From NCBI RefSeq assembly GCF_029223865.1, contig NZ_CP119520.1:6386001-6450000 (forward strand): a DNA stretch of 64,000 bases, given 5' to 3'. This DNA is from Telluria mixta (GTDB taxonomy: Bacteria > Pseudomonadota > Gammaproteobacteria > Burkholderiales > Burkholderiaceae_D). The notes under the pieces are model-generated. The model was not told the origin of the DNA. It saw only the letters and a program-made list of their open reading frames with translations, and made no database searches. Of this stretch, positions 1 to 64,000 are shown one piece after another. A program made the position numbers and the translations under genes. Within the stretch, counting starts at the first letter, position 1; each line of letters starts with the position of its first letter.

Positions 1-159
1 AAACTCTGGCTCGATCCGGGCCTGTCGCCCGAGCAGGCCATCGAACTGGCGCGCCATGCGGCCGTGCCTGCGGACGCCTTCGAGTGGTACAAGGTCAGCA
101 CGGCCGTGAACCGGGCCGGCGCGGACGGTCCGGAGATCGTCCGGCCTCTGGACGACTGA
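1..159 (+). CDS. SOS response-associated peptidase (SRAP/YedK family), C-terminal fragment
   Basis: The window opens inside a reading frame that runs 52 codons to a TGA. The fragment contains WLDP near its start, then WYKVSTAVNR and a closing EIVRPLDD. This W-L-x-P ... VS-x-x-VN ... P pattern is the usual C-terminus of SRAP (YedK/HMCES) proteins, which crosslink to abasic sites in single-stranded DNA through an N-terminal cysteine. The catalytic N-terminus lies outside the window, so activity cannot be judged. A 7-bp inverted repeat (188-194/203-209) follows the stop but has no T-run. The family call rests on a short C-terminal match. Confidence 0.6.
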   Translation, partial: KLWLDPGLSPEQAIELARHAAVPADAFEWYKVSTAVNRAGADGPEIVRPLDD

Positions 160-312
160 CGTATCCCCAATCAAACATTTCCTCTGGTCAGCCTCGAAAC
201 GAAGGCTGAGAACCATTTCGCAAACGCCGTTATGACCTATGTCGTATCGAATGTCGCAACCAAGCGCGGCGATCGATGGTCATACGAGACCACATGACGA
301 AAGGGTTGCGCA

Positions 313-683
313 ATGGGTGACTACCTGAGGATCCAAGAAATGTTGAAGGAAGGCGAAGCCTATGCCGGCCTGATACTCGGCAAGAACGGCGAGTCCGACT
401 ACCACCTGGTGCTGCTGCCGGACGAAGCGTCCGACGTCAGCTGGCCCGCCGCGCGCGAATGGGCTGCCGCGCAGCAGGGCGAGCTGCCGACACGGCGCGA
501 ACTTGCCCTGCTGTTCGCCAACATGCGCGAAGGTTTCGACCGTGTCTGGTACTGGTCGAGCGAGGCCCACGACACACGGCCGCAACTGGTCTGGGGCAGA
601 ACTTTGCCAGCGGCATCCAGACCGTGTATGGCCGTCCGTTCCGCGGGCATGCCCGTGCGATCCGGCGCATCGAGGCCGGATGA
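313..683 (+). pseudogene. DUF1566-like protein, frameshifted near codon 95
   Basis: From the ATG at 313 (AAAGGG ribosome-binding site 8 bases upstream) the frame reads a typical short DUF1566-like protein: WPAAREWAAAQQGELPTRRE, then LLFANMREGFDRVWYWSSE, then LVWG. The expected continuation, GQNFASGIQTVYGRPFRGHA and RAIRRIEAG, is present in the next frame and stops at 683. Restoring one base in the GGGGC run near 593-596 gives an uninterrupted 123-residue protein. As read, frame 1 instead runs with unrelated sequence to 891, over the end of the next gene. Such proteins are often phage- or prophage-associated, but nothing else here looks like phage. Either a base-calling deletion or a real recent frameshift fits. 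Confidence 0.65.
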
Positions 684-737
684 CGGTAACGGCAGGCGGC
701 GCGCCGCCTGCCGCATGGCAACTTCAGCTTTTACCTT

Positions 738-2183
738 TTATTTAGCCGCCTTCGCCTCGGTAAAGACGTTGGCGCGGCCGATCGGCTGGTCCATGTTGGC
801 CAGGAACCACGCCGTCGTCGCCATGACGGCAGCGTGGCGGCGCAGGTTTTCCGGATCCACCTTATCGAAGGTATCGGCAGGGGTATGGTGATAATTGAAA
901 TAGTCGGAGGAGTCGATCAACGGCTCGAAGCTCGGCACGCCCGAGTCCTCCAGGTCGTGCAGGTCGCCGGCGCCGACGACGTCATCGCGGCGGAATGCGC
1001 CCGCACCCATCGGATACAGGGCAGCCTGCAGCGGCGCCAGCAGCTTGGCGCCGGCCAGGCCGATGCCCGCGTGGATGCCGAACGGACGGCCCGAACCGCC
1101 GTCGTCCTCGTACGCCGCGAAATGCTTCCCGGCGAGCTTCTTGTTGACGGCGTCATACGTGTGCCCGCCGCGGCCGCCGTTCTCCTCGTTCATCCAGGCC
1201 ACGACGCGGATCGTGCGGCGCGCGTGATAGTCCAGCTTGCGCAGTGTATTGATCACTTCCATCGCGCTGACGACACCGGATGCGTCGTCGTTGGCGCCCG
1301 TCGCGAGGTCCCAGGAATCGAGGTGACCCGACACGAGGACGATCTCGTCGGCCTTGTCCGTGCCCGGCCAGTCGGCGATCACGTTGTAGCTGTCCGCATC
1401 CGGCAGGATCTGCGGCGTCAGGGTCAGGTGCATGGTGACGGGCCCGCGCTTCGACAGGCGCGCGATCAGCAGCGAATCCTCGATCGTCACGGCCGCCGCC
1501 GGGATGCGGGCATCGTCTTTGAGGAGGGTCGCGCCGGTGTGCGGGATGCGGTACGCGGCACCGCCGACGGCGCGCACGAGGGCCGCCGCCGCGCCCATTT
1601 CAGCCGCCATGCGCGGGCCGACCCCGCGGAAGGCGACGGCCTGGCCATACGCCGTACCGGCCAGGCCGCGGTCCGCCATGTTCTGGTCGAACGGCACGTC
1701 GAACAGGACGATGCGGCCTTTCACTTCGGCCGCGCGCGCCTTCAGTTCTTCGAACGTACGCACGACGATCACCGGCGCCGTGATGCCGGCGGCCGGGGTC
1801 GCACCCGATCCGCCCAGCGCGGTCAGCACGATCTTTTGCGTCACGCCGGCCGGACGGCCCTGGTAGTCGACGAGCGCCGCCTTCTCTTCGCCGCGCACCC
1901 AATGGGGCACCTTGATCGGCTGCAGCGTGACCTTGGCGCCCAGCTTGCGCAATTCGTCGGCGACCTGGGTCACGGCGGCAGCGGCGCCGGGCGAACCCGA
2001 GAGGCGCGGGCCGACGAGGTCCGTCAGGTCTTCCAGGCGCTGGTAGGCGTAATCGCTTTGCAGTGCCGTGTCGCGCACCCTGGCGAGCGCGGCCGGGTCA
2101 TTACCGGGAGTGGCGGCGTTCGCGGTACTGCCCAGCAGGCAGGCGGCGATCAGGCCCAAGGCGGGGAGACGGAGGCGATTCAT
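738..2183 (-). CDS. Exported M28 family zinc metallopeptidase
   Basis: I place the start at the ATG at 2183, giving 481 residues. It begins MNRLRLPALGLIAACLLGS, a clear signal peptide ending after ANA, with AAAGGA upstream; the 27 residues available further upstream do not look exported. A protease-associated (PA) domain lies roughly at residues 115-235. The M28 catalytic domain follows with its ligand motifs: VSGHLDSWDLATGANDDASG (His, Asp), MNEENG (catalytic and ligand Glu), an Asp in DLHDLEDSGVP and a final His in NYHHTPADT. Family members are aminopeptidases or carboxypeptidases acting in the periplasm or outside the cell. The substrate cannot be told. It lies downstream of the metallophosphoesterase gene on the same strand. 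Confidence 0.9.
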   Translation of the reverse strand: MNRLRLPALGLIAACLLGSTANAATPGNDPAALARVRDTALQSDYAYQRLEDLTDLVGPRLSGSPGAAAAVTQVADELRKLGAKVTLQPIKVPHWVRGEEKAALVDYQGRPAGVTQKIVLTALGGSGATPAAGITAPVIVVRTFEELKARAAEVKGRIVLFDVPFDQNMADRGLAGTAYGQAVAFRGVGPRMAAEMGAAAALVRAVGGAAYRIPHTGATLLKDDARIPAAAVTIEDSLLIARLSKRGPVTMHLTLTPQILPDADSYNVIADWPGTDKADEIVLVSGHLDSWDLATGANDDASGVVSAMEVINTLRKLDYHARRTIRVVAWMNEENGGRGGHTYDAVNKKLAGKHFAAYEDDGGSGRPFGIHAGIGLAGAKLLAPLQAALYPMGAGAFRRDDVVGAGDLHDLEDSGVPSFEPLIDSSDYFNYHHTPADTFDKVDPENLRRHAAVMATTAWFLANMDQPIGRANVFTEAKAAK

Positions 2184-2264
2184 GCTTGCAATCCTTTGGT
2201 CGGTGGAAAAACCAAAACGATAACGCATCCGATTGTTTTTGGGGAAATATATTGGCGTACTCAA

Positions 2265-3407
2265 TCACGCCCGGCCGGGCACGAGGCGCACGAGCGTGAT
2301 CTCGGACGGCGCGCCGAAGCGCTTCGGCGGTCCCCAGTACCCGGTGCCGCGGCTCGTGTACACCCACAGCGAGCGCACGCGGTTCAGGCCGGCAACGAAC
2401 GGTTGCTGCAGCGGGACGAACAGATTCCACGGGAAAAACTGGCCGCCGTGGGTGTGGCCGGACAATTGCAGGTCGAAGCCGGCATCGGCCGCGGCCGGCG
2501 CGGTGCGCGGCTGGTGGGCCAGCAGGATGCGCACGGCGACGTCGTCCGGCGCGCCGGCGGCGGCGAGGTGCGGGTCGCTCTTGTGGGCGGGATTGAAATG
2601 CTGCGCCGTGTAATCCGTGACGCCGGCGATCATCAGCTTCGCACCGCCGCGGCGCCGGATCACGTGCTCGTTCAGCAGCACGCGCAGGCCCAGGCGGCGC
2701 ACTTCCGCGATCCACTGCTCGGCGCCGGAATAATATTCATGGTTGCCGGTGACGAAGAACGTGCCGTCCGGCGCGGACAGGCGCGCCAGCGGTTCCGTGT
2801 GCATAGCCAGGCGCTGCACGCTGCCGTCGACGAGGTCGCCCGTGATCGCGATGGCGTCCGGCTTGAGCGCGTTGACCTTCGTGACGATGGCGTTCAGGTA
2901 TGGCCGGCGGATCGTCGGGCCCACGTGGATGTCGGAAATCTGTGCGATCGAATAGCCGTGCAGGTCTTCCGGCAAGCCGTCGATCGGCACCTCGACCTTG
3001 ACGACGCGCGCCACCCGGCGGGCGTTGATGAAGCCGATGCACGTGACGGCCAGCGCCAGCAGCGGCACGGCGACGGCGCTGTCGTGCGTAAACGCCGGGC
3101 CACCCGCGCCACCCACTGCAAGTGCCACCAGCACGAGATCGCGCAGCAAGGTCAGCACGAACAGCGAAGAAAACAGGCCCATCGCGAGCAGCCCGGCCCA
3201 CGTGAGGGGTTCGGACCAGCGCGTGCGGCGCAGGCTCGGCGCCACGAGGCCGATGCGTACGAGCGCGGCCGACGCAGCGAGGAACACCGCCCCCGCCAGC
3301 ATGCCGATGACACCGGCGTCCATCGCGGGCAAGAGCCGCAGGCCAATGTATGCGTGCAACAACAGGAGAATGGCAAGAATGGAAACGAAAGAACGCCGGC
3401 GCGCCAT
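2265..3407 (-). CDS. Membrane-anchored metallophosphoesterase (YaeI-like)
   Basis: The product has 380 residues from the ATG at 3407 (MARRRSFVSILAILLLL). An upstream frame extension exists but carries no recognisable sequence. The N-terminal third is hydrophobic, with about four membrane segments. The C-terminal two thirds carry the calcineurin-like set in order: QISDIHVGP (D-x-H), ITGDLVDGS (GD-x-x-D), VTGNHEYYS (GNH), LLAHQP and LSGHTHGGQF (GHTH). These bind a dinuclear metal centre. Relatives such as YaeI hydrolyse UDP-2,3-diacylglucosamine-type or other phosphodiesters at the membrane; the substrate here is not known. It is divergent from the glycine-zipper gene. Confidence 0.88.
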   Translation of the reverse strand: MARRRSFVSILAILLLLHAYIGLRLLPAMDAGVIGMLAGAVFLAASAALVRIGLVAPSLRRTRWSEPLTWAGLLAMGLFSSLFVLTLLRDLVLVALAVGGAGGPAFTHDSAVAVPLLALAVTCIGFINARRVARVVKVEVPIDGLPEDLHGYSIAQISDIHVGPTIRRPYLNAIVTKVNALKPDAIAITGDLVDGSVQRLAMHTEPLARLSAPDGTFFVTGNHEYYSGAEQWIAEVRRLGLRVLLNEHVIRRRGGAKLMIAGVTDYTAQHFNPAHKSDPHLAAAGAPDDVAVRILLAHQPRTAPAAADAGFDLQLSGHTHGGQFFPWNLFVPLQQPFVAGLNRVRSLWVYTSRGTGYWGPPKRFGAPSEITLVRLVPGRA

Positions 3408-3523
3408 GGTGGGGTCAATCAGTCGGTAACCCCTCCAAGATGGGGCGGCCTGCGGCGTCTGCAAGGGCAGCCTGTAACCGATGTTACCGGGGCGGAAGCA
3501 GATGTAATAATCTGTATTAACGC

Positions 3524-3552
3524 GTGGCAGCATACACGGGTGTATCTATGAT
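3524..3552 (+). promoter_or_regulatory. Sigma-70-like promoter of the glycine-zipper gene
   Basis: GTGGCA (-35, 4/6 matches) and TATGAT (-10, 5/6 matches) are separated by 17 bases. The -10 ends 61 bases before the ATG at 3614. This is the only good pair in the 206-bp divergent region 3408-3613. Confidence 0.5.
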
Positions 3553-3613
3553 GATTGCATGCCTGGCGTAGTTGTGATCATCCCGATCCCCGTTGAGGCG
3601 CAAGGAACTAACC

Positions 3614-4102
3614 ATGTTGAAGAAAAAATGCATTGGTGCCATGCTCCTGGCCGCAGCTGCCGTGTCCACCTCGGCAATGGCTGGCGATCGGGGTGTGAAT
3701 ACGGTCGTGGGTGCACTGGCCGGCGCCGCCATCGGCGGCAGCGTGGGTGGCCGGGACGGCGCGCTCGTCGGCGGTGCCATCGGCGCCGCGGTCGGCAATT
3801 CGGTCCGCACCAACGACGACTATTATTCCCGCAACCGTGGCTACGCCTACTCGAGCGGTTATTCGAACGGCTATTCCGGCGGCTATTACCAGTCGGCACC
3901 GGCCTACGTCGAGTCCCGTCCGGTCTATGTGCAACCGCGTCCGGTGTATGTGGAATCGCCCCGCTATTACTACAACTCCCGTCCGGACGTCGTCGTCGTC
4001 GAGCGGGGCCGCGGATACGACCACGACCGTGGCTGGCATCGCGGCCGGGATCGCGACCGCGGCGACTGGGACCGTGGCTACGACCGCGGCTGGCACCGCT
4101 GA
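3614..4102 (+). CDS. Exported glycine-zipper protein, Tyr/Arg-rich
   Basis: The protein has 162 residues. The start at 3614 follows AAGGA; an in-frame ATG 21 bases upstream lacks a ribosome-binding site. MLKKKCIGAMLLAAAAVSTS is a signal peptide ending at AMA. Residues about 28-62 are a glycine zipper (GALAGAAIGGSVGG, then LVGGAIGAAVGNSV), a fold of outer-membrane-associated lipoproteins and channel-like proteins, though no lipobox cysteine is present. The rest is low-complexity, rich in Tyr, Arg, Asp and Gly (YDHDRGWHRGRDRDRGDWDR). Its function is unknown; an envelope-stress or structural role is a guess. A strong terminator follows. Confidence 0.85.
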   Translation: MLKKKCIGAMLLAAAAVSTSAMAGDRGVNTVVGALAGAAIGGSVGGRDGALVGGAIGAAVGNSVRTNDDYYSRNRGYAYSSGYSNGYSGGYYQSAPAYVESRPVYVQPRPVYVESPRYYYNSRPDVVVVERGRGYDHDRGWHRGRDRDRGDWDRGYDRGWHR

Positions 4103-4118
4103 TCGTCGAACGAACCTC

Positions 4119-4147
4119 CAAAACCGCGCCTCGGCGCGGTTTTTTAT
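4119..4147 (+). terminator. Rho-independent terminator
   Basis: AACCGCGCC, a short TCGG loop and GCGCGGTT form a GC-rich stem followed by TTTTTTATT. It lies 17 bases after the glycine-zipper stop and overlaps the last bases of the convergent gene ending at 4144, so it may serve both directions (the stem is preceded by AAAA). Confidence 0.85.
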
Positions 4148-4539
4148 TGGGCGTTCGCGCGGAGCCCTGCCGGGACCGGCTCGCCGGCACGCGCGTCGGC
4201 CTTGAGCGCAAGCCACGTCCAGACGCCGCCGGCCAGGTCGACGAGGCCGAACAGCACGATCATCGGGCTGGCGAGCCCGAGCAGCGCGAACACGACGAAC
4301 GCGGCGCACACGAGCGCACGCGTGTAGACCGACGCTTCCAGGAACGGCCGGTGCCGCGCCCCGACCCACGCATAGATGCCGATGTTGAAGGCGAGGACGC
4401 CCGCGACGCGGATCCACACCTCGGCCGTAGGCGCGATCCCGAAGACCGACAACAGCACGTTCGGCGCCACGACGAGCACGGTACTGACGACGAAGACGTA
4501 GACGGCGAACACCCGGGCGCTGAATGTGGCTTTGGACAT
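4144..4539 (-). CDS. Small four-helix inner-membrane protein of unknown function
   Basis: This 131-residue protein starts at the ATG at 4539. It has four hydrophobic stretches: about residues 8-31 (VFAVYVFVVSTVLVVAP), 41-60 (VWIRVAGVLAFNIGIYAWVG), 76-92 and 94-115 (VLFGLVDLAGGVWTWLAL). A single Arg/His-rich loop (GARHRP) lies in the middle, and the C-terminus is polar. No catalytic motif is visible and I do not assign a family. A run of eight G (coding strand) sits immediately before the start codon, where length changes could alter translation. It is divergent from the kinase gene at 4652. Confidence 0.75.
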   Translation of the reverse strand: MSKATFSARVFAVYVFVVSTVLVVAPNVLLSVFGIAPTAEVWIRVAGVLAFNIGIYAWVGARHRPFLEASVYTRALVCAAFVVFALLGLASPMIVLFGLVDLAGGVWTWLALKADARAGEPVPAGLRANAQ

Positions 4540-4651
4540 GGCCCCCCCCGATAAGTTATGTACAAAACAATCTTGTCGACTTTAACACGTTTGCTGCCGC
4601 CCCCCGCTACCCGTCCCCGGGGCGGCACCGGCCGCCCGGTCGGGAGGACAC

Positions 4652-5593
4652 ATGGTCGAGGCAGGCGACATCATCACATTGACGGCGGGTGCCTGGTGCC
4701 TGCAGGCGCCGCTGGGCGGGTCCAGCTACGGCCAGGTATGGCGTGCGACATCCATGCTGGACGGCACGCCAGCCGCGGTGAAACTCGTCAACCGCGCGCA
4801 GATGGATCTCGCGCTGCCGCCGCAAAGGACCGTCTGGCGCGCGTGCTTCGAAGCCGAGATCGCGTTTCTTCGCGGACTGCAGCCATGGGACCAGCGCCAC
4901 ATCGTGCGCCTGCTCGACAGCGGCGAACACGACGGCCAGCCCGCGCTGGCGCTGGAACTCCTGGACGGCGACCTGGCCGCCCACCTGGCGACCCTGCGCA
5001 GCCGTGGCGACGGTCCCGGCATCGACCAGGCGCTCGCGTGGACGGCCCAGGTGAATACCGCGCTGGCGAAGGTCCACCAATACGGCTGGCGCTACCTGGA
5101 CCTGAAGCCGGCCAACCTGCTCGTCGACGCGCGCAGCGGCACGCTGAAGCTCGCGGACTTCGGCACCAATCGCCCCCTGCAGGACAGCGCCGCGCACTCT
5201 TACGCCGGCACTGCGGCCTGGCAGGCGCCGGAACAATTCTTTCCCGATGACGCCGGCCGCTACCGGACCGACGCGCGCAGCGATTACTTCGCCCTCGGTG
5301 CCCTGCTCTACTGGCTCGTCACCGGCATCCCGCTGCGCTTTTGCGCCGCGTGCGCCGACGCCTATCGGACCCATGGCACTGCGGGCGCCGCCGCGCTGCG
5401 CACACCCGCGATCCTCGCGCCGGACGAGATCGCGCTGTTCGCCGGCCATGCCCGCGCCGACGATGCGCCGGTGGCGCTGCTCCGTGCGCTGCTGGCACCG
5501 CGTCCGGAAGCGCGGCCCCGCCATGCGCTCGAGATCAGCCGCCTGATCGTCCGCGCCGCGGCCGGTGTGAACCCTCTGCGGAGCGCCGCATGA
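4652..5593 (+). CDS. Hanks-type Ser/Thr protein kinase (first kinase of the cluster)
   Basis: The 313-residue protein starts after GGGAGGA. It is a soluble kinase domain with no membrane segment or PASTA repeat. The glycine-rich loop reads LGGSSYGQVWRA (about 21-32); the ATP-binding Lys is in AAVKLV (about 44-49). The catalytic loop is YLDLKPANLL: Asp, Lys and Asn are kept but the usual H-R-D is L-D. DFGT is the metal-binding motif and GTAAWQAPE the P+1/APE segment. Its stop overlaps the start of the SEDS gene by ATGA, so the two are translationally coupled. By analogy with PknA/PknB it may phosphorylate the SEDS protein, the penicillin-binding protein or FHA partners nearby; that is inference. 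Confidence 0.88.
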   Translation: MVEAGDIITLTAGAWCLQAPLGGSSYGQVWRATSMLDGTPAAVKLVNRAQMDLALPPQRTVWRACFEAEIAFLRGLQPWDQRHIVRLLDSGEHDGQPALALELLDGDLAAHLATLRSRGDGPGIDQALAWTAQVNTALAKVHQYGWRYLDLKPANLLVDARSGTLKLADFGTNRPLQDSAAHSYAGTAAWQAPEQFFPDDAGRYRTDARSDYFALGALLYWLVTGIPLRFCAACADAYRTHGTAGAAALRTPAILAPDEIALFAGHARADDAPVALLRALLAPRPEARPRHALEISRLIVRAAAGVNPLRSAA

Positions 5594-7908
5594 ACCGCGC
5601 CCGCGTTTACGCCGGCGTGCTGCTCGCCGCCCTGTGCGCCCTGCAAATGCTCGCGCTGCTGCGCGCGCCGGCCGCGTGGCTGCCCGCGCAGGTGGCCGTC
5701 ACCGTCGCGCCCGGCGCGACGCTGGACGTCGACCACGCCGCCCTCGGCGCCCCCGCGGCGGACGGCGGCCGCCTGCGGCTGGGGCGCGACAAGGACGGCA
5801 GATGGTGGGCGGCGGACGACGGCACGGGCGCCCCGCTGCGCGTCCAGGACGGCACCCGCCAGTACCGCAGCGGCAGCGTCGTTCTCGCGCGCGGCCAGCA
5901 ATTCCAGCTCGGCGTGCTGCGCATGCGCGTCGACGCGGCCGACGCGAACGCCGTCGACCTCACGGCGGGCGGCACGCACTGGCACTACGACGGCGCCCTG
6001 CTGCGGCGCGACGGCGAGCCGCGACCGGCCTGCCCGGATGCCCGCCTGGGCACACGCCTCGCCGATGCATGGAACCGGATCGCCCCGCGCGCGCTGGCGT
6101 TCGGCCGCCCGCTCGTCTTCGGCGGCAACCTCGATTGCGGCAACCGCATCGCCGTCGCCGGCCTGTCCCTGCACGCCGCCGGCATCGTGCGCGACGAAGA
6201 AGGTTTTCGGATGAGCGCCGCGCCTTCGGTGCCGCTGCTGCTCGAAGAACATGACGACGTGGCCCTGCTGGCCGGCCGTCCGCTGCGCCTGGATGCCGGG
6301 CAGACGCTCGTCGCGGGCCGCACGCGCCTGCTGCTCGCGTCCGACGGCGACGTGCTGCGGATGCAGCCGGGCGGCCACGTCGCGCTGGTTGCCGACACGC
6401 AGAAGCGGCTGCCGGCCGGCGTCGCGTGGACGTGGACCCGGCGCGCGGCGTGGGACGTGCCCGCGCAGGCGACCGTGCCGTTCCTGGCCATCCTCGGCCT
6501 CGCGTGCGCGGCCGCGCTGTTCGTCAAAATGAAGGACAGCGTGCGCGCCGGCGCTGCGACCGGCGCGGCCCTGCTGCTGGCCGGCAGCGGCGCCGTCCTG
6601 TTCTGGCTGCAGCGTACGGGCGCACCGGCCGGCGCGGGCATCGGGCTGCTCGTGGCCTGGGCCGCGCTCGCGTTCGCGCTGCTGGCGCCGCGCCGTCTCG
6701 AACCCGTCCTCGCCGCCGCGCTGCCGCTGCTGGCACTGGGCCTGCTCGCCCAACTCGACCTGGGCCTCGGCGCACCCGATACCGCCTGGCTGCGCCACTT
6801 CCACAAGACGGCCGCGCTGCTCGCGCTGGGCGCGGGCGCCGCGACCCTGGCAGGCTTCCTGCGTCCCGCGCGGCCGCTGCCGCAGGCGCGCATCGAACTG
6901 GCGCTGTTGCTGCTGACGGGCGCCGCGCTCCTTGCACTGCTGCTGCAGGTCGCGTACGGCGACGAGACGGGCGTGTTCGACCTGCAGCCCGTGGAATTCG
7001 CGAAGCTGGCGCTGGCCGCGCTGTCCGCTCACTGCCTCGCGCTGGCCTGCGGGGACGGCCCGGCGCCGGGCGGCGCGTGGCGGCGCGGCCTGCGGCTCGC
7101 CGCGCCCGCACTGCTGTTCATGCTGCTGCTCGGCGTCGCACTGGTGCAGGTCGACGATTACTCTCCGCTCGTGCTGCTCGCGCTGTGGGCCGGCACGATG
7201 ATGCTGGCGCAGGCGCTGGCCACGCGCCGCCGCGGCACCGCACTGGTGTTGGCAGGCGTGGCGCTGGCGGCCGTGGCGACGGTAGCCCTGCTGCGCGGCG
7301 CGGGCGCGGACGGCATCGCGCGCTGGGATTTCTATGCCGACCGCTTCCTCGTGTGGCTCAACCCCGGCACGCATCCACACACGGGACAGCAGTTGCTGCT
7401 GGGCGCCCGCGCCATCGCGCAGGGCGGCTGGCGCGGCGCGGACGGCGCGTTCGGCCTCGCGGCGCTGGGCCTCGATCCGGGCTTCGCGCTGCGCATCCCG
7501 GCCGTGCAGGACGACTTCGCCGCGTCGTTCTTCCTGCAGCGTCACGGGCTGCTTGCTGCCGTCGGCCTGTGGCTGCTGCAGGCGCTGTTCCTCGCCGCGC
7601 TGCTGCGCCTCGCCGTACGCTGCTGGCTGGCCGGCGCGAACGCGCGCGACTTCCGCGTGGCGTGGCTCGCGCGCCTGCGCTGCTTCTTCCTGGCCGGCGG
7701 CGCCGCGTTCGCGTTCGGCCACTTCCTGCTGTCGTGGGGCACCAACCTCGCGATCTTCCCGGTGATGGGCCAGCCGATGAGCTTTCTGTCGGCGGGCGGC
7801 TCGCACCTGCTGTTTTTCATCTGCCCCCTGCTAGGTGCCGCTGCCGCCAGCAGCCAATCTTTAGAGGAGAACGAATCATGCCGGTCTACGTCCAACATGA
7901 AGCTCTAG
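5590..7908 (+). CDS. FtsW/RodA (SEDS) family peptidoglycan polymerase with large N-terminal extension
   Basis: The start ATG at 5590 overlaps the kinase stop; the product is 772 residues. After a first helix (about 6-24), residues 25-300 are a soluble region with an FHA-like stretch (RLRLGRDKDGRWWAADDGTG ... FQLGVLRMRV). From about residue 300 there are 10 or more helices with SEDS landmarks in order: LQPVEFAKLALAALSAH, VDDYSPLV, RFLVWLNPGTHPHTGQQLL with AIAQGGWRG, VQDDFAASFFLQRHG (the conserved catalytic Asp region) and PMSFLSAGGSHLLFF near the C-terminus. SEDS proteins polymerise lipid II with a cognate class B PBP; one is encoded at 22,533. Usual SEDS proteins have about 370-420 residues, so the extension is unusual. 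The 3' end overlaps the next gene by 31 bases. Confidence 0.88.
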   Translation: MNRARVYAGVLLAALCALQMLALLRAPAAWLPAQVAVTVAPGATLDVDHAALGAPAADGGRLRLGRDKDGRWWAADDGTGAPLRVQDGTRQYRSGSVVLARGQQFQLGVLRMRVDAADANAVDLTAGGTHWHYDGALLRRDGEPRPACPDARLGTRLADAWNRIAPRALAFGRPLVFGGNLDCGNRIAVAGLSLHAAGIVRDEEGFRMSAAPSVPLLLEEHDDVALLAGRPLRLDAGQTLVAGRTRLLLASDGDVLRMQPGGHVALVADTQKRLPAGVAWTWTRRAAWDVPAQATVPFLAILGLACAAALFVKMKDSVRAGAATGAALLLAGSGAVLFWLQRTGAPAGAGIGLLVAWAALAFALLAPRRLEPVLAAALPLLALGLLAQLDLGLGAPDTAWLRHFHKTAALLALGAGAATLAGFLRPARPLPQARIELALLLLTGAALLALLLQVAYGDETGVFDLQPVEFAKLALAALSAHCLALACGDGPAPGGAWRRGLRLAAPALLFMLLLGVALVQVDDYSPLVLLALWAGTMMLAQALATRRRGTALVLAGVALAAVATVALLRGAGADGIARWDFYADRFLVWLNPGTHPHTGQQLLLGARAIAQGGWRGADGAFGLAALGLDPGFALRIPAVQDDFAASFFLQRHGLLAAVGLWLLQALFLAALLRLAVRCWLAGANARDFRVAWLARLRCFFLAGGAAFAFGHFLLSWGTNLAIFPVMGQPMSFLSAGGSHLLFFICPLLGAAAASSQSLEENESCRSTSNMKL

Positions 7909-9410
7909 GCAAGATCAACGACGTCTTCGACGCCCATGCCATCTGGCAGGCGCCCGGGCTGGCGCTGTTCGCGCGCCGCCCGCTGCTGCGCGACCTGCTG
8001 GAACGCTCGCCGCGCGAACAGCGCGGACGCGCCGCCACCCGCTGCTTTTCCCACATCACGCTGATGCTGCCGCAGGAAGAGGTCGACGACGACCGCCACC
8101 TCACGCGGGGCGCACGCGTGCGCGACCTCGCGCAAAGCCTGGCCGCTCTGCACCAAAAGGATTTCGGCGACCTGCTGCAGGGCGACGACGTCCGTTACCA
8201 CGTCGTCGGCGCCGACCGCCTGGAACCGGGCGAAGTCGAAGTGAAATTCGGCCACGCCGTCTACCTGCCCGCGCCGAACGAAGCCGTGCAGTACACGGTC
8301 AGCGTGTCGCGCGACAGCGCCGTGTGGAAAACCGTCTGCCCCATCTACCCGAACCAGCGCCTGACCCTGATCGGCCACGATGCCCACGAGGCCACCTACG
8401 CCGCGCCGGGCTGGCCGTTCGGCGCGGAAGGCGCCGTCCTTCTGATCAACGACGGGCCGGAGTCGCCGCTGGAAGTGCAGGTGCGCCCGAAGGACGCTTT
8501 CGATTGCAGCTACGACGCGGCCGCCGGCTACTGGACGATCAGGTCGCGCCGCGGCGCCGTCGATGGCACCGGTGCCGCGCTGCGCCTGCTGCTGCGCGTG
8601 ACGCCGGCCGGGACGACACGCGCGCCAGCCCCGGCGAAGCCCGCATCCGCGCGCCCGGCGGTCTGGAAGCCGCGCGCCGTGCCCGATCCCGAGCTCACGG
8701 CCGTCCCGGTGGCCCGCACCCCGGCACCACTCACGGTCGACGCGACGTACGCCCCCGTTGCGCGCCAGCGCGTGACGCTCGCCGCGCTGGCGCTGCCGCG
8801 GCTGTCGCGCTACCGCGAGACGGGTGCGCAGGCGCTGGAAATCGGCTTGAACCGCGCGTTCGTCCCCGCGGCGCAAGGTTCGGAGACTGTCATCGGGTTC
8901 GCCGTCGACGACCAGGACCAGCTGCAGGCGATCACCCAGGCCGGCCGCGAACGGATCGCCGTGCCGGCCACATTCAGTCCCGTCGACGGCACGCGCGTGG
9001 AGCTGGCCGCGTGCGCGCCCGCGCTGGCCGACCGTTACTGCGCCCTGCTGATGCTGCCGCAGCCGCCGGCCCTGCCGGTGGCGCCGGGCGCCCGCTTCAC
9101 GTTCGGCCGGGGCGCACCGATGCTCGCGGCGCTGCGCGTGCTCGATTCGCCGGCCTTTATCAGGAATGCGGCCGGCACGCCGCCGTCGAGCGCCGACCGC
9201 CTCGGGCTGTCGCGTGATGCGTTCAGCTTCGAAGCGGGACCGGACGGCTGGCTGATCGCGCGCCTGTCGCCCACGCAGGCCTTGTACCACCTGGACGACA
9301 AGCTGGCATTCGTCGCCGCCATCGATGCGGCCACGCCGGAGCAGCCTTATCGCCTTCCAGCCGGCCACCACCTCGTCGCGGGTCATTACGTGCTGCGCTT
9401 CGATGCGTGA
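7878..9410 (+). CDS. Cluster protein with a degenerate FHA-like C-terminus
   Basis: The 510-residue protein starts at the ATG at 7878 after GAGGAGA, inside the end of the SEDS gene. No signal peptide or membrane helix is visible. A linker rich in Pro and Ala (about 240-290) splits it into two halves. The last 150 residues look like an eroded FHA domain: RFTFGRGAPML, LGLSRDAFSFEAG, a loop ending STQAL-like (SPTQALYHLDD) and a closing GHHLVAGHYVLRF. FHA domains bind phosphothreonine; the key Arg/Ser set is only partly recognisable, so binding is uncertain. I do not recognise the N-terminal half. Position between SEDS and SH3 genes suggests a cytoplasmic adaptor of the cell-wall module. Confidence 0.7.
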   Translation: MPVYVQHEALGKINDVFDAHAIWQAPGLALFARRPLLRDLLERSPREQRGRAATRCFSHITLMLPQEEVDDDRHLTRGARVRDLAQSLAALHQKDFGDLLQGDDVRYHVVGADRLEPGEVEVKFGHAVYLPAPNEAVQYTVSVSRDSAVWKTVCPIYPNQRLTLIGHDAHEATYAAPGWPFGAEGAVLLINDGPESPLEVQVRPKDAFDCSYDAAAGYWTIRSRRGAVDGTGAALRLLLRVTPAGTTRAPAPAKPASARPAVWKPRAVPDPELTAVPVARTPAPLTVDATYAPVARQRVTLAALALPRLSRYRETGAQALEIGLNRAFVPAAQGSETVIGFAVDDQDQLQAITQAGRERIAVPATFSPVDGTRVELAACAPALADRYCALLMLPQPPALPVAPGARFTFGRGAPMLAALRVLDSPAFIRNAAGTPPSSADRLGLSRDAFSFEAGPDGWLIARLSPTQALYHLDDKLAFVAAIDAATPEQPYRLPAGHHLVAGHYVLRFDA

Positions 9411-9834
9411 GATGGCGACCATGGTGCCGTGGTTCGTGTGGGCCGGTGCGCTGGCGGCGACGCTCGTGCTGGCCGCGTGGTACACGCCGCGCGCGTGGTG
9501 GCGCCGGCCCAATCTGCGTGCGCTCGCGGTGGTGGCCGGCGGCACGCTCGGATTCGGCCTGCTGTTCACGTCCCTGCTGCCGTCCGCGCCCGTGCCGGCG
9601 ACGCTGGCTGCGATCGGTCCCGCGGCCGGCGCGCACTACCGCGTCGTGGACGACCTGAACCTGCGCGAAGACCGCGGCGTGCGCGCCGCCCGGATGCGCG
9701 TGCTGCGCGCGGGGACGGTCGTCAGCACGACGGGGGCGACGGATGGCGACTGGTGGCGCGTGCGCGTCGAGGGCAGCGGCGTCGAAGGCTGGGCGAGCAG
9801 CCTGTGGCTACGCCGCACCGACGAGCGGCGTTGA
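9403..9834 (+). CDS. Membrane protein with C-terminal bacterial SH3 domain
   Basis: The 143-residue protein starts at 9403 inside the previous gene (8-base overlap); a second ATG at 9412 is possible. Two hydrophobic segments (VPWFVWAGALAATLVLAAW and LRALAVVAGGTLGFGLLFT) are followed by an SH3b domain: YRVVDDLNLREDRGVRAARM, LRAGTVVSTTGATDGDWWRV, VEGWASSLWL. SH3b domains usually bind peptidoglycan or protein partners in the periplasm, which fits the last position of a kinase-SEDS operon. The 3' end overlaps the convergent GNAT gene by 27 bases. Confidence 0.8.
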   Translation: MREMATMVPWFVWAGALAATLVLAAWYTPRAWWRRPNLRALAVVAGGTLGFGLLFTSLLPSAPVPATLAAIGPAAGAHYRVVDDLNLREDRGVRAARMRVLRAGTVVSTTGATDGDWWRVRVEGSGVEGWASSLWLRRTDERR

Positions 9835-10278
9835 CAGGCGCATGGGGTTGTAGCGCACCTTGTCGACCTGCATGGGCGCCGTGCGCTCGAAGCCGAGCGA
9901 CTCGTAGAACGGCACGGCAAAATTCGACGAGTTCACGGTGAAGAATCCGGGATGCGCCGGCACGAGCGCCGCCGCGCGCCCCGCCTCCCACAGCGCCCGC
10001 GCGATGCCGCGCCGCTGGTATGCGGCATCGACGAACAGGTGGAAGACGTGCGTGCCGTCGCGCACGCCGATGAATCCGGCCAGCACGCCATCGACGATGG
10101 CCACGTGGTAGACGTAGCCGGCGTCCAGGTTGCGTTGCAGGCCGGCCGCGTCGTGCTGGGCGAGGAAGTTCGCGGCGTCCTCCGGCGCGGATTCATGGAG
10201 AAAGAAGGATTCGGCGGCGCGGCGCAGCACAGCGGCGGCGGCCGGGATGTCGGTCGGTTCCAATAAGCGTATCTGCAT
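9808..10278 (-). CDS. GNAT family N-acetyltransferase
   Basis: The start at 10278 (MQIRLLEPTDIPAAAAVLRR) gives 156 residues, the usual size of a single-domain GNAT. The frame is open far upstream but that part is antisense to the MFS gene. Acetyl-CoA motif A reads AYQRRGIARALWEAG (about 98-112), followed by SSNFAVPFYESLGFERT (motif B). The N-terminal half has the expected strand-helix pattern (VYHVAIVDGVLAGFIGVRD). The substrate is unknown. It lies tail-to-tail with the SH3 gene and is one of two ordinary genes sitting between the two arms of the cell-wall cluster. Confidence 0.87.
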   Translation of the reverse strand: MQIRLLEPTDIPAAAAVLRRAAESFFLHESAPEDAANFLAQHDAAGLQRNLDAGYVYHVAIVDGVLAGFIGVRDGTHVFHLFVDAAYQRRGIARALWEAGRAAALVPAHPGFFTVNSSNFAVPFYESLGFERTAPMQVDKVRYNPMRLSTPLVGAA

Positions 10279-10325
10279 GAGCGACAAGATAACACGGTCG
10301 CCTGCTTGTCGAAGCGTCACGTTGG

Positions 10326-10347
10326 TAAAAACCCGCACTGGCGGGGT
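10326..10347 (-). terminator. Orphan rho-independent terminator in a divergent region
   Basis: Read on the minus strand, CCCGC-CAGT-GCGGG is followed by TTTTTACC. It lies between the divergent GNAT and MFS starts, about 50 bases upstream of the GNAT gene and pointing toward it. No gene on that strand ends here. Confidence 0.5.
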
Positions 10348-10398
10348 CATCCCGACTGCCGCGTTGACCCGGCCGGGTGGTGCCCGTAGACTGGCCTG

Positions 10399-11652
10399 AT
10401 GACGATATCCAGCTTCACCCCGGCGAAGGCGGCGGCACCGGCCCGGCGCAAGGTCCCGCTGACGCAACCGCTGCGCCATGCGCGCTACCGGCACTTGTGG
10501 TGCGCCAACCTGGTCTCGAACCTCGGCACGTGGATCCAGACGTTCGCGTCGGCCTGGCTGATCGCGTCCAGCTCGCACTCGGCGTCCACGACCACGCTCG
10601 TGCAGACCTGCACGTACATCCCGATCTTCCTGTTCGCGCTGTTCGCGGGCGTCGTCGCGGACGCCGTGCACCGTCCCAAGTTCCTGTTCTTCTGCAACCT
10701 GTTCATGGCCGGCTGCGCGTGCACGCTGGCGGCGCTCGTCGCGTCCGGGCACGCGCCGCACGTCGTCGTGCTGATGGTGCTGTTCTGCCTCGGCTGCGGT
10801 TCCGCGTTCATGTGGCCCGCGTGGCAGGCCGCGATGTCGGGGCTCGTCGAGCCGGACGAAGTGGAAGCCGCGGCGACCCTCAACAACCTGTCGTACAACA
10901 CGGCGGCGATCATCGGGCCGGCGCTGGGCGGCGTCCTGTTCAAGTGGATCGGTCCCGGCCCGCTGTTCCTCCTCAACGCGATCTCGTTCGTGGGCCTGCT
11001 CGCGATCTACCGCGCCTGGTGGCGCGCCGACCGCTCGCACGTGAAGCCCTGCGCGGGCTATGGCGCGCGCCTGCGCGAAGGCGTCCATACGGCGTTCGGG
11101 TGCCCGCGCTACCGCCGCATCCTGCGCAACGTGGCCACCGTGTTCTTTGCCACCATCGCCTTCGCAGGCCTGTTGCCCGTGTTCGTGCGCGACGTGCTGC
11201 GCATGGATGCCAGCGTGTTCGGCACCCTGATGGGCAGCCTGGGCGCCGGCGCCGTGGTGGCGGCGTTCTGCCTGCCGGCGCTGCGCGCGCGCGTCGACAA
11301 GACCAACATCCTGGCCGGCGCGCTGGCCGTGTATGGTTGCATGCTGGCCATCATGCCCTTCCTGCATACGCTGGCGCTGCTCATCCCGCTGATCGTGTGC
11401 GGCGGCATGGCCTGGTCCGCCGTCGTCTCGACCCTGAACGCGGCCGCCCAGCTGTCGTTCCCCGCGGACGTGCGGGCGCGCACCCTGGCGATCTATCTCG
11501 TCGTGATGGCGGGCGGCTACACGCTCGGCAGCCTGTTCTGGGGCCGCGTCGCGGACGCCTGGGGCGTGCGGTTCGCGATGGCGGCGGCCGGCGCGTGCGT
11601 GCTCGTCAACGCGGCCGTGTTGCTGACGGGTAGGCGGAAAAACCCCATCTAA
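10399..11652 (+). CDS. MFS transporter of the DHA3/EntS-like type
   Basis: The 417-residue protein has twelve predicted helices. It opens with a polar tail then LTQPLRHARYRHLWCANLVS and NLGTWIQTFASAWLI, the characteristic entry of MFS_3/EntS-like exporters. The loop between helices 2 and 3 reads FAGVVADAVHRPKFLF, a variant of the GxxxDRxxR motif. The second half begins near RRILRNVATVFFATIAF. Family members export siderophores or small drugs; no substrate can be inferred. It is followed at 42 bases by the PP2C gene on the same strand, but that gene seems to have its own promoter. Confidence 0.87.
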   Translation: MTISSFTPAKAAAPARRKVPLTQPLRHARYRHLWCANLVSNLGTWIQTFASAWLIASSSHSASTTTLVQTCTYIPIFLFALFAGVVADAVHRPKFLFFCNLFMAGCACTLAALVASGHAPHVVVLMVLFCLGCGSAFMWPAWQAAMSGLVEPDEVEAAATLNNLSYNTAAIIGPALGGVLFKWIGPGPLFLLNAISFVGLLAIYRAWWRADRSHVKPCAGYGARLREGVHTAFGCPRYRRILRNVATVFFATIAFAGLLPVFVRDVLRMDASVFGTLMGSLGAGAVVAAFCLPALRARVDKTNILAGALAVYGCMLAIMPFLHTLALLIPLIVCGGMAWSAVVSTLNAAAQLSFPADVRARTLAIYLVVMAGGYTLGSLFWGRVADAWGVRFAMAAAGACVLVNAAVLLTGRRKNPI

Positions 11653-11659
11653 TCGAAGC

Positions 11660-11687
11660 TTGGCGAAATGGCATTTGCGGTTAGAGT
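11660..11687 (+). promoter_or_regulatory. Possible promoter of the PP2C gene (leaderless)
   Basis: TTGGCG and TAGAGT are 16 bases apart, and the -10 ends only 6 bases before the ATG at 11694. No Shine-Dalgarno sequence is present in that gap. If this promoter is used, transcription would start at or next to the start codon. Confidence 0.3.
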
Positions 11688-11693
11688 AGCGGG

Positions 11694-12653
11694 ATGCCGA
11701 TTTCTCCCTTCATTGCCGGGCTGCGCTTCGGCGCCCTGGACGTCGCCGCATGCTCGCGCCTGGGCGCCGGCCCGCGCCTGCGCGCGGAAAACCAGGATAA
11801 CCTGCTCCTGATCGACGTGGACGGCAACGCCGCCTGGCTGCAGGACCAGGCCGTGCAGCGCCGGCTGCTGCCCGGCTGGCGCCCCGGTCACGCGCGCCTC
11901 GCCGTGCTGGACGGAATGGGCGGCCATGGCCACGGCCGCGAAGCCGCGGAAGCCGTCGTCGCCGGCCTGCTCGCGCTGCCGCCCTGCACGACCGGCGCCG
12001 AACTGGCGCGCCGCCTCGACGCGCTGCATGCGGACCTGCAGCGCCATTTCGCCGACACGCCCGGCCCCCGCCCCGGCACGACGCTCACCCTGCTGGAAGT
12101 GCGCGCGGACGACACCCCGCTGCTGTACCACGTGGGCGATTCGCGGCTGTACGAGATCACGCCGGCGCGCGCGGCGCCGCTGACGGTCGACCATGTCCCC
12201 GCCACCGCCTACGCGATGGCCGGCCTGCTGGGCGACGCCGACTGGTGGCGGCAGGTGCATGGCGAACACCGGCCTCAGATCGCCCAGGCTTTCCTGCTCG
12301 GGAATGCGTTCGCCGATCCTGCGCGGCTGAACGACCCGCTGTTCGAACTATCGCCGCTGAACCTGCCGTCCTGGCTGTCCCACCTGGCCGACCGCCGTCC
12401 GCTCGAGCTGCGCGCAGGCAGCACCTACCTGCTGGCGACGGACGGCCTCTGGTCGTGCTCGGACCCGCACGGCTGGGTCGCGCAATGGCCGCAGCTGCTG
12501 GCCGGGACGACGGACGCCGCCACGATGCTGCACGCCTTGCTGGCCGCGTACGACGCGCATCCGGCCGCGTTCTTTTATCCGGACAACGTCAGCGCGATCC
12601 TCGTGCGCGTCCCCGGCGCGGCGCGCGACGAGACGGCGTTGCCGGGTGTTTGA
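11694..12653 (+). CDS. PP2C-family Ser/Thr protein phosphatase
   Basis: The 319-residue soluble protein has the ordered PPM/PP2C motifs: RAENQDNLLL (about 29-38), VLDGMGGHGHGREAAE (metal-binding DGxGGH, about 71-86), GTTLTLLEV, LYHVGDSRLYEI, LLATDGLWSCSD and PDNVSAILV. All four metal-ligand Asp positions are present. The insertion between HVGDSRLY and LATDGLWS (about 90 residues) is longer than usual and has tryptophan-rich loops. PP2C enzymes reverse Hanks-kinase phosphorylation, and two such kinases are encoded within 10 kb, so this is probably the eraser of that signalling circuit. The FHA gene follows 115 bases downstream. Confidence 0.9.
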   Translation: MPISPFIAGLRFGALDVAACSRLGAGPRLRAENQDNLLLIDVDGNAAWLQDQAVQRRLLPGWRPGHARLAVLDGMGGHGHGREAAEAVVAGLLALPPCTTGAELARRLDALHADLQRHFADTPGPRPGTTLTLLEVRADDTPLLYHVGDSRLYEITPARAAPLTVDHVPATAYAMAGLLGDADWWRQVHGEHRPQIAQAFLLGNAFADPARLNDPLFELSPLNLPSWLSHLADRRPLELRAGSTYLLATDGLWSCSDPHGWVAQWPQLLAGTTDAATMLHALLAAYDAHPAAFFYPDNVSAILVRVPGAARDETALPGV

Positions 12654-12768
12654 CTGTGGTAAATAATGCATGTTGGAAAAAAGTCTTGCTCAACTATGAA
12701 ATCCGCGCGCCGCGCTACGCTACAATCGCGTAAGCTGAAACCCATGCTCCGAACCATTTAAACCGCCC

Positions 12769-14247
12769 ATGAAGCGTTGCAGCAGTCCCGATCACCCGCA
12801 TTGCACCGTCTGGGTCGCCCCCGGCGAGGCACAGTGCGCGCACGGCCACCGCCAGGCGCCCGGGGCGGTCGATGTGCTCGGCTCCAGCTTCGAGATGCTG
12901 AAACGGGTCCGTGCGGAAAGTCCAGTACGCGGCCCGGCGCCAATTCATGCACAACCGCCCCGCCCCCACCTGCACGTGAGCGGCTTCGATCCGCGCGCGG
13001 CCGGCGGCCGCCAGGCGATCAAGCTGGAATTGCGGGGCATGCCGGACGACGCGCCGGCGCAACTGACGCTGCTGCTCGAATCGAAGCTGCTGCCTATGGG
13101 CGCCGGCCAGCTGCAGTTCGTGCGCACCCTGCGCGGCGACTGGCGGCCCGTGTTCGTGGAATTCTCGTCGCGCGGGCGGGAACACGGCCAGTACCGCGTC
13201 GACCTGGAAATCCACGCCCGTCACCCGGCACGCACGTGGGTCGCGACGCTCGTGCTGCTCGTGCCGCGCCCGGACGCGTCGCTGGGCGAGATCCACCAGA
13301 CCTACCTGTCCACGCATAAAAACGTCCGCATCAGCGCCGACGATGCCGCCATCGCCCGGGTGCAGGGCCTGGCCGGCGGCGGCGCGATGGACATCGACAT
13401 CCAGGCCCGCAACGCGTCCATCGCCCAGCTGAACCTGGATGCCGGCGCCGGCGGCAAGGTGGCCGTCGGCCTGCCGACCATCGCGTGGGACGAGGACCTG
13501 ATCGAAATCGACCTGCCGGCCGAGCGCGCCGCGCATCCGTGCCCGGCGAGCACCGCCTGCCTCGTGTACGCGGAACCGGACGCCGGCGCCCAGCGCCACG
13601 TGCGCCTGTTCGCGCTGGACGAATGCGTGCTGGGCCGCCATGAATCCGCCGGCGCCGAGGCCGACCTGCTGCTGCAACATGTTGGCGAACATGGGCCCGA
13701 ACCGGACGGCCTTACGCGCCGGCTGTCCGCGCGCCACGCCGTCATCCGGCCTGCGCGCGGCGGCTTCGAGATCGAAGACGTGTCGCGCTACGGCCTGCTG
13801 CTGGACGGCGTCTGGCCCGGCAAGCACGTACCCGTCCCCCTGCGCCTCGGGATGCGCATCGAATTGACGGCCAGCATACGCGGCGTCGTGACGTTCGTCG
13901 TGACGGCGCTGCACGCGCATGCGCTGACCCTGCACCGCGTCGATGCGGGCGGCGCGGCGGAATGCTTCGTGCTGCTGGCACCTGGCGTCGTGCCCGAACC
14001 GGCAGCAGCCAGCACGGGTGCGCTGCCGCGCGCGGCCGGCATGCCGATCCTGTTCCACCGCGACGGCGGTTTCTGGCACCTCGACCCGTCCAGCGGCCAG
14101 GAAACCCCGATCGGCCCGGCCACGGTGCTGGACCGCCTTGCCCGCTTCACGGGCCGCGTACGGTTCGCGGCAAGCCCGCGTCCGGAAGACCATGCCGAAC
14201 GCACGGGCGACCGGCGGCGGGCGCACGCCCGCCTGTTGGACGCTTGA
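12769..14247 (+). CDS. FHA domain protein with N-terminal Cys/His cluster
   Basis: The 492-residue protein starts at 12769; no clear Shine-Dalgarno precedes it, and TACAAT at 12721-12726 is a possible -10. The N-terminus MKRCSSPDHPHCTVWVAPGE then AQCAHGH holds three Cys and several His in 28 residues, like a small zinc site. The middle (about 65-270) is predicted beta-rich and unrecognised. An FHA domain lies at about 280-395: LGRHESAG (conserved Gly-Arg), LTRRLSARHAVIRPARGGFE (Ser-x-x-His) and VSRYGLLLDG. FHA domains read phosphothreonine, so this is the likely phosphopeptide reader of the neighbouring kinases. It ends 2 bases from the convergent small-peptide gene. Confidence 0.85.
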   Translation: MKRCSSPDHPHCTVWVAPGEAQCAHGHRQAPGAVDVLGSSFEMLKRVRAESPVRGPAPIHAQPPRPHLHVSGFDPRAAGGRQAIKLELRGMPDDAPAQLTLLLESKLLPMGAGQLQFVRTLRGDWRPVFVEFSSRGREHGQYRVDLEIHARHPARTWVATLVLLVPRPDASLGEIHQTYLSTHKNVRISADDAAIARVQGLAGGGAMDIDIQARNASIAQLNLDAGAGGKVAVGLPTIAWDEDLIEIDLPAERAAHPCPASTACLVYAEPDAGAQRHVRLFALDECVLGRHESAGAEADLLLQHVGEHGPEPDGLTRRLSARHAVIRPARGGFEIEDVSRYGLLLDGVWPGKHVPVPLRLGMRIELTASIRGVVTFVVTALHAHALTLHRVDAGGAAECFVLLAPGVVPEPAAASTGALPRAAGMPILFHRDGGFWHLDPSSGQETPIGPATVLDRLARFTGRVRFAASPRPEDHAERTGDRRRAHARLLDA

Positions 14248-14248
14248 G

Positions 14249-14353
14249 TTAACCCGGCCGCAGGATCAGGAAGATCAGCGCGGCGCCGGTCAACAGCACG
14301 GCTTCCAGCGACAGCACGATGAACGGGATCTGGATATCCTTGGGAATTCGCAT
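14249..14353 (-). CDS. 34-residue single-helix membrane peptide
   Basis: A short gene starts at the ATG at 14353 behind a strong GAGGAGG site 6 bases away. It encodes MRIPKDIQIPFIVLSLEAVL followed by LTGAALIFLILRPG, one hydrophobic helix with a short charged N-terminus. The stop TAA at 14249 leaves 1 base to the FHA stop on the other strand. It lies 82 bases downstream of the kinase-SUMF1 gene at the end of the right-arm operon. Size, helix and excellent ribosome-binding site support a real gene. A role as a small regulator or scaffold of the membrane complex is inference. Confidence 0.65.
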   Translation of the reverse strand: MRIPKDIQIPFIVLSLEAVLLTGAALIFLILRPG

Positions 14354-14435
14354 GATCGCCTCCTCGTTTGCAGAGTGCGATTGATTATGCGCTCAAGGTG
14401 AAGACACTGCGGATTTCCGCTGCGTATCGTGTTGC

Positions 14436-15056
14436 CTACATCAGGTCGCGTACGATACGAAATCCCACGATATCGTTCGACAACGCGGCCGAGAAGCCGT
14501 TGCGCAGCGCCGAGCGCAGGTAGCGCGGGTTGTACAGCCAGGAGCCGCCGCGCAGGATGCGGCGGGCCTGGTCGCCGCCCTCTTCCCACGCGCTGCCGTC
14601 CAGCGGCGCGCCGTCGTAGTTGTCGTGCACGACGTCCTGCACCCATTCCCACACGTTGCCGTGCATGTCGAACAGGCCCCAGGGATTGGCGGGGAATGCG
14701 CCAACCGGCGTCGTGCCGCGCCGGTACTCGCCGCGCGGGCCGCCGTTGTACGTGAAATTGCCGTCGTAATTGGCCAGGTCCGTCGTGATCGTGTCGCCGA
14801 ACGAGAACGCGGTCTTCGATCCGGCGCGGCACGCGTATTCCCATTCCGCCTCGCTCGGCAGCCGGTACGATTTACCCGTCGCTTCGGAGAGCCAGCGGAC
14901 GTAGCGGATGGCGTCGAACCAGTTCACGCCGACGACGGGATGGCGGTCCGTCTGCGCGAACCCGGGCGCGTCCCAATCGGTTTCCCCGCTCGGCCGCCAG
15001 CCGGTGCTGGCCACGAACACGCGCCATTCGCCCACCGTCACCGGATAGCGGCCCAT
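14436..15056 (-). pseudogene. SUMF1/formylglycine-generating-enzyme-like domain, out of frame with its kinase
   Basis: This open stretch encodes the bulk of a SUMF1-like domain: GRYPVTVGEWRVFVASTGW, HPVVGVNWFDAIRYVRWLSE, YRLPSEAEWEYACRAGSK, FDMHGNVWEWVQDV and RILRGGSWLYNPRYLRSALR. Its beginning (ELVLLPTGRFQMGSP) is in the frame of the upstream kinase. One missing base in the GGGG run at about 15155-15158 separates them. With it restored, the two parts form one 734-residue protein. The domain resembles PvdO/EgtB-type members; the copper-binding cysteines of true FGE were not seen. As read, translation of this part would depend on frameshifting or internal initiation. Confidence 0.75.
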
Positions 15057-16639
15057 CGCGATCGGTTTCTCGATGCCGACCCAGTGCTGCGGCAGCTCGC
15101 GCGCCAGCCAGCCCGGTTGCGAGCCGGCCTCGATCGCGATCTTCCGTTCGTGCTCGGGGAACCCATCTGGAACCGGCCCGTCGGCAACAGCACGAGTTCC
15201 GGCCCTTTCGCATCGCCGCCGACGAAGCGGTCGCGCAGCACGCCTTCCGTGTCGGCGACAGGGCTGGCCGGCGTGGGCATCAGCTGCGTCAGCACGGCCT
15301 GCGCGCGTGCCGCTTCCTCGAGCCGGGCGCGCTTCTGTTCCGCGATGTATGCGGCGGCGGCCCTGGCCTGCGCCAGCTTGCGCTGCGCTTCCTCGCGCTC
15401 CAGTCTCGCCTTTTCCGCTTCCGCCGCGCGCCGTTCCAGCAACTGCTGGCGCAGCGCTTCCTTGCGCGCCGCGCGGGCGGCTTCGGCGGCGACTTTCGCG
15501 GCCCGTTCCTGTTCACGCCGCTGGCGGTCCAGCTGCGCTTTCGCGGCCGCTTCCGCCTGCGCTTGCGCCAGCTTGCGCGCGGCCAGTTCGCGTGCGGCCT
15601 CGCGTGCGGCCTGTCCTGCGCGCTCCTTTTCGATCGCCTCGGTCTCGGCGCGGCGCGCCTCGTCGATGTCCGGCGCCGCGCGCAGACGTGCCAGCAGTTC
15701 GCTCACGCTGGCCGGACGCTGGGCCGGATCCTGCGCGAAGCCGGCACGCAGCACGGCCCACTGCGCGTCGTTCAGCGCCTCCGGCCTGAACGGATCGGCG
15801 CCAGCCGGCAAGGCACCGGTCAGCATCTGGTACAGCATGACGGCGACGGCATACACGTCCAGCCCACGCTCCGGCACGCCACCGGCACCGCTGGCTTCCG
15901 GTGCGCGATAGCCCGCCGTGCCCGAGCTGGCCGGGGCTTCGAGCGCGAGGCCACTGGCACGTGCGCGCGCCGCGATGCCGAAGTCGAGCAGCTTGACGTC
16001 GCCGCCGCGCGCGAGGAACACATTGGCGGGCTTGATGTCGCGGTGGACGAGGTGATGCCGCTCCCACGCGTAATCGAGTGCGGCGGCCACGGGCGCCAGC
16101 ACATCCAGCGCGCGCTCGGGACCGAGCCGGCCGACGCGCGCCAGCAGCGTGTCGAGATCCTCGCCGTCCAGGCACTCCATGATGATGAAATAGCTGCCCG
16201 TGGCCGGGTCCTGCGCCCAGTCGTACACGCGCACGATGTGCTGGTGCGCGAGCTGGCGCGCGCGTGCCGCTTCCTCGATCAGCAGCTTCGCATGCAGGGA
16301 ATTCTCCGTGAGCCGGGGCGGCAGGATCTTCAGCGCGACCTGCGCGCTGTGGCCCAGTTCCGCATGCGTGGCGAGGTCCGTCACCTGCCACACCTCGCCC
16401 ATGCCGCCCTGCGCGATCAGGCGCTCCAGCCGGTAGCGGCGGTGCGCCGGCCCCACTTCCTGCGTGGCCATCAGGCCGATCTCGGTGCCGGCGCGCACCG
16501 GCACGTCCGCCGGGACGTCGGCGGGATAGGCAGCGTCGAGAATCGCGTTCTTGCGGCTGTCGAATTCCTGGCGGCTCAACAGGCCGTCTTCGTGCAGCGC
16601 GCGCAGTTCGCGCAGCTTGTCGATCGCCGTCTGCATCAT
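15038..16639 (-). CDS. Hanks-type Ser/Thr kinase with SHOCT-like N-terminus and coiled coil (N-terminal part of kinase-SUMF1 fusion)
   Basis: The start at 16639 gives ATGATG, whose TGA is the stop of the upstream gene, so the two are coupled. Residues about 4-33 (IDKLRELRALHEDGLLSRQE) resemble a SHOCT motif. The kinase follows: LIAQGGMGEVWQV, ATP Lys in VALKIL, catalytic loop HRDIKPANVF, LLDFGIAARA and GTAGYRAPEA, all key residues intact. After about residue 340 comes a coiled coil of roughly 110 residues rich in Ala, Arg, Glu and Gln, then the start of a SUMF1 domain (VLLPTGRFQMGSP). The frame then breaks near 15157 and ends at 15038 with unrelated sequence. It is the second kinase of the cluster. 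Confidence 0.85.
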   Translation of the reverse strand: MMQTAIDKLRELRALHEDGLLSRQEFDSRKNAILDAAYPADVPADVPVRAGTEIGLMATQEVGPAHRRYRLERLIAQGGMGEVWQVTDLATHAELGHSAQVALKILPPRLTENSLHAKLLIEEAARARQLAHQHIVRVYDWAQDPATGSYFIIMECLDGEDLDTLLARVGRLGPERALDVLAPVAAALDYAWERHHLVHRDIKPANVFLARGGDVKLLDFGIAARARASGLALEAPASSGTAGYRAPEASGAGGVPERGLDVYAVAVMLYQMLTGALPAGADPFRPEALNDAQWAVLRAGFAQDPAQRPASVSELLARLRAAPDIDEARRAETEAIEKERAGQAAREAARELAARKLAQAQAEAAAKAQLDRQRREQERAAKVAAEAARAARKEALRQQLLERRAAEAEKARLEREEAQRKLAQARAAAAYIAEQKRARLEEAARAQAVLTQLMPTPASPVADTEGVLRDRFVGGDAKGPELVLLPTGRFQMGSPSTNGRSRSRPARNRAGWRASCRSTGSASRNRSRWAAIR

Positions 16640-18603
16640 CCCCGCGCCGGCAGCGGCGCGCCGCACGTACCGCAGAACCGGTCGCCGGCCTGGGCGCCGG
16701 CGTGACGGCAGGTTGCACCCGCGATGAGCGCACCGCCCAGTTGCGCCTGCGTCGCCAGCGCCGTCTTGTTGACGTCGTTCTGCAGCGCGAGCAGTTCCAG
16801 CTGGTGGCGCCGCTCGCGCTCCAGTTCAGCGTCGCGCCGCGTGCGCTCGCGTTCGACCTGTTCATCGGCGAGGCGCGACGACGTCAGCGCGGCCAGCTGC
16901 TCCGCGCTCATGCCGGCCTGCGTGCGGGCCTTCAGCACGTCCGCCAGCAGCGCCGCGTTGGTCTCGCCGGCCAGCACCAGTTTCGTCGTATCGTCCACGG
17001 CGCCCAGCGTTTCCATGCGGCGCAGCTCGTGCGCGCGCTCGGCGCCGAGCAGCTCGGCCTGCAGCACGGCGCGGGCCTCTTCGCCGTCCAGCGCCACCTG
17101 CTGCAGCGCCGCATCCGCTTCGATCGTGCGCAACAGCTTTTCGTGCTGGGCCAGCGCGTCGGCCTGCGTCCCGTCGCGGCGCAGCGCTTCCACGCGCTGG
17201 CGCACGGCTTCCACCTCGATCGACTCCTCGCGCTCTGCTGCCCGCAGCCGCGCCGCATGTTCTTGCGCCTCGATCTCGCGCGCGCGCCGTGCCGCGTCTT
17301 CCTCCGCCGCGTGCAGACGGGCCAGTTCCGCGCGCTGGCGGGCCGCGTCCTCGATGCCGCGCGCCTGCTCGATCTTGTTCCTGATCTGCTGCTGCAGCAA
17401 CTGGTGCGTGAAGCGCTGCGCGGCGACCGTGCGGGCCTGGGCCGCATCCTGGCGCGCCAGCGCGACCTCTTCGCGCATGCGCACGGCGGCCAGTTCGCGC
17501 AGGTGCGCCCATTCCGTTTCCTGGTCGCCGCGCGCGCCACGTTTCTGCGCCAGTTCGTGTTCCAGTTCGGCGACGAGGTCTTGCGCGCCCCGCTCGATCG
17601 CGTGCTTGCGCGAGCGGGACTCGACGATGCGCCCATACAGCTCGATCTCGCGGGCGCGGATCGCCTGTGCGCGCTCGGCGTTCTGCAGGCTCATCTCCGC
17701 GCGCTCGATGCCCGCGCCCTGGCGCAGTTCCGCGCGCCGGTGCGCGAGGCGCGCCTGGCTTTCCTCACGTGCGATGCGGCGCCATTCGTCGTCCGAATAC
17801 AGCTCGTCGAGCTGGCGCGCATGCTCCACCTTGACCCGCTGCTCGTCCACGGCCAGCCACAGGCTGCCGATGCGCGCGCGGTTGGCGTCGAAGCGGTCGT
17901 GGCGCAGCGCCAGCGTCTCCACGCGGACGATGGCCAGGCCGTAGTCGGCGAGCAAGGTGGCGAGGCCGCCCTGCAGGTGCTGGTCCAGTTCCGGCCGCAG
18001 TTCGCGCCGGCCCGCCATCTCGCGCAGCGAACGGGCGGCGACGAATTCGCCCGCCAGTTGTCGCACCGGCTGCTGCAGCAGTTCGCGCAGGTGGTCGGCT
18101 TTCACGGTGCCCGGCATCGTCATGAAATGGCGCGCGAACGCGGGCACGCTCTCGATCCGCACGGACAGCGCGAGCCGTGCCGACACGGCCAGGTGCTCGG
18201 CGCTGAACAGGCCATCCAGCTCGAAGTCGACCGGCAGCGCGCCGCTGCGGGTGACGAGGATTTCCGCATGCTGGTCGCGCAGCAGGTGATTCAGGCGTGT
18301 AAAGAACCCTTCGATCTCGTACTCGCCCTGCGGGACTTCGGTCGCCTGCTCGCCCTGCAGGATGTAGGCCCGCGCCGTGGCGGGCACGCGCAAGGTCTTG
18401 ACGAATACGCCGGACAGCGCGCGCACGCCGAAGAACACGGCCAGTTCGTCAGGGCCGGGCACCCAGCGGTTCTCCACCAGCACGGGTTCGTTGCGCGGCG
18501 TGCCGAGCATCAGGCCGCAGGCGGCGCAATAGCCGTCCGCCGCGCCCGTCCCTTGAGAACAGCGCGGGCACTTTGCCCCACCCAATCCAAACATCCGCAA
18601 CAT
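16636..18603 (-). CDS. Zinc-ribbon / SPFH-like / long coiled-coil protein
   Basis: The 655-residue protein starts at 18603 behind GAAGGAG. An N-terminal zinc ribbon (CPRCSQGTGAADGYCAACG, about 12-30) is matched by another Cys pair at the C-terminus (CRHAGAQAGDRFCGTCG). Residues about 45-250 look like an SPFH/band-7-type domain: FVKTLRVPATARAYILQGEQ near the start, and VRQLAGEFVAARSLREM with LLADYGLAIVRVETLALRHD near its end. The rest, about 260-600, is a highly charged helix rich in Glu, Arg, Ala and Gln. No membrane helix is evident. SPFH proteins form oligomeric rings on membranes, so it may be the scaffold that gathers the kinase, whose gene overlaps it by 4 bases. The domain call is by eye. 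Confidence 0.7.
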   Translation of the reverse strand: MLRMFGLGGAKCPRCSQGTGAADGYCAACGLMLGTPRNEPVLVENRWVPGPDELAVFFGVRALSGVFVKTLRVPATARAYILQGEQATEVPQGEYEIEGFFTRLNHLLRDQHAEILVTRSGALPVDFELDGLFSAEHLAVSARLALSVRIESVPAFARHFMTMPGTVKADHLRELLQQPVRQLAGEFVAARSLREMAGRRELRPELDQHLQGGLATLLADYGLAIVRVETLALRHDRFDANRARIGSLWLAVDEQRVKVEHARQLDELYSDDEWRRIAREESQARLAHRRAELRQGAGIERAEMSLQNAERAQAIRAREIELYGRIVESRSRKHAIERGAQDLVAELEHELAQKRGARGDQETEWAHLRELAAVRMREEVALARQDAAQARTVAAQRFTHQLLQQQIRNKIEQARGIEDAARQRAELARLHAAEEDAARRAREIEAQEHAARLRAAEREESIEVEAVRQRVEALRRDGTQADALAQHEKLLRTIEADAALQQVALDGEEARAVLQAELLGAERAHELRRMETLGAVDDTTKLVLAGETNAALLADVLKARTQAGMSAEQLAALTSSRLADEQVERERTRRDAELERERRHQLELLALQNDVNKTALATQAQLGGALIAGATCRHAGAQAGDRFCGTCGAPLPARG

Positions 18604-18638
18604 CGTCGACTCCTTCCGGCTTACCCTGCAAGCCTACA

Positions 18639-19634
18639 TCAAATGATTCCGATCCGCTCCACGCACGCTACGCTCGCGCCGCGCGCACGGACGTCGTCCG
18701 CGAAGCCGGCCGGCAAAGCGTCGCGCCATGCGTGCGGCAGGAGAATACGGTCGCCCGGCCCGGCCTCGCGCAGCAGCAGCGCGCATTTCGGCGCGAGCCC
18801 GTCGACCGTGTCCACGCGGCCCGCATGCCACGCATCCGAGCATCCCGTCGCCAGCAGCCGGGCGCGCGGCATGAATTCGCGGCCGCGCGCGATGCGGTCG
18901 GCCAGCACGAGGGCCAGTTCGTACGAACGGCCCGCGAACGCGGCGTCGCTGAAACGGACCGTCGTACGCCAGCGCCCGACGCCGCGGCCGTCGAAGTGAC
19001 GCGCGCCGGCCAGCGCCTGGCGCACGGCCAGCTGGCGTGCCGCGTCGGCCCCCGGCACGGCGATCGTCTGTTCCTCGTCGATGCGTTCACCGTCCAGCGG
19101 GTGCACGCTCACCTCGACCCAGCCGAGACCATCGCCGTCTCCGCCGCTGTGCAGCGGGAACCATGCGCGGGCGCCGGACACGCGCGCGCCGGGATCGGGA
19201 TGGCCGTCCAGCTGGCCCAGGTGCGACAGGCCGTCCGGGCCGCCCAGCAGCGCGTCCGGCGACGCATCCGCCACGTCATGGCCGTCCACGCGGCCCAGTT
19301 GCCATGCATCCGACCAGCCGTTGGCGACCGGGTCTCCGCGTCCGTGCCACACGCCGCGCACGAGCCGGTCGGCCAAGACAAACGCCAGTTCGCAGTCGCG
19401 TCCCGCGGGCGCGCGGTCGACGCTGAGTACGACCTGGTCGCGGCTGTCGATCTTCGCTTCCGTGTGGCGCGCGAGACGGACCACTTGCTGCAGGCGTTCG
19501 GCCAATGCCGCGTCACCGGGCACCATGCACTTGACGTCGGCGCGGCCCGCACGCTCGCGCCGCGTGGCCGTCACGGTGAGCAGCGTGCCGTCGGGCAGGC
19601 GCGTGCGGCAGAGGGCTTGGGCGGGCCCGCTCAT
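18639..19634 (-). CDS. Protein with two Lon-protease-like domains, second with a possible Ser-Lys dyad
   Basis: The start at 19634 overlaps the upstream stop by ATGA, giving 331 residues. The protein is an internal duplication. Residues 81-94 (CELAFVLADRLVRG) match 238-251 (YELALVLADRIARG), and 105-117 (NGWSDAWQLGRVD) match 263-275 (TGCSDAWHAGRVD). The second copy continues VDGLAPKCALLLREAG then DRILLP, which follows the Lon proteolytic domain (GGLKEKLLAAHRGGIKTVLIP-like). In that alignment S237 falls on the Lon catalytic Ser and K283 on the catalytic Lys. The first copy has Asp at the Ser position and no Lys. There is no AAA+ module. Peptidase activity is an inference; a purely structural role is possible. 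Confidence 0.65.
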   Translation of the reverse strand: MSGPAQALCRTRLPDGTLLTVTATRRERAGRADVKCMVPGDAALAERLQQVVRLARHTEAKIDSRDQVVLSVDRAPAGRDCELAFVLADRLVRGVWHGRGDPVANGWSDAWQLGRVDGHDVADASPDALLGGPDGLSHLGQLDGHPDPGARVSGARAWFPLHSGGDGDGLGWVEVSVHPLDGERIDEEQTIAVPGADAARQLAVRQALAGARHFDGRGVGRWRTTVRFSDAAFAGRSYELALVLADRIARGREFMPRARLLATGCSDAWHAGRVDTVDGLAPKCALLLREAGPGDRILLPHAWRDALPAGFADDVRARGASVACVERIGII

Positions 19635-20662
19635 GCCGCCTCCGCGACGTGCTTCGCCGCGCGCCGGCCGGCGCAATCGGCTTCGAGGTTGGCGACGATG
19701 CGCTCGGCCTCGTCGTACAGCGCGGCGAGACGCTCGCCTTGCGCGCCTTCCAGGCGGGCCAACAGCGCCCATGCCTCGTCCAGCGCGACGGTCGCGCGGC
19801 GGCTGTGGCGCATGCGGCGCAGCTGCTCGTCCAGCACGAGCGGCTGACCCGGCGCGGCCAGCACGAGGGCCGGCATCGTCGTGATCTCGACGGACAGGCG
19901 GTCCAGGCGCTGCAGCAAGGCCTGCTGCTGGCGGAACTGGTCCTGCCCGTTCGGCAGCGCGCCGAGGCGCAGGCCGCACATCAGGCAAGGGAGTTCGAGG
20001 AACAGGCGGCGCAGCGACTTCGCGTCAAGCATCGCCGGTTCGACTTTTTCCGTCACGGGTGCAGGCGCGGGCGCCGCGGTGCCGACCGCGCGCGCGGCCA
20101 GTTGCGCCGCATAGTCGACGCCCTCCAGTTCGACGGGCACGCAATCGTCTACCGTCAGGCCGAAGCGCAGGTACAGCAACCGGTTCAGGCCCTGCCGGAA
20201 TGCGTTCCACTCGTCGATGTCCGCGCACGGCGGCAGATCCAGCGCGCCCTGCTCCAGCGCGCTGCGCACGGCGCTTTCCACTTTCACTCCCAGTGCATCC
20301 AGGTCGACGCGGCCATCCGCTTCGGCGGCCAGGTACAGGTCGAAGCGCTTGCCCGCGGCGGCCGGGTCCTGCGGATCGATGGCGAAGGTCGTGCGCAGGC
20401 CGATCTCGGGCGCCTGCGCGTACGGCACCACGTCGAGCGTGTACGGCCCCGGGTGGAATGCCCACGCGAGTTCGCCGGGACGCAGCTCGACCTTTTTCCC
20501 GGCCGGGGTCGTGGCGCGGCGCGGGCGTCCGTCCGCGTCGACGATGACGACGGGGCAGCCCGGCGGCGCGGCGCAGCCCGGCGACAGCGGCAGCGCGACG
20601 GCCGTGCGGCCGAGGGCGCAGGCGTCGTGAACGGGCGCGGCGCGCTTGAAGAATGGGATCAT
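19631..20662 (-). CDS. Cluster protein of unknown function
   Basis: The 343-residue soluble protein starts at 20662, overlapping the upstream stop by ATGA, and its own stop overlaps the next gene in the same way. Residues about 35-190 are predicted mixed alpha/beta with a pattern (VELRPGELAWAFHPGPYTLD, later FRQGLNRLLYLRFGLTVDDC) that may be a compact SPFH-like fold similar to that of the protein encoded at 16,636. A Pro/Ala linker follows, then a helical region with CLMCG and LLARLEGAQGERLAALYDEA. No catalytic motif is recognised. Strict coupling suggests fixed stoichiometry with the Lon-like and SPFH-like partners. Confidence 0.7.
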   Translation of the reverse strand: MIPFFKRAAPVHDACALGRTAVALPLSPGCAAPPGCPVVIVDADGRPRRATTPAGKKVELRPGELAWAFHPGPYTLDVVPYAQAPEIGLRTTFAIDPQDPAAAGKRFDLYLAAEADGRVDLDALGVKVESAVRSALEQGALDLPPCADIDEWNAFRQGLNRLLYLRFGLTVDDCVPVELEGVDYAAQLAARAVGTAAPAPAPVTEKVEPAMLDAKSLRRLFLELPCLMCGLRLGALPNGQDQFRQQQALLQRLDRLSVEITTMPALVLAAPGQPLVLDEQLRRMRHSRRATVALDEAWALLARLEGAQGERLAALYDEAERIVANLEADCAGRRAAKHVAEAA

Positions 20663-21222
20663 GGTGTGTCCGCCTCCAGCGGTTCGACGGTAAAACGGGC
20701 GCCGTGCGCCTGCAAGTGATCAGAGGGGGCGGCCGCGAACGGCCAGTCGGCTTCGCATTCGCCGTCCGCATCGAGCTGGCCCGCGAGCACCACGCCGCCG
20801 GCGCCATCCACGACGCGCAGTGGGGCCCGCGCGACCAGCAGCGCTTCCGCGAACGGGGCCTGCGGCGCCAGCTGCAGGATCGTGCGCCAGCCGCCGCCGG
20901 CGGGGATGAAGTGCAGGGTCCACCAGCCGTCGTCCGTCACGATCGCGGCAGGCAGGCCGGTGCTCGCGGCCCGCAGGGCGCCGCGGCTGCCGCGCCAGGC
21001 GGTCGATGCGGCGGCCCGCCGCTGCAGGGCGAGATGGCGCAGCCGGCGCACGGTCAATGGCGATGCCTGCAGCGCGGCCCGTTCGCCGGACGTCAGCGGC
21101 CGGCTGCCGTCTAGCGCCGCGGCCAGCGTGGCATCGTCCAGCGTCAAGCGGTCGCCATCCTTGCGGCGGGCCAGCAGCAGGGCTTCCTGCAGCCGGCGAG
21201 AGCTCGTGTCGTTGCTATGCAT
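20659..21222 (-). CDS. Small cluster protein of unknown function
   Basis: The start MHSNDTSSRRLQEALLLARR at 21222 gives 187 residues and overlaps the end of the HTH gene by 8 bases. The first 90 residues are helical and charged (LTSGERAALQASPLTVRRLR). The rest is beta-rich (DDGWWTLHFIPAGGGWRTIL, then APLRVVDGAGGVVLAGQLDA). There is no signal peptide, membrane helix or recognised motif. The gene is sandwiched by overlaps in the right-arm operon, so it is probably a component of the same complex. Confidence 0.7.
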   Translation of the reverse strand: MHSNDTSSRRLQEALLLARRKDGDRLTLDDATLAAALDGSRPLTSGERAALQASPLTVRRLRHLALQRRAAASTAWRGSRGALRAASTGLPAAIVTDDGWWTLHFIPAGGGWRTILQLAPQAPFAEALLVARAPLRVVDGAGGVVLAGQLDADGECEADWPFAAAPSDHLQAHGARFTVEPLEADTP

Positions 21223-22435
21223 CGCTTCCTCGCTTCGTGTCAAAGGCGGCGCTCAATCTCGCGATCGCGGCGTCGCGCCGCTTGCGCAGCGTCGGCAGCG
21301 ATACCTCGGCCAGCGCCGCCAGCTGCTGCATCGTCGGCAGCGCGCCGGTGGCCGGGTCGCGCCAGGCGTCCGGGTAGCTGTCGTCGTCGGGGCCCAGCAG
21401 CTTCGCGTACACGGCCAGCCCCACTGGCAATCCCTCCGCCGCCAGCAGACCGTCCGCCGGCGCTTGCGCAACATAGCCGGGGGGCAGTGAAACGCTCAGC
21501 GCGAGGGTCTCCAGACGGGGATCCGCTTCTTCCGGCACCGGATCGGGTTCCGGCGCCGCGTCGTCGAGCGCATCCTGCCGCGCTTCCAGGATGCGATCCG
21601 GCCCCGGCGTCGCCGCATTCTCCGATTCCTGCAGCACGCGCCAGTAATCCTCCACCCAGACGGACGCGTCGTCCAGGTCCTGCAGCCAGTCCTCGTCGCG
21701 GTTGGCCGACAGCTGTTCGTAATCGCCGATCTCGTGCAGCATCGCGGCGATGCGCTCCGGGCTCGTCTTCAGGCTGGCGAAGCGCTTGGAGCGCGTGTGC
21801 AGCGGACCGGGGCCGCCGCCGAATTCTTCCAGCGACGCGCTCCAGCGCAGGATCCACTCGGCGCGGCAATCGTGGATCGTGCGCAGCTGGCGCACTTCGA
21901 TGGGGTCGGCACCGTCGGCGATCTCGCGGCCGAGGATCGCCCCGACCTGGGCCCGGTGCGCGCGCCAGTTGGCGAACAGGCGCGCGACGTCGTGATAGGC
22001 GGTGTCCAACATCCGGTATGCGTACATACGGTTCGGGCTGCACGGGCGGCCGCAGGCGTCCTGGTAGTTGTCGGCATCGACGCGGTCGCGCAGCACGGCG
22101 TACATGTCGTTCACCTTCTTGCGCAGCAGGGCGTCGCCCGCCTGGCCGTCCGCCAGCGCGGCGCACAAGGCGTCCCAGTCGGCCGGACGGGCGCCCAGCT
22201 CGACGACGAGCGTCAGCGCCAGTTCGTAGACCGTATCGCCATAGCCGTTACCGGCTGCCCGGGCGCGGGCACTGTGGCGCTGGGCCAGGAGCTGGTCCGT
22301 CATGCGTTCCACGTAGCTCTCCAGGTCCGGATGTGCAGGATCGAAGCCGCGCAGCGCGGCGAGCGAGCACTGTCCCAGCAACTTGCGCACTTCTTCCCAG
22401 CCCGGTTCCTGGTACCGGGTTCCCGGCAAACGCAT
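21215..22435 (-). CDS. Cluster protein with C-terminal helix-turn-helix
   Basis: The 406-residue protein starts at 22435 behind AGAGGA. The N-terminal 250 residues are helical (for example LESYVERMTDQLLAQRHSAR and VRQLRTIHDCRAEWILRWSA) and match no family I recognise. An acidic linker (DDAAPEPDPVPEEADPRLE) follows. The C-terminus carries a helix-turn-helix-like segment, LPTMQQLAALAEVSLPTLRK then RRDAAIARL, similar in layout to sigma-factor region 4 or MerR/LuxR-type HTHs. It may be the cluster's regulator, but DNA binding is not proven. It lies 97 bases downstream of the PBP gene on the same strand. Confidence 0.68.
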   Translation of the reverse strand: MRLPGTRYQEPGWEEVRKLLGQCSLAALRGFDPAHPDLESYVERMTDQLLAQRHSARARAAGNGYGDTVYELALTLVVELGARPADWDALCAALADGQAGDALLRKKVNDMYAVLRDRVDADNYQDACGRPCSPNRMYAYRMLDTAYHDVARLFANWRAHRAQVGAILGREIADGADPIEVRQLRTIHDCRAEWILRWSASLEEFGGGPGPLHTRSKRFASLKTSPERIAAMLHEIGDYEQLSANRDEDWLQDLDDASVWVEDYWRVLQESENAATPGPDRILEARQDALDDAAPEPDPVPEEADPRLETLALSVSLPPGYVAQAPADGLLAAEGLPVGLAVYAKLLGPDDDSYPDAWRDPATGALPTMQQLAALAEVSLPTLRKRRDAAIARLSAAFDTKRGSDA

Positions 22436-22532
22436 AAATCCTCTTCGATGTTCGGCCGCTAATAGCAGGACCGTAACAGATCATGCCACAGAAACACATC
22501 GGATAGGCGCGCAGATGAGTGGGAAAAACCCC

Positions 22533-25500
22533 TCAATTCGACCCGTTGGCGGAGAGCGCTCCCAGGACGGCCGCGGCGACGGGCGCCGCGTGCTCGCCGC
22601 CCGTCGCTTCCGACCGGCTGACGAAGACGGCGACGGCCAGCCGGTGCTCCTGGCCGGGCACGCTGTGCGGCTCCAGCCAGCCCGTGAACCAGACGGTCGC
22701 CAGCGATCCGTCGCCCACCGGCGCCGTCCCCGTCTTGCCGGACAGGCCGCGCCGGATACCGGACAATGCCGGCGCGCGGAAGGCGCCGGATGCCGTGCCC
22801 ACGTCGACGACGCCTTTCATGCCGGCGCGCACGCGATCCAGGCGGACGCCCAGCGCCGGTCCGTTCGCAGGCGCGGCCGCCCTGCCGTCGAGCTCCCCCA
22901 GCAGGTGCGGCACGACCGCCCGCCCCTGCCCGACGGCGCCGGCGACGAGCGCCATCTGCAGCGGCGTCGCCTGCATGCGCAGGCCGATCGCCATCTGGCG
23001 CAGTTCGTGACGCGTGTGGACGGGGTCGATGGCGGCCGGCGTCGCCTGCAGCGCGTCCCACGCCGACCAGCCGAAGTTCTCCGGCAGCAGGCCGCCGTCC
23101 AGCCGCAGCGGCTGGCCGAAGCCGAGCCGGCGCGCCATCGCGACGATGGGACGGACCGGGTCCAGCGCACCGGGGTCCAGCGGCTGCAGGTCGGGCACGC
23201 CGCCGTCAGGCCGGCCGAGAAGACTCCTGTCGGACAGTTCTCCCGTCCACGCGAACCACGTGTTCAGGCTGTAGGTCAGCGCCTGCGCGAGACCCAGGCG
23301 GCCGTCCTGGGCGCGCCGGTCGAGACCCTGGTCGCGGAAATTCGTGATGCGCGCGCGGCTGTCGACGGGGTAAGTCGGCGCATCCGTGCGGAAGTCGAAA
23401 CCCCGCTCGTGCGCGGCGGCATTGATGCCGGCCAGCGGCAGGCCGTCCAGCAAGGCGTCCAGCTGGCGATCGGACTTCGCCGCCAGTTCCAGGCCGAGGG
23501 CGCTGACGATCTTGAACGTCGACCCGGGCGCCCGCTCGGCGCCGCCGTCGTGCTGCAGCGCGGGCAGGCGCAGCGGGCTCGCGGCCGGGTCGATCCTGTC
23601 GAAGTCGCGCGCCTCGCGCCAGTTGTCGGTCGTCACGGCCGGCATTCCCGCCCCGGCCGCGGCCAGGATCGCGCCCGTCTCCGTGTCTAGCACGACGACG
23701 CCCGCCTGGCGGCCCGCCGGCACCGGTCCGGCGGCCGTGCACGCCCGGCCATCCCAGTGCCCGCGCCGCAGCGCGATGCAGTCGAGCGCCGCCTGCGCGG
23801 CCGTCTGCAGGCGCAGGTCCAGCGTGAGGCGGGCCGCATGACGGTCGCCCGGTACCCGGCCCAGCAGCGTAGCGACACTGCCCGCCTGGCCGGCCCGTAC
23901 GCCCAGCATCGTGGCGAGGCCGGCCGCGCGCGCCGCCTCGGTCGGGGCGCCGTCGCGCCACAGCGGCACGCCGTTGCGGTCCGCCAGCACCACCTCCGCC
24001 AGCCGCGCGGACGGCCGGGACGTGGCCGGGCCCAGCGCGTGCCAGGCAAGGCGGCCGTCGCGCACGGCCAGGTGCCGGTAGCGCGCGTCGCCCGGCGTGG
24101 CCAGGGCGCCCTGCGCCAGCGGTTCCGCATCGATCACGATCTCGCGGCCTTCGGTCAGCAGGTCGAGCACCTGCACCTCGTCCGGCGCCATGCACGCGCG
24201 GCCGTCGCAGCCGGGCTGCGGATCGGACCGCAACCGGGCTCCGGTCACGTGGCGCAGGCGTCCCGCCAGCATCAGCCGGACACTGCCCGCCCGCTCCGGT
24301 ACCGTCAGGCGCAGGCGCGCCACGCCGCCATCCGCCGGCCACGCGCCGATCCGCTGCCACGGCGCCCAGCCCTGCGGCAGCCGGGCGAACAGGCGCGCGC
24401 TGGCCGGGGGCATGTCGTCGGCCAGCGGCACGGGCACCGTCGTCGTTCCCTGCATGACTTCCGCGCGCCACGTCGCCGTCACGCCGGCCGGCAGGCGCCA
24501 CGCGAGCAGCCGCCGCTCGGCATTGAAGATGCGCACCTGTTCGCGCACGAAATCGCCGTCCGCGCGACGATACAACCGTTCCAGCAGGCGCAGCGCGGCG
24601 CCGTCGAGGTTCACGCCATCCCACGGCGTCTTGCCGGCCGCGCGCCACGCGGCGAGGTCCGGCGGGGCCAGCTCGGCCAGGCCGTTTGCGCCCAGGCGCA
24701 CGAGGCCGCGGGCCTGCAACTGGGCGAACAGCTGCTCGTCTTCCATGGCCGCCGCCGGGGCCGCCGGCACGCGGTAGTCGCCGGGCGGCAGCATCGCCTC
24801 GACGGCGTTGCCCTGCGCCGGCAGCGCGACAACCAGTGCGCGTGCCGTCGGCGCCGGACGGTAGAGCTGGACGAGGAGTTCGCCGGCGGCCGGACATGTG
24901 CTGCTGGCCCGGTGCCGCAGCCGCAGCGCGCCGTCCGGCCACGTCAGCCATCCTTCGCCGCCCGGCGCGACCTGGGCAGTGGCGCCGGCCCACCGGGCCT
25001 GCCCGTCCCAGCGCACGTCCAGCGGCGAGCCGGCGCGGCCGTCCACGCGCACGCGCGGCATGGCGCCTTCGGCCAGCAGCACGTTGCGTGGCGCGGCCAG
25101 GCCGGCCACGTCGGCGAACGTCCAGCCGATCCGCAGCGGCAGCAGGCGGCCGGGACGCGTGCGGTCGGCGAGCTGGTCGCACAGATCGACGCGCTGCCCG
25201 GGTCCGGCGCGCATGCCGGACAGGATCAGCAGCGCCGCGTCGCCCTGCGTGCGCACCGTCACGCCCGGAGTGTCGGGCACCGTGAACGCGAGGCCGGGCA
25301 GCACGGCCGTCAGGCGCGCGGCGCCGTCGCCCGGGGGCGTCTCGCCGGCCACCGCCAGCCAGCGCGCGTGCACGACGATGAGCGCGGCGCCCGCCGCGGC
25401 CAGCAGCACGCAGCCGGCCGTCAGCCAGCGCAGCGGCGCGGGTGCGCGTGCGCTTTGCGTGACGACGGCTGCGTGCGTGCGCCCGCCGGCACGCAGGTTG

Positions 25501-25559
25501 CGCGCGCGCCGCAGGCGCGTCCGGTTGGCCGCGACGGCCTCGACGAGCGTTCCGATCAT
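22533..25559 (-). CDS. Class B penicillin-binding protein with very long N-terminal region
   Basis: The 1008-residue protein starts at 25559 behind GAGGGAG. One membrane helix (about 43-64, RWLTAGCVLLAAAGAALIVV) anchors a large periplasmic part. The transpeptidase domain occupies about residues 560-1000 with all three penicillin-binding motifs: S680 in GSTFK, S764-x-N in YSLNTW and K942 in KTGTAP. No glycosyltransferase-51 signature was seen, so it is class B-like. Residues 70-550 are an unusually long extension without recognised domains (class B PBPs usually have 570-750 residues). It is the probable transpeptidase partner of the SEDS protein encoded at 5,590 and heads the right-arm operon. 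Confidence 0.88.
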   Translation of the reverse strand: MIGTLVEAVAANRTRLRRARNLRAGGRTHAAVVTQSARAPAPLRWLTAGCVLLAAAGAALIVVHARWLAVAGETPPGDGAARLTAVLPGLAFTVPDTPGVTVRTQGDAALLILSGMRAGPGQRVDLCDQLADRTRPGRLLPLRIGWTFADVAGLAAPRNVLLAEGAMPRVRVDGRAGSPLDVRWDGQARWAGATAQVAPGGEGWLTWPDGALRLRHRASSTCPAAGELLVQLYRPAPTARALVVALPAQGNAVEAMLPPGDYRVPAAPAAAMEDEQLFAQLQARGLVRLGANGLAELAPPDLAAWRAAGKTPWDGVNLDGAALRLLERLYRRADGDFVREQVRIFNAERRLLAWRLPAGVTATWRAEVMQGTTTVPVPLADDMPPASARLFARLPQGWAPWQRIGAWPADGGVARLRLTVPERAGSVRLMLAGRLRHVTGARLRSDPQPGCDGRACMAPDEVQVLDLLTEGREIVIDAEPLAQGALATPGDARYRHLAVRDGRLAWHALGPATSRPSARLAEVVLADRNGVPLWRDGAPTEAARAAGLATMLGVRAGQAGSVATLLGRVPGDRHAARLTLDLRLQTAAQAALDCIALRRGHWDGRACTAAGPVPAGRQAGVVVLDTETGAILAAAGAGMPAVTTDNWREARDFDRIDPAASPLRLPALQHDGGAERAPGSTFKIVSALGLELAAKSDRQLDALLDGLPLAGINAAAHERGFDFRTDAPTYPVDSRARITNFRDQGLDRRAQDGRLGLAQALTYSLNTWFAWTGELSDRSLLGRPDGGVPDLQPLDPGALDPVRPIVAMARRLGFGQPLRLDGGLLPENFGWSAWDALQATPAAIDPVHTRHELRQMAIGLRMQATPLQMALVAGAVGQGRAVVPHLLGELDGRAAAPANGPALGVRLDRVRAGMKGVVDVGTASGAFRAPALSGIRRGLSGKTGTAPVGDGSLATVWFTGWLEPHSVPGQEHRLAVAVFVSRSEATGGEHAAPVAAAVLGALSANGSN

Positions 25560-25743
25560 CGCTGGGTTCTCCCTCGTTGTGTTCGCGTGCGCCTAGCCGG
25601 GGGCGTGTGAAAGCCGGTCCCGCTTATCTGCGCTTCATCCTGCATTTCGTGCGGTTCGTCGCACGCAGGTGGAGACGAGGATGGCGCGCGACTACAGTAC
25701 AACCATCGACAAACGCTTCACCATCAACCCCGAGGAGAGCATC

Positions 25744-25962
25744 ATGAACGTCATCAAGCACATGGAAGCCGCCTTCATCGTCGCACTGGGCCTGGCCGCC
25801 GCCGGCAGCGTCGCACTCGACAGCGCCAAGCCCGCACAGGCCACGGCACCCGTCGTCGCCACGACCGCCGGCATCCCTGTGGTGCACGTCACCGCCAAGC
25901 GCCTGACCCCGGTCGAGAAACAGCAGTTGCTGGCGCTGGAACGCGTGCGGAGCCGCGCATGA
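25744..25962 (+). CDS. Small exported or membrane-anchored protein, unknown
   Basis: The start ATG at 25744 follows GAGGAG and gives 72 residues; an earlier in-frame ATG lacks a ribosome-binding site. The N-terminus MNVIKHMEAAFIVALGLAAA is hydrophobic after a short basic stretch. The rest (VVHVTAKRLTPVEKQQLLAL) ends in a charged helix. It resembles short secreted proteins common in Massilia-type genomes. Its function is unknown. The 184-bp region upstream is shared with the divergent PBP gene. Confidence 0.6.
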   Translation: MNVIKHMEAAFIVALGLAAAGSVALDSAKPAQATAPVVATTAGIPVVHVTAKRLTPVEKQQLLALERVRSRA

Positions 25963-26034
25963 TGTGCACGGCGGGGATGGCCGTTGCTATCCCCGCACAG
26001 AATCTGTTTCAAGTGTAAGCATCTGCTTCAGTAG

Positions 26035-26063
26035 CTGAATCGTTCCGCCGAGCGCGCTATATT
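26035..26063 (+). promoter_or_regulatory. Sigma-70-like promoter upstream of the YXWGXW-type gene
   Basis: CTGAAT (-35, weak) and TATATT (-10, 5/6) are 17 bases apart. The -10 ends 32 bases before the ATG at 26096. Confidence 0.45.
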
Positions 26064-26095
26064 GGTCACATCCGAAGTCCGGATTGGAGACCAAC

Positions 26096-26674
26096 ATGAA
26101 ACGCCTCGCACTTGCCGCCTTGATCGCCATCGGCGCCGCCGCCGCCCCCCTTCCTTCCATGGCTTACAGCGATGTCAGCCTTTACATCAGCACCGCCCCG
26201 CCGGCCCCGTTGTACGAACGCGCCCCCGCGCCGCGCCACGGCTATGTGTGGGCACCCGGCCACTGGGAATGGAGCGGCCGGCGCCATACGTGGGCACCGG
26301 GTTACTGGGTTGCCGAGCGTCCGGGCTATGTCTACCGCGCACCGGCCTGGTATCAGGGCAACGGCGGCTGGTACATGCAGCCCGCCGCCTGGACACCGTA
26401 CGGCCCCGACCGCGACCGCGACGGCGTGCCCGACCGCTTGGAGCGCCGCTATGACCGAGGCTATGACCGCGGCTACGAGCGGAATTATTACTACAACGAC
26501 CGCCCGAACTATCGGGACCGTGATCGCGACGGTATCCCCGACCGCTACGAACGCGGCGGCCGCCGCTGGGACGAAGACCGCGACGGCGTGCCGAACCGCT
26601 ACGACCGCGACCGCGACGGCGACGGCGTGCCGAACCGCTGGGATCACCGGCCGGACAATCCGTACCGCCGCTGA
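26096..26674 (+). CDS. Exported YXWGXW-repeat protein with Asp-rich calcium-type repeats
   Basis: The 192-residue protein begins with a signal peptide (MKRLALAALIAIGAAAAPLP, cleavage after SMA). Two WAPGHWEW/WAPGYWV units (about 45-75) are typical of the YXWGXW/BcpO family. The C-terminal half has four or five Asp-rich units of the form DRDRDGVPDR, DRDRDGIPDR, DEDRDGVPNR and DRDGDGVPNR, which resemble thrombospondin type 3 calcium-binding loops, joined by Tyr/Arg-rich spacers. Its role is unknown; a calcium-binding envelope protein is a reasonable inference. A terminator follows directly. Confidence 0.83.
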   Translation: MKRLALAALIAIGAAAAPLPSMAYSDVSLYISTAPPAPLYERAPAPRHGYVWAPGHWEWSGRRHTWAPGYWVAERPGYVYRAPAWYQGNGGWYMQPAAWTPYGPDRDRDGVPDRLERRYDRGYDRGYERNYYYNDRPNYRDRDRDGIPDRYERGGRRWDEDRDGVPNRYDRDRDGDGVPNRWDHRPDNPYRR

Positions 26675-26682
26675 CACCGACA

Positions 26683-26713
26683 AACAGCGCCGCACGCCGG
26701 CGCTGTTTTTCTT
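26683..26713 (+). terminator. Rho-independent terminator
   Basis: ACAGCGCCG, a short loop and CGGCGCTGT form the stem, followed by TTTTTCTTT. It lies 10 bases after the YXWGXW-gene stop and before the RNase HI-like gene. Confidence 0.85.
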
Positions 26714-26730
26714 TGTAGTATCCTCTCGGC

Positions 26731-27399
26731 ATGAACGAATTCCCCGACCTGGACCGGATCGCCTACAAGGCCGAGCGCGCGGCCAGCCGCCGCCTGGCGC
26801 AGGCCGAAGGACTGTCCGCCGGCCAGGCGCTGCGCCGGACGCTGGAACTGGCGGCCGGTGCCGCGGGCCTGGCCGCCCTCGTCGAGATGCGCACCGGCAT
26901 GCTCGCGGCGCAGGCGGCGCGCGACGCTGCCCGCGCCTCCGCAAAAGCCGCTGCGACCTCACGGCACGATGCGCAGCCGACCGCATGGCGCGCCTGGTTC
27001 GACGGCTCCGCGAAGCCGAACCCGGGCCGCTGCGGCATCGGCGTGCGGATCGAAGGTCCGGATGGCGTACACATCGAACTCGCCCAACCGGCCGGCCACG
27101 GCAACAGCAGCGAAGCGGAATACCGCGCGCTGATCGCCCTGCTGGAAACGGCCGTCGCGCACGGCGCGCACGCACTGACTATTCATGGCGACAGCCGGGT
27201 CGTGATCGACGACGTGACCGGCCCCGACCTGTACGCCGCGCCCGCGCTGGCCGGCTACCGGGCCCGCGCGCTGGTGCTGCTGGCCCTTCTACCCGACGTG
27301 CGCCTGCGCTGGGTGCCGCGCCACAAGAACACCGGGGCCGATGCGTTGTCGCAGCGCGCCCTCATTTCCGTAGACTCCAATGCAAGCATTCCATCCTGA
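26731..27399 (+). CDS. Ribonuclease HI-like protein with helical N-terminal extension
   Basis: The product has 222 residues. The RNase H fold spans about residues 88-215 with the acidic set: Asp in WFDGSAKPNPGRCGIG, Glu in SSEAEYRALIALLE, Asp in IHGDSRVVIDDV and Asp in NTGADALSQ. This is the RnhA-like plant/archaeal type, which cleaves RNA in RNA-DNA hybrids. The first 85 residues are helical and Ala/Arg-rich, with no hybrid-binding motif seen. The 3' end overlaps the HD gene by 20 bases, so the two are probably cotranscribed. Confidence 0.87.
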   Translation: MNEFPDLDRIAYKAERAASRRLAQAEGLSAGQALRRTLELAAGAAGLAALVEMRTGMLAAQAARDAARASAKAAATSRHDAQPTAWRAWFDGSAKPNPGRCGIGVRIEGPDGVHIELAQPAGHGNSSEAEYRALIALLETAVAHGAHALTIHGDSRVVIDDVTGPDLYAAPALAGYRARALVLLALLPDVRLRWVPRHKNTGADALSQRALISVDSNASIPS

Positions 27400-28060
27400 A
27401 CTTGAAAGCTGGCGTCCCCGCCTCGCCCAACTGGCCGCACAAGCGGTCGCCGACCAGGGCCCCGACGGTGCCCATGACCTGAACCACTTCGAACGCGTCT
27501 GGCGCAATGCGCAGGCGCTGCTGGCGCAGTACCGCGAGGCCGATGCTCTCGTCGTGCTGGCCGCATGCTATCTGCACGACCTCGTCAACGTGCCGAAGGA
27601 CGATCTGCGCCGCAGCAGCGCGTCGCGCCTGTCGGCCGGGCTGGCGCGCGAGCGGCTGGCGGCGCTCGGCTTCCCGGCGGACAAGCTGGCGGCCATCGCC
27701 CACGCGATCGAAGCGCACAGCTTTTCCGCCGGCGTTCCCGCAACGACGCTGGAAGCGCGCATCGTGCAGGATGCCGACCGCCTGGACGGGCTGGGCGCCG
27801 TCGGGCTCGCGCGCATGTTCTATATCGCCGGCCGCATGGGCAGTGCGCTCGCCCACGGCAGCGATCCGCTCGCACTGGACCGTGCGCTCGACGACAAATC
27901 GTATTCGCTCGACCACATCGAGGCGAAGCTGGCGCGCCTGCCGGGCATGATGCAGACGGACGCGGGACGCCGGCTTGCCGAGGCCCGGCTGGCCACGTTG
28001 ACGGCTTTCCGCACCGCGTTCGCGGCCGAATGGACTGGCATCACGCACGTGGAAGCTTGA
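27380..28060 (+). CDS. HD-domain phosphohydrolase (YedJ-like)
   Basis: The 226-residue protein has the HD motif order: first His in GAHDLNHFERVWRNA, the HD pair in ACYLHDLVNVPKDD, a third His in IEAHSFSAG and Asp in VQDADRLDGLGAVG. The pattern matches the YedJ/YpgQ-type group of putative nucleotide or phosphomonoester hydrolases. The substrate is not known. It starts within the end of the RNase HI-like gene; the MFS gene follows after 73 bases. Confidence 0.88.
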   Translation: MQAFHPELESWRPRLAQLAAQAVADQGPDGAHDLNHFERVWRNAQALLAQYREADALVVLAACYLHDLVNVPKDDLRRSSASRLSAGLARERLAALGFPADKLAAIAHAIEAHSFSAGVPATTLEARIVQDADRLDGLGAVGLARMFYIAGRMGSALAHGSDPLALDRALDDKSYSLDHIEAKLARLPGMMQTDAGRRLAEARLATLTAFRTAFAAEWTGITHVEA

Positions 28061-28133
28061 TCGGCAGGCAACCTGTTGTCTCCACGGCAATCGGTGCTAC
28101 CATAGGCGTTTTCCGCATCGACACGGGACGCCC

Positions 28134-29369
28134 ATGGCCAAAAGCGCGAACCTGAATTTCGTCCTCATCTGCGTGTTCGTCGACATGCTCGGCATCGGCC
28201 TCATCGTGCCCGTGCTGCCGAGCCTCGTGGGCGAGTTCGTCCAGAACCGCGCGCAGCAGGCCCTGTGGTACGGCGTGCTGGGCGCCACGTTCGGGCTGAT
28301 GCAATTCCTGTTCATGCCGATGGTGGGCGCGCTGTCCGACCGCATCGGCCGCCGCCCCGTGCTGCTGTATTCGATGGGCGGCATGTGCATCAACTTCCTC
28401 GCGACCGCCTGGGCGCCCAATCTTGCCTGCCTGTTCATCGGGCGCGTGATCGGCGGGGCGTCGTCGGCCAGCATGTCCGTCGCGTCCGCGTATGCGTCGG
28501 ACGTGTCGACGCCGGAAAACCGCGCGAAAAGCTTCGGCAAGATCGGCGCCGCGTTCGGCTTCGGCTTCGTCTGCGGACCGATCCTGGGCGGCCTGCTGGG
28601 CAATATGGGACTACACCTGCCGTTCTACGTGGCGGCCGCGCTGTCCGCCGCCAACTTCGCCTACGGCTATTTCGCCGTGCCGGAATCGCTGCCGCGCGAG
28701 CGCCGCGCACCGTTCCAGTGGTCGCGCATCAACCCGTTCGGCTCCCTGCTGCGCCTCGCGCGCCGCACCGACATCCGCGGCCTGATCGTCGTCTACACGC
28801 TCGTCGCCTTCGGCCAGATGATGCTGCAGTCGACGTGGGTCCTGTTCACGACGTTCCGCTTCGGCTGGACGCCGCGCGACAACGGCATCGCCCTGTTCTG
28901 CGTGGGCGTGTGCTCGATCGTCGTGCAGGCGGGACTGCTCGCGCCGCTGATCCGGCGCTTCGGCGAGGTGCGGCTGTCTCTGATCGGCCTCGCGTCCGGC
29001 GCCGTCACCTACTTCCTGTACGCGATCGCGACGCACGGCTGGATGATGTACGTCTTCATCCTCTGCAACCTGCTGTCGTTCGCGGCGGGGCCCGCACTGC
29101 AGGGCATCCTGTCGAAATCGTCGTCGAGCCGCGAACAGGGTGAACTGATGGGCTCCCTGCAATCGATCAGCAGCATCGGCCTCGTCGTCTCGCCGCTCGT
29201 CGGTACCCTGCTGCTGGGCGCGGCGAGCGACCTGCCGCCGCAGGACTGGCGCGTGGGCGGGCCGTTCTTCCTCTGTGCCGCGATGCAGGCCGCGGCGCTG
29301 CTCGTCGCGCACCGCTACTTCCGCAGCCACGGCATTCCGGAGACGGCACCGGCCGCCGAGCAGGCGTGA
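28134..29369 (+). CDS. MFS transporter of the TetA/TCR type
   Basis: The 411-residue protein has twelve helices. Helix 1 carries FVDMLGIGLIVPVLPSLVGE and the 2-3 loop GALSDRIGRRPVLLYS, the signature of the tetracycline-resistance-like DHA1 subgroup. Motif C-like glycines (GFGFVCGPILGGLLG) are in helix 5. Many chromosomal members are general drug or metabolite exporters, so resistance should not be assumed. Its stop overlaps the GTG start of the following EamA-type gene by 4 bases, indicating coupling. Confidence 0.87.
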   Translation: MAKSANLNFVLICVFVDMLGIGLIVPVLPSLVGEFVQNRAQQALWYGVLGATFGLMQFLFMPMVGALSDRIGRRPVLLYSMGGMCINFLATAWAPNLACLFIGRVIGGASSASMSVASAYASDVSTPENRAKSFGKIGAAFGFGFVCGPILGGLLGNMGLHLPFYVAAALSAANFAYGYFAVPESLPRERRAPFQWSRINPFGSLLRLARRTDIRGLIVVYTLVAFGQMMLQSTWVLFTTFRFGWTPRDNGIALFCVGVCSIVVQAGLLAPLIRRFGEVRLSLIGLASGAVTYFLYAIATHGWMMYVFILCNLLSFAAGPALQGILSKSSSSREQGELMGSLQSISSIGLVVSPLVGTLLLGAASDLPPQDWRVGGPFFLCAAMQAAALLVAHRYFRSHGIPETAPAAEQA

Positions 29370-30202
29370 CGCCGGCCGTCCTGCTCGCGGTGCTCGGCGC
29401 GGCGCTGCTGCACGCGAGCTGGAACACGCTGCTCAAGCGGCGCGGCGAACCGCTGCTCGCGACGGTGCTCGTGGTCGCGGGATCGGCCGGCGTCGCCATC
29501 GTGCTGCTGCCTGTCTTGCCGGCGCCGGCACGGGACAGTTGGCCGTTCATCGCGGCGTCGGGCGCCGTCCAGACGATCTACTACCTGCTGCTCATCGAAA
29601 CCTACCGCGACGGCCAGGTCAGCCACGCGTATCCGCTGATGCGCGGTTGCGCGCCGCTGCTCGTCGCGTTGATCAACGGCCCGCTGACGGGCGACCGGCT
29701 GAGCGCCGGCCAGTGGCTCGCGATGCTCCTGATCTGCGGCGGCGTGCTGGGTCAATGGCTCGCCGCGCCAGCCGCAGGCGCGCGTCGCACGACCGTGTTC
29801 GCGCTGCTGACGGCCGGGGTGATCGCGACCTATACGCTGATCGACGGCCAGGGCGTACGGCTTTCCGGTGCGCCGGCCGCGTACACGCTGTGGATCTTCC
29901 TGCTGACAGGCAGCTGCGTGTGCGCGTGGACAGCCCGAGGCCGTATGCGGCTGCTTGTCTCGTTCGCACGTGAGAATCCGCTCGTGGCACCGCTGGGCGG
30001 CCTCGCATCGGTGGGATCGTACGGCATCGCGCTGTGGGCGATGACGCGCGCGCCGGTCGCGGCGGTTGCGGCGCTGCGCGAGACGTCGATCCTGTTCGCG
30101 ACCGCGATCGCCGCCTTCATCCTGCGCGAACGCATCGGCCGCGCACGGCTGGCAGCCGTCACCCTGATCGCGTGCGGCGCCGTTGCGATGCGGCTTGCCT
30201 GA
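29366..30202 (+). CDS. EamA/DMT superfamily transporter
   Basis: The start is a GTG at 29366, overlapping the previous stop (GTGA); the product has 278 residues. About ten hydrophobic helices form two EamA halves. The first contains LLHASWNTLLKRRGEP and the second APVAAVAALRETSILFATAI with a Gly-rich end. Such proteins export small metabolites such as amino acids or nucleosides; the substrate is unknown. It is convergent with the GH30 gene, only 2 bases apart. Confidence 0.85.
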   Translation: MTPAVLLAVLGAALLHASWNTLLKRRGEPLLATVLVVAGSAGVAIVLLPVLPAPARDSWPFIAASGAVQTIYYLLLIETYRDGQVSHAYPLMRGCAPLLVALINGPLTGDRLSAGQWLAMLLICGGVLGQWLAAPAAGARRTTVFALLTAGVIATYTLIDGQGVRLSGAPAAYTLWIFLLTGSCVCAWTARGRMRLLVSFARENPLVAPLGGLASVGSYGIALWAMTRAPVAAVAALRETSILFATAIAAFILRERIGRARLAAVTLIACGAVAMRLA

Positions 30203-30204
30203 GC

Positions 30205-31719
30205 CTATTTTTGAGGTGTCGCGACGACGGTCACCACCGACATGGGTCGCGAATGCACGGTCAACCTGGCGGCGCACGAAGCGGGTTTCGACGTCGCGAG
30301 GCTGTCGTTTGCCTGCGTAATAAAGGTTTTGCACGTCAATTTGCCGCGTTTCGTATCCGGCAGCCGGATGTCCAGAATCCGCGATACGATCCCCGGATTG
30401 ACTGCCACGATGACGACTTCATTCGTCTCGGGATTTTCAGCCACCAATGCATCCGGGTGATCGGATTTCAGGAAGCGATATCCCGGCCTGATGAATCTCG
30501 TGAAATTGGCAAACGCCCAGAATTTCTTCGTAATCTGATATTCCGGCCGCTCCAGGTTTGAAAAATCAGCCTTGATCAATCCCCAATTCGAGCTGTTCTT
30601 CGGATCGGAAGACCTGTTTTCGATGGCTTGCCACAGCACCCACGCGCGGGGATTCATGCTGTTAATGTCGGTAACGATCTGCTGAGCCAGTGCGATGGCT
30701 GGACGCATGTCATTGATGTCTTCACGCACATTGCTGGGCGAGAGGTCGACTTCCGACATCCATAACCGTTTGCCAGAAGTTTCCGCGATATCCCGGACCC
30801 CGCTTTTTGCTATCCATTCGTAGGTGTGGACGTTGATTTGGCGGATAACAGCTTTCGCATCGGCCGACAGACCAGCCCAATCGACGAAAAAGGTCTGAGG
30901 ATTGGTCTCGTCCGGTCCGGCTATCTCCGTCGTCATGCCCTGTTGTTTCAATACCTGCGCCAACGCCACGAACATGCGCGACTGCCCTTCGGGCGACCAA
31001 TGCGCGCCCTCTTGCTTGTTCGTGGAAAACCAATAAGGCGTATTGGGCTCGTTGATCGGAGAGAGTGTCCTGAATCGAATGCCATGCCGCCGCTCGAGCT
31101 CCGCCGTGACTCGCGCCAGATACCTCGCAAATTGGGTTTCGAATCCCGGAAGAAGGTTATCCTCCAACCCGTTGACGTTACCGGAGACCAGCCCGCTGCG
31201 GGTCATGAAATAGGGAGGGGAGTTCGAAAACGCTTCCAGGATCAAATCGCGCGGCGCTACCCGCGTCTTGATTGCATCGAGCCACCAGCGCTGCCCCGCA
31301 TCCGCGGACCAGTCCCAGGCATCGTCGGCATCCGGGTTCCACCCATCTGCGCCCGGCTTGCGCCAGAATCCGGGAACATCCCCGCCGGGGCGCAGATACG
31401 GCGGCGTGTCCGGCGCATTGCCGCCACCGATGTTGTAACGCGCGATATTCAGCGCAAGACCTTCCGGCCCATAGAGCAAATCGGCCAATTGCGTCCGATG
31501 TGGCTCGGCGAATCGCCCGCTCACATGGGCAAACCAGGCAAGCGCGGTTCCCCATCCTTCAAACGGCGGACCCGGATGCCGCCAGTCGACCTTCACAGCG
31601 GCGGAGACACCCGGCGACTTGTCGTTATTGTTGTCGGCACGGGCACCGCTTGCCAGGACACACAATCCGATGACAACCACACACCTTGACGACATGATCC
31701 GCAGTGAACGAGCGATCAT
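30205..31719 (-). CDS. Exported glycoside hydrolase family 30 enzyme (endo-beta-1,6-galactanase-like)
   Basis: The 504-residue protein starts at 31719, immediately after the halogenase stop, with GGAG placed 9 bases upstream inside that gene; M9 is an alternative. A signal peptide (SSRCVVVIGLCVLASG) ends near ARA. The GH30 barrel is marked by PPFEGWGTALAWFAHVSG, LALNIARYNIGGGNAPD and FSNSPPYFM. The acid/base is E224 in LSPINEPNTPYW and the nucleophile E323 in LWMSEVDLS. A beta-sandwich side domain closes the protein. The opening motif is typical of GH30 endo-beta-1,6-galactanases, suggesting arabinogalactan-type substrates, but related specificities are possible. It is last in the TonB receptor-halogenase operon. 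Confidence 0.85.
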   Translation of the reverse strand: MIARSLRIMSSRCVVVIGLCVLASGARADNNNDKSPGVSAAVKVDWRHPGPPFEGWGTALAWFAHVSGRFAEPHRTQLADLLYGPEGLALNIARYNIGGGNAPDTPPYLRPGGDVPGFWRKPGADGWNPDADDAWDWSADAGQRWWLDAIKTRVAPRDLILEAFSNSPPYFMTRSGLVSGNVNGLEDNLLPGFETQFARYLARVTAELERRHGIRFRTLSPINEPNTPYWFSTNKQEGAHWSPEGQSRMFVALAQVLKQQGMTTEIAGPDETNPQTFFVDWAGLSADAKAVIRQINVHTYEWIAKSGVRDIAETSGKRLWMSEVDLSPSNVREDINDMRPAIALAQQIVTDINSMNPRAWVLWQAIENRSSDPKNSSNWGLIKADFSNLERPEYQITKKFWAFANFTRFIRPGYRFLKSDHPDALVAENPETNEVVIVAVNPGIVSRILDIRLPDTKRGKLTCKTFITQANDSLATSKPASCAARLTVHSRPMSVVTVVATPQK

Positions 31720-33240
31720 TCAGCGATTCTCCATGACCGAGGTCAGCTTCTTTTCCTTGATGTAGGCGGCATGATCCGGAAGCCTCGACACGATTTTTTT
31801 AAAGTTGCGCTCAAGATTGTTGTACGCATTCGCGAGGACGGCGTCGTCTTGCAGGGCCATGGTCGGCATATACGTTTTTGGTTGAATCCCCTGCCCCAAC
31901 AGGACGGCGTGCCAGGACGTGCTCTGGAACAGTTCTTCAGCAGCGAGGTTCAGCTGTCCACGCTCACGGAACAGCTCAATACGTTCCTGGAGGCTGTCCG
32001 GAATCCGCATGGCTTTCACGTAGCGCCATAATGCCGAGTCGTCGCGCTCGGTGGCGTGATAATGCAGGATGAGGAAGTCCCTGACGTTTTCGATTTCCCG
32101 GACCGCTTCCTTATTGAAAGCCTGTGCGCACACCGGAGAAAACCCGGTATCCGGGAAGTACCTGATGAGCCGCTGGATGCTGGATTGAATAAAGTAAATG
32201 CTGGTCGACTCCAGCGGCTCGAGAAACCCGCTGGCAAGCCCGATGGCCACCACGTTCTTGTACCAGGGCGTCTTGCGCCGTCCTGCCGTGAACTTGATGC
32301 GGTTGATCGGCGCGAGTGGCTCCCCCTCCAGTCCATCCAGCAGACACCGCTCTGCCGCCTCATCCGAGGTAAATTCGCTCGAATACACCACACCGTTACC
32401 CACGCGATGTTGCAAAGGTATCCGCCACTGCCACCCAAAAGGCCTGGCCGTGGAAATCGTATAGGGCGTCAGAGCCAGCCTTTGTTCACAAGGCACTGCA
32501 CAGGCGCGATTCATCGGCAGCCAGCGTGACCAGTCTTCATAGTCGACACCCAGTTCCTGCCCGAGAAGCATGGCCCGCTGTCCGGAGCAATCGATGAACA
32601 AGTCACCCGACACAAGCTCGCCCGACTTGAGTTTCAGACCCCTGATGTGTCCATTTTCAGAGTCGTGTTCCGCCGTCAGCATGTCGCCGATCTTGTGCGA
32701 CACGCCGCGCGCGATGCAGACGCCCTTCAAATAGGTTGCATAGCGGCCGGCGTCGAAGTGATAGGCCGACTGGAGGTGCTGCAGTGGATCGCCCGGCCGT
32801 TCGGACGCGGGCGCGAATACGTTGTTTCGCGCTGCCAACGTACATAGCGAGAATTCGGAGAAGTCGGCAACCTGCCCCTTCTCCTTCAAACGCAGCCAGT
32901 ACTGGAAGAAGTAGCCGATGTCGCGTTCCACCCCATACGCGCCGAACGGGTGGAAATACGTCGAACGTTCATTCAGCCATCCACGGAATTCGATACCGAG
33001 TTTGAAGGTCGCACCGGTGGCGCGTATGAACTCCGCTTCATCGATACCGATCATGTCGTGAAACGTGCGGATCGGCGGAATCGTCGCTTCTCCGACGCCG
33101 ACCGTGCCGATGGCGTCGGACTCGACCAGGACGATCTCGACGGCCTGACCGAACGTGTGGGACAACGCGGCCGCCGTCATCCATCCGGCGGTGCCGCCGC
33201 CGAGAATGACGACTTTATGAATCCATTTATCCTTGACCAT
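31720..33240 (-). CDS. Tryptophan-halogenase-like flavoprotein
   Basis: The start at 33240 (MVKDKWIHKVVILGGGTAGW) follows AAGGGGAT and gives 506 residues; a 20-residue upstream extension lacks a site. FAD-binding GGGTAG is at residues 14-19. The PrnA-type catalytic Lys corresponds to K80 in ATGATFKLGIEF, the flavin-halogenase motif WQWRIP is at 270-275, and the Glu of FLEPLESTSIYF is kept. All residues for FADH2-dependent halogenation are therefore present. In Caulobacter- and Xanthomonas-type carbohydrate loci such genes very often sit beside TonB receptors, as here, and their true substrate is usually unknown. A flavin reductase is not encoded nearby. Confidence 0.88.
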   Translation of the reverse strand: MVKDKWIHKVVILGGGTAGWMTAAALSHTFGQAVEIVLVESDAIGTVGVGEATIPPIRTFHDMIGIDEAEFIRATGATFKLGIEFRGWLNERSTYFHPFGAYGVERDIGYFFQYWLRLKEKGQVADFSEFSLCTLAARNNVFAPASERPGDPLQHLQSAYHFDAGRYATYLKGVCIARGVSHKIGDMLTAEHDSENGHIRGLKLKSGELVSGDLFIDCSGQRAMLLGQELGVDYEDWSRWLPMNRACAVPCEQRLALTPYTISTARPFGWQWRIPLQHRVGNGVVYSSEFTSDEAAERCLLDGLEGEPLAPINRIKFTAGRRKTPWYKNVVAIGLASGFLEPLESTSIYFIQSSIQRLIRYFPDTGFSPVCAQAFNKEAVREIENVRDFLILHYHATERDDSALWRYVKAMRIPDSLQERIELFRERGQLNLAAEELFQSTSWHAVLLGQGIQPKTYMPTMALQDDAVLANAYNNLERNFKKIVSRLPDHAAYIKEKKLTSVMENR

Positions 33241-33307
33241 CCTATCCCCTTGAAGGCTGAAAAAACGCGCCGGGGAAAGACCCGCGGCGCGTTCGCTCAT
33301 GTCGGTG

Positions 33308-36166
33308 CTAGAAGCTTGCTTTCAGGGAGACACTATAACGGCGGTCGTTAAGTTGCCACAACAAACCGCCCGAGGGGCGCTCGACATACGTGTGGTACAT
33401 CGAGTTCCTCAGATTCACGGCGTCCGCCGACAGTGTGAAGATCTTGTTGATCTGATAGCTCAACGACGCATCGAGCGACGAATACGGGGCTGCGTACTGG
33501 TTTGCGCCAAACACACCACTGCCGTTGATCTGGTCAAGGTAAGAGGAACGCCAGTTGTACGCCAGACGCGCCTGTAACGGTCCCTTTTCATAGAGGCCGA
33601 TCAGGTTGTAGCTATTCTTGGACAACTTCGGCAAGGGAATAAGCGTCCCGGGCTTGAGCTCGACGCTCGAGTCCACATAGGTATAGTTGGCCTGTATGCC
33701 GAATCCCTTGAATGGGTCGGGAAGGAAATCGAAGAACTGGGTAAAGCCGGCTTCGATGCCTTTTACGGTGCCCTTGCCGAGATTGATGCTGGTTCCGATG
33801 TCGTAGATGACGCCACCGAAGTTCATCGGTTCGGTGCCGCCGGCCAGGTAACCGCTGATATCCTTCTTGAACAAACCGACGAACGCCATATTCGACGTTC
33901 CCCAATAGTCTTCCAACGTCAAGTCGTAGGAAGTCGCAGTCATCGGCTTCAGGTACGGATTACCGGAACTGCCCGTCGGGCGTCCGTTGGCGTCGTACTG
34001 CGAAGGGATGTTCGGATTCAACTGAACATGGGCGGCCATGTCGGTAAAGTTTGGCCGCGTCATCGTCTTGCTGTAGCCAAACCGGACCTGCACGTCCTCG
34101 TTCAGGTGCAGGCGTGTATTGAGGCTGGGGAGGAAATTCTTGTAGCTGTTATTGAGCGTGGCAGCGCGCGATCCGGTGCTGTCCTGCACATAGCCGATCG
34201 ACGTCTGATCGGTCTTCACGACGCGAATACCGGCGGTACCGTCGAGGTCGTAACCGAATACGCTCGTACCGAAGTCACCCGTGACAAAGAAGGACCGCGT
34301 CTTTTCCCGTTGCTCGTTGATATCCCCGGGACGGAACGTGGTATCGAACGTATACGTATTGGGCTTCCCGGCGAATAACTCCGCATAAGTCGCAACGGTA
34401 CGATCGAGAACGCTCGAGTTGGGATTGGCGTACTCCGGGAACACTGCAACAGGCCAGCCAATACCCGGCTGCATGAAATTGCTGGCAGGCCCGGCGTAGG
34501 CGAGACCTGGGTGTTGCGCAACCGGAATAAGCGGGCATGCTCCCCAGCTGGGGTTGGTGCCCGTGTCGTTGCACACGCCGGTGTTGTTCCAGTTACCCCG
34601 CAACAGCACCTTGGTATCGGCTGCCCGGATGCCGACGTGCAGTTTGGTAAAGAAGCTGTCGCCCCCGAGGTCGTAGTCGAAATCCTGGCTGAGCGCCGAC
34701 ATGTTCAGCTTATGGCGGTCGACAGCATTGGCGAGCCACTCGTAATACCAATTCTTCGGATTGCCGAAATAGGCATACGGATTGCCCGGATTGGCCGGAT
34801 CGACGATCGAAAATGTCGGGATCCTGCCGCGCACATCGAAGGCCAGATTCAGGTTGGGAATATTGGCGACGCTTCTGCTTTCATTATCGTACAGCTTGAT
34901 CGAGTCGCCATTGCGGTCGGCGTCGTAGCTGGCACGTTCATACGCGAAGTCGGTCTTCGACCTGAGCCTGTCCGAGATGCGCCACTTGAGGTTCACGGCG
35001 GACAGGTTCGTGCGATTGCGAACATCCTGGTCGAAGCGGGACGACGAAAAAATCTGCGGCGACAATACGCCGCTCGTAGCGCTGCCATCCGCTGCCCAGG
35101 TCCATGTGGAACCCGCTGCTGCGCGCGGGTCGCTGTTCTTGTCGTCGCCGTAGATGTATTCTCCGCGACGGATGAACGTGTAGTTCGAATAGAGATTTTG
35201 TGCCGTGAGGAGAACGTCGTTGTTCACCTGCCACTGGTAGGCGAGCGCCAGGCCCTGGCGCTTGCGCTCACCCGAGTCCTGGTACATCTCGAAGGATGTC
35301 GGCACATAGAGTTCGGAGAGAGACCCCTTGTTGGGCATCGAATTGTAGGCCGCGACCTTGGCCGCCGAGGGCGCCTGCGCCGGGTCGGTCGCACATTTGC
35401 CAACCGTGGCCGTCAGGCAGTGCTGCTGCTGTTGAAGAACGGCGTCCTGGCGATAATAGGTCTTGCTCGCCGTTGCATTGACCAGGAAGCCCATGCGGCC
35501 AAAGTCCGTCTTGAACTGGCGGCTCAACAGTCCCGAACCCGACGGCGAATACTTGCGAATCCGGTCGTAGTAATTGGACTTGAGCGTAATGACGTTGACG
35601 TCTTCTTTTGAGTCGAATGGCAGTCGCGTGCGAATGTTGACCACGCCGCCGACACCGCCTTCGATCAGGTTGGACGCCGCATTCTTGTAGACGTCGACGC
35701 CGGCCATGAGTTCGGACGGGAGCCCTTCCAGGTCCGGCGCCCGGCCACCGTTGGCCGTAAAAAAGTCGCGTCCGTCGATCAGGTTGCGAACCTGCGTGAT
35801 GCCGCGGATCGTGATCGCGGGCTCGGTGCGATGGTCGTAATCGGTGCCACCCTCGCCATAGCGGCGCTGGATCTGGACGCCTGCGACCCGCTGCAGCGAC
35901 TCGACGGTACTCACGTCCGGCAGCTTGCCGATATCGGTTGCCTGGATCGAGTCGACGATCTGGTTGGCGTCCTGCTTGAGATCGCGCGCCGACTTCAACG
36001 CCGCCCGCTGACCGGTGACGATCACGGTGCTCGGGGCGGTCGCGTCTCCGCTGGCACTCGCCGTGCCCGTGTCCTGCGCATGCGCGGCAATGGGCCCTGC
36101 CACGAGCAGCGCGCAGGCTTGGGCCACCATCGTCTTTCTAATCGTTTTTACATTTCCGTTTCGCAC
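33308..36166 (-). CDS. TonB-dependent receptor, Caulobacter/Xanthomonas carbohydrate type
   Basis: The GTG start at 36166 follows AAGGAG by 9 bases and gives 952 residues. A signal peptide (MVAQACALLVAGPIAAHAQD) is followed by a TonB-box-like STVIVTGQR. The plug domain includes DIGKLPDVSTVESLQRVAGV, ITIRGITQVRNLIDGRDFF and LIEGGVGGVVNIRTRLPFDS. The barrel ends in SVSLKASF, with the terminal Phe needed for outer-membrane insertion. Length and motifs fit the large TonB receptors of Caulobacter and Xanthomonas that import oligosaccharides. The downstream GH30 gene supports a plant-type galactan oligosaccharide ligand. Confidence 0.92.
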   Translation of the reverse strand: MRNGNVKTIRKTMVAQACALLVAGPIAAHAQDTGTASASGDATAPSTVIVTGQRAALKSARDLKQDANQIVDSIQATDIGKLPDVSTVESLQRVAGVQIQRRYGEGGTDYDHRTEPAITIRGITQVRNLIDGRDFFTANGGRAPDLEGLPSELMAGVDVYKNAASNLIEGGVGGVVNIRTRLPFDSKEDVNVITLKSNYYDRIRKYSPSGSGLLSRQFKTDFGRMGFLVNATASKTYYRQDAVLQQQQHCLTATVGKCATDPAQAPSAAKVAAYNSMPNKGSLSELYVPTSFEMYQDSGERKRQGLALAYQWQVNNDVLLTAQNLYSNYTFIRRGEYIYGDDKNSDPRAAAGSTWTWAADGSATSGVLSPQIFSSSRFDQDVRNRTNLSAVNLKWRISDRLRSKTDFAYERASYDADRNGDSIKLYDNESRSVANIPNLNLAFDVRGRIPTFSIVDPANPGNPYAYFGNPKNWYYEWLANAVDRHKLNMSALSQDFDYDLGGDSFFTKLHVGIRAADTKVLLRGNWNNTGVCNDTGTNPSWGACPLIPVAQHPGLAYAGPASNFMQPGIGWPVAVFPEYANPNSSVLDRTVATYAELFAGKPNTYTFDTTFRPGDINEQREKTRSFFVTGDFGTSVFGYDLDGTAGIRVVKTDQTSIGYVQDSTGSRAATLNNSYKNFLPSLNTRLHLNEDVQVRFGYSKTMTRPNFTDMAAHVQLNPNIPSQYDANGRPTGSSGNPYLKPMTATSYDLTLEDYWGTSNMAFVGLFKKDISGYLAGGTEPMNFGGVIYDIGTSINLGKGTVKGIEAGFTQFFDFLPDPFKGFGIQANYTYVDSSVELKPGTLIPLPKLSKNSYNLIGLYEKGPLQARLAYNWRSSYLDQINGSGVFGANQYAAPYSSLDASLSYQINKIFTLSADAVNLRNSMYHTYVERPSGGLLWQLNDRRYSVSLKASF

Positions 36167-36231
36167 AGCAAATATCTCCTTATAGTAATTTTTGGGTATC
36201 GCTCTCGTATGCTGCCGGCTCGATATGGATC

Positions 36232-36253
36232 ACATTCCAGCCGGCGGGAATGT
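36232..36253 (-). promoter_or_regulatory. 22-bp near-perfect palindrome in the TonB receptor leader
   Basis: ACATTCC and GGAATGT flank an inner GCC/GGC; 10 of 11 base pairs are symmetric. It lies about 47 bases downstream of the predicted transcription start and 66 bases before the GTG. It could be a second operator or an RNA hairpin in the roughly 134-base leader. Confidence 0.45.
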
Positions 36254-36287
36254 CGCTTGAGTCATCGCAGTGGTTGTGTGGAACGGC

Positions 36288-36303
36288 GCGACAACGTTAT
36301 CGC
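36288..36303 (-). promoter_or_regulatory. LacI-family-type operator at the transcription start of the TonB receptor operon
   Basis: GCGATAACGTTGTCGC has 7 of 8 symmetric pairs around a central CG, with the AACGTT core common to LacI/GalR-family operators. It begins 3 bases after the -10 hexamer, so a bound repressor would cover the start point. No LacI-type gene is in the window. Confidence 0.55.
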
Positions 36304-36306
36304 ATA

Positions 36307-36335
36307 AATACAATGTTACGAGAAAAGATTGCCAA
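36307..36335 (-). promoter_or_regulatory. Sigma-70-like promoter of the TonB receptor-halogenase-GH30 operon
   Basis: On the minus strand TTGGCA (5/6) and TGTATT (4/6) are separated by exactly 17 bases. Transcription would start near 36300, inside the palindromic operator, leaving a leader of about 134 bases. Confidence 0.55.
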
Positions 36336-36412
36336 CAATCCTATGCGGATTTTGTATGGTGGTATAACGTTTGCGGATAGATTCGGAGATGCGTACAGCC
36401 CGGCGTCGAGTG

Positions 36413-38596
36413 TCAGAACTTCATTTCGAGCGTCGCGCGCACGCTGCGGTACAGCGGCGTGATGGTGCGCGTCGACTGCGTGCCGTTGCCGGCCAGGACG
36501 TAGCTGCTTTCGCTGATGTAGTCCTGCGCGAGCAGGTTCGACGTGGCGACGCGCAGTTGCAGCTTCGGGTCGAATTTCCACAACGCGTACAGGTCGAGGT
36601 CGCGGCGCACGGACTGGTAGCTGATCTGGTTCGCCGACACGCGCACCTGGCCGCCGTTCTTGAATACGTACGAGCCGCCTACCGTCAGCGGTCCACGCTT
36701 GTAGTCCGCGCCCAGGGTGGCGGAGAACGGCGTCTGCGCGTCCAGGCGGTTGTTCGGACCCGGCACGGAATCGACGGTCGACCAGTTGCGCGACAGGCTC
36801 GCGCGCAGGTCCAGCGCCTCTTTCGTGTCGATCAGCGCCTTCAGCGGGAATTTCGCTTCCAGTTCCAGGCCGTGCGTGCGCGCCTGGCCGGCGTTGGACG
36901 GCATCGACACCCAGCGCGTGCCATCGAACAGCACCTGATTGCGCGTGTAGCCGTCGATGCGCCGGCTCGATACGCTCGCCGACAGCAGCGCGCCCTCGGC
37001 CCAGTAATGCTCGTACGACGCGTCGATGCCCAGCGCCAGCTCCGGCTGCAGGTTCGGGTTGCCGATGAAGTCCGGTTCCGTCTGGCTATTGTTGACGGAC
37101 GTGAAGCGGTGCGGAATAAGGCTCTGCAAGCCCGGCGCCTTATAGGTGCGCGTGACGGCCAGGCGGACCTGGTCGCCCTTCGTGTCCGGCAGCTTGTACA
37201 GGGTCTGCATCAGCGGGCTCCACACGGTCGAGCGCGAATGGGCCGTCGCGAACGTGTTGCCTTCGGTTCTCGTCTGGATGCCTTCCCAGCGCGCGCCCAG
37301 GTACACGGACCAGCGCGGCGTCACGTTCCACTCGTCCTGCGTGTAGACGGCCAGGCGGGCGACGTGGGCATTGTAGACTTCGTCCCCGCCGGGCAGCGCG
37401 ACGTCGGGCCGGAAGTAGTCGCGGTCGCGGCGGGCGTCGTCGCGCGTCGAATAGCCGCCGTCCCAGCCGAAGGCGAGCGCGTGGCCTTCCCAGCTGGCGC
37501 TCGTGTATTTGCCCATCGAGCTGATGCCGCGGTCCGTGCCGGCCGAAAAGATCACTTCGTGCAGCGCCGGCGACGCCGGGTTGCCGCTGCCGGTGCGGTA
37601 GGTCGCGTTGGCGAGGGCGCCGTACAGGCCGCTGAGCTTGGCGTCCAGCTTGCCGCCGCCCGCGAACTTGTGCACCCAGTTCAGCTCTTCGCGGAAGAAG
37701 CGGTTGTCGTTGCTCATCGTCTGGTCCAGCGCCGGGTACGCGGGCAGCGGGCCGAGCCGGGTGGCGAGGCGTCCCTCGGACGCGTTCTGGAACCGGTTGA
37801 TGTTGAAGAACGTCTGCGATGTCAGGGTATCGCCGTTGTCGAAGCTCCAGTTCAGGCGGGGGCCCAGGTTGAAGGCCGTGAACCGGGCGGCGTCGGACTG
37901 GTGGCCCAGACGCAGGCCGTCGAGGCGGTCGGCCGTGTCGAGATGCCGCTCGACGGTCGCCGGCTCACGCCAGAAGTGCGAGCGCGACAGGTTTGCCGAC
38001 AGCGAATACGACAGTTTGCCGATACGGTCCGACAGCTGCAGGTTGAGCGACGGGTTCGCCACATCGTGCCCATGGCCATACCCCGCCTTCAGTTCGCGCT
38101 GGGCCGTTTTGATCGTCTTCTTGAGGACGATGTTGATGGTGCCGGCGATCGACTGCGTGGAGAATTCCGCGCTGGCCGCACGCAGTACTTCGATGCGTTC
38201 GATGACGTCCGGCGCCAGCGAATCGATGGAAAAGCCGGCCGGCGCGCGCTCGCCGTTGAGCAGCACCTGCGTGTAGCCGGCGCCGAGTCCGCGCATGCGG
38301 ATTTCGCCGCCCCGTCCTCCGCCCGTCCCGCTGACGGTCACGCCCGGCACGCGCTTCAGCACGTCGAGCACGCTCGTGTCGCCGTACTTGACGATCTCGT
38401 CGTGATTGACGACGATCTTGCTGGCGGTGTCGTCGCGGCGCGGATCGTAGGCGTCGGCCGCGCCTTTCACCTCGACCTGCTGGATCTTGTCCTCTTTGGC
38501 GAGCGGCTTGGGCGCTTGCTGGGCATGAACGGCACACGAGGCGGCGATGGCGGCGGCGAGCAAGGTGAGGCGGAATGGCGTTTTCACGGTATGCAT
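36413..38596 (-). CDS. TonB-dependent outer-membrane receptor (second)
   Basis: The start at 38596 gives MHTVKTPFRLTLLAAAIAAS, a signal peptide ending at VHA, and a 727-residue protein; a start 30 bases upstream is possible. A TonB-box-like IQQVEVKGA precedes the plug (VLDVLKRVPGVTVSGTGGGR, IRMRGLGAGYTQVLLNGERA, IAGTINIVLKK). The barrel ends in RATLEMKF with the terminal Phe. It is of the siderophore/outer-membrane-barrel class rather than the 950-residue carbohydrate type. The ligand is unknown. It lies upstream on the same strand as the carbohydrate operon, 246 bp away, but that operon has its own promoter. Confidence 0.9.
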   Translation of the reverse strand: MHTVKTPFRLTLLAAAIAASCAVHAQQAPKPLAKEDKIQQVEVKGAADAYDPRRDDTASKIVVNHDEIVKYGDTSVLDVLKRVPGVTVSGTGGGRGGEIRMRGLGAGYTQVLLNGERAPAGFSIDSLAPDVIERIEVLRAASAEFSTQSIAGTINIVLKKTIKTAQRELKAGYGHGHDVANPSLNLQLSDRIGKLSYSLSANLSRSHFWREPATVERHLDTADRLDGLRLGHQSDAARFTAFNLGPRLNWSFDNGDTLTSQTFFNINRFQNASEGRLATRLGPLPAYPALDQTMSNDNRFFREELNWVHKFAGGGKLDAKLSGLYGALANATYRTGSGNPASPALHEVIFSAGTDRGISSMGKYTSASWEGHALAFGWDGGYSTRDDARRDRDYFRPDVALPGGDEVYNAHVARLAVYTQDEWNVTPRWSVYLGARWEGIQTRTEGNTFATAHSRSTVWSPLMQTLYKLPDTKGDQVRLAVTRTYKAPGLQSLIPHRFTSVNNSQTEPDFIGNPNLQPELALGIDASYEHYWAEGALLSASVSSRRIDGYTRNQVLFDGTRWVSMPSNAGQARTHGLELEAKFPLKALIDTKEALDLRASLSRNWSTVDSVPGPNNRLDAQTPFSATLGADYKRGPLTVGGSYVFKNGGQVRVSANQISYQSVRRDLDLYALWKFDPKLQLRVATSNLLAQDYISESSYVLAGNGTQSTRTITPLYRSVRATLEMKF

Positions 38597-38729
38597 GTCA
38601 GAATGGCAAAATAGACCGGCCGCCATTGTCCAACAGATCGCCGACTTATTGTTGCTCTTACGTAAATATTTTTGATATGCATTACCGGCGGCGACCCCGC
38701 CGTTTTGCCTTAGAGAACATCCGTGCCGC

Positions 38730-38735
38730 TATAAT
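38730..38735 (+). promoter_or_regulatory. -10 element of the phosphatidylserine decarboxylase gene
   Basis: A perfect TATAAT lies 26 bases before the GTG start at 38762. The best -35 (TTGCCT, 38705-38710) is 19 bases upstream, slightly long. Confidence 0.45.
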
Positions 38736-38761
38736 GGCGCGTCTTCATATCGAGGTTTACC

Positions 38762-39613
38762 GTGTCCGATCGCCTGAAAGTCCTGCCCCAGTACCTGCTG
38801 CCGAAACGGCGCCTCACGACGTTTGCCGGCCGCGTGGCCGGTGCCAATGGCGGCACGGTGACGACGCGACTGATCCGCTGGTTCGTCGCGAAGTACGGTG
38901 TGAACATGCTCGAGGCCGAGAATCCGGACATCACCAGCTATAAAAGCTTCAACGAATTCTTCACCCGCCCGCTGAAGGCCGGCGTGCGCCCGCTGGCCGA
39001 TGCCGATTTCGTCTGCCCGGTCGACGGCGCCATCAGCCAGTTCGGCGCGATCGACGACCATCACATCCTGCAGGCGAAGGGCCACCGCTTCACGACGACG
39101 GAACTGGTCGGCGGCGACGCGAACCTCGCCAGGGAGTTCCAGCACGGCTGCTTCGCCAACCTGTACCTGTCGCCGAAGGATTACCACCGCCTGCACATGC
39201 CGTGCGACGGCAAGCTGACCCGCATGATCTATGTGCCGGGCGCCCTGTTCTCCGTGAACCCGACGACGGCGCGCGGCGTGCCGAACCTGTTCGCCCGCAA
39301 CGAGCGCGTGGTATGCGTGTTCGAATCGCCGGAGTACGGCCCGTTCGTGATGGTGCTCGTGGGCGCGACGATCGTCGGCAGCATGGCCACCGTGTGGCAC
39401 GGGGTCGTGAATCCGACGCGCCTGCAGAAGGTGACGGAGTGGACGTACGCGGACCGCGACATCGTCCTGAAAAAGGGGGAAGAGATGGGGCGCTTCCTGC
39501 TCGGCTCGACGGTCGTCATGCTGTTCCGTCCCGATACGATCCGCTTCAACCCGGACTGGGCGCCGGAACGCTCCGTGCGCCTGGGCGAGATGATGGGCAA
39601 CCGGCCGGCCTGA
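38762..39613 (+). CDS. psd: Phosphatidylserine decarboxylase proenzyme
   Basis: The GTG start at 38762 has GAGG 7 bases upstream; the product has 283 residues, the normal length for the long bacterial PSD type. The self-processing site LGST (247-250) predicts cleavage before S249 to form the pyruvoyl group. Supporting motifs are PVDGAISQFG with D88, YHRLHMPCDG with H144, and FVMVLVGATIVGS. The enzyme makes phosphatidylethanolamine at the inner membrane. No pssA is adjacent. Confidence 0.95.
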   Translation: MSDRLKVLPQYLLPKRRLTTFAGRVAGANGGTVTTRLIRWFVAKYGVNMLEAENPDITSYKSFNEFFTRPLKAGVRPLADADFVCPVDGAISQFGAIDDHHILQAKGHRFTTTELVGGDANLAREFQHGCFANLYLSPKDYHRLHMPCDGKLTRMIYVPGALFSVNPTTARGVPNLFARNERVVCVFESPEYGPFVMVLVGATIVGSMATVWHGVVNPTRLQKVTEWTYADRDIVLKKGEEMGRFLLGSTVVMLFRPDTIRFNPDWAPERSVRLGEMMGNRPA

Positions 39614-39667
39614 TTGTACTGACAGGCTTTTCATGGCAGCATGGTCGCCTTTTCCAGGAGGCAAACC

Positions 39668-39879
39668 ATGCAGGGATCTCTTACCGTCGCCGACGCCCAG
39701 CAGGACATGCGCACGGCCTACCTGGGCGGCGCGCCCGGGCTGTTCGTGTCGGGCACCGTCTGGACCATCGCCGGCCTCGTTTGCCTGTAAAAGTCGGTGG
39801 CGTCATCGAGATCGTGTACGGCATCGTGGTACTGGCTACCCAGCGCGGCACGACCCGCACCGCACCTGCATCGACCTGA
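39668..39879 (+). pseudogene. Relic of a DUF7010-like membrane protein with internal deletion
   Basis: A strong GGAGG site precedes an ATG at 39668. It begins MQGSLTVADAQQDMRTAYLG then GAPGLFVSGTVWTIAGLVCL and stops at 39790 after 40 residues. In another frame directly after lies VGGVIEIVYGIVVLATQRG, which resembles the C-terminal end of the same kind of protein, stopping at 39879. Intact relatives, as I remember them, are around 180-200 residues with five or six helices, so the central part seems deleted. The assignment rests on memory of the N- and C-terminal patterns. Confidence 0.5.
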
Positions 39880-39881
39880 CC

Positions 39882-40814
39882 TCACGCGGACTTGTCGCGA
39901 TTCTTGCAAAACACCTCGTCCAGCATGTCGAGAAACGCCCGCGTCTTCGCGGGCATCAGCCGCCTGCCGGGGAACACGGCCCAGCCCGTCGAACCCGGCA
40001 GATCCCAGTCCGGCAGCACGCGCACCAGTTCTCCCTTCTTGACGTGCTTGGCCACGATGAAATCCGTGCTCGCCGCGATGCCGGCCCCGCTCGACGCGAT
40101 CTTCGCCAGCAGCTGGGGCGAATTGGCCGTCAGGCGGGCCGTCAGCTCCTTCTCCCACCGCACTTTGCCTCGCTGCAGAATCCACGGCACGGCACCGCCC
40201 GAGCGGCTGAGGATGCACAGCAAATCGTGTTGCAGCAGGTCGTCCGGATGCTCGGGCAGGCCCCGCCGCGCGAGATAGGACGGCGCGGCGTACAGGCCGA
40301 ACTGCTGGATGGCGACGCGGCGCGCGGCCAGGGTCGAATCCTCGGGCAGATCGCCCATGCGGATCGCGATGTCGAAGTTTTCCGCGACGAGGTCCACGCG
40401 CCGCGGCGACAGATCCAGTTCCAGCGACACGGCCGGATAGCGGTCCATGAATTGCGGAATCATGTCCGCCATGACGACGTTGGCGAAATCCTGCGGCATC
40501 GAGATGCGCAGCTTGCCGCTGGGCGCGGCCTGGCGGTGCTGGGCCAGCGCGCCGGCCGCCTCCACCTCTTCCGCCACCTTGCGTGCATGTTCCAGCAGGC
40601 TCGCGCCGAATTCCGTCAGCATCAGGCGCCGCGTCGTCCGCTGCAGCAGGCGCTCGCCCACGCTCGCCTCCAGCATCGCGATACGGCGCGACACGGTCGA
40701 CTTCGGCAAATCGAGGCGCTGCGCGGCCATGCTGAAGCTGCCGGCCTCGACGATGCGGGCAAACAGCAGCAGGTCGTTCGGTTCGACGTCCATAGATGGG
40801 ATTGTTCCACTCAT
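39882..40814 (-). CDS. LysR-family transcriptional regulator
   Basis: The 310-residue protein has an N-terminal winged helix (about 10-70): [20 protein letters not shown] then [20 protein letters not shown] and [15 protein letters not shown]. The effector-binding domain follows ([39 protein letters not shown]). It is divergent from the azoreductase gene with a 95-bp spacer, the classic arrangement for a LysR regulator controlling its neighbour; induction by quinones or azo/electrophilic compounds is a plausible inference. Confidence 0.92.
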
Positions 40815-40909
40815 TGAATAATGTTATCCATTCTACCGTCTACCGCACGATATTTGGAACCGTTAAAGTGACTCCATCGAAACACGAACCAACAACGAAG
40901 GAGCACACC

Positions 40910-41503
40910 ATGAACATCCTGCAAATCAACTCCAGCCTGCGCGGCAACCAATCCGAATCGACCCGCGTCGCCAATGCGATCGTCGCCAAGGTGGCCGGCG
41001 CCAACCCGGGCGCGACCGTCACCGTGCGCGACCTGGGCGCGAACCCGCATCCGGTGCTGGACGAAGCGGCGCTGGGTGCCCTGTTCACCCCGGCCGACCA
41101 GCGCACGGCCGAGCAGGCTGCCCGCGTGGCCCTGGACGACACGCTGATCGCCGAAGCGCAGGCCGCCGACGTGATCGTGATCGGCGCCCCGATGTACAAC
41201 TTCGGCATGCCGATCCAGCTGAAAGCATGGTTCGACGCCATCGCCCGCGCCGGCGTGACCTTCCGCTACACGGAGAACGGTCCGGAAGGCCTGCTGAAGA
41301 ACAAGAAGGTGTTCGTGGCCACGGCCCGCGGCGGCATCTACCCGCTCGACGCCGACCCGCAAGTCCCGCACATCCGCATGCTGCTGAACTTCCTGGGCCT
41401 GACGGACCACCAGTTCATCTACTCGGCAGGCCTGGCGATGGGTCCGGAAGCGGCTGCGAAAGGCCAGGCCGACGCGGACGCCGCAGTCGCAGCACTGGCA
41501 TAA
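40910..41503 (+). CDS. azoR: FMN-dependent NADH-azoreductase / quinone reductase
   Basis: The start at 40910 follows AAGGAG and gives 197 residues, the normal AzoR size. Flavodoxin-fold FMN-binding motifs are present: [35 protein letters not shown] and [11 protein letters not shown]. The enzyme reduces quinones and azo compounds with two electrons using NADH, protecting against electrophile stress. The pirin gene follows 32 bases downstream on the same strand; the LysR gene is divergent. Confidence 0.92.
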
Positions 41504-41535
41504 ACCATCAACATTGCGTCAAGGAGAGAGCGATC

Positions 41536-42429
41536 ATGACCCAGCAAGTGCAAACCCAGGCCGTGGCCACCAGCCGCGGCGTCGAACGCCTGGTCGGCGG
41601 CCAGTTCGTGATGGACGGCGCGGGCGTCAAGATCAACCGCGTCCTGACGCAACCGCTGCAGCGCCGACTCGACCCGTTCCTCATGCTGGACGCGTTCGGC
41701 AGCGACAAGGCGGGCGATTACATCGCCGGCTTCCCGGAGCACCCGCACCGCGGCTTCGAGACCGTCACCTACATGCTGACGGGGAACATGCGCCACCGCG
41801 ACAGCGCCGGCCATGAAGGCTCGATCACGAACGGCGGCGTGCAGTGGATGACGGCAGGCCGCGGCGTGATTCACTCGGAAATGCCGGAGCAGAACGAAGG
41901 CCTGATGGAAGGGTTCCAGCTTTGGCTCAACCTGGCCGCCAGGGACAAGATGAGCGCACCGTGGTACCGCGACATCCCGGCCGAAGCAGTGCCTCGCTTC
42001 ACGCTGGACTCGGGCGCGACCGTGCAAGTGATCGCCGGCAGTACCCACGGCGTCGCCGGCGCCGTGCAGCGCGAGGTCACGGAACCCCTGTACCTGGACA
42101 TCGAGCTGCCTGCAGGCGCCACGTTCGAACAGGCGCTGCCGGCCGGGCACAACGCGTTCCTGTACGTATTCCGGGGCGAGGTCGTCGTCGAAGGTAAAGC
42201 CGTGCCGCAGGCCCGCATGGCGATCCTCGACAACGCCAGGACCGCCGACGGCGTACGCATCAAGGCGTCGCAACCGTCGCGCCTGCTGCTGATCGCGGGC
42301 CGGCCGCTGAACGAGCCGATCGCCCAATACGGCCCGTTCGTGATGAACACGCAGGCCGAGGTGTTCCAGGCCGTCGAGGATTTCCGTAACGGGAAGTTCA
42401 CGGACAGCACGGCGGCTTCGGCAGCGTAA
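41536..42429 (+). CDS. Pirin family protein
   Basis: The 297-residue bicupin starts at 41536 behind AAGGAGAG. Metal-binding residues are visible in the first cupin: His in FPEHPHRGFETVTYML (two positions), His in GRGVIHSEMP and Glu in EGLMEGFQLWLNL. The second cupin lies after about residue 170. Bacterial pirins act as quercetin or quinone dioxygenases or as protein regulators. Pairing with an azoreductase points to quinone or aromatic stress. A terminator follows. Confidence 0.92.
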   Translation: MTQQVQTQAVATSRGVERLVGGQFVMDGAGVKINRVLTQPLQRRLDPFLMLDAFGSDKAGDYIAGFPEHPHRGFETVTYMLTGNMRHRDSAGHEGSITNGGVQWMTAGRGVIHSEMPEQNEGLMEGFQLWLNLAARDKMSAPWYRDIPAEAVPRFTLDSGATVQVIAGSTHGVAGAVQREVTEPLYLDIELPAGATFEQALPAGHNAFLYVFRGEVVVEGKAVPQARMAILDNARTADGVRIKASQPSRLLLIAGRPLNEPIAQYGPFVMNTQAEVFQAVEDFRNGKFTDSTAASAA

Positions 42430-42443
42430 TCGTCCAAGTTTTC

Positions 42444-42495
42444 CGCGCGGGCAGACTGTCACTCTGTGGCGGTCTACCGCGCGTTTCCTTTTCTT
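42444..42495 (+). terminator. Probable rho-independent terminator
   Basis: CGCGCGG (42444-42450) pairs with CCGCGCG (42477-42483), with a further GCAGAC/GTCT-type inner pairing, followed by TTTCCTTTTCTT. It ends the azoR-pirin operon. Confidence 0.55.
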
Positions 42496-42538
42496 CGTCT
42501 ACACTAGCGAGCATCTCGAAGATCGCCGTACGTTAACG

Positions 42539-43024
42539 ATGCCGCTGCTCCCCGTTATTTCGTCCCTGCTGTCCCGTGCCAGCCGCGCCCTCGGCCTGGA
42601 AAGCGTCGACGCCTTCCCGCCCGGCCACCGCTACTCCCACACGCGCTGGGACCGCGCCTATTTCGACATCGCGTCCGACCTGACGGCGGACCGGATGGAG
42701 ACGGCGATCTGCGAGGCCATCACGAACACGCCCACCGTGTTCGCCCACATCACCCATCCGACGCCGCGCATGCAGCGCGCGCTGCTGGCCGTCATCCACG
42801 CGCGCCTGCGCCGCGGCAGCACGGCGCCGACGGACCTCGTCGCGATGCTGATCGACGCCTGCGACAGCCCGCGCACCCCGGAAGCCCTGCCCGGCCTGCG
42901 CGCGGCGCTGGCAACCACCGAAGGCTACGACCCGTCGATGCGCATCGCCCACCTGCAAGCCTGGCTGGCGGACATGCCGGCCGCCTTCGACGTCATCGAA
43001 GCGCCGGTGCGGGTGCGGGGCTGA
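42539..43024 (+). CDS. Conserved hypothetical protein
   Basis: The 161-residue soluble protein reads MPLLPVISSLLSRASRALGL then RYSHTRWDRAYFDIASDLTA. It is helical, with regular Leu/Ala spacing (RMQRALLAVIHARLRRGSTA, HLQAWLADMPAAFDVIEAP). No signal peptide, membrane helix or catalytic motif is visible and I recognise no family. TACACT at 42500-42505 is a possible -10. Its last 32 bases overlap the convergent acyltransferase gene. Confidence 0.65.
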   Translation: MPLLPVISSLLSRASRALGLESVDAFPPGHRYSHTRWDRAYFDIASDLTADRMETAICEAITNTPTVFAHITHPTPRMQRALLAVIHARLRRGSTAPTDLVAMLIDACDSPRTPEALPGLRAALATTEGYDPSMRIAHLQAWLADMPAAFDVIEAPVRVRG

Positions 43025-44141
43025 GCGCCGCATCCCACCGTGCGCGCAGGCGCATGAACGGCGTCTCCACGAGGACGTACAACAGCCACCCGGCCGCCAG
43101 CGACGCCGCCATGCACGCGGCGATCGTGACTGGATTCTCCGCGTTATAACCCGCCTGCGCCATGCGCGCCGCGACGAGGATGCTGACGGATTTGTGCGTC
43201 AGGTAGATCGCGTACGACCACAGCGCGAGGCGGGCCGCACCCGGCACGCGCACGCGGTGCAAGAGCGATCCCGGCGCCAGCGCGGCCAGGATCAGCAGGG
43301 AAAAGCCGAAGGCCAGCAGCGGGTAGCCGGCCACCGTCTGGGCGAGCGCATAATGATCGGCGAGGAACCACGCGAACGTGGCGCCGATAACGGCCAGGCC
43401 GGCCGCCAGCAGCGCATTGCCGCGCGCAAGGACGCGGCGCCACAGGCCCGGCGCGCGGTGTTTCAGCAGCGCGAGCGCGACACCGGCCAGCAATTCGTCG
43501 GCACGGCACCAGCTCGAGTAATAGATGTACTGGTAGTAGTAACCGAGTCGGTTAGGTGCATCCTGGCCGTCCTGCCAGATCGTCGCGCGGGCCAGCATCC
43601 CGCCCGCGACGGCCAGCAGCAACGCGCCCCACGCCCAGCGCTGCCTCACGCCGGCCTGCCCGAGTGCGGCGCCGAGGATGGCGGCGGCCGGCAGCAGCAT
43701 ATAGAACTGTTCCTCGATGCACAGCGACCACGCGTGCGAAAACGCGGTGCCCGGTTCCAGATGGATGTTCTGCGTGAAGGTGAGGTACTGCCACAGCGGG
43801 AGCATCGGCGTGTCGCCGCGCCAGGCCGGCCACAGCGCGTACAGCGCCAGCACGACCCAGAAATTGGGGAGCGTACGCAGCAGCCGGCGCAGGTAAAACC
43901 GGCCGAGTCCGAACCCGCGGGCGGACCCGAGCGCCGCGAAGATCTGGTTGCCGATCAGGTAGCCGGACAGCGCGAAGAACAGGTCGACGCCCGCCCAGCC
44001 CATCGTCCCGACCCAGCCGAACGTGGGCGCGTCGCTGACGAACAGCGTGTAGTGGTGCACCACGACGAGCGTTACCGCAAGCGCGCGCAAGGTGTCGAGG
44101 CCGTGGATGCGGGACGCAGTCCCCGTATTGACGCCGTCCAT
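42993..44141 (-). CDS. Acyltransferase 3 family membrane protein (OafA/YrhL-like)
   Basis: The 382-residue protein has about ten helices. Acyltransferase_3 landmarks are present: IHGLDTLRALAVTLVVVHHY (the conserved catalytic His region), GWAGVDLFFALSGYLIGNQI and the FYLRRLLRTLPNFWVVL stretch, then AWSLCIEEQFYMLLPAAAI. Such proteins O-acylate polysaccharides, lipids or peptidoglycan at the inner membrane. No SGNH domain is fused. The acceptor is unknown; the envelope glycosyltransferase operon 5 kb downstream is a possible partner. Confidence 0.9.
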   Translation of the reverse strand: MDGVNTGTASRIHGLDTLRALAVTLVVVHHYTLFVSDAPTFGWVGTMGWAGVDLFFALSGYLIGNQIFAALGSARGFGLGRFYLRRLLRTLPNFWVVLALYALWPAWRGDTPMLPLWQYLTFTQNIHLEPGTAFSHAWSLCIEEQFYMLLPAAAILGAALGQAGVRQRWAWGALLLAVAGGMLARATIWQDGQDAPNRLGYYYQYIYYSSWCRADELLAGVALALLKHRAPGLWRRVLARGNALLAAGLAVIGATFAWFLADHYALAQTVAGYPLLAFGFSLLILAALAPGSLLHRVRVPGAARLALWSYAIYLTHKSVSILVAARMAQAGYNAENPVTIAACMAASLAAGWLLYVLVETPFMRLRARWDAALSPAPAPALR

Positions 44142-44240
44142 GCTGGCATTCTTCTACGAAAACCACGGATGATGCCATGGGCGGGGCCGGCACGCTACAA
44201 TGCCCGCATTCTTCGCATTCATTCTTTTGGAAAACGCCGC

Positions 44241-45215
44241 ATGATCCCCGCCAGCCAGCTGCACTTCAAATCCGTCAACTACACCGGCCAGGGCCAAGGC
44301 CCGAAAGTCATCATCATGGGCGCCACGCACGGCAACGAAAAGTGCGGCACCCAGGCCATCCAGCGGATCATGGCGGAGATCGACGCCGGTACACTCGCCA
44401 TCGTGAACGGCAGTGTCACCTTCGTCCCCATCGTGAATCCGAAGGCCTATGCGCAAAATACGCGCTCGGGCGACCGCAACCTGAACCGCGACCTGTCCCC
44501 GAAAGCGGAACCGCACGACTTCGAGGACCACGTGGCCAACTGGCTGTGCCCGCTGCTGGCCCAGCACGACGTCCTGCTCGACCTGCACTCGTTCAACGCG
44601 GCGCACGGCGAACCGTTCGTGATGGTCGGCCCGCTCGACAACGACGGCCCTCTGGAACCCTTCACTCACATGCGCCAGGAACGCGCGCTCGCGCGCCGCC
44701 TGGGCGTTCGCCGCTTCGTCACGGGCTGGATGGCCGCGTACGGCGGCGGCGTCCAGCGCCGCTCGCGCGGCAACGCGCAAGAGCTGCAGACGGTCCTGCG
44801 CTACGGCATGGGCACGACGGAATACATGCGCAGCACCGGAGGCTACGCGCTGACGCTCGAATGCGGCCAGCACCTCGACCCGCGCGCGCCGGACGTCGCC
44901 TACACGGCCATCATGAACACCCTCGCCTTCCTGAAGATCATCGACGCACCCGAACCGGCACCCATCGCGTTCGAGGAGATGGAAGCGCTGCAGATGGTCG
45001 TCGTGCACGACAAGCTCGACGCCGGCGACCAGTTCACGCGCCAGTGGGCCAGCTTCGACCCGGTCGCGGAAGGCGAACAGATCGGCATGCGCGCGGACGG
45101 CACGCCCGTCGTCGCGGAATTCGCGGGCCGCATCCTGTTCCCGGATGTGAACGCCCAGCCGAACCACGAGTGGTACTACCTCACGCGCCCGAATCCCGCG
45201 TTCGGCCGCGAGTGA
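44241..45215 (+). CDS. Succinylglutamate desuccinylase/aspartoacylase family zinc hydrolase
   Basis: The start at 44241 gives 324 residues; the frame upstream is antisense to the acyltransferase gene. TACAAT at 44196-44201 is a likely -10. Zinc ligands are in GATHGNEKCGTQAI (His, Glu) and LLDLHSFNAAHGEP (His); the catalytic Glu is probably that of ALTLECGQH. The NPKAYAQNTRSGDRNLNRDL segment is the substrate-binding loop. The family is AstE/AspA-like (M14 fold), hydrolysing N-acyl amino acids. No arginine-catabolism genes are adjacent, so the substrate is open. Confidence 0.88.
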   Translation: MIPASQLHFKSVNYTGQGQGPKVIIMGATHGNEKCGTQAIQRIMAEIDAGTLAIVNGSVTFVPIVNPKAYAQNTRSGDRNLNRDLSPKAEPHDFEDHVANWLCPLLAQHDVLLDLHSFNAAHGEPFVMVGPLDNDGPLEPFTHMRQERALARRLGVRRFVTGWMAAYGGGVQRRSRGNAQELQTVLRYGMGTTEYMRSTGGYALTLECGQHLDPRAPDVAYTAIMNTLAFLKIIDAPEPAPIAFEEMEALQMVVVHDKLDAGDQFTRQWASFDPVAEGEQIGMRADGTPVVAEFAGRILFPDVNAQPNHEWYYLTRPNPAFGRE

Positions 45216-45289
45216 TGCGGCGGTCTGCGGCTTGAGGCGGACGGTGCTACGATGTACGGCACTGTCCACCTCCCGCCGTCCGCCATGCC

Positions 45290-45901
45290 ATGACCTCGAA
45301 CACGTTACTCCTCATCCTTGGCATCCACGCACTGGCCCTGATCTCGCCGGGTCCCGACTTCGCCGTCGTGACACGCACCGCCATCGTGTCCGGCCGCCGC
45401 GCCGGCCTGTGGGCCGCGGCCGGCGTCGCGACGGCGATCGGCATCTATGTCCTGATCTCCGTTCTCGGCATGTCGCTCGTGCTGGCGGCGCTGCCGGGCC
45501 TGTCGCGCATCCTGGCCGTCGTCGGCGCCCTGTACCTCGCGTGGCTCGGCATCCAGTGCCTGCGCTCGCGCGGCCAGCTGCCGGATGCGCCGGGCACGCA
45601 GGCCGGGCACAAAGCCTTCGTCAGCGGCTTCCTCACGAACCTGCTCAATCCCAAGGCGATGCTGTACTTCGGCTCCGTCCTGTCCCAGGCCCTGAAACCG
45701 GACCTGGCCGCCGCCGACGTCGCGCTGCTGTGGACGCTGCTCGTCGCCGAGTCGCTGCTGTGGTTCGCGCTCGTCGCGCTGCTGTTCTCGTCGCGCCCGG
45801 TGCTGGCCTGGCTGCGCGCACGCCTCGTCTGGCTCGACCGGACGGTGGGCGCCGTGCTGCTCGTGCTGGCCGCCAAGGTGTCGCTGCTCGCCCTGCGCTG
45901 A
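45290..45901 (+). CDS. LysE/RhtB family amino-acid exporter
   Basis: The 203-residue protein has six helices. The family signature LALISPGPDFAVVTRTAIVS sits at the N-terminus, followed by GRRAGLWAAAGVATAIGIYV and the helix-3/4 motif FVSGFLTNLLNPKAMLYF. LysE/RhtB proteins export amino acids such as lysine, homoserine or threonine. The whole gene is also open on the opposite strand in the frame of the LAB_N gene (see that entry). Confidence 0.9.
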   Translation: MTSNTLLLILGIHALALISPGPDFAVVTRTAIVSGRRAGLWAAAGVATAIGIYVLISVLGMSLVLAALPGLSRILAVVGALYLAWLGIQCLRSRGQLPDAPGTQAGHKAFVSGFLTNLLNPKAMLYFGSVLSQALKPDLAAADVALLWTLLVAESLLWFALVALLFSSRPVLAWLRARLVWLDRTVGAVLLVLAAKVSLLALR

Positions 45902-46153
45902 GCGCCGGATCAGCTGCAGGTTGCGCAGGTAGATCGCGACGCCGAGGCCCTGCCCCGCGACGAACACGGGATCGCGCCGGTGCAGCGCATACACGAGCAG
46001 CACGAGCGCACCCGCGATGCTCAGGTACCAGAACGACACGGGGATCACGCTGCGCCGGTCGCGCTCGCTGGCCAGCCACTGGATGACGAACCGGCCCATG
46101 AACACGGCCTGCCCGATAAAACCCAGCAGCAGCCACCTGTCTTCCTCAGCCAT
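45305..46153 (-). CDS. Lipid A biosynthesis N-terminal domain (LAB_N) protein with unusual antisense tail
   Basis: The start at 46153 overlaps the PAP2 stop by 8 bases. The first 90 residues are a normal LAB_N protein: WLLLGFIGQAVFMGRFVIQW, LASERDRRSVIPVSFWYLSI, LVYALHRRDPVFVAGQGLGV and IYLRNLQLIRR, three helices. Such proteins usually end soon after this point. Here no stop occurs until 45305, so the predicted product is 282 residues, with a 190-residue Gln/Arg/Gly-rich tail read antisense through the LysE gene. The tail looks non-functional. Either the stop codon is lost or translation really runs on. The domain is associated with lipid A/aminoarabinose-type modification. Confidence 0.7.
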   Translation of the reverse strand: MAEEDRWLLLGFIGQAVFMGRFVIQWLASERDRRSVIPVSFWYLSIAGALVLLVYALHRRDPVFVAGQGLGVAIYLRNLQLIRRSAQGEQRHLGGQHEQHGAHRPVEPDEACAQPGQHRARREQQRDEREPQQRLGDEQRPQQRDVGGGQVRFQGLGQDGAEVQHRLGIEQVREEAADEGFVPGLRARRIRQLAARAQALDAEPREVQGADDGQDARQARQRRQHERHAENGDQDIDADRRRDAGRGPQAGAAAGHDGGACHDGEVGTRRDQGQCVDAKDEE

Positions 46154-47009
46154 CGCCGCGCCTCCTCTGCACCCGCTGCACGAGCCGCACCAGGCCGATC
46201 CTGCCCAGCCACCAGCGCAGCCGCACCGCGCGCGCCGGTGGCGCCCGCGACAGGCAGCCCATCTCCCAGGTCCCCCACGCGAGACACACGACCCCGAGCA
46301 GGCGCTGCGCCGGCAGCACCGCCGGGATGCCGATGTGGCGGCTGACAACGAGGCTCGCCGCCACCGCCATCAGCACCGCGCCGGCCACCCTGCCGGCCGG
46401 CCCCGCCGTCGGCCACGGCCCGCGCCAGCGCGCCTGCAGCGCGAGACCGGCCCACGCGCCCAGCCAGCCGCCCAGCATCCCCCACAGGATGTCGAGCGGC
46501 CAGTGCACGCCGACCATGATGCGCGACAGCCCGACGAGACTCGCCAGCACGAGCAGCAGGCCGCGCCACAGCCGCCGGCCTTGCGCGCCCATGGCCCAGA
46601 TGCCGGCCAGTGCGAACACGGTCGCGGCGTGGCCGGATGGGAACGACACGCGGCGATAGGCCGGGCCGGCGTGGTGAAACGCGTCGCTCGCGAGCACGGA
46701 CAACGGCCGCGGCACGTCGATGAACTCCTTGGTGACCTGGGTCCACAGGCCTGCCACGACGCCCGCCAGCAGTGCCGCCCAGAACAGGTGCGGCGCACGG
46801 CGGATCCACGGCAGCACGAGCGCCAGCGCCACCGCGCCGTCGCCCAGCATCGTCAGGTGGAACCACACGGGATCGCCGACGGCCTGGCCGCCATGGTTCA
46901 GCCACAGGAACAGCGCGCGGTTGGTGTCCGTGGCAAGGATGCCGGCCACCAGCGCCAGCGCGACGGCGGGCGGCAGCCAGGCCCAGGGCGAGCGCAGGGA
47001 AGCCGGCAT
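46146..47009 (-). CDS. PAP2-family membrane phosphatase
   Basis: The start at 47009 (MPASLRSPWAWLPPAVALAL) gives 287 residues, 4 bases after the GT39 stop. The three phosphatase motifs are in order: KEFIDVPRP (KxxxxxxRP type), SFPSGHAATVFALAG (PSGH) and SRIMVGVHWPLDI (SRxxxxxHxxxD). About seven helices surround them. It may dephosphorylate undecaprenyl or lipid A phosphates released by the neighbouring glycosyltransferases. The C-terminal tail is Arg-rich. Confidence 0.9.
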   Translation of the reverse strand: MPASLRSPWAWLPPAVALALVAGILATDTNRALFLWLNHGGQAVGDPVWFHLTMLGDGAVALALVLPWIRRAPHLFWAALLAGVVAGLWTQVTKEFIDVPRPLSVLASDAFHHAGPAYRRVSFPSGHAATVFALAGIWAMGAQGRRLWRGLLLVLASLVGLSRIMVGVHWPLDILWGMLGGWLGAWAGLALQARWRGPWPTAGPAGRVAGAVLMAVAASLVVSRHIGIPAVLPAQRLLGVVCLAWGTWEMGCLSRAPPARAVRLRWWLGRIGLVRLVQRVQRRRGDG

Positions 47010-47013
47010 CGCG

Positions 47014-48630
47014 TTACCCTTCGATGCGCACCAGCAGCACGCCGCCTTCGCGGAACAGCACGCGGACGGGTGACGGCAAGCCGTCCAGCGCATCGCTGCG
47101 CGTGAGGATGACGTCGCCGGGGCGCGGCGCATCCGTCGCGGGCGTGACGGCGTCGCGGTAGACGGAAAAGCTGGGCACGTTGATGCGCCAGCTGCGCACG
47201 GGCCAGCCGGCCTGCCGGGCCAGCAGCGCGGCCCGCTTGACGGGCCCCTGCTGCAGCTCGGCCGCGGCGGGCAGCAGCAGGCCGCCGAACGCGTACGAAC
47301 AGGCCAGTGCGGCCGCCACGAGACGGGCCCAGGGGCCGCCCGTGCGCGGCCGTTCGGGCCACAGCATCAGCAGCACCACACAAGCCAGCAGCGCGATCGC
47401 CTGCGCATGCCAGGCCGGACCGAACACGTCGGCCCGCGACAGCGCTTCGCGCACGTACGGGTTGCGCGCGCCCGGCGCCGCATGGTGCAGTACGAGCGGC
47501 AGGATCGCGACGGCGGCGACCAGCACCAGCGCGGGCCACAGTGCCGCCACGCGGCTGCGCAACGCATGGCGCCGGCGTGCCATCAGGATGAACAGCGGTG
47601 TCGCGCCGTACAGCAGGTAATGCGGCAGCTTGGTGCCGGCCAGCGTGAAGAAGCCGAGAACGAACAGGAACCAGCACCACAGCAGCGTGTCGAGGGGCGT
47701 CGTGCGCATCCGCCGCACGCCGGGAAGCGCGGCCAGCAGGAGCCCCGTGTACGGCAGCACGAGCAGCAGCACGGCCGGCAGGTAGAAGAAGGGGCTGCCC
47801 GCGTGCCCCTGCAACGGCACGAGGAACCGTTCGACGTTGTGGCGCATGAAAAAGCCGGCGAGGAATGCATCGCCCCGGGCCGCGTATTCCAGCGCATACC
47901 AGGGTCCCGCGACGGCGAGCAGGATCAGCCAGCCCACCGGGTCGCGCACGGCGCGCCACCAGCCATTCATCCTTCCCTGCAGCCCGAACGCAAGTGCGCT
48001 GGCGGCAGCCGGCACGAGCAGCGCGACGGGCCCCTTCGTCAGCACGCCGAGCGCGATCCAGAGGAATACGCGGCGGCGCCAGCGCGGCCGCGGGTCGACC
48101 AGTTCGCGGTAGACGTCGAACAGCGCCAGCGCGAGGAACAGGTTCAGCAAGGCGTCGGCGATCGCGCCCCGGCCGATCACGACGACGCCGGCGCTCGTGG
48201 CGGCGATGAACGCGGCGGCATGGGCAGTGTCGCGGTCGACAACGCGGCGCGTGAACGCGTGGACGGCGGCGATCCACGCCGTGGCCGCGAGCGCCGACGG
48301 GAGCCGCAGCGCGAATTCGTCCAGGCCGAGCAGGCGCACGGACGCGGCCTGCAGCCAGTAGATGAGGATCGGCTTGTCGTAGCGGGGCTGGCCGTTCAGC
48401 CACGTCGACACGTAGTCGCCCCGCGCCAGCATCTCCCGCGTCGCTTCGCCGAACGCGCCCTCGTCCACGTCGAACAGCGGGATCGCACCCAGGTTGTAAA
48501 ACAGCCCGAGCCACACGGCCGCCGCGAGCAGCGCCGGCCACGCCCACGGCGCCAGCACGGCCAGTGCGCCGGACCCACGTTCTTGTGCCGGCGGCGTTCG
48601 CGCCAGCATCTCCGGTCCCTGCGTGTTCAT
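47014..48630 (-). CDS. GT39-family (ArnT-like) glycosyltransferase
   Basis: The start at 48630 overlaps the GT2 stop by ATGA and gives 538 residues. The N-terminal half has the ArnT/PMT-type motif IPLFDVDEGAFGEATREMLA (catalytic Asp-Glu loop) and GDYVSTWLNGQPRYDKPILI. About eleven helices span the membrane. A periplasmic C-terminal region of about 130 residues follows. GT39 enzymes transfer sugars from polyprenyl phosphate to lipid A, proteins or polymers. With the adjacent GT2 (polyprenyl-phosphate glycosyltransferase) it forms the usual donor-transfer pair. Confidence 0.9.
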   Translation of the reverse strand: MNTQGPEMLARTPPAQERGSGALAVLAPWAWPALLAAAVWLGLFYNLGAIPLFDVDEGAFGEATREMLARGDYVSTWLNGQPRYDKPILIYWLQAASVRLLGLDEFALRLPSALAATAWIAAVHAFTRRVVDRDTAHAAAFIAATSAGVVVIGRGAIADALLNLFLALALFDVYRELVDPRPRWRRRVFLWIALGVLTKGPVALLVPAAASALAFGLQGRMNGWWRAVRDPVGWLILLAVAGPWYALEYAARGDAFLAGFFMRHNVERFLVPLQGHAGSPFFYLPAVLLLVLPYTGLLLAALPGVRRMRTTPLDTLLWCWFLFVLGFFTLAGTKLPHYLLYGATPLFILMARRRHALRSRVAALWPALVLVAAVAILPLVLHHAAPGARNPYVREALSRADVFGPAWHAQAIALLACVVLLMLWPERPRTGGPWARLVAAALACSYAFGGLLLPAAAELQQGPVKRAALLARQAGWPVRSWRINVPSFSVYRDAVTPATDAPRPGDVILTRSDALDGLPSPVRVLFREGGVLLVRIEG

Positions 48631-49685
48631 GGCCGCTCCCGCGCCGGACGCGGCCGTTGGTGGGCCGGCCATTCGTGGCCCGGCCATTCGTGGCCCGGCA
48701 CCTCTTCGCCCGCGCCGCCCACCGTCTCGCGCACGACGTAGGCCGGGGCACCGCCCGCTTCGAACCAGGTGCGCGCCAGCATTTCGGTGAGGATGCCCGT
48801 GCAGACGAATTGCACGCCGATCACGACGAGCAGGATGCCCAGCAGGAGGAGCGGACGCCCGGCGATCGCGGCGCCCTCGCCCAGCTTCTGCCACGTCAGC
48901 CAGCCCAGCACGGCGAGCCCGGCGCCGCCGCAGGTGAGCCCGATGCGCCCGAAGAAATGCCCGGGACTGGCGCGGAAGCGCACGAAGAACGCCATCGTGA
49001 GCAGGTCCAGCAAGACCTTCACGGCGCGCCCCAGGCCGGAGGCGCCGTATTTCGAGCGCCCGTGGCGACGGGGGAAGTGGCTGACCTCTTCCTCGCGGAT
49101 GCGGTCGGGCGACGTCAGCGTCGCCATCCAGCTCGGGATGAAGCGGTGCATCTCGCCGTACAGGCGCACGCGGCGCAGCACGGCCGCGCGGTAGACCTTC
49201 AGCGTGCAGCCGTAGTCGTGCAGCGGCACGCCCGTCAGCAGGCCGATCAGCCGGTTGCCCAGCCGCGACGGCAGGCGCCGCCACAGCCCGTCGCGGCGGG
49301 CGCGGCGCCAGCCGACCAGCAGGTCGAGGTCTTCGTCGAGCAGGCGGCGCACCATGCGCACGATGTCGTGGGGATTGTTTTGCAGGTCGCCATCCAGGGT
49401 GGCGATGACGGTGCCGCGCGCGAGGTCGATCCCGGCCTGCATGGCGGCCGTCTGCCCGAAGCCGCGGCGCAGGATCGCGCCGCTCAGGTGGCGCGGACAC
49501 GCGGCGACCGCTTCGCGGATGCGTTCGCTCGTGCGGTCGCGGCTGCCGTCGTCGACGAGGATCAGTTGCCACGGCCACGGCGCGCCCGCCAGTGCGGCCT
49601 GCACCTGCGTCGCCAGCGGCAGCACGTTGTCCTCCTCGTCGCGCAACGGCACGACGATGGACAGGAAGTCGTGCGACTCACGCAT
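48627..49685 (-). CDS. GT2-family polyprenyl-phosphate glycosyltransferase (ArnC/DPM1-like)
   Basis: The 352-residue protein has the GT-A domain at about 8-230: LSIVVPLRDEEDNVLPLATQ, ILVDDGSRDRTSERIR, ARGTVIATLDGDLQNNPHDI (DxD-type) and DYGCTLKVYRAAVL, then HGRSKYGASGLGRAVK. Two C-terminal helices follow (about 245-265 and 281-305), as in ArnC and GtrB. It would load a sugar onto undecaprenyl phosphate for the GT39 enzyme. The far C-terminus carries a duplicated PGHEW pair from a perfect 15-bp tandem repeat. It is the first gene of the four-gene operon. Confidence 0.92.
   Translation of the reverse strand: MRESHDFLSIVVPLRDEEDNVLPLATQVQAALAGAPWPWQLILVDDGSRDRTSERIREAVAACPRHLSGAILRRGFGQTAAMQAGIDLARGTVIATLDGDLQNNPHDIVRMVRRLLDEDLDLLVGWRRARRDGLWRRLPSRLGNRLIGLLTGVPLHDYGCTLKVYRAAVLRRVRLYGEMHRFIPSWMATLTSPDRIREEEVSHFPRRHGRSKYGASGLGRAVKVLLDLLTMAFFVRFRASPGHFFGRIGLTCGGAGLAVLGWLTWQKLGEGAAIAGRPLLLLGILLVVIGVQFVCTGILTEMLARTWFEAGGAPAYVVRETVGGAGEEVPGHEWPGHEWPAHQRPRPARERP
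48669..48698. repeat. Perfect 15-bp tandem duplication in the GT2 gene
   Basis: CCATTCGTGGCCCGG occurs twice back to back. It adds five residues to the hydrophilic C-terminal tail of the glycosyltransferase without changing frame. Confidence 0.9.
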
Positions 49686-49883
49686 GGCGAACCCGCCTCC
49701 GGCCGGCGTGCATGACCGGGCCCGGCTTCGCGATGAAGACCATCATCCCATTCTCCTTGTCGGCGCCGGCCTTTCGGGCTGGCAGCGGTATCTTCGCGTG
49801 CGGCCGGGATGCGGAGACGATTCAGGTCAAACGTGCGCGGATCGTGCGACAATCGGCCGTCTCGCAAGAACTCGACAGAAAAA

Positions 49884-50669
49884 ATGCGAATGGGGAATTA
49901 CGCAAGAACAGTGCGCTTCACAATGTGTCATGCGCTGCTGGCGCTCGCGCTCGCCGTCGGTCCGGCGGCGCGGGCGCTCGAGGTTCGCGTCGCCTCGCAG
50001 GAGGTGCTGGAACCGAAGTGGCTGCGCGAAGGCGGCCGCGTCACCGGCATCTGCCCGGACATCATGGCCGCCATCGAGAAGATCGAACCGCGCCTGCACT
50101 TCACCGGCTACCAGCGCAACAGCCGCTCGCTGTCCGGCATCGAAACGGGACTGGAGACGGGCACGCTGGATGCGGCCTGCGGCCTCGTGTCGTCGGCGCG
50201 CCGGCTCGGCATCGGGCGACCCGTGGGCAGGCCGATCTATCAGGTGCGTCACTACCTCGTCGTACGCAGGAACGACCCGGTCACGATCGAATCGGAACAG
50301 GATCTCGCGCGGCTGGGCGACCTTGTCACGACGCAGCGCGCCTCGGTGTTCACGGAACGCCTGGTCGCGGCCGGCGTGCGCATCGACGATGCGACCGACG
50401 ACAACCGCGTGAACCTGCGCAAGATCCTGGCCGGCCACGGCCGCTTTGCCTACGTCAACGACCTCACGCTGCACTACCTGATCCGCAAGGACGGCCTGGA
50501 AGACCGCGTGCGCGTCCTGCCCGTCGTGCTGGGCGACGAGCCGACGTATTTCTGGGTCAGCCGCAGGGCCGCCCCCGCGCTCGCGCCCCTGCTGGGCGCC
50601 GCCCTCGACAAACTGAAGACCAGCGGCGAACTGGACCGCATCTACGCGCGCTGGGCGGACATGCCCTGA
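49884..50669 (+). CDS. Periplasmic solute-binding protein (SBP family 3-like)
   Basis: Taking the ATG at 49884 gives 261 residues; ATGs slightly downstream are also possible because no clear ribosome-binding site is seen. A signal peptide (FTMCHALLALALAVGPAARA) precedes LEVRVASQEVLEPKWLREGG. The fold pattern (VTGICPDIMAAIEKIEPRLH, GLETGTLDAACGLVSSARRL, FAYVNDLTLHYLIRKDGLED, ELDRIYARW near the end) matches family-3 amino-acid-type binding proteins. No permease or ATPase gene is adjacent, so it may be an orphan ABC component or an extracytoplasmic sensor. Confidence 0.83.
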   Translation: MRMGNYARTVRFTMCHALLALALAVGPAARALEVRVASQEVLEPKWLREGGRVTGICPDIMAAIEKIEPRLHFTGYQRNSRSLSGIETGLETGTLDAACGLVSSARRLGIGRPVGRPIYQVRHYLVVRRNDPVTIESEQDLARLGDLVTTQRASVFTERLVAAGVRIDDATDDNRVNLRKILAGHGRFAYVNDLTLHYLIRKDGLEDRVRVLPVVLGDEPTYFWVSRRAAPALAPLLGAALDKLKTSGELDRIYARWADMP

Positions 50670-50684
50670 TGTCGGCCCGAATGC

Positions 50685-51005
50685 TCAGGCGGGCGTCAAC
50701 AGCTTGAGGCCGACGATGCCGGCCGCGATGAGGCCGATCGACAGCAACCGCAGCGCGCCGGCCGGCTCGCCCAGCAGCACCATCCCCGCCACCGCCGTGC
50801 CTATCGTGCCGATGCCCGTCCAGACCGCGTAGGCGGTACCGAGCGGCAAAGTGCGCAGCGCCAGGCCGAGCATGCCGACGCTGCCCGCCATCGTCGCCAG
50901 TGTGAACACGGACGGCCACAGGCGCGTGAAGCCCGCCGTATATTTGAGTCCGACCGCCCACGCGACTTCCAGCAGGCCGGCCACGGCCAGGTAGATCCAG
51001 CTCAT
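50685..51005 (-). CDS. Small multidrug resistance family transporter, SugE/Gdx type
   Basis: The start at 51005 ([20 protein letters not shown]) gives 106 residues with four helices. The essential Glu is E13. The sequence [20 protein letters not shown] is typical of the SugE/Gdx subgroup, whose studied members export guanidinium rather than broad drugs; substrate here is inferred. The leader is short (TATACT -10 about 37 bases before the start), leaving no room for a ykkC-type guanidine riboswitch. It is convergent with the solute-binding gene, 15 bases apart. Confidence 0.88.
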
Positions 51006-51168
51006 CGATTGCTCCTGCCCGACGAAAAACCGGCCAGTATAGCACCGGCCCGTCGATGGCACCCCGGCGCTGCGAAATTGGGGCGTCCTCAGCAGGATTT
51101 CCGGCCCTGCTTTAAGATGCCCTCTCTTCGCCGCACGAACGCGGCGGATCATTGACACAGGAGTACCA

Positions 51169-52233
51169 ATGACGACTTTGTTTGACCCGATCAAGGTCGG
51201 CAGCCTCGAGCTGCCGAACCGCATCATCATGGCGCCGCTGACCCGCTCGCGCGCCGTGGGCGCAGGCCGCGTGCCGAACGCCCTGATGGCCGAATACTAC
51301 GTACAGCGTGCCTCGGCCGGTCTGATCCTGTCGGAAGCGACCTCGGTGACCCCGATGGGCGTGGGCTATGCCGACACCCCGGGCATCTGGTCCGACGAAC
51401 AGGTCGAAGGCTGGAAGCAGGTCACCGCTGCCGTGCACGACGCAGGCGGCCGCATCTTCCTGCAGTTGTGGCACGTGGGCCGTATTTCCGACCCGCTCTT
51501 CCTGGACGGCGAGCTGCCGGTCGCGCCGTCGGCCATCCAGCCGAAGGGCCACGTCAGCCTCGTGCGCCCCGTGAAGCCGTACGTCACCCCGCGCGCACTG
51601 ACGCTCGAGGAAATCCCGGCCATCGTCGCCGCCTACCGCAAGGGCGCGGAGAATGCGAAGAAGGCCGGCTTCGACGGCGTCGAGATCCACGGCGCCAACG
51701 GCTATCTGCTCGACCAGTTCCTGCAAGACAGCACCAACCAGCGTACGGATGCCTATGGCGGCCCGATCGAGAACCGCGCGCGCCTGATGCTGGAAGTGAC
51801 GGACGCGTGCATCGATGTCTGGGGCGCCAACCGCGTCGGCATGCACCTGGCACCGCGCCGTGACGCCCACGACATGGGCGATTCCACGCCGCTGGACACG
51901 TTCGGCTATGTGGCACGCGAGCTGGGCAAGCGCGGCATCGCCTTCATCTGCGCGCGCGAAGCGATCGGCGCAGACCGCCTCGGTCCGGAACTGAAGAAGA
52001 TTTTCGGCGGCGTCTACATCGCCAACGAAAAACTGACGAAGGAAAGCGCCGATCAATTGCTCACGAGCGGAGACGCGGATGCCGTCGCCTTCGGTCAATG
52101 GTTCATCGCCAATCCGGACCTGCCGGAACGTCTGAAGCGCAATGCACCGCTGAACGCGCCGCGCCCGGACAAGTTTTACGCGCCGACCGCCGAAGGCTAT
52201 ACGGACTATCCGGCCCTGCAGGCCAACGGCTGA
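51169..52233 (+). CDS. Old Yellow Enzyme family alkene reductase (NemA-like)
   Basis: The 354-residue TIM-barrel flavoprotein starts at 51169 behind ACAGGAG. It shows [30 protein letters not shown], the substrate-binding pair in [15 protein letters not shown] (His, Asn) and [19 protein letters not shown]. These are diagnostic of the class I OYE group including NemA and xenobiotic reductases, which reduce activated C=C bonds or nitro compounds with NAD(P)H. No TetR/NemR gene is adjacent. An inverted repeat follows the stop. Confidence 0.93.
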
Positions 52234-52242
52234 CGCCGCCTC

Positions 52243-52277
52243 GATGTTCGGACGGGCGCCCTGTTCGTCCGAGCATC
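52243..52277 (+). terminator. Inverted repeat, probable terminator of the OYE gene
   Basis: GATGTTCGGACG and CGTCCGAGCATC form a 12-bp stem with one mismatch and an 11-base loop, followed by the pyrimidine stretch TCCCTCCTTTCCC. The T-run is imperfect. The remaining intergenic DNA up to 52428 shows nothing else convincing. Confidence 0.5.
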
Positions 52278-52428
52278 TCCCTCCTTTCCCATGCATATAT
52301 TCCGGTAAAAAACCCTTCATTCGCAGGCGTCACCGATACGAATACTATTGCTGACATGATATTCTTGTGAGATTCCTACAGGCCGTGGTCACAAGCCGCG
52401 GCCTTCGTTAATCGTCGCAAGGAGTCCC

Positions 52429-55092
52429 GTGAAGACCTGCCTACCCCGCCTGTTGCCGCTCGCCGTCGCTACCGCGCTGGCGTTTGCCTCTACCCCTGCC
52501 GTCCACGCTGCCACTACCCCGGCACGTGCCGACAACGCCTACCTGTCGCAGGTTGACGCGGCCGCCCGCTCGGCGCGCGTGTCCAACGTCGACTACCTGC
52601 TCGACTTCACGCTCACCGGCAAGGACACGTTCAGCGGCACGACGACCCTGGCCTTCGACCTGAAGGATGCGGACAGCCCGCTCACCGTCGACCTCGACAA
52701 GGCCACGATCAAGTCGCTGACCGTCAACGGCAAGACCGTCACGCCGCGCTACAACGGCTGGTTCATCACCGTGCCCGCCCAGGACCTCGTCAAAGGCCGC
52801 AACACCGTCGTCGTGGCCTACGAGCGTCCGCACAGCACGAACGGCGAAGGCCTGCACCGCATGGTCGACCCCGTCGACGGCCGCGTGTACACGTATTCGC
52901 ATTTCGAACCGGCCGCCGCGCACCAGATGTTCGCCGTGTTCGACCAGCCCGACCTGAAAGCCACGTACCAGGTGACCGTGAGCGTGCCGGCCGACTGGCA
53001 GGTGATCTCGACGACGCGCGAGACGAACGTCGCCCCGGCCGGCGACCTGCGCCGCTGGACGTTCGCGAAGACCAGGAAGCTCAGTCCGTACAATTTCTCG
53101 ATGCACGCCGGTCCCTACAAGATGTGGGAAGACACGAGCGGCAAGTATCCGATGCGCCTGTTCGCGCGCCAGTCGGTCGCGGCGCAGGTCAAGCCGGCCG
53201 AGTGGTTCAAGTACACGAAGGCCGGCCTGGCGTTCTTCGACGATTACTTCGGCATCCCCTACCAGTTCGAGAAATACGACCAGGTCCTCGTGCCGGACTT
53301 CCTGTACGGCGCGATGGAAAACGCGGCCGCGATCACGTTCGCCGAGCGCGGCTTCATGTACAAGGCCGACATGACGGCCGAGCAGCGCGCGCGCCTCGCC
53401 TATGTCATCATGCACGAGATGGCGCACCAGTGGTTCGGCGACCTCGTCACGATGCAGTGGTGGAACGGCCTGTGGCTGAACGAAAGCTTCGCGTCGTTCA
53501 TGGGCACGTTGGCGACGGCCGAGGCGACGGAATTCAAGGACGCGTGGCGTGCCTTCTACTCGGAAGGCAAGCAGCGCGCCTACGCGCAGGACCAGCGCAG
53601 CACCACGCACCCGATCGAAGTCCCGGTGCCGTCGACGCAGAACGCGTTCGACAACATCGACAACATCACGTATTCGAAAGGCGCCTCCACGCTGATGCAG
53701 CTGCGCCACCTGCTGGGCGCCGACGTGTTCCGCAAGGGCGTGCACAACTACCTCGTCAAATACCAGTACCGCAACGCGAAGCTGGACGACTTCATCGGGA
53801 GCCTCGGCCAGGCCGCCGGCCGCGACCTGACTGGCTGGACGAAGGAATGGCTGTACCAGCCGGGCGTCAACACGATCGCCGCCAACTACGCCTGCAAGGC
53901 CGGCAAGATCACCGGCTTCACGCTGAACCAGACCGCCCAGAGCAAGGCCCTGCCGACCCTGCGCGAGCAGCGCGTCCAGGTGGCCGCGTTCCGCCTGGAC
54001 GGCAAGGACTACAAGCTCGAGCGCAACGTCGCCGTCACGTACAAGGGCGCGAAGACGCCGGTCCCGGCCATGAACGGCGCAGCCTGCCCCGACCTCGTCT
54101 ACCCGAACTACGAGGACTGGGGCTTCGTGAAGGTCCAGCTCGATCCGCGCTCGTTCGACAGCGCGCGCAGCCACCTGGCTGCCGTGGATGACCCGCTGCT
54201 GCGCGCCATGCTGTGGCAAAGCCTGTGGGACGGCGTCCGCGACGGCAAGCTTCCGCTCAACGACTTCCTGTCCACGGCACTCAACAATGCGCCGCAAGAA
54301 AAAGACTACACCTTGCTCGGCGACGTGCTCGGCAAGGTCGGGGGCGCCAAGCGCTACCTCGACCTGATGGATCCGCAGGCCGCATCCCGGTCCTCCTACG
54401 CCCAGGCCGTCACGCGCCAGCTGGAAGACATGGCCTGGACCAGCACGCTCGCGAACAAGGGCGACGACAACTTCCAGCGCCGCTGGTTCGGCAACTACAT
54501 CGACGTCGCCAGCTCGCCGGACGCGCTGCGCCGCCTCGCCGCCATCCTCGACGGCAAGGAACAGGTCGATGGCCTCGCGATCAACCAGGACCTGCGCTGG
54601 ACCATCATCGGCCGCCTGAACCGCTATGACTACCCGGGCGCCGCCGCCCTCGTCGAGGCCGAGCAGGCGCGCGACAAGTCGGACGCGGGCCAGGCCGCCG
54701 CCCTGTCGGCCATCGTCAGCCGCCCCGACCCGGCCGTCAAGACCGAATGGCTGGGCACCGTCCACGACCTGCAGACGAAGCTGCCGTTCTCGAAGGTGCG
54801 TACGGTGATGGAGCACCTGTACCCGGCCGAGCAGCACGGCCTGGGCGACCAGACGGCCGACGCGCGTCTTGCACGCCTGCCGCAGCTCGACAAGAGCGCA
54901 GGTCCCGTCTACATGCGCGCCTATGGTCAGTCACTGATCCCGGCCGGCTGCACGCCGGCCAGCGTCCAGCGCCTGCAGGCGGCCGCCGGCGCCGACAAGG
55001 CGCTGTCGGCCGGCACCCGCCGCGCCCTGCTCGACGCGGCCGAGGACGACCAGCGCTGCGTCACCATCCGGCAGGCCATGACGGCGCACTGA
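52429..55092 (+). CDS. Exported M1-family aminopeptidase (aminopeptidase N-like)
   Basis: The 887-residue protein starts with a GTG at 52429 behind AAGGAG. A signal peptide (LLPLAVATALAFASTPAVHA) precedes the M1 fold. The exopeptidase motif GAMEN is at 294-298 and the zinc site HEMAHQW at 329-335 with the third ligand E352 in NESFASF; the transition-state Tyr is probably that of ITYSKGASTLMQ. A large ERAP1-like C-terminal domain follows, which matches the full length of the family. It removes N-terminal residues from peptides in the periplasm or outside. The next gene begins 2 bases later. Confidence 0.93.
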   Translation: MKTCLPRLLPLAVATALAFASTPAVHAATTPARADNAYLSQVDAAARSARVSNVDYLLDFTLTGKDTFSGTTTLAFDLKDADSPLTVDLDKATIKSLTVNGKTVTPRYNGWFITVPAQDLVKGRNTVVVAYERPHSTNGEGLHRMVDPVDGRVYTYSHFEPAAAHQMFAVFDQPDLKATYQVTVSVPADWQVISTTRETNVAPAGDLRRWTFAKTRKLSPYNFSMHAGPYKMWEDTSGKYPMRLFARQSVAAQVKPAEWFKYTKAGLAFFDDYFGIPYQFEKYDQVLVPDFLYGAMENAAAITFAERGFMYKADMTAEQRARLAYVIMHEMAHQWFGDLVTMQWWNGLWLNESFASFMGTLATAEATEFKDAWRAFYSEGKQRAYAQDQRSTTHPIEVPVPSTQNAFDNIDNITYSKGASTLMQLRHLLGADVFRKGVHNYLVKYQYRNAKLDDFIGSLGQAAGRDLTGWTKEWLYQPGVNTIAANYACKAGKITGFTLNQTAQSKALPTLREQRVQVAAFRLDGKDYKLERNVAVTYKGAKTPVPAMNGAACPDLVYPNYEDWGFVKVQLDPRSFDSARSHLAAVDDPLLRAMLWQSLWDGVRDGKLPLNDFLSTALNNAPQEKDYTLLGDVLGKVGGAKRYLDLMDPQAASRSSYAQAVTRQLEDMAWTSTLANKGDDNFQRRWFGNYIDVASSPDALRRLAAILDGKEQVDGLAINQDLRWTIIGRLNRYDYPGAAALVEAEQARDKSDAGQAAALSAIVSRPDPAVKTEWLGTVHDLQTKLPFSKVRTVMEHLYPAEQHGLGDQTADARLARLPQLDKSAGPVYMRAYGQSLIPAGCTPASVQRLQAAAGADKALSAGTRRALLDAAEDDQRCVTIRQAMTAH

Positions 55093-55094
55093 AC

Positions 55095-55937
55095 GTGGCG
55101 AACGGCGCACACGCGATATCGCACGCCACGTTCGACGCGCGCAGACGCGTCGTGCTGGCGGTCACGTGCGCCGTCCACCTGCTTGCGCTGTTCCTGTGGA
55201 CGCAGGAACGGCGCCTCCTTCCCGTCCGCCCGCCCCGGGTCGTGACGTTCCTCGTGCAAACCGACCGCAGCCCGGCCGCACGGCCGCCGCAGGACGCGGA
55301 CATGCGCTTGCTGCCCGAGCCGTCCCTGCGGGCAGCACCCTCCATTTCCGTCCCGCCGGTCCAGCCCGAACCCGTGCATCGACCTGACGACGACGAGGCA
55401 CGGCGCGCAACCGGGCCCGATCCGCGTGTCGACCCAGCGCCCATGACTTCCCCGTCGGCACCGTCGGCAGCGGAAGCGGCGCCGTCCGTGCCCAACCCTA
55501 TCGACACCGCGCAGGCGGTCGACCCGGCCACGGACGCACGCGCACTCGCGCGCACGCCGGCTGGCGCATCGTCCGTGCAAGGCGGCTTCATGGCAGGCCT
55601 CGCGAAGCAGCAGGCCGGACGCGTCGACCGTGAGCTCCGCAAGGGCAAGCCGGGCGTGCCGACCGAAGCGGATACGCCGATGGCCCGCTTCCAGCGCGGC
55701 GTCGAATCCGCCCACATCGACCGCTCGCTGACCTTGCAGTCCGACACGTACACGTCCCCGGACGGCGTCGTCATCTACCGCTTCCGCCAGGGCAACCGGT
55801 TCCGCTGCCGCCGGGCCGGTGGCGTCGGCATGCCCCTGGCCGGGATGCCGGGCACCGGCTCGATCACCGCGGCGAGCGCAGGCGCTGCCGGTGCCACCGA
55901 CTGCCCAAAGGGCGTCGTGTGGAACCAGGATCCCTGA
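55095..55937 (+). CDS. Single-pass Pro-rich protein, TonB-like layout, unknown function
   Basis: The GTG at 55095, directly after the aminopeptidase stop, gives 280 residues. One helix (about 18-35, VVLAVTCAVHLLALFLW) is followed by a long Pro/Ala-rich stretch (RPPRVVTFLVQTDR, PSLRAAPSISVPPVQPEPVH) and a small globular end (TYTSPDGVVIYRFRQGNRFR with two Cys further on). The arrangement resembles TonB-type energy transducers, but the C-terminal TonB fold is not evident. The end may be a ligand-binding periplasmic domain. Coupling with the M1 gene is likely. Confidence 0.65.
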   Translation: MANGAHAISHATFDARRRVVLAVTCAVHLLALFLWTQERRLLPVRPPRVVTFLVQTDRSPAARPPQDADMRLLPEPSLRAAPSISVPPVQPEPVHRPDDDEARRATGPDPRVDPAPMTSPSAPSAAEAAPSVPNPIDTAQAVDPATDARALARTPAGASSVQGGFMAGLAKQQAGRVDRELRKGKPGVPTEADTPMARFQRGVESAHIDRSLTLQSDTYTSPDGVVIYRFRQGNRFRCRRAGGVGMPLAGMPGTGSITAASAGAAGATDCPKGVVWNQDP

Positions 55938-55953
55938 ACGGCACTGCACCGCG

Positions 55954-56337
55954 CTAGCGTTTCGCCGACCTGGCAGGCCTGTCGCCGGCCCCGCCGCCTC
56001 CTTCCTCGTCGTTGCCCGGCTGTTCCGGTGCGCGGCACAGCTCGGCCATCCTTTCCCACGCCCCCTCGGCCTGGCAATGCAGGGGCGCATAGGCCTGCAG
56101 CGCCTTGGACAGGTCGATCGGCTTCATCTCGTTGACCCGGACGTTGTTGTTCACCTTGATGCACATGACGTCCTGCCAGGCCGCCGAGTAATTGCGGGGA
56201 ATGGGCACCGGCCCACGCAACCTGCGTGCTGCCGTTTCGCATTCGCCCTGCTTCAGGTACTGCCCCCGCAGATTGGCCTGGTCGAGCGTCACGTCCAGGC
56301 CCTGCTGCAGGTACAACAAAAGAATCATCGTGTACAT
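55954..56337 (-). CDS. Conserved hypothetical protein
   Basis: The start at 56337 follows GGAGG and gives 127 residues. It reads MYTMILLLYLQQGLDVTLDQ, then ANLRGQYLKQGECETAARRL and YSAAWQDVMCIKVNNNVRVN. Three Cys are spaced across the middle and the C-terminus is Gly/Glu-rich and low-complexity. The hydrophobic start (MYTMILLLYL) may be a short anchor or the end of a signal. I recognise no family. It is convergent with the Pro-rich gene. Confidence 0.6.
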   Translation of the reverse strand: MYTMILLLYLQQGLDVTLDQANLRGQYLKQGECETAARRLRGPVPIPRNYSAAWQDVMCIKVNNNVRVNEMKPIDLSKALQAYAPLHCQAEGAWERMAELCRAPEQPGNDEEGGGGAGDRPARSAKR

Positions 56338-56458
56338 CGTCGCGCCTCCATCGTTTGCATAGACCGTACGCCAGTGCGGCAGTTCGCTGCGCACGCCTGA
56401 GCTGCATCAGTCCGCGACACCGGTGCCGCGCTAGCCTGACGATCTCGAAAGGAAAGCC

Positions 56459-57325
56459 ATGCTCACACTGATCACCTGGAACATACAATGCGCCCGTACG
56501 CCGGACGGTGGATCCGACCTCGACCGCGTCGTCGACCGGGTGCTGGCGTTCGGCGCCCGCTTCGACATCCTGCTTCTGCAGGAAGTCGGCTGCGGCCTGC
56601 CTGCGCGCGACGGCAGACCGATCGGCGACCAGTTCGCCGGCCTCGCGCGGCGCCTCGACCACCTGCACGCCGCGTCCGCGTTCGCCCTCGACACGCGCAA
56701 CGCGGATGGGTCCCCGCGCCGCCTCGGGTGCATGACCTTCGCGCGCGGCCACATCGTCCACGTGCGCCGCCACGCCCTGCCCTGGCCGCCCGATCCCGGG
56801 GTACCGGCGATGCCCCGCGCCGCGCTCGATACCGTCGTCGCCACGCCGGACGGCATGCTGCGCGTGCTGAACGTCCACCTCGAGTATTTTTCGGTGCGCC
56901 AGCGCATGGCCCAGGTCGAGCGCCTGCGCGAACTCCAGGCGGAAGCGCTCGCACACGCGGGCATGTCCGGCGCACCGGCGCCGGCGCCCGACGGTCCGGG
57001 CGGCGTGCCGTTCGCACCGCTGCCGCATCCCGCCGCCGCCATCCTCGCCGGCGATTTCAACATGCTGCCCGGTTCGGACTGCCACGCGCGCCTGCTGGCG
57101 CCCGGCCCCGACGGTACGCCCCTGTGGCGCGACGCCTGGGAACTGGTGCATCCCGGCGAGCCCCATGCGCCGACCGTGGGGCTGCGCGACCCCACGGCGG
57201 CACAGCCGGTCACGTTCGATTACGCCTGCGTCAGTCCCGCGCTGGCGCCACGGGGGCGGACGATCCGCGTCGATACGGCCGCGGCCGGATCCGACCACCA
57301 GCCGCTGCTGCTGGAGCTGGCATGA
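56459..57325 (+). CDS. Endonuclease/exonuclease/phosphatase (EEP) family protein
   Basis: The 288-residue protein starts after GAAAGGAAAG. EEP motifs are in order: LITWNIQCA (Asn), DILLLQEVGCG (Glu metal ligand), VLNVHLEYFSVRQRM, ILAGDFNMLPGSDCH (Asp-Asn), YACVSPAL and GSDHQPLLLEL (Asp-His). All catalytic residues of the DNase I-like fold are present. There is no signal peptide, so it is cytoplasmic. Members cleave nucleic acids, phosphoinositides or other phosphodiesters; the substrate is not known. Confidence 0.9.
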   Translation: MLTLITWNIQCARTPDGGSDLDRVVDRVLAFGARFDILLLQEVGCGLPARDGRPIGDQFAGLARRLDHLHAASAFALDTRNADGSPRRLGCMTFARGHIVHVRRHALPWPPDPGVPAMPRAALDTVVATPDGMLRVLNVHLEYFSVRQRMAQVERLRELQAEALAHAGMSGAPAPAPDGPGGVPFAPLPHPAAAILAGDFNMLPGSDCHARLLAPGPDGTPLWRDAWELVHPGEPHAPTVGLRDPTAAQPVTFDYACVSPALAPRGRTIRVDTAAAGSDHQPLLLELA

Positions 57326-57439
57326 GTGCTGGCATGAGCGTGGCCGCCGTAAAGACCACCGGACCCGTGCGCCGACGTAGAATAGGCGGCGCGCGCCCGC
57401 GCGGCACGCATCCACCCGCAGCAACAGGAAGGACTTGTC

Positions 57440-57889
57440 TTGGATTGGGATTTCCCGCACCCGTTCACCCTGCCCCGTGTCCCGGAAGCGGCCGACATCG
57501 ACGGGCTGAACCACACCAACAATGCCGTCTATGTCCGCTGGTGCGAACAGGCCGGGTGGGCCCATTCGGAAGCGCTGGGCCTGTCGCTGGACGACTACCG
57601 GCGCCTCGACCGCGCCATGGCGATCCGGCGCGGCGAATACGATTACCTGCTGCCGACCTTTGCCGGCGAGGCGCTCGTGCTGGGCACGTGGCTCGTCGCG
57701 GGCGACGGCAAGCTGGCGATGGAACGCCGCTTCCAGCTCGTGCGCGAACGCGACGGCGCGACGGTGCTGCGCGGCCGGTGGGACCTCGTGTGCATCGAAC
57801 TGTCGAGCGGCCGGCCGCGCCGCATGCCGCAGGAATTCCTGGACGCCTACATGACGGTGGTGGTGACGGACGCGCAGCCCGCATCCTGA
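57440..57889 (+). CDS. Hot-dog fold acyl-CoA thioesterase, TTG start
   Basis: The frame starts with TTG at 57440, 6 bases after AGGAAGGA, and no ATG occurs before the conserved domain, so I accept the rare start. The 149-residue product shows the 4HBT signature DIDGLNHTNNAVYVRWCEQA then GWAHSEALG, and the beta-sheet repeat GEALVLGTWLVAGDGKLAME. It probably hydrolyses acyl-CoA or acyl-ACP thioesters; YbgC-like members act on short or aromatic acyl groups. It lies 0.5 kb from the ACP-fused adenylating enzyme, and a link is possible but unproven. Confidence 0.85.
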   Translation: MDWDFPHPFTLPRVPEAADIDGLNHTNNAVYVRWCEQAGWAHSEALGLSLDDYRRLDRAMAIRRGEYDYLLPTFAGEALVLGTWLVAGDGKLAMERRFQLVRERDGATVLRGRWDLVCIELSSGRPRRMPQEFLDAYMTVVVTDAQPAS

Positions 57890-57918
57890 CGCCGCCCGGG
57901 GCAGCGCCCGCGCGCGTC

Positions 57919-58287
57919 TCAACCGCCATTGCCCTTCTGGGCGCGCACGAGCCAGCGCAACGCGCCCCACAGCAGCAGGATGGCGATCACCGACGCCGCT
58001 CCCAGCACCAGCAACGTGAGGTCGTACAAGGCGTTCCCGAAAATCCACGCGCCGCCCGAGACGACGGTGAAGATATTCGCGAACACGAAGAATTTCGCGG
58101 CCGTCAGCAGGCAATGCCGTGTCGCCCGGTCGCGCACGATCGGGTCGGTGGAATCGAGATCCCGTTCCAGCGCCTGCGACGCGGAACTGGCACTTTCCAG
58201 ATACCGGTAGATATAGCTCGCCACCACGCTGCCTGCCACGCCGACGAGGACGAGGACGATGTCCTTGGCTTCGATCACAATGTTCAT
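57919..58287 (-). CDS. Small membrane protein of unknown function
   Basis: The start at 58287 gives 122 residues. Helices are at about 10-28 (IVLVLVGVAGSVVASYIYRY), 63-83 (AAKFFVFANIFTVVSGGAWI) and 88-113 (LYDLTLLVLGAASVIAILLL). The loop DLDSTDPIVRDRATRHC is charged and presumably cytoplasmic. No family is recognised. It lies downstream of the ligase gene on the same strand, separated by 144 bases. Confidence 0.65.
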   Translation of the reverse strand: MNIVIEAKDIVLVLVGVAGSVVASYIYRYLESASSASQALERDLDSTDPIVRDRATRHCLLTAAKFFVFANIFTVVSGGAWIFGNALYDLTLLVLGAASVIAILLLWGALRWLVRAQKGNGG

Positions 58288-58431
58288 GGTCCCGGGTCCG
58301 TTGGTCCACCGGCCGGCTGGCGCGGACGTTCGAGTGGGTTCGAGTGGAACGGCAGCGCAAGATTCCGTGCACGCTGCCGCGAGGCCGACGCGATCAAGCG
58401 CCCGGTCAGGCACCACCGGCGCACGGCGGCG

Positions 58432-59727
58432 TCATTCGGCGTCGATGATCCAGTCCGCCGGCTTGCCGCTGGCCTGGCGCGGCAGGCGTGGGCCGAACGT
58501 CCACGCGACGGGCCGCTCGGGCGCCGTCAGCCGTTCCGCTATCCAGCCGGGCAGATCCGCGCGCAGGCTGTCGACGTCGGCACCGGACCGCGGCACGACG
58601 AAGGCTTTCAGGCGCCGGCCCTCGTCGGGACGCATCAGCCGCACCGCCACCTCGCGCACCTGCGGATGCAGCGCCAGCACGTCCGCCACCCAGGCCGGGA
58701 ACACGTTCATCCCGCCGACCTGCACGGCGTCGTCGAGGCGTCCCGCGGGCACGAAATGCGTCGCGTCGGACCAGTCCAGCCGATCCTGCAACGGATAAGG
58801 TCGTGCCGTCCCGTCCGGCAGCGTGCGTGCCAGGCAGGCGGCGTCATCCGCGCGGGTCCAGTACGGCAGCAACGTGAAGGGTTGGTCTGCCCGGTCGCGC
58901 CAGCCGACACCGGCCGTTTCCGAGCTCCCGTAGACCTGCAGCAGGCGCAGGCCGGCGGCGGCCAGCGTCGCGGCGAGCGCGTCCGGGCAAGGTGCGGTCG
59001 ATGTCACGCCGACGATGTCCGCGTCGAATGCGGGCGTGACGCGCGCCGCGGCTTCCCACCAGCCAGGGTGCGCCACGATGAGGTCGCCGGGACGCGCCAG
59101 GCCGGCCAGCGCGGCCGGACCGGCCCGGCGCATATCGATCACCTCGACCGCGCCGCCGTCATGCCAACCCGCGAACCGCCTTGGCAACAGCACGGTGAAC
59201 AGGAACCCGTAGATATGGTGGCTCGGAACGGCACTCAGGACTCGCCGCCGGCCCGGCACGAGCTGCGCCAGCGCGGCGATCTCCTGCTCCAGCGTGGCGA
59301 GCGCATGCGTGCAACGCTTCGGACTGCCGCTGCTGCCCGACGTGCGGAACGTCAGCGCGAGTTCATCCGCAGCCACGCCGGCCGTGGCGCATGCGTCCAG
59401 CCCAGCCCGCGCGCTCGTGATCCAGTCGCCGATGCATGGCCGCGCCAGCAATTGCTCGTCGATACCGCCGCGCTGCAAGTGCAATGCCTCGGCCAGCGCC
59501 GTGCCGAGCCCCATCAGCTCCAGCGAATCGACGCCCAGGTCGCGCACGAACTGCGTGTCGGGCGACCAGGACGCCGGCGCTGACGGCCGGCCGGGCCGCA
59601 TCTGCGCCAGTTCGGCGGCAAGCAGGTCGGTGACGACGCGGCGCAAGGCATCGCCGTGCGTCCACCACCCGTCCGGGCTGGCGCCGCGCATGGGGCCACT
59701 TGAGGCAGAATGTGATCGTCCCGGCAT
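58432..59727 (-). CDS. ACP-fused adenylating enzyme, 4-coumarate:CoA ligase-like (candidate PYP chromophore-activating ligase)
   Basis: The start at 59727 gives 431 residues. Residues about 25-110 are an acyl-carrier domain with the phosphopantetheine site S68 in DLGVDSLELMG. The adenylation domain follows: P-loop TSGSSGSPK (129-137), YGSSETAGVGW (266-276), AGRLDDAVQVGGMNVFPAWV (A7/A8) and the C-terminal Lys K422 in ASGKPADW. It is compact, like the roughly 400-residue p-coumarate ligases of photoactive yellow protein operons. It is divergent from the PYP homologue at 59,896, which strongly suggests activation of p-coumarate for PYP, perhaps on its own carrier domain. Other ACP-linked aryl ligases, such as those of aryl polyene clusters, are the main alternative. 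Confidence 0.82.
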   Translation of the reverse strand: MPGRSHSASSGPMRGASPDGWWTHGDALRRVVTDLLAAELAQMRPGRPSAPASWSPDTQFVRDLGVDSLELMGLGTALAEALHLQRGGIDEQLLARPCIGDWITSARAGLDACATAGVAADELALTFRTSGSSGSPKRCTHALATLEQEIAALAQLVPGRRRVLSAVPSHHIYGFLFTVLLPRRFAGWHDGGAVEVIDMRRAGPAALAGLARPGDLIVAHPGWWEAAARVTPAFDADIVGVTSTAPCPDALAATLAAAGLRLLQVYGSSETAGVGWRDRADQPFTLLPYWTRADDAACLARTLPDGTARPYPLQDRLDWSDATHFVPAGRLDDAVQVGGMNVFPAWVADVLALHPQVREVAVRLMRPDEGRRLKAFVVPRSGADVDSLRADLPGWIAERLTAPERPVAWTFGPRLPRQASGKPADWIIDAE

Positions 59728-59755
59728 GATGTCTCGTCGTCGATATGGCGCGCAG

Positions 59756-59784
59756 ACTATGACGGGACGGATCGCTGCTGTCAA
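59756..59784 (-). promoter_or_regulatory. Promoter of the adenylating-enzyme gene
   Basis: On the minus strand a perfect TTGACA and CATAGT (4/6) are separated by 17 bases. The -10 is 28 bases upstream of the ATG at 59727. Confidence 0.55.
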
Positions 59785-59804
59785 ACGCGTACGGACGCGC
59801 CAAT

Positions 59805-59852
59805 GTGACATATACACACGATAGGTTTGACAGAGACATGGCGTCATGTCAC
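59805..59852. promoter_or_regulatory. Inverted repeat pair between the divergent PYP and ligase promoters
   Basis: GTGACAT (59805-59811) and ATGTCAC (59846-59852) are perfect inverted 7-mers about four helical turns apart (41 bp between centres). The second arm overlaps the +-strand promoter spacer and -10. A local TGTG-N7-CACA symmetry surrounds the first arm. This could be the operator pair for a shared regulator. Confidence 0.4.
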
Positions 59853-59855
59853 CAT
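59827..59855 (+). promoter_or_regulatory. Promoter of the PYP-cyclase operon
   Basis: A perfect TTGACA is followed after 17 bases by a poor -10 (CACCAT, 3/6), 40 bases before the PYP start. A good -35 with a weak -10 is common at activated promoters. Confidence 0.4.
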
Positions 59856-59895
59856 GCCTTTCTTTCCTGCAACACGATCTTCCGCTGGAGTTCCC

Positions 59896-60285
59896 ATGAC
59901 CGCCCCCGACCTGTCCTTCGCCGCCCCGGACTTGCATACGCGCCTCGCGCAGCTGGCAACGGACGATCTCGACCGCCTGGATTTCGGGGTCATCGGCTTC
60001 GACGACGACACCAACGTGTGCCAGTACAACCGCACGGAATCGGACGCGGCCGGCCTGACGCCGCCGCGCGTGCTGGGCCAGCCGCTGTTCACGAACGTCG
60101 CGCCCTGCCTGAACAATTTCATGGTGGCGCAGCGCTTCGAGGATGCCCAGGACGACGGCACGACGCTCGACGACACGATCGACTACGTGCTGACCCTGCG
60201 CATGCGCCCGGTGAAAGTCGCCCTGCGTCTGCTGGCCGCACCGCATACCCCCGTACGCTACGTGCTCGTCCAGCGCAAAGCATGA
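59896..60285 (+). CDS. pyp: Photoactive yellow protein (PYP) homologue
   Basis: The start at 59896 follows GGAG; the protein has 129 residues (Halorhodospira PYP has 125). The whole chain aligns by eye with PYP: LDRLDFGVIGFDDDTNVCQY, then NRTESDAAG, LGQPLFTNVAPC and LRMRPVKVALRL. The chromophore-site residues are kept: Y44 (PYP Tyr42), E48 (Glu46), C71 in VAPC (Cys69, thioester to p-coumarate) and M103 (Met100). Thr50 and Arg52 are replaced by Ala and Leu, which may shift colour or photocycle speed. It should be a cytoplasmic blue-light sensor. Its stop overlaps the diguanylate cyclase start by ATGA, and a ligase gene is divergent. Confidence 0.88.
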   Translation: MTAPDLSFAAPDLHTRLAQLATDDLDRLDFGVIGFDDDTNVCQYNRTESDAAGLTPPRVLGQPLFTNVAPCLNNFMVAQRFEDAQDDGTTLDDTIDYVLTLRMRPVKVALRLLAAPHTPVRYVLVQRKA

Positions 60286-61616
60286 CGGCAGACACCGAAA
60301 CGTACGCCCGCCTCGCCGCCGAGCACGAGGCGCTGATGCAGTTCCTGTACCTGGCCCCCGTCGGCCTCGTACAGACGGCGGCCGACGGCGAGATCCTCAT
60401 GATCAATCCGGTCTCGGCCCAGTTGCTGATGCCGCTGCAGCGCGACGGCAACCTGGTCAACCTGTTCGACGCGCTCGCCGGCGTCGCACCCGAGCTGCGC
60501 CACCTGTGCGCGATGTTCGCGCGGCCCAACGGCATGGTGTGCGACGGCCTGCACATCCAGCTCGGCGGCGGCGACGCGCGCCCGAAACGCGGACCGCAGG
60601 TGCTGTCATTGACCCTCCTAAAGCTGGACGAGGCGCGCCTGATGGCCGTGCTGTCGGACGTCACGGAACAGGTGCGGCGCGACCGCCAGCTGCGCCAGAA
60701 CGAAGCGTGGCTCGGCGCCCTCCTCACGAGCATCACGGATTACGCCCTCGTCGGCCTGGACGGCACGGGCCGCGTCAGCGCGTGGAACGAGACGATCGGC
60801 CGCGTCACCGGGCACGGCGAAGACGTCGTCGGCCAGCCGTATGCCGTGTTCTATCCGGAGGGCGCGACGACGCCCCACCACGCGGACGACCGCCTGCGCG
60901 AGGCCGACCAGAACGGCTGGAGCCTGGACGAGGGCCCGCGCGTGCGTGCGGACGGCAGCGAGTTCTGGGCCAGCGCGATGATCTCCCCGCTGCCCGACCG
61001 CGACCCGGCGCAGGCCGAGCCGGGCGAAACCGCGTACTGCCTCGTGCTGCGCGACGTCAGCGACAAGCGCGAGGCGATCGATGCGCGCCGCAAATCGCTG
61101 TTCTGCGATCACCTGACGGGCGTCGCCAACCGCCGCGCATTCTTCGAGGCGGCCGAGCTGGAACTGAACCGCAACCGGCGCGCGCCGCGTCCCACGGCCC
61201 TCGTCCTCGTCGACGCCGATCACTTCAAGCGCATCAACGACCGCCACGGCCACGCCGGCGGCGACGCCGTGCTGCGCCACCTGGGGCAGTTGCTGTCCGC
61301 GACGTTCCGGCAGGTGGATGTGGTCGCGCGCGTGGGCGGTGAGGAATTCGCCGTGCTGCTGCCGTCATCCGACCTCGATGCCGCCGTCGCCGTGGCCGAA
61401 CGCCTGCGCGGGCTCGTCGCCAGCCGTCCCGTCACGTACGACGGCGCGCAGATCGCCTGCACGATCAGCGCCGGCGTCGCCGTGTGCGACGGCGAGGCGC
61501 TCGGATTGAATGGCCTGATGAAACGCGCCGACCAGGCCCTGTATGCAGCCAAAGCCGCGGGCCGCGACCGCGTCGAACGGTGGCGTCCGGCGCTCGATGG
61601 CGAGGTGCAGCGATGA
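60282..61616 (+). CDS. PAS-PAS-GGDEF diguanylate cyclase
   Basis: The start overlaps the PYP stop (ATGA) and gives 444 residues without membrane helices. A distinctive first PAS-like domain (about 15-130: QFLYLAPVGLVQTAADGEIL, NLFDALAGVAPELRHL) is followed by a second PAS (about 140-262: DYALVGLDGTGRVSAWNETI, VTGHGEDVVGQPYAVFYPEG) and a GGDEF domain (about 270-435). The active site is GGEEF at 352-356, and the product-inhibition site RxxD is present as RQVD (343-346), so c-di-GMP synthesis is expected. Coupling to PYP suggests that light controls it, directly or through PYP binding to a PAS domain. Confidence 0.92.
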   Translation: MTADTETYARLAAEHEALMQFLYLAPVGLVQTAADGEILMINPVSAQLLMPLQRDGNLVNLFDALAGVAPELRHLCAMFARPNGMVCDGLHIQLGGGDARPKRGPQVLSLTLLKLDEARLMAVLSDVTEQVRRDRQLRQNEAWLGALLTSITDYALVGLDGTGRVSAWNETIGRVTGHGEDVVGQPYAVFYPEGATTPHHADDRLREADQNGWSLDEGPRVRADGSEFWASAMISPLPDRDPAQAEPGETAYCLVLRDVSDKREAIDARRKSLFCDHLTGVANRRAFFEAAELELNRNRRAPRPTALVLVDADHFKRINDRHGHAGGDAVLRHLGQLLSATFRQVDVVARVGGEEFAVLLPSSDLDAAVAVAERLRGLVASRPVTYDGAQIACTISAGVAVCDGEALGLNGLMKRADQALYAAKAAGRDRVERWRPALDGEVQR

Positions 61617-63349
61617 GCGACACGAACGCCTACGAGGCCCTCGTCCAGTTCCTCTACCGTGCGCCCATCGGCCTCGTCCAGGCAAGCCTGGACGGCACGG
61701 TCGACATGCTGAACCCGATGTCGTCCAGCCTCCTGATGCCGCTCGCGCGCGACGGCAGCCTCGACAACCTGTTCACGGTGCTGCAGGACGTGGCGCCGCA
61801 GCTGCGCGACTTGACGGCGGCGTTCGAGGCGCCGTCCGGCGTCGTGTGCGAAGGCCTGCGCGTGCAGCTGGGCGATGCGGCCGCGCCGGGCGCGCCGCAG
61901 GTCCTGTCGCTGAGCGTCCTGAAACTGGACGGCACGCGCCTGATGGCCACCGTGACCGACGCCACCGCGGAAGTACAGCGCGAACAGGACCGCCTGGCGC
62001 GCCGGCTGCGCAGCCAGGCGCGCACGGACGCGCTCACGCGCATGCCCAACCGGGAAGCCGTGCTGGAACAGCTGCAGCAGATGCTGGGCCGGCCGCCGCT
62101 CGCGGACGGCGGCGGTTTTGCGCTCGTATTCATGAATTGCGACCGCTTCCGCCAGGTCAACGACGCGCTGGGCCAGGCGACGGGCGACCGCCTGCTCGTG
62201 CAGATCGGCGAACGCATTCGCGCCACGTTGCGTCCGCCGAGCGACCGCATCGACACGCACGCGGGCGCGGGCCAGATGGCGGCGCGCGTCGGCGCCGACG
62301 AATTCGCCGTCGTGCTGGACGGCCTGCGCAGCCGCGCCGACGCCGAGCGCGTGGCCACGCGCCTGCTCGATGCGCTGGCGCGCCCGCATGCACTGGACGG
62401 CCAGGATGTCGTCATCCGCCTGAGCATGGGCCTCGTGTGGAGCGGCGATGCGGGCGCGGACGCCGGCGCGATGCTGCGCGACGCCAGCATCGCGATGGTC
62501 GAGGCCAAGCGCGCGGGCGGCGCCCGCTGCGTCGCGTTCGAAACCGCGATGCGCGAACGGGCCGCGCGCCGCGCCGACATCGAATCGGACCTGCGCCAGG
62601 CGCTCGTCGACGACCAGCTGTTCGTCGTCTACCAGCCCGTCGTCGGCCTGCGCGCGGACGGCGCCACCGACCATGCCGCCGGCGTCGAAGCGCTCGTGCG
62701 CTGGCGCCATCCCGTGCGCGGCGTCGTGCCGCCGATCGAATTCATCCAGGTGGCGGAGGAATCGGGGCTCATCGGCGCGCTGGGCGACTTCGTGCTGCGC
62801 CGCGCCTGCAGCGACTTCGCCGCGTGGCAGCGCGCACTGGGCGAGCGCGCACCGCGTTTGCTGGCCGTGAACCTGTCGCGCGCGCAGCTCGCGGAACCGG
62901 GCTGGCCCGCCGTCGTGCGCGACGTGCTGGCGCAGAACGGCATGCGTCCGGACCAGCTGCAGCTGGAAGTGACGGAAAGCCTGGCTGCGCAGGACCAGCA
63001 GGTGCAGCAGCGCCTGCACGAACTGAAGGCCGTCGGCGTCACCCTGGCGCTGGACGATTTCGGTACTGGGTATTCGTCGCTCTCCAGCCTGCACCAGCTG
63101 CCCGTGGACACGGTCAAGATCGACCGCTCCTTCGTGTGCCAGGCCGACACGAGCCATCACCACCGCGTGCTGATCGAGGCGACGGTGAAGGTGGCGCAGA
63201 GCCTCGGCATGAGCACGGTGGCCGAAGGCATCGAGACGGAGGCCCAGGCCGCCGCCGTGCGCGCCCAGGCCTGCGCGAAGGGACAGGGCTACCTGTTCAG
63301 CCGTCCCCTCGCCTCGCCCGACCTGATCGAGTGGCTGTCGGGACGCTGA
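61613..63349 (+). CDS. PAS-GGDEF-EAL protein, probable c-di-GMP phosphodiesterase
   Basis: The start overlaps the cyclase stop by ATGA; the protein has 578 residues and is soluble. The N-terminal PAS (about 8-125) is a paralogue of the first PAS of the upstream cyclase (QFLYRAPIGLVQASLDGTVD). The GGDEF domain is degenerate: GADEF at 227-231, no RxxD seen. The EAL domain (about 325-575) keeps EAL 359-361 in GVEALVRWRHP, N420, E452 in EVTES, DDFGTGYSSL (481-490) and KIDRSF, so it should hydrolyse c-di-GMP, possibly regulated by GTP binding at GADEF. With the upstream cyclase it makes an opposed make/break pair in one operon. Confidence 0.92.
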   Translation: MSDTNAYEALVQFLYRAPIGLVQASLDGTVDMLNPMSSSLLMPLARDGSLDNLFTVLQDVAPQLRDLTAAFEAPSGVVCEGLRVQLGDAAAPGAPQVLSLSVLKLDGTRLMATVTDATAEVQREQDRLARRLRSQARTDALTRMPNREAVLEQLQQMLGRPPLADGGGFALVFMNCDRFRQVNDALGQATGDRLLVQIGERIRATLRPPSDRIDTHAGAGQMAARVGADEFAVVLDGLRSRADAERVATRLLDALARPHALDGQDVVIRLSMGLVWSGDAGADAGAMLRDASIAMVEAKRAGGARCVAFETAMRERAARRADIESDLRQALVDDQLFVVYQPVVGLRADGATDHAAGVEALVRWRHPVRGVVPPIEFIQVAEESGLIGALGDFVLRRACSDFAAWQRALGERAPRLLAVNLSRAQLAEPGWPAVVRDVLAQNGMRPDQLQLEVTESLAAQDQQVQQRLHELKAVGVTLALDDFGTGYSSLSSLHQLPVDTVKIDRSFVCQADTSHHHRVLIEATVKVAQSLGMSTVAEGIETEAQAAAVRAQACAKGQGYLFSRPLASPDLIEWLSGR

Positions 63350-63356
63350 GCCGCCT

Positions 63357-64000
63357 TCAGCGCATCGCCAGCGGTACGCGCCGGGCCGGCGGTGGGAAGC
63401 CCGCGTCCAGCAACGCCAGGTCGTCCGGCGTGAGTTGCGGCGCGAGGTCCAGCGCGGCGCGGTTGGCGCGCACGTGGGCCGGCTGCACGGCCTTGGGAAT
63501 CGTCACGACGCCGTCCTGGCGCAGCAGCCATGCCAGCGCCACCTGGGCCGGCGTGACGCCATGACGGCGCGCCACCTCGCCGAGTTCCGGCCGGGCGAGC
63601 AGCGCGCGCTGCTCGCCCGGTCTCGATTCCAGCGGCGAATACGCCATCACGGGAATGCCGCGCTCGCGGCACCACGGCAGCAAGTCCCATTCGATGCCGC
63701 GCTTGACGAGGTTGTACAGCACCTGGTTCGCCGCGATGGCGGCGCCGCCTGGCAGCGCGGCCGCTTCCACCATGTCGTCCGTGTCGAAGTTCGAGACGCC
63801 GTACGCGAGGATCTTGCCCTCGTCGCGCAGGCGTTCGAACCCCTCCAGCGTCTCCGCCAGCGGCACGCCGCCGCGCCAGTGCAGCAGGTAGAGGTCGAGC
63901 CGGTCGGTGCGCAAACGGCGCAGGCTGCGCTCGCACGCGGCGCGCACGCCCGCGCGCGAGGCGTTGTGCGGATAGACCTTGCTGACGAGGACAACGTCGT
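63357..64000 (-). CDS. Aldo/keto reductase, N-terminus beyond the window
   Basis: The frame enters from the window edge with VVLVSKVYPHNASRAGV and runs to a stop at 63357, about 214 residues. Aldo/keto reductase landmarks are the Lys of LVSKVYPHNAS, DLYLLHWRGGVPLAETLEGF, GKILAYGVSNFDTDDM, AANQVLYNLVKRGIEWDL and IPVMAYSPLES, then DGVVTIPKAVQPAHVRANRA for NADPH binding. The catalytic Asp/Tyr region lies beyond 64000. It is convergent with the EAL gene, 7 bases away. The substrate is unknown. Confidence 0.9.
   Translation of the reverse strand, partial: DVVLVSKVYPHNASRAGVRAACERSLRRLRTDRLDLYLLHWRGGVPLAETLEGFERLRDEGKILAYGVSNFDTDDMVEAAALPGGAAIAANQVLYNLVKRGIEWDLLPWCRERGIPVMAYSPLESRPGEQRALLARPELGEVARRHGVTPAQVALAWLLRQDGVVTIPKAVQPAHVRANRAALDLAPQLTPDDLALLDAGFPPPARRVPLAMR

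Follow-up and report, generated by a model that had tools for sequence, protein, structure and literature searches.

Our present results describe a locus of the soil bacterium Telluria mixta in which a photoactive yellow protein (PYP), its own ligase and two c-di-GMP enzymes are encoded next to each other. We propose, with a probability of roughly 0.6, that this locus is a self-contained blue-light switch for c-di-GMP, in which carrier-loaded PYP acts in trans on a domain, PAS-N, of both enzymes. The chromophore residues of PYP, the ligase family, a carrier fold with an invariant serine, the catalytic motifs and the tight linkage of PAS-N to pyp are seen in sequence comparison or structure prediction. 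The first-pass annotation of the window (the whole analysed stretch of 64,000 nucleotides) had already joined PYP, ligase and c-di-GMP enzymes into one light-sensing unit; this overall reading is partly supported: the proteins match the expected families, the catalytic motifs are intact, and the PYP occurs in 53/62 genomes of the genus.

Gene content of the locus

All four genes were found where they had originally been placed, with ATGA overlaps at the pyp/cyclase and cyclase/EAL junctions (Table 1). The carrier domain of the ligase and the PAS-N input domain shared by the two enzymes are both absent from the first-pass annotation.

Table 1. Features of the pyp locus, in coordinates of the window
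Feature	Position	Strand	Basis or remark
PYP-activating ligase, 431 aa, TIGR02372 type	58432..59727	-	divergent from pyp
Short adenylate-forming part (P-loop onward) and C-terminal subdomain of ligase	58435..59403	-	Pfam AMP-binding, AMP-binding_C; fold
Acyl carrier (phosphopantetheine) domain, ligase N-terminus, residues ~21-108	59404..59667	-	Pfam PF00550, predicted carrier fold, PDB phmmer
Ser68 codon, predicted phosphopantetheine attachment (GVDSLEL)	59524..59526	-	first residue of helix II
Intergenic ligase/pyp, 168 bp	59728..59895		presumed promoters of both divergent genes
Clade-C photoactive yellow protein, 129 aa	59896..60285	+
Cys71 codon (PYP Cys69)	60106..60108	+	expected chromophore attachment site
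Diguanylate cyclase, 444 aa, GGEEF and I-site RQVD	60282..61616	+	ATGA overlap with pyp
PAS-N of cyclase, residues 1-133, PYP-linked input domain	60282..60680	+	without Pfam match
Second PAS of cyclase	60681..61085	+	NCBIfam, Pfam
PAS-N-GGDEF(GADEF)-EAL protein, 578 aa	61613..63349	+	ATGA overlap with cyclase; phosphodiesterase motifs intact
PAS-N of EAL protein	61613..61996	+	paralogous to cyclase PAS-N

In all, 53/62 genus genomes carry clade-C pyp, with neighbouring genes of the same kinds. A ligase ORF is retained in 42 of these 53 loci; the remaining 11 have no ligase beside pyp, and nine of those genomes lack any carrier-type ligase, so PYP can be kept without a ligase. These counts rest on homologous ORFs being seen, within a 62-genome set that represents one genus, and broken or partial ligase ORFs (split in L082, without carrier match in L089) are still counted as present. 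Three other genes were rejected as parts of the module: the flanking thioesterase (57440-57889), a 165-aa ORF and an aldo-keto reductase occur in 15, 4 and 16 of 60 genus loci, respectively, and are absent from all 62 loci in a second set (L247-L304, L143, L145, L149 and L168).

The photoactive yellow protein

Alignment confirms the initial assignment of Y44, E48, C71 and M103 to Tyr42, Glu46, Cys69 and Met100 of PYP, and the equivalents of these four residues are identical in all 53 clade-C PYPs of the genus. The protein is closer to PYPs than to generic PAS domains: a phmmer search of the PDB gave 33 distinct sequences at E<=0.01, all of them PYPs or PYP derivatives (best 1mzu, 9.9e-17), and among the best 120 of 3477 homologues the given names are PYP, except for two called phosphonate transporter. 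Its score against TIGR02373, the equivalog model of canonical PYP, is 79.2 bits, below the curated 143.05; according to PMC9664959, only some 20% of PYPs fall under this model. Judged by its sequence, the protein is filed as a clade-C PYP and not as a TIGR02373 equivalog.

It is improbable that clade-C PYP is never loaded and that the locus, a relic or a redox PAS, contains no light sensor. This would agree with the retention of pyp in ligase-less genomes, with the replacement of Phe92, Phe96 and Trp119 of PYP in clade C, and with the lack of any characterised clade-C PYP as of 2022 (PMC9664959). Against it stand the equivalents of Tyr42, Glu46, Cys69 and Met100, identical in 53/53 proteins, and the ligase ORF kept in 42/53 loci.

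The ligase and its predicted carrier domain

The match of the ligase to TIGR02372, the NCBI model for PYP ligases, spans positions 6-384 of 386, the N-terminal part included. The score of 316.6 bits lies below the curated cut-off of 334.7, which is exceeded in only one of the 62 genus genomes; the protein is filed as a TIGR02372 relative because of its full-length match and its place beside pyp. It is also the best TIGR02372 match of the genome, followed by the aryl-polyene ligase with 117 bits. Its match to Pfam AMP-binding is confined to profile positions 152-330 of 384; AMP-binding_C is matched as well. A carrier domain at the N-terminus would explain the missing recognisable N-subdomain.

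Scanned alone, this domain reaches 21.9 against Pfam PP-binding (PF00550; gathering score 20.8), whereas a scan of the whole ligase gives no PP-binding match at E<=0.001. Single-sequence phmmer matches to carriers in the PDB are weak. The model predicted for the domain alone is almost all-helical, with the four-helix fold of carriers, and 45 of the 50 structural matches listed by VIA name carriers, none an adenylate-forming enzyme. Helix II begins at Ser68 in the predicted models. This serine is invariant in 80/80 aligned ligases, whereas its neighbour Asp67 varies; ligases of both Proteobacteria and Spirochaetes have the serine. The canonical sample was drawn from the surroundings of 80 named canonical pyp loci, which yielded 77 ligases. 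A plausible start could be set by trimming in 73, of which 55 entered one alignment (A2) and 53 another (A4).

The N-terminus might instead be a shrunken adenylate-forming N-subdomain mimicking a carrier, with DSLE corresponding to N-S-x-E-F, the motif of that subdomain. The genome's own aryl-polyene ligase carries DDSLEF at this place, and whole-model VIA alignments begin at residues 1-26, so that some N-terminal residues are aligned to N-subdomains. Head-to-head comparison of profiles and folds mostly rejects this explanation, which we regard as very improbable: none of 54 such N-terminal domains matches AMP-binding at E<=1, the carrier-domain profile gives 14.4 and 11.1 bits to the two own aryl-polyene carrier proteins but -0.5 bits to the own aryl-polyene ligase, and neither the helical fold nor the structural matches fit an N-subdomain.

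A more serious alternative, in our view possible though rather unlikely, is an ordinary 4-coumarate:CoA ligase whose p-coumaroyl-CoA diffuses to PYP. Free CoA may then be the real acceptor and the carrier-like domain a structural, docking or regulatory part, its serine only capping helix II. CoA-ligase activity has been shown for the Halorhodospira halophila ligase (PMC12826048), PMC6273459 describes attachment to CoA as well as transthioesterification by which small thioesters label PYP, and structural comparison of the model finds the AMP part about as similar to CoA ligases as to carrier ligases. However, a capping serine should vary to T, D or N, which it does not in any aligned ligase; the predicted domain retains the carrier fold, and the serine is conserved in more than one phylum. 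The model of the whole ligase was dropped as evidence for a thiolation state. Its top rows include 3cw9, 5es8, 7thq, 7thn and 6o6e, titled as thioester-forming, thiolation-state or carrier-trapped, but it is too weak for this purpose because Z spans only 19.3 to 16.4 over 50 rows (adenylate-bound 4-coumarate ligase 5bst stands at 17.1) and Foldseek TM-scores mix conformations.

The c-di-GMP enzymes and PAS-N

The cyclase had been described as PAS-PAS-GGDEF. Its GGDEF domain holds, with GGEEF and I-site RQVD within residues 343-356, and so does the second PAS (NCBIfam PAS model 31.4 bits, cut-off 22.9; Pfam 22.6, just at the threshold of 22.6). The first domain, PAS-N, matches nothing in Pfam or the PDB even at E<=1, so PAS is a guess as its label. 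In the third protein of the operon, annotated as PAS-GGDEF-EAL, the EAL domain stands with intact motifs (GVEALVR, NLSRAQL, LEVTES, DDFGTGYSSL, DTVKIDR and AEGIE) and the GGDEF domain is degenerate (GADEF). The PAS-N domains of both enzymes share 58% identity over 122 residues. Cys87 is invariant in 44 aligned PAS-N proteins; by motif, it is found in 40/49 cyclase-type and 49/52 EAL proteins of the genus.

PAS-N could be a common sensor domain that responds to something else, such as redox state or a ligand, and is co-inherited with pyp, an explanation we consider unlikely but worth weighing. Inheritance in one operon could produce the linkage without contact, and the conserved Cys87 could serve another sensing role. 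Against this, PAS-N is missing from 8 of the 9 genus genomes without clade-C pyp (the exception is G451, an 83% complete genome with two matches to PAS-N but none to pyp) and is reused next to clade-C pyp with different outputs, in GGDEF, EAL and histidine kinase versions. It also outlasts the cyclase domain: four loci (L096, L100, L106 and L109) keep PAS-PAS only and one (L112) PAS-N only. Several genomes have only a truncated cyclase or none at all, so this enzyme cannot be indispensable for the module.

The residue beside the chromophore cysteine

Within the genus, PYP position 70 is Met in 11/11 ligase-less loci and Leu in 38/42 loci with ligase (p 1.8e-8, best of 2329 Fisher tests, relatedness ignored; next other site 8.4e-5). 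On the tree of EAL proteins (52 rows, with L082 omitted for its broken frame), residue and ligase presence each change 7 times, and of 6 starred independent pairs 5 point in the same direction and 1 shows no difference (sign test p 0.0625). Outside the genus, Met occupies this position in 54/57 loci, both with and without ligase (the motif was not found in L276, L296 and L303), so Leu70 is probably derived, and Met70 was rejected as a mark of ligase loss. In these sets Leu70 is seen only with an adjacent ligase. The association is an unexplained lead and not evidence of mechanism.

Supply of p-coumarate

No tyrosine ammonia-lyase had been noticed in the window, and p-coumarate was expected from elsewhere or from plants. 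The lyase indeed lies outside the window; the expected source is partly corrected by a candidate in the same genome (C1:4792228-4793784), about 1.65 Mb from pyp in an aryl-polyene-like cluster. It clearly belongs to the aromatic-lyase family, with all NCBIfam matches under their cut-offs, and its orthologues stand beside pyp in relatives.

Proposed mechanism

According to our proposal, the ligase would adenylate p-coumarate and load it onto the phosphopantetheine arm that Ser68 in its carrier domain would bear; from this arm the coumaroyl group would reach Cys71 of PYP by thioester exchange. Photoactivated PYP would then act in trans on PAS-N, the receiver at the head of the diguanylate cyclase as well as of the phosphodiesterase, and this input to two enzymes of the same operon would shift the c-di-GMP balance. 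Phosphopantetheinylation, the carrier-to-PYP transfer, the binding of PYP to PAS-N and the direction of the light effect are the steps we infer. Extended to the family, the idea that PYPs are charged by a carrier-fused aryl-carrier synthetase and not from free p-coumaroyl-CoA, and that clade-C PYP signals through a portable receiver shared by enzymes of opposite output, has in our estimate slightly better than an even chance.

Among the models used in protein photochemistry, PYP is a leading one, and its chromophore attachment in the cell has been described as proceeding through CoA; a conserved ligase carrier domain would change the chemistry expected for the family. If the proposal is true, the logic of aryl-polyene and non-ribosomal synthesis has been put to maturing a light sensor. 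Downstream signalling of PYP is called an important gap (PMC12826048). PAS-N is a defined, small candidate partner, and its GGDEF, EAL and histidine kinase versions would make a natural kit for light control.

Comparison with known systems

As a class, a locus of PYP, ligase and c-di-GMP enzymes is not new. GGDEF/EAL proteins have been reported beside clade-C PYPs, mostly in Burkholderiales (PMC9664959). PMC12826048 counts GGDEF/EAL in 29 pyp operons and the ligase in 42, and puts the share of single-domain proteins among Cys69-containing PYPs at 83%. These operons resemble ours in the single-domain PYP beside GGDEF/EAL, often with a ligase, in Burkholderiales. The available parts of both papers describe no shared dedicated input domain and make no mention of Massilia, a carrier domain or PP-binding.

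In Idiomarina loihiensis, PYP exerts blue-light control of biofilm (cited in PMC12826048), through a GGDEF-type protein; that PYP is of clade A, in contrast to clade C here. PAS-N had no match in the Idiomarina loci examined, I. loihiensis not being among them. The pyp-pCL-TAL operon of H. halophila (PMC12826048) also has a dedicated ligase beside pyp and an ammonia-lyase giving p-coumarate. Our locus differs in having a clade-C PYP and a divergently oriented ligase, and its candidate lyase is distant, in the aryl-polyene-like cluster.

Priming of aryl polyenes employs an ApeH-type ligase with separate carrier proteins, ApeE and ApeF. The ApeE entry 9ls6 is among the structural matches of our carrier-domain model, and both systems have an aryl-acid adenylating enzyme and carriers with the same DS motif. 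Unlike these separate carriers, that of the PYP ligase is fused N-terminally, where the ligase N-subdomain would be, and its acceptor would be the cysteine of a photoreceptor instead of a polyene chain.

The photoactive yellow protein (PYP) module and its genes

The PYP module consists of four genes: pyp and the genes for a cyclase and a GGDEF-EAL protein, joined by ATGA overlaps, and a divergent gene for a 431-aa ligase, an arrangement that the first-pass annotation had described correctly. Its identification of the PYP homologue also stands, as the chromophore residues are all present and the solved structures matched are those of PYPs only. The protein scores 79 bits with the canonical PYP model, below the cut-off of 143, and its residues agree with clade C as defined in the accessible part of PMC9664959, where Phe92, Phe96 and Trp119 are lost and Met100 is retained. 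Two homologues (P0135, P0194) are named "phosphonate transporter" in public records, which is an annotation error. By motif reading, the cyclase contains GGEEF and an inhibitory I-site, and the EAL protein keeps its phosphodiesterase motifs alongside a degenerate GGDEF (GADEF).

Coordinates of the features discussed (C1, contig of the own genome, except for L304)
Feature	Position	Remark
Window	6386001-6450000	on one contig of 7,444,617 bases
PYP module	58432..63349 of the window	four genes
Codon of the PYP residue directly C-terminal to the chromophore cysteine	60109-60111 of the window	
Aromatic ammonia-lyase	C1:4792228-4793784	in the aryl-polyene-like cluster
Aryl-polyene-like cluster	G000:C1:4780000-4812000	loci L122, L123
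Locus L304	G566:C1:127300-143300	four pyp homologues sharing one strand, with a single carrier-type ligase among them

Conservation in the genus

The genus sample (Massilia, judging from how close homologues are named) comprised 62 genomes, and the loci compared were the other 52 clade-C and 8 canonical pyp loci. Clade-C PYP is present in 53 of the 62 genomes. In eight of these 53 it is accompanied by a further PYP of the canonical type, 27-30% identical, next to which lies a separate ligase. The association of PYP with c-di-GMP enzymes recurs throughout these neighbourhoods: the EAL part is found in all 53 clade-C loci (in L082 as broken frames only) and a ligase ORF adjoins pyp in 42, the own locus counted. 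Of 52 EAL proteins, 50 contain the EAL motif as it was searched for. The cyclase gene is absent from L088, L089, L102 and L103, its GGDEF domain from L096, L100, L106 and L109, and in L112 the input domain alone is left; the GGEEF motif is wanting in 7 of 49 cyclase-type ORFs. Because the EAL part is universal while the cyclase or its GGDEF domain is lost or changed in several loci, the phosphodiesterase is the more constant output.

Nine genomes (G402, G404, G407, G414, G416, G431, G450, G455 and G457) keep clade-C pyp and the chromophore residues, with no match to a carrier-type PYP ligase genome-wide. Within the genus, the residue after the chromophore cysteine is Leu only where a ligase adjoins (38/38, loci L062-L113 and the window) and Met in all 11 ligase-less clade-C loci, and it has changed repeatedly and independently. 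Outside the genus it is Met in 54 of 57 loci, the motif not being found in three.

A shared input domain

The N-terminal ~130 residues of the cyclase and the EAL protein (PAS-N) are paralogous, with 58% identity over 122 residues and no Pfam match at E<=1. One or two copies occur in each of the 53 genus genomes with clade-C pyp; eight of the nine genomes without it also lack PAS-N, the ninth being an 83%-complete assembly (G451). Over their whole genomes, the 52 relatives compared give 100 PAS-N matches in all (our own sum from the table), as many as there are PAS-N ORFs within their pyp loci. Among 399 genomes of the order, strong PYP matches (E<=1e-30) and strong PAS-N matches (E<=1e-20) fall in the same 11; three others have weak PAS-N matches alone (E 7e-5 to 8e-4) and three others weaker PYP matches alone. 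PAS-N lies directly 3' of pyp in 56 of 57 further clade-C loci of the family and order, the exception being L295, a 3.9-kb contig.

The outputs attached to PAS-N vary from GGDEF and GGDEF-EAL to EAL alone (2 ORFs) and histidine-kinase sequence (L298, L299, L300 and L302 by reading of the letters, Pfam HisKA and HATPase confirming L299 only). Since outputs differ while PAS-N accompanies pyp, it is the constant part and is best read as a putative receiver for PYP. At residue 87 of the cyclase, within PAS-N, stands a cysteine that all 44 aligned PAS-N proteins share and that is common across the genus.

A probable carrier-fused ligase

Ligases whose N-terminus is of the same kind, a predicted acyl carrier domain, also stand beside canonical PYPs; the loci concerned bear the titles Halomonas, Idiomarina, Rheinheimera, Pseudohongiella, Halochromatium salexigens, Azospirillum and Spirochaetes. 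Of 80 named canonical pyp loci, 77 have a ligase above the score threshold that we chose. A carrier-type N-terminus thus seems to be shared by PYP ligases as a family and not to be peculiar to the window. Clusters L143, L145, L149, L248 and L252 hold a canonical and a clade-C PYP, a lyase, PAS-N cyclase and EAL genes and a single ligase, which suggests that one ligase may serve two PYPs. Two genes of the own genome encode a phosphopantetheinyl transferase, and one of them lies ~9 kb from the lyase discussed below.

Supply of p-coumarate

Two aromatic ammonia-lyases are encoded in the own genome. One stands beside an ORF that we take to be urocanase and is assigned to histidine utilisation. The other belongs to an aryl-polyene-like cluster; its neighbours there are two carrier proteins and a ligase, assigned by NCBIfam, and a ketosynthase-like ORF, assigned like the remainder by reading. 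Because its orthologues (68-74% identical) occur near pyp in relatives (L143, L145, L149, L186 and L128, loci titled Glaciimonas, Methylibium, Massilia psychrophila and Massilia sp. IC2-477), this lyase is the likely source of p-coumarate, its use of tyrosine being putative. The first-pass annotation had p-coumarate coming from elsewhere or from plants; the genome now offers a candidate of its own, but the lyase occurs at at least 81% identity in just 22 of the 62 genus genomes, so that many relatives need another source or p-coumarate from outside.

Next to the pyp ligase itself, the ligase of the aryl-polyene-like cluster scores highest in the genome with the PYP-ligase model, and the PYP ligase may have evolved from it.

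Proposed mechanism and relation to known systems

Beside these observed parts and their conservation we set the following scheme. The ligase would adenylate p-coumarate and load it onto phosphopantetheine at Ser68, from which it would be exchanged onto Cys71 of PYP; this transfer is chemically plausible because PYP accepts thioesters by transthioesterification, according to the available passages of PMC6273459. Light-activated PYP would then alter the cyclase and phosphodiesterase via PAS-N.

The terms "carrier domain", "PP-binding" and "thiolation domain" have no occurrence in the accessible text of PMC12826048 and PMC9664959, and the available passages of PMC3992019 and PMC6273459 do not mention a carrier domain of the PYP ligase. 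Nor was a mention found among the papers listed on PYP with carrier or ligase, mostly open-access ones, so that prior notice is possible. A dedicated PYP receiver domain was not found in the accessible literature on PYP with GGDEF and c-di-GMP or on Idiomarina and biofilm, nor was anything on PYP together with Massilia in the literature searched. In the accessible parts of PMC9664959 and PMC12826048 it is already known that clade-C PYPs adjoin GGDEF/EAL proteins, that ligases lie within pyp operons and that PYP is mostly a free protein; the latter also cites less biofilm of Idiomarina in blue light. If it works as proposed, the carrier-fused ligase is the more surprising part of the locus.
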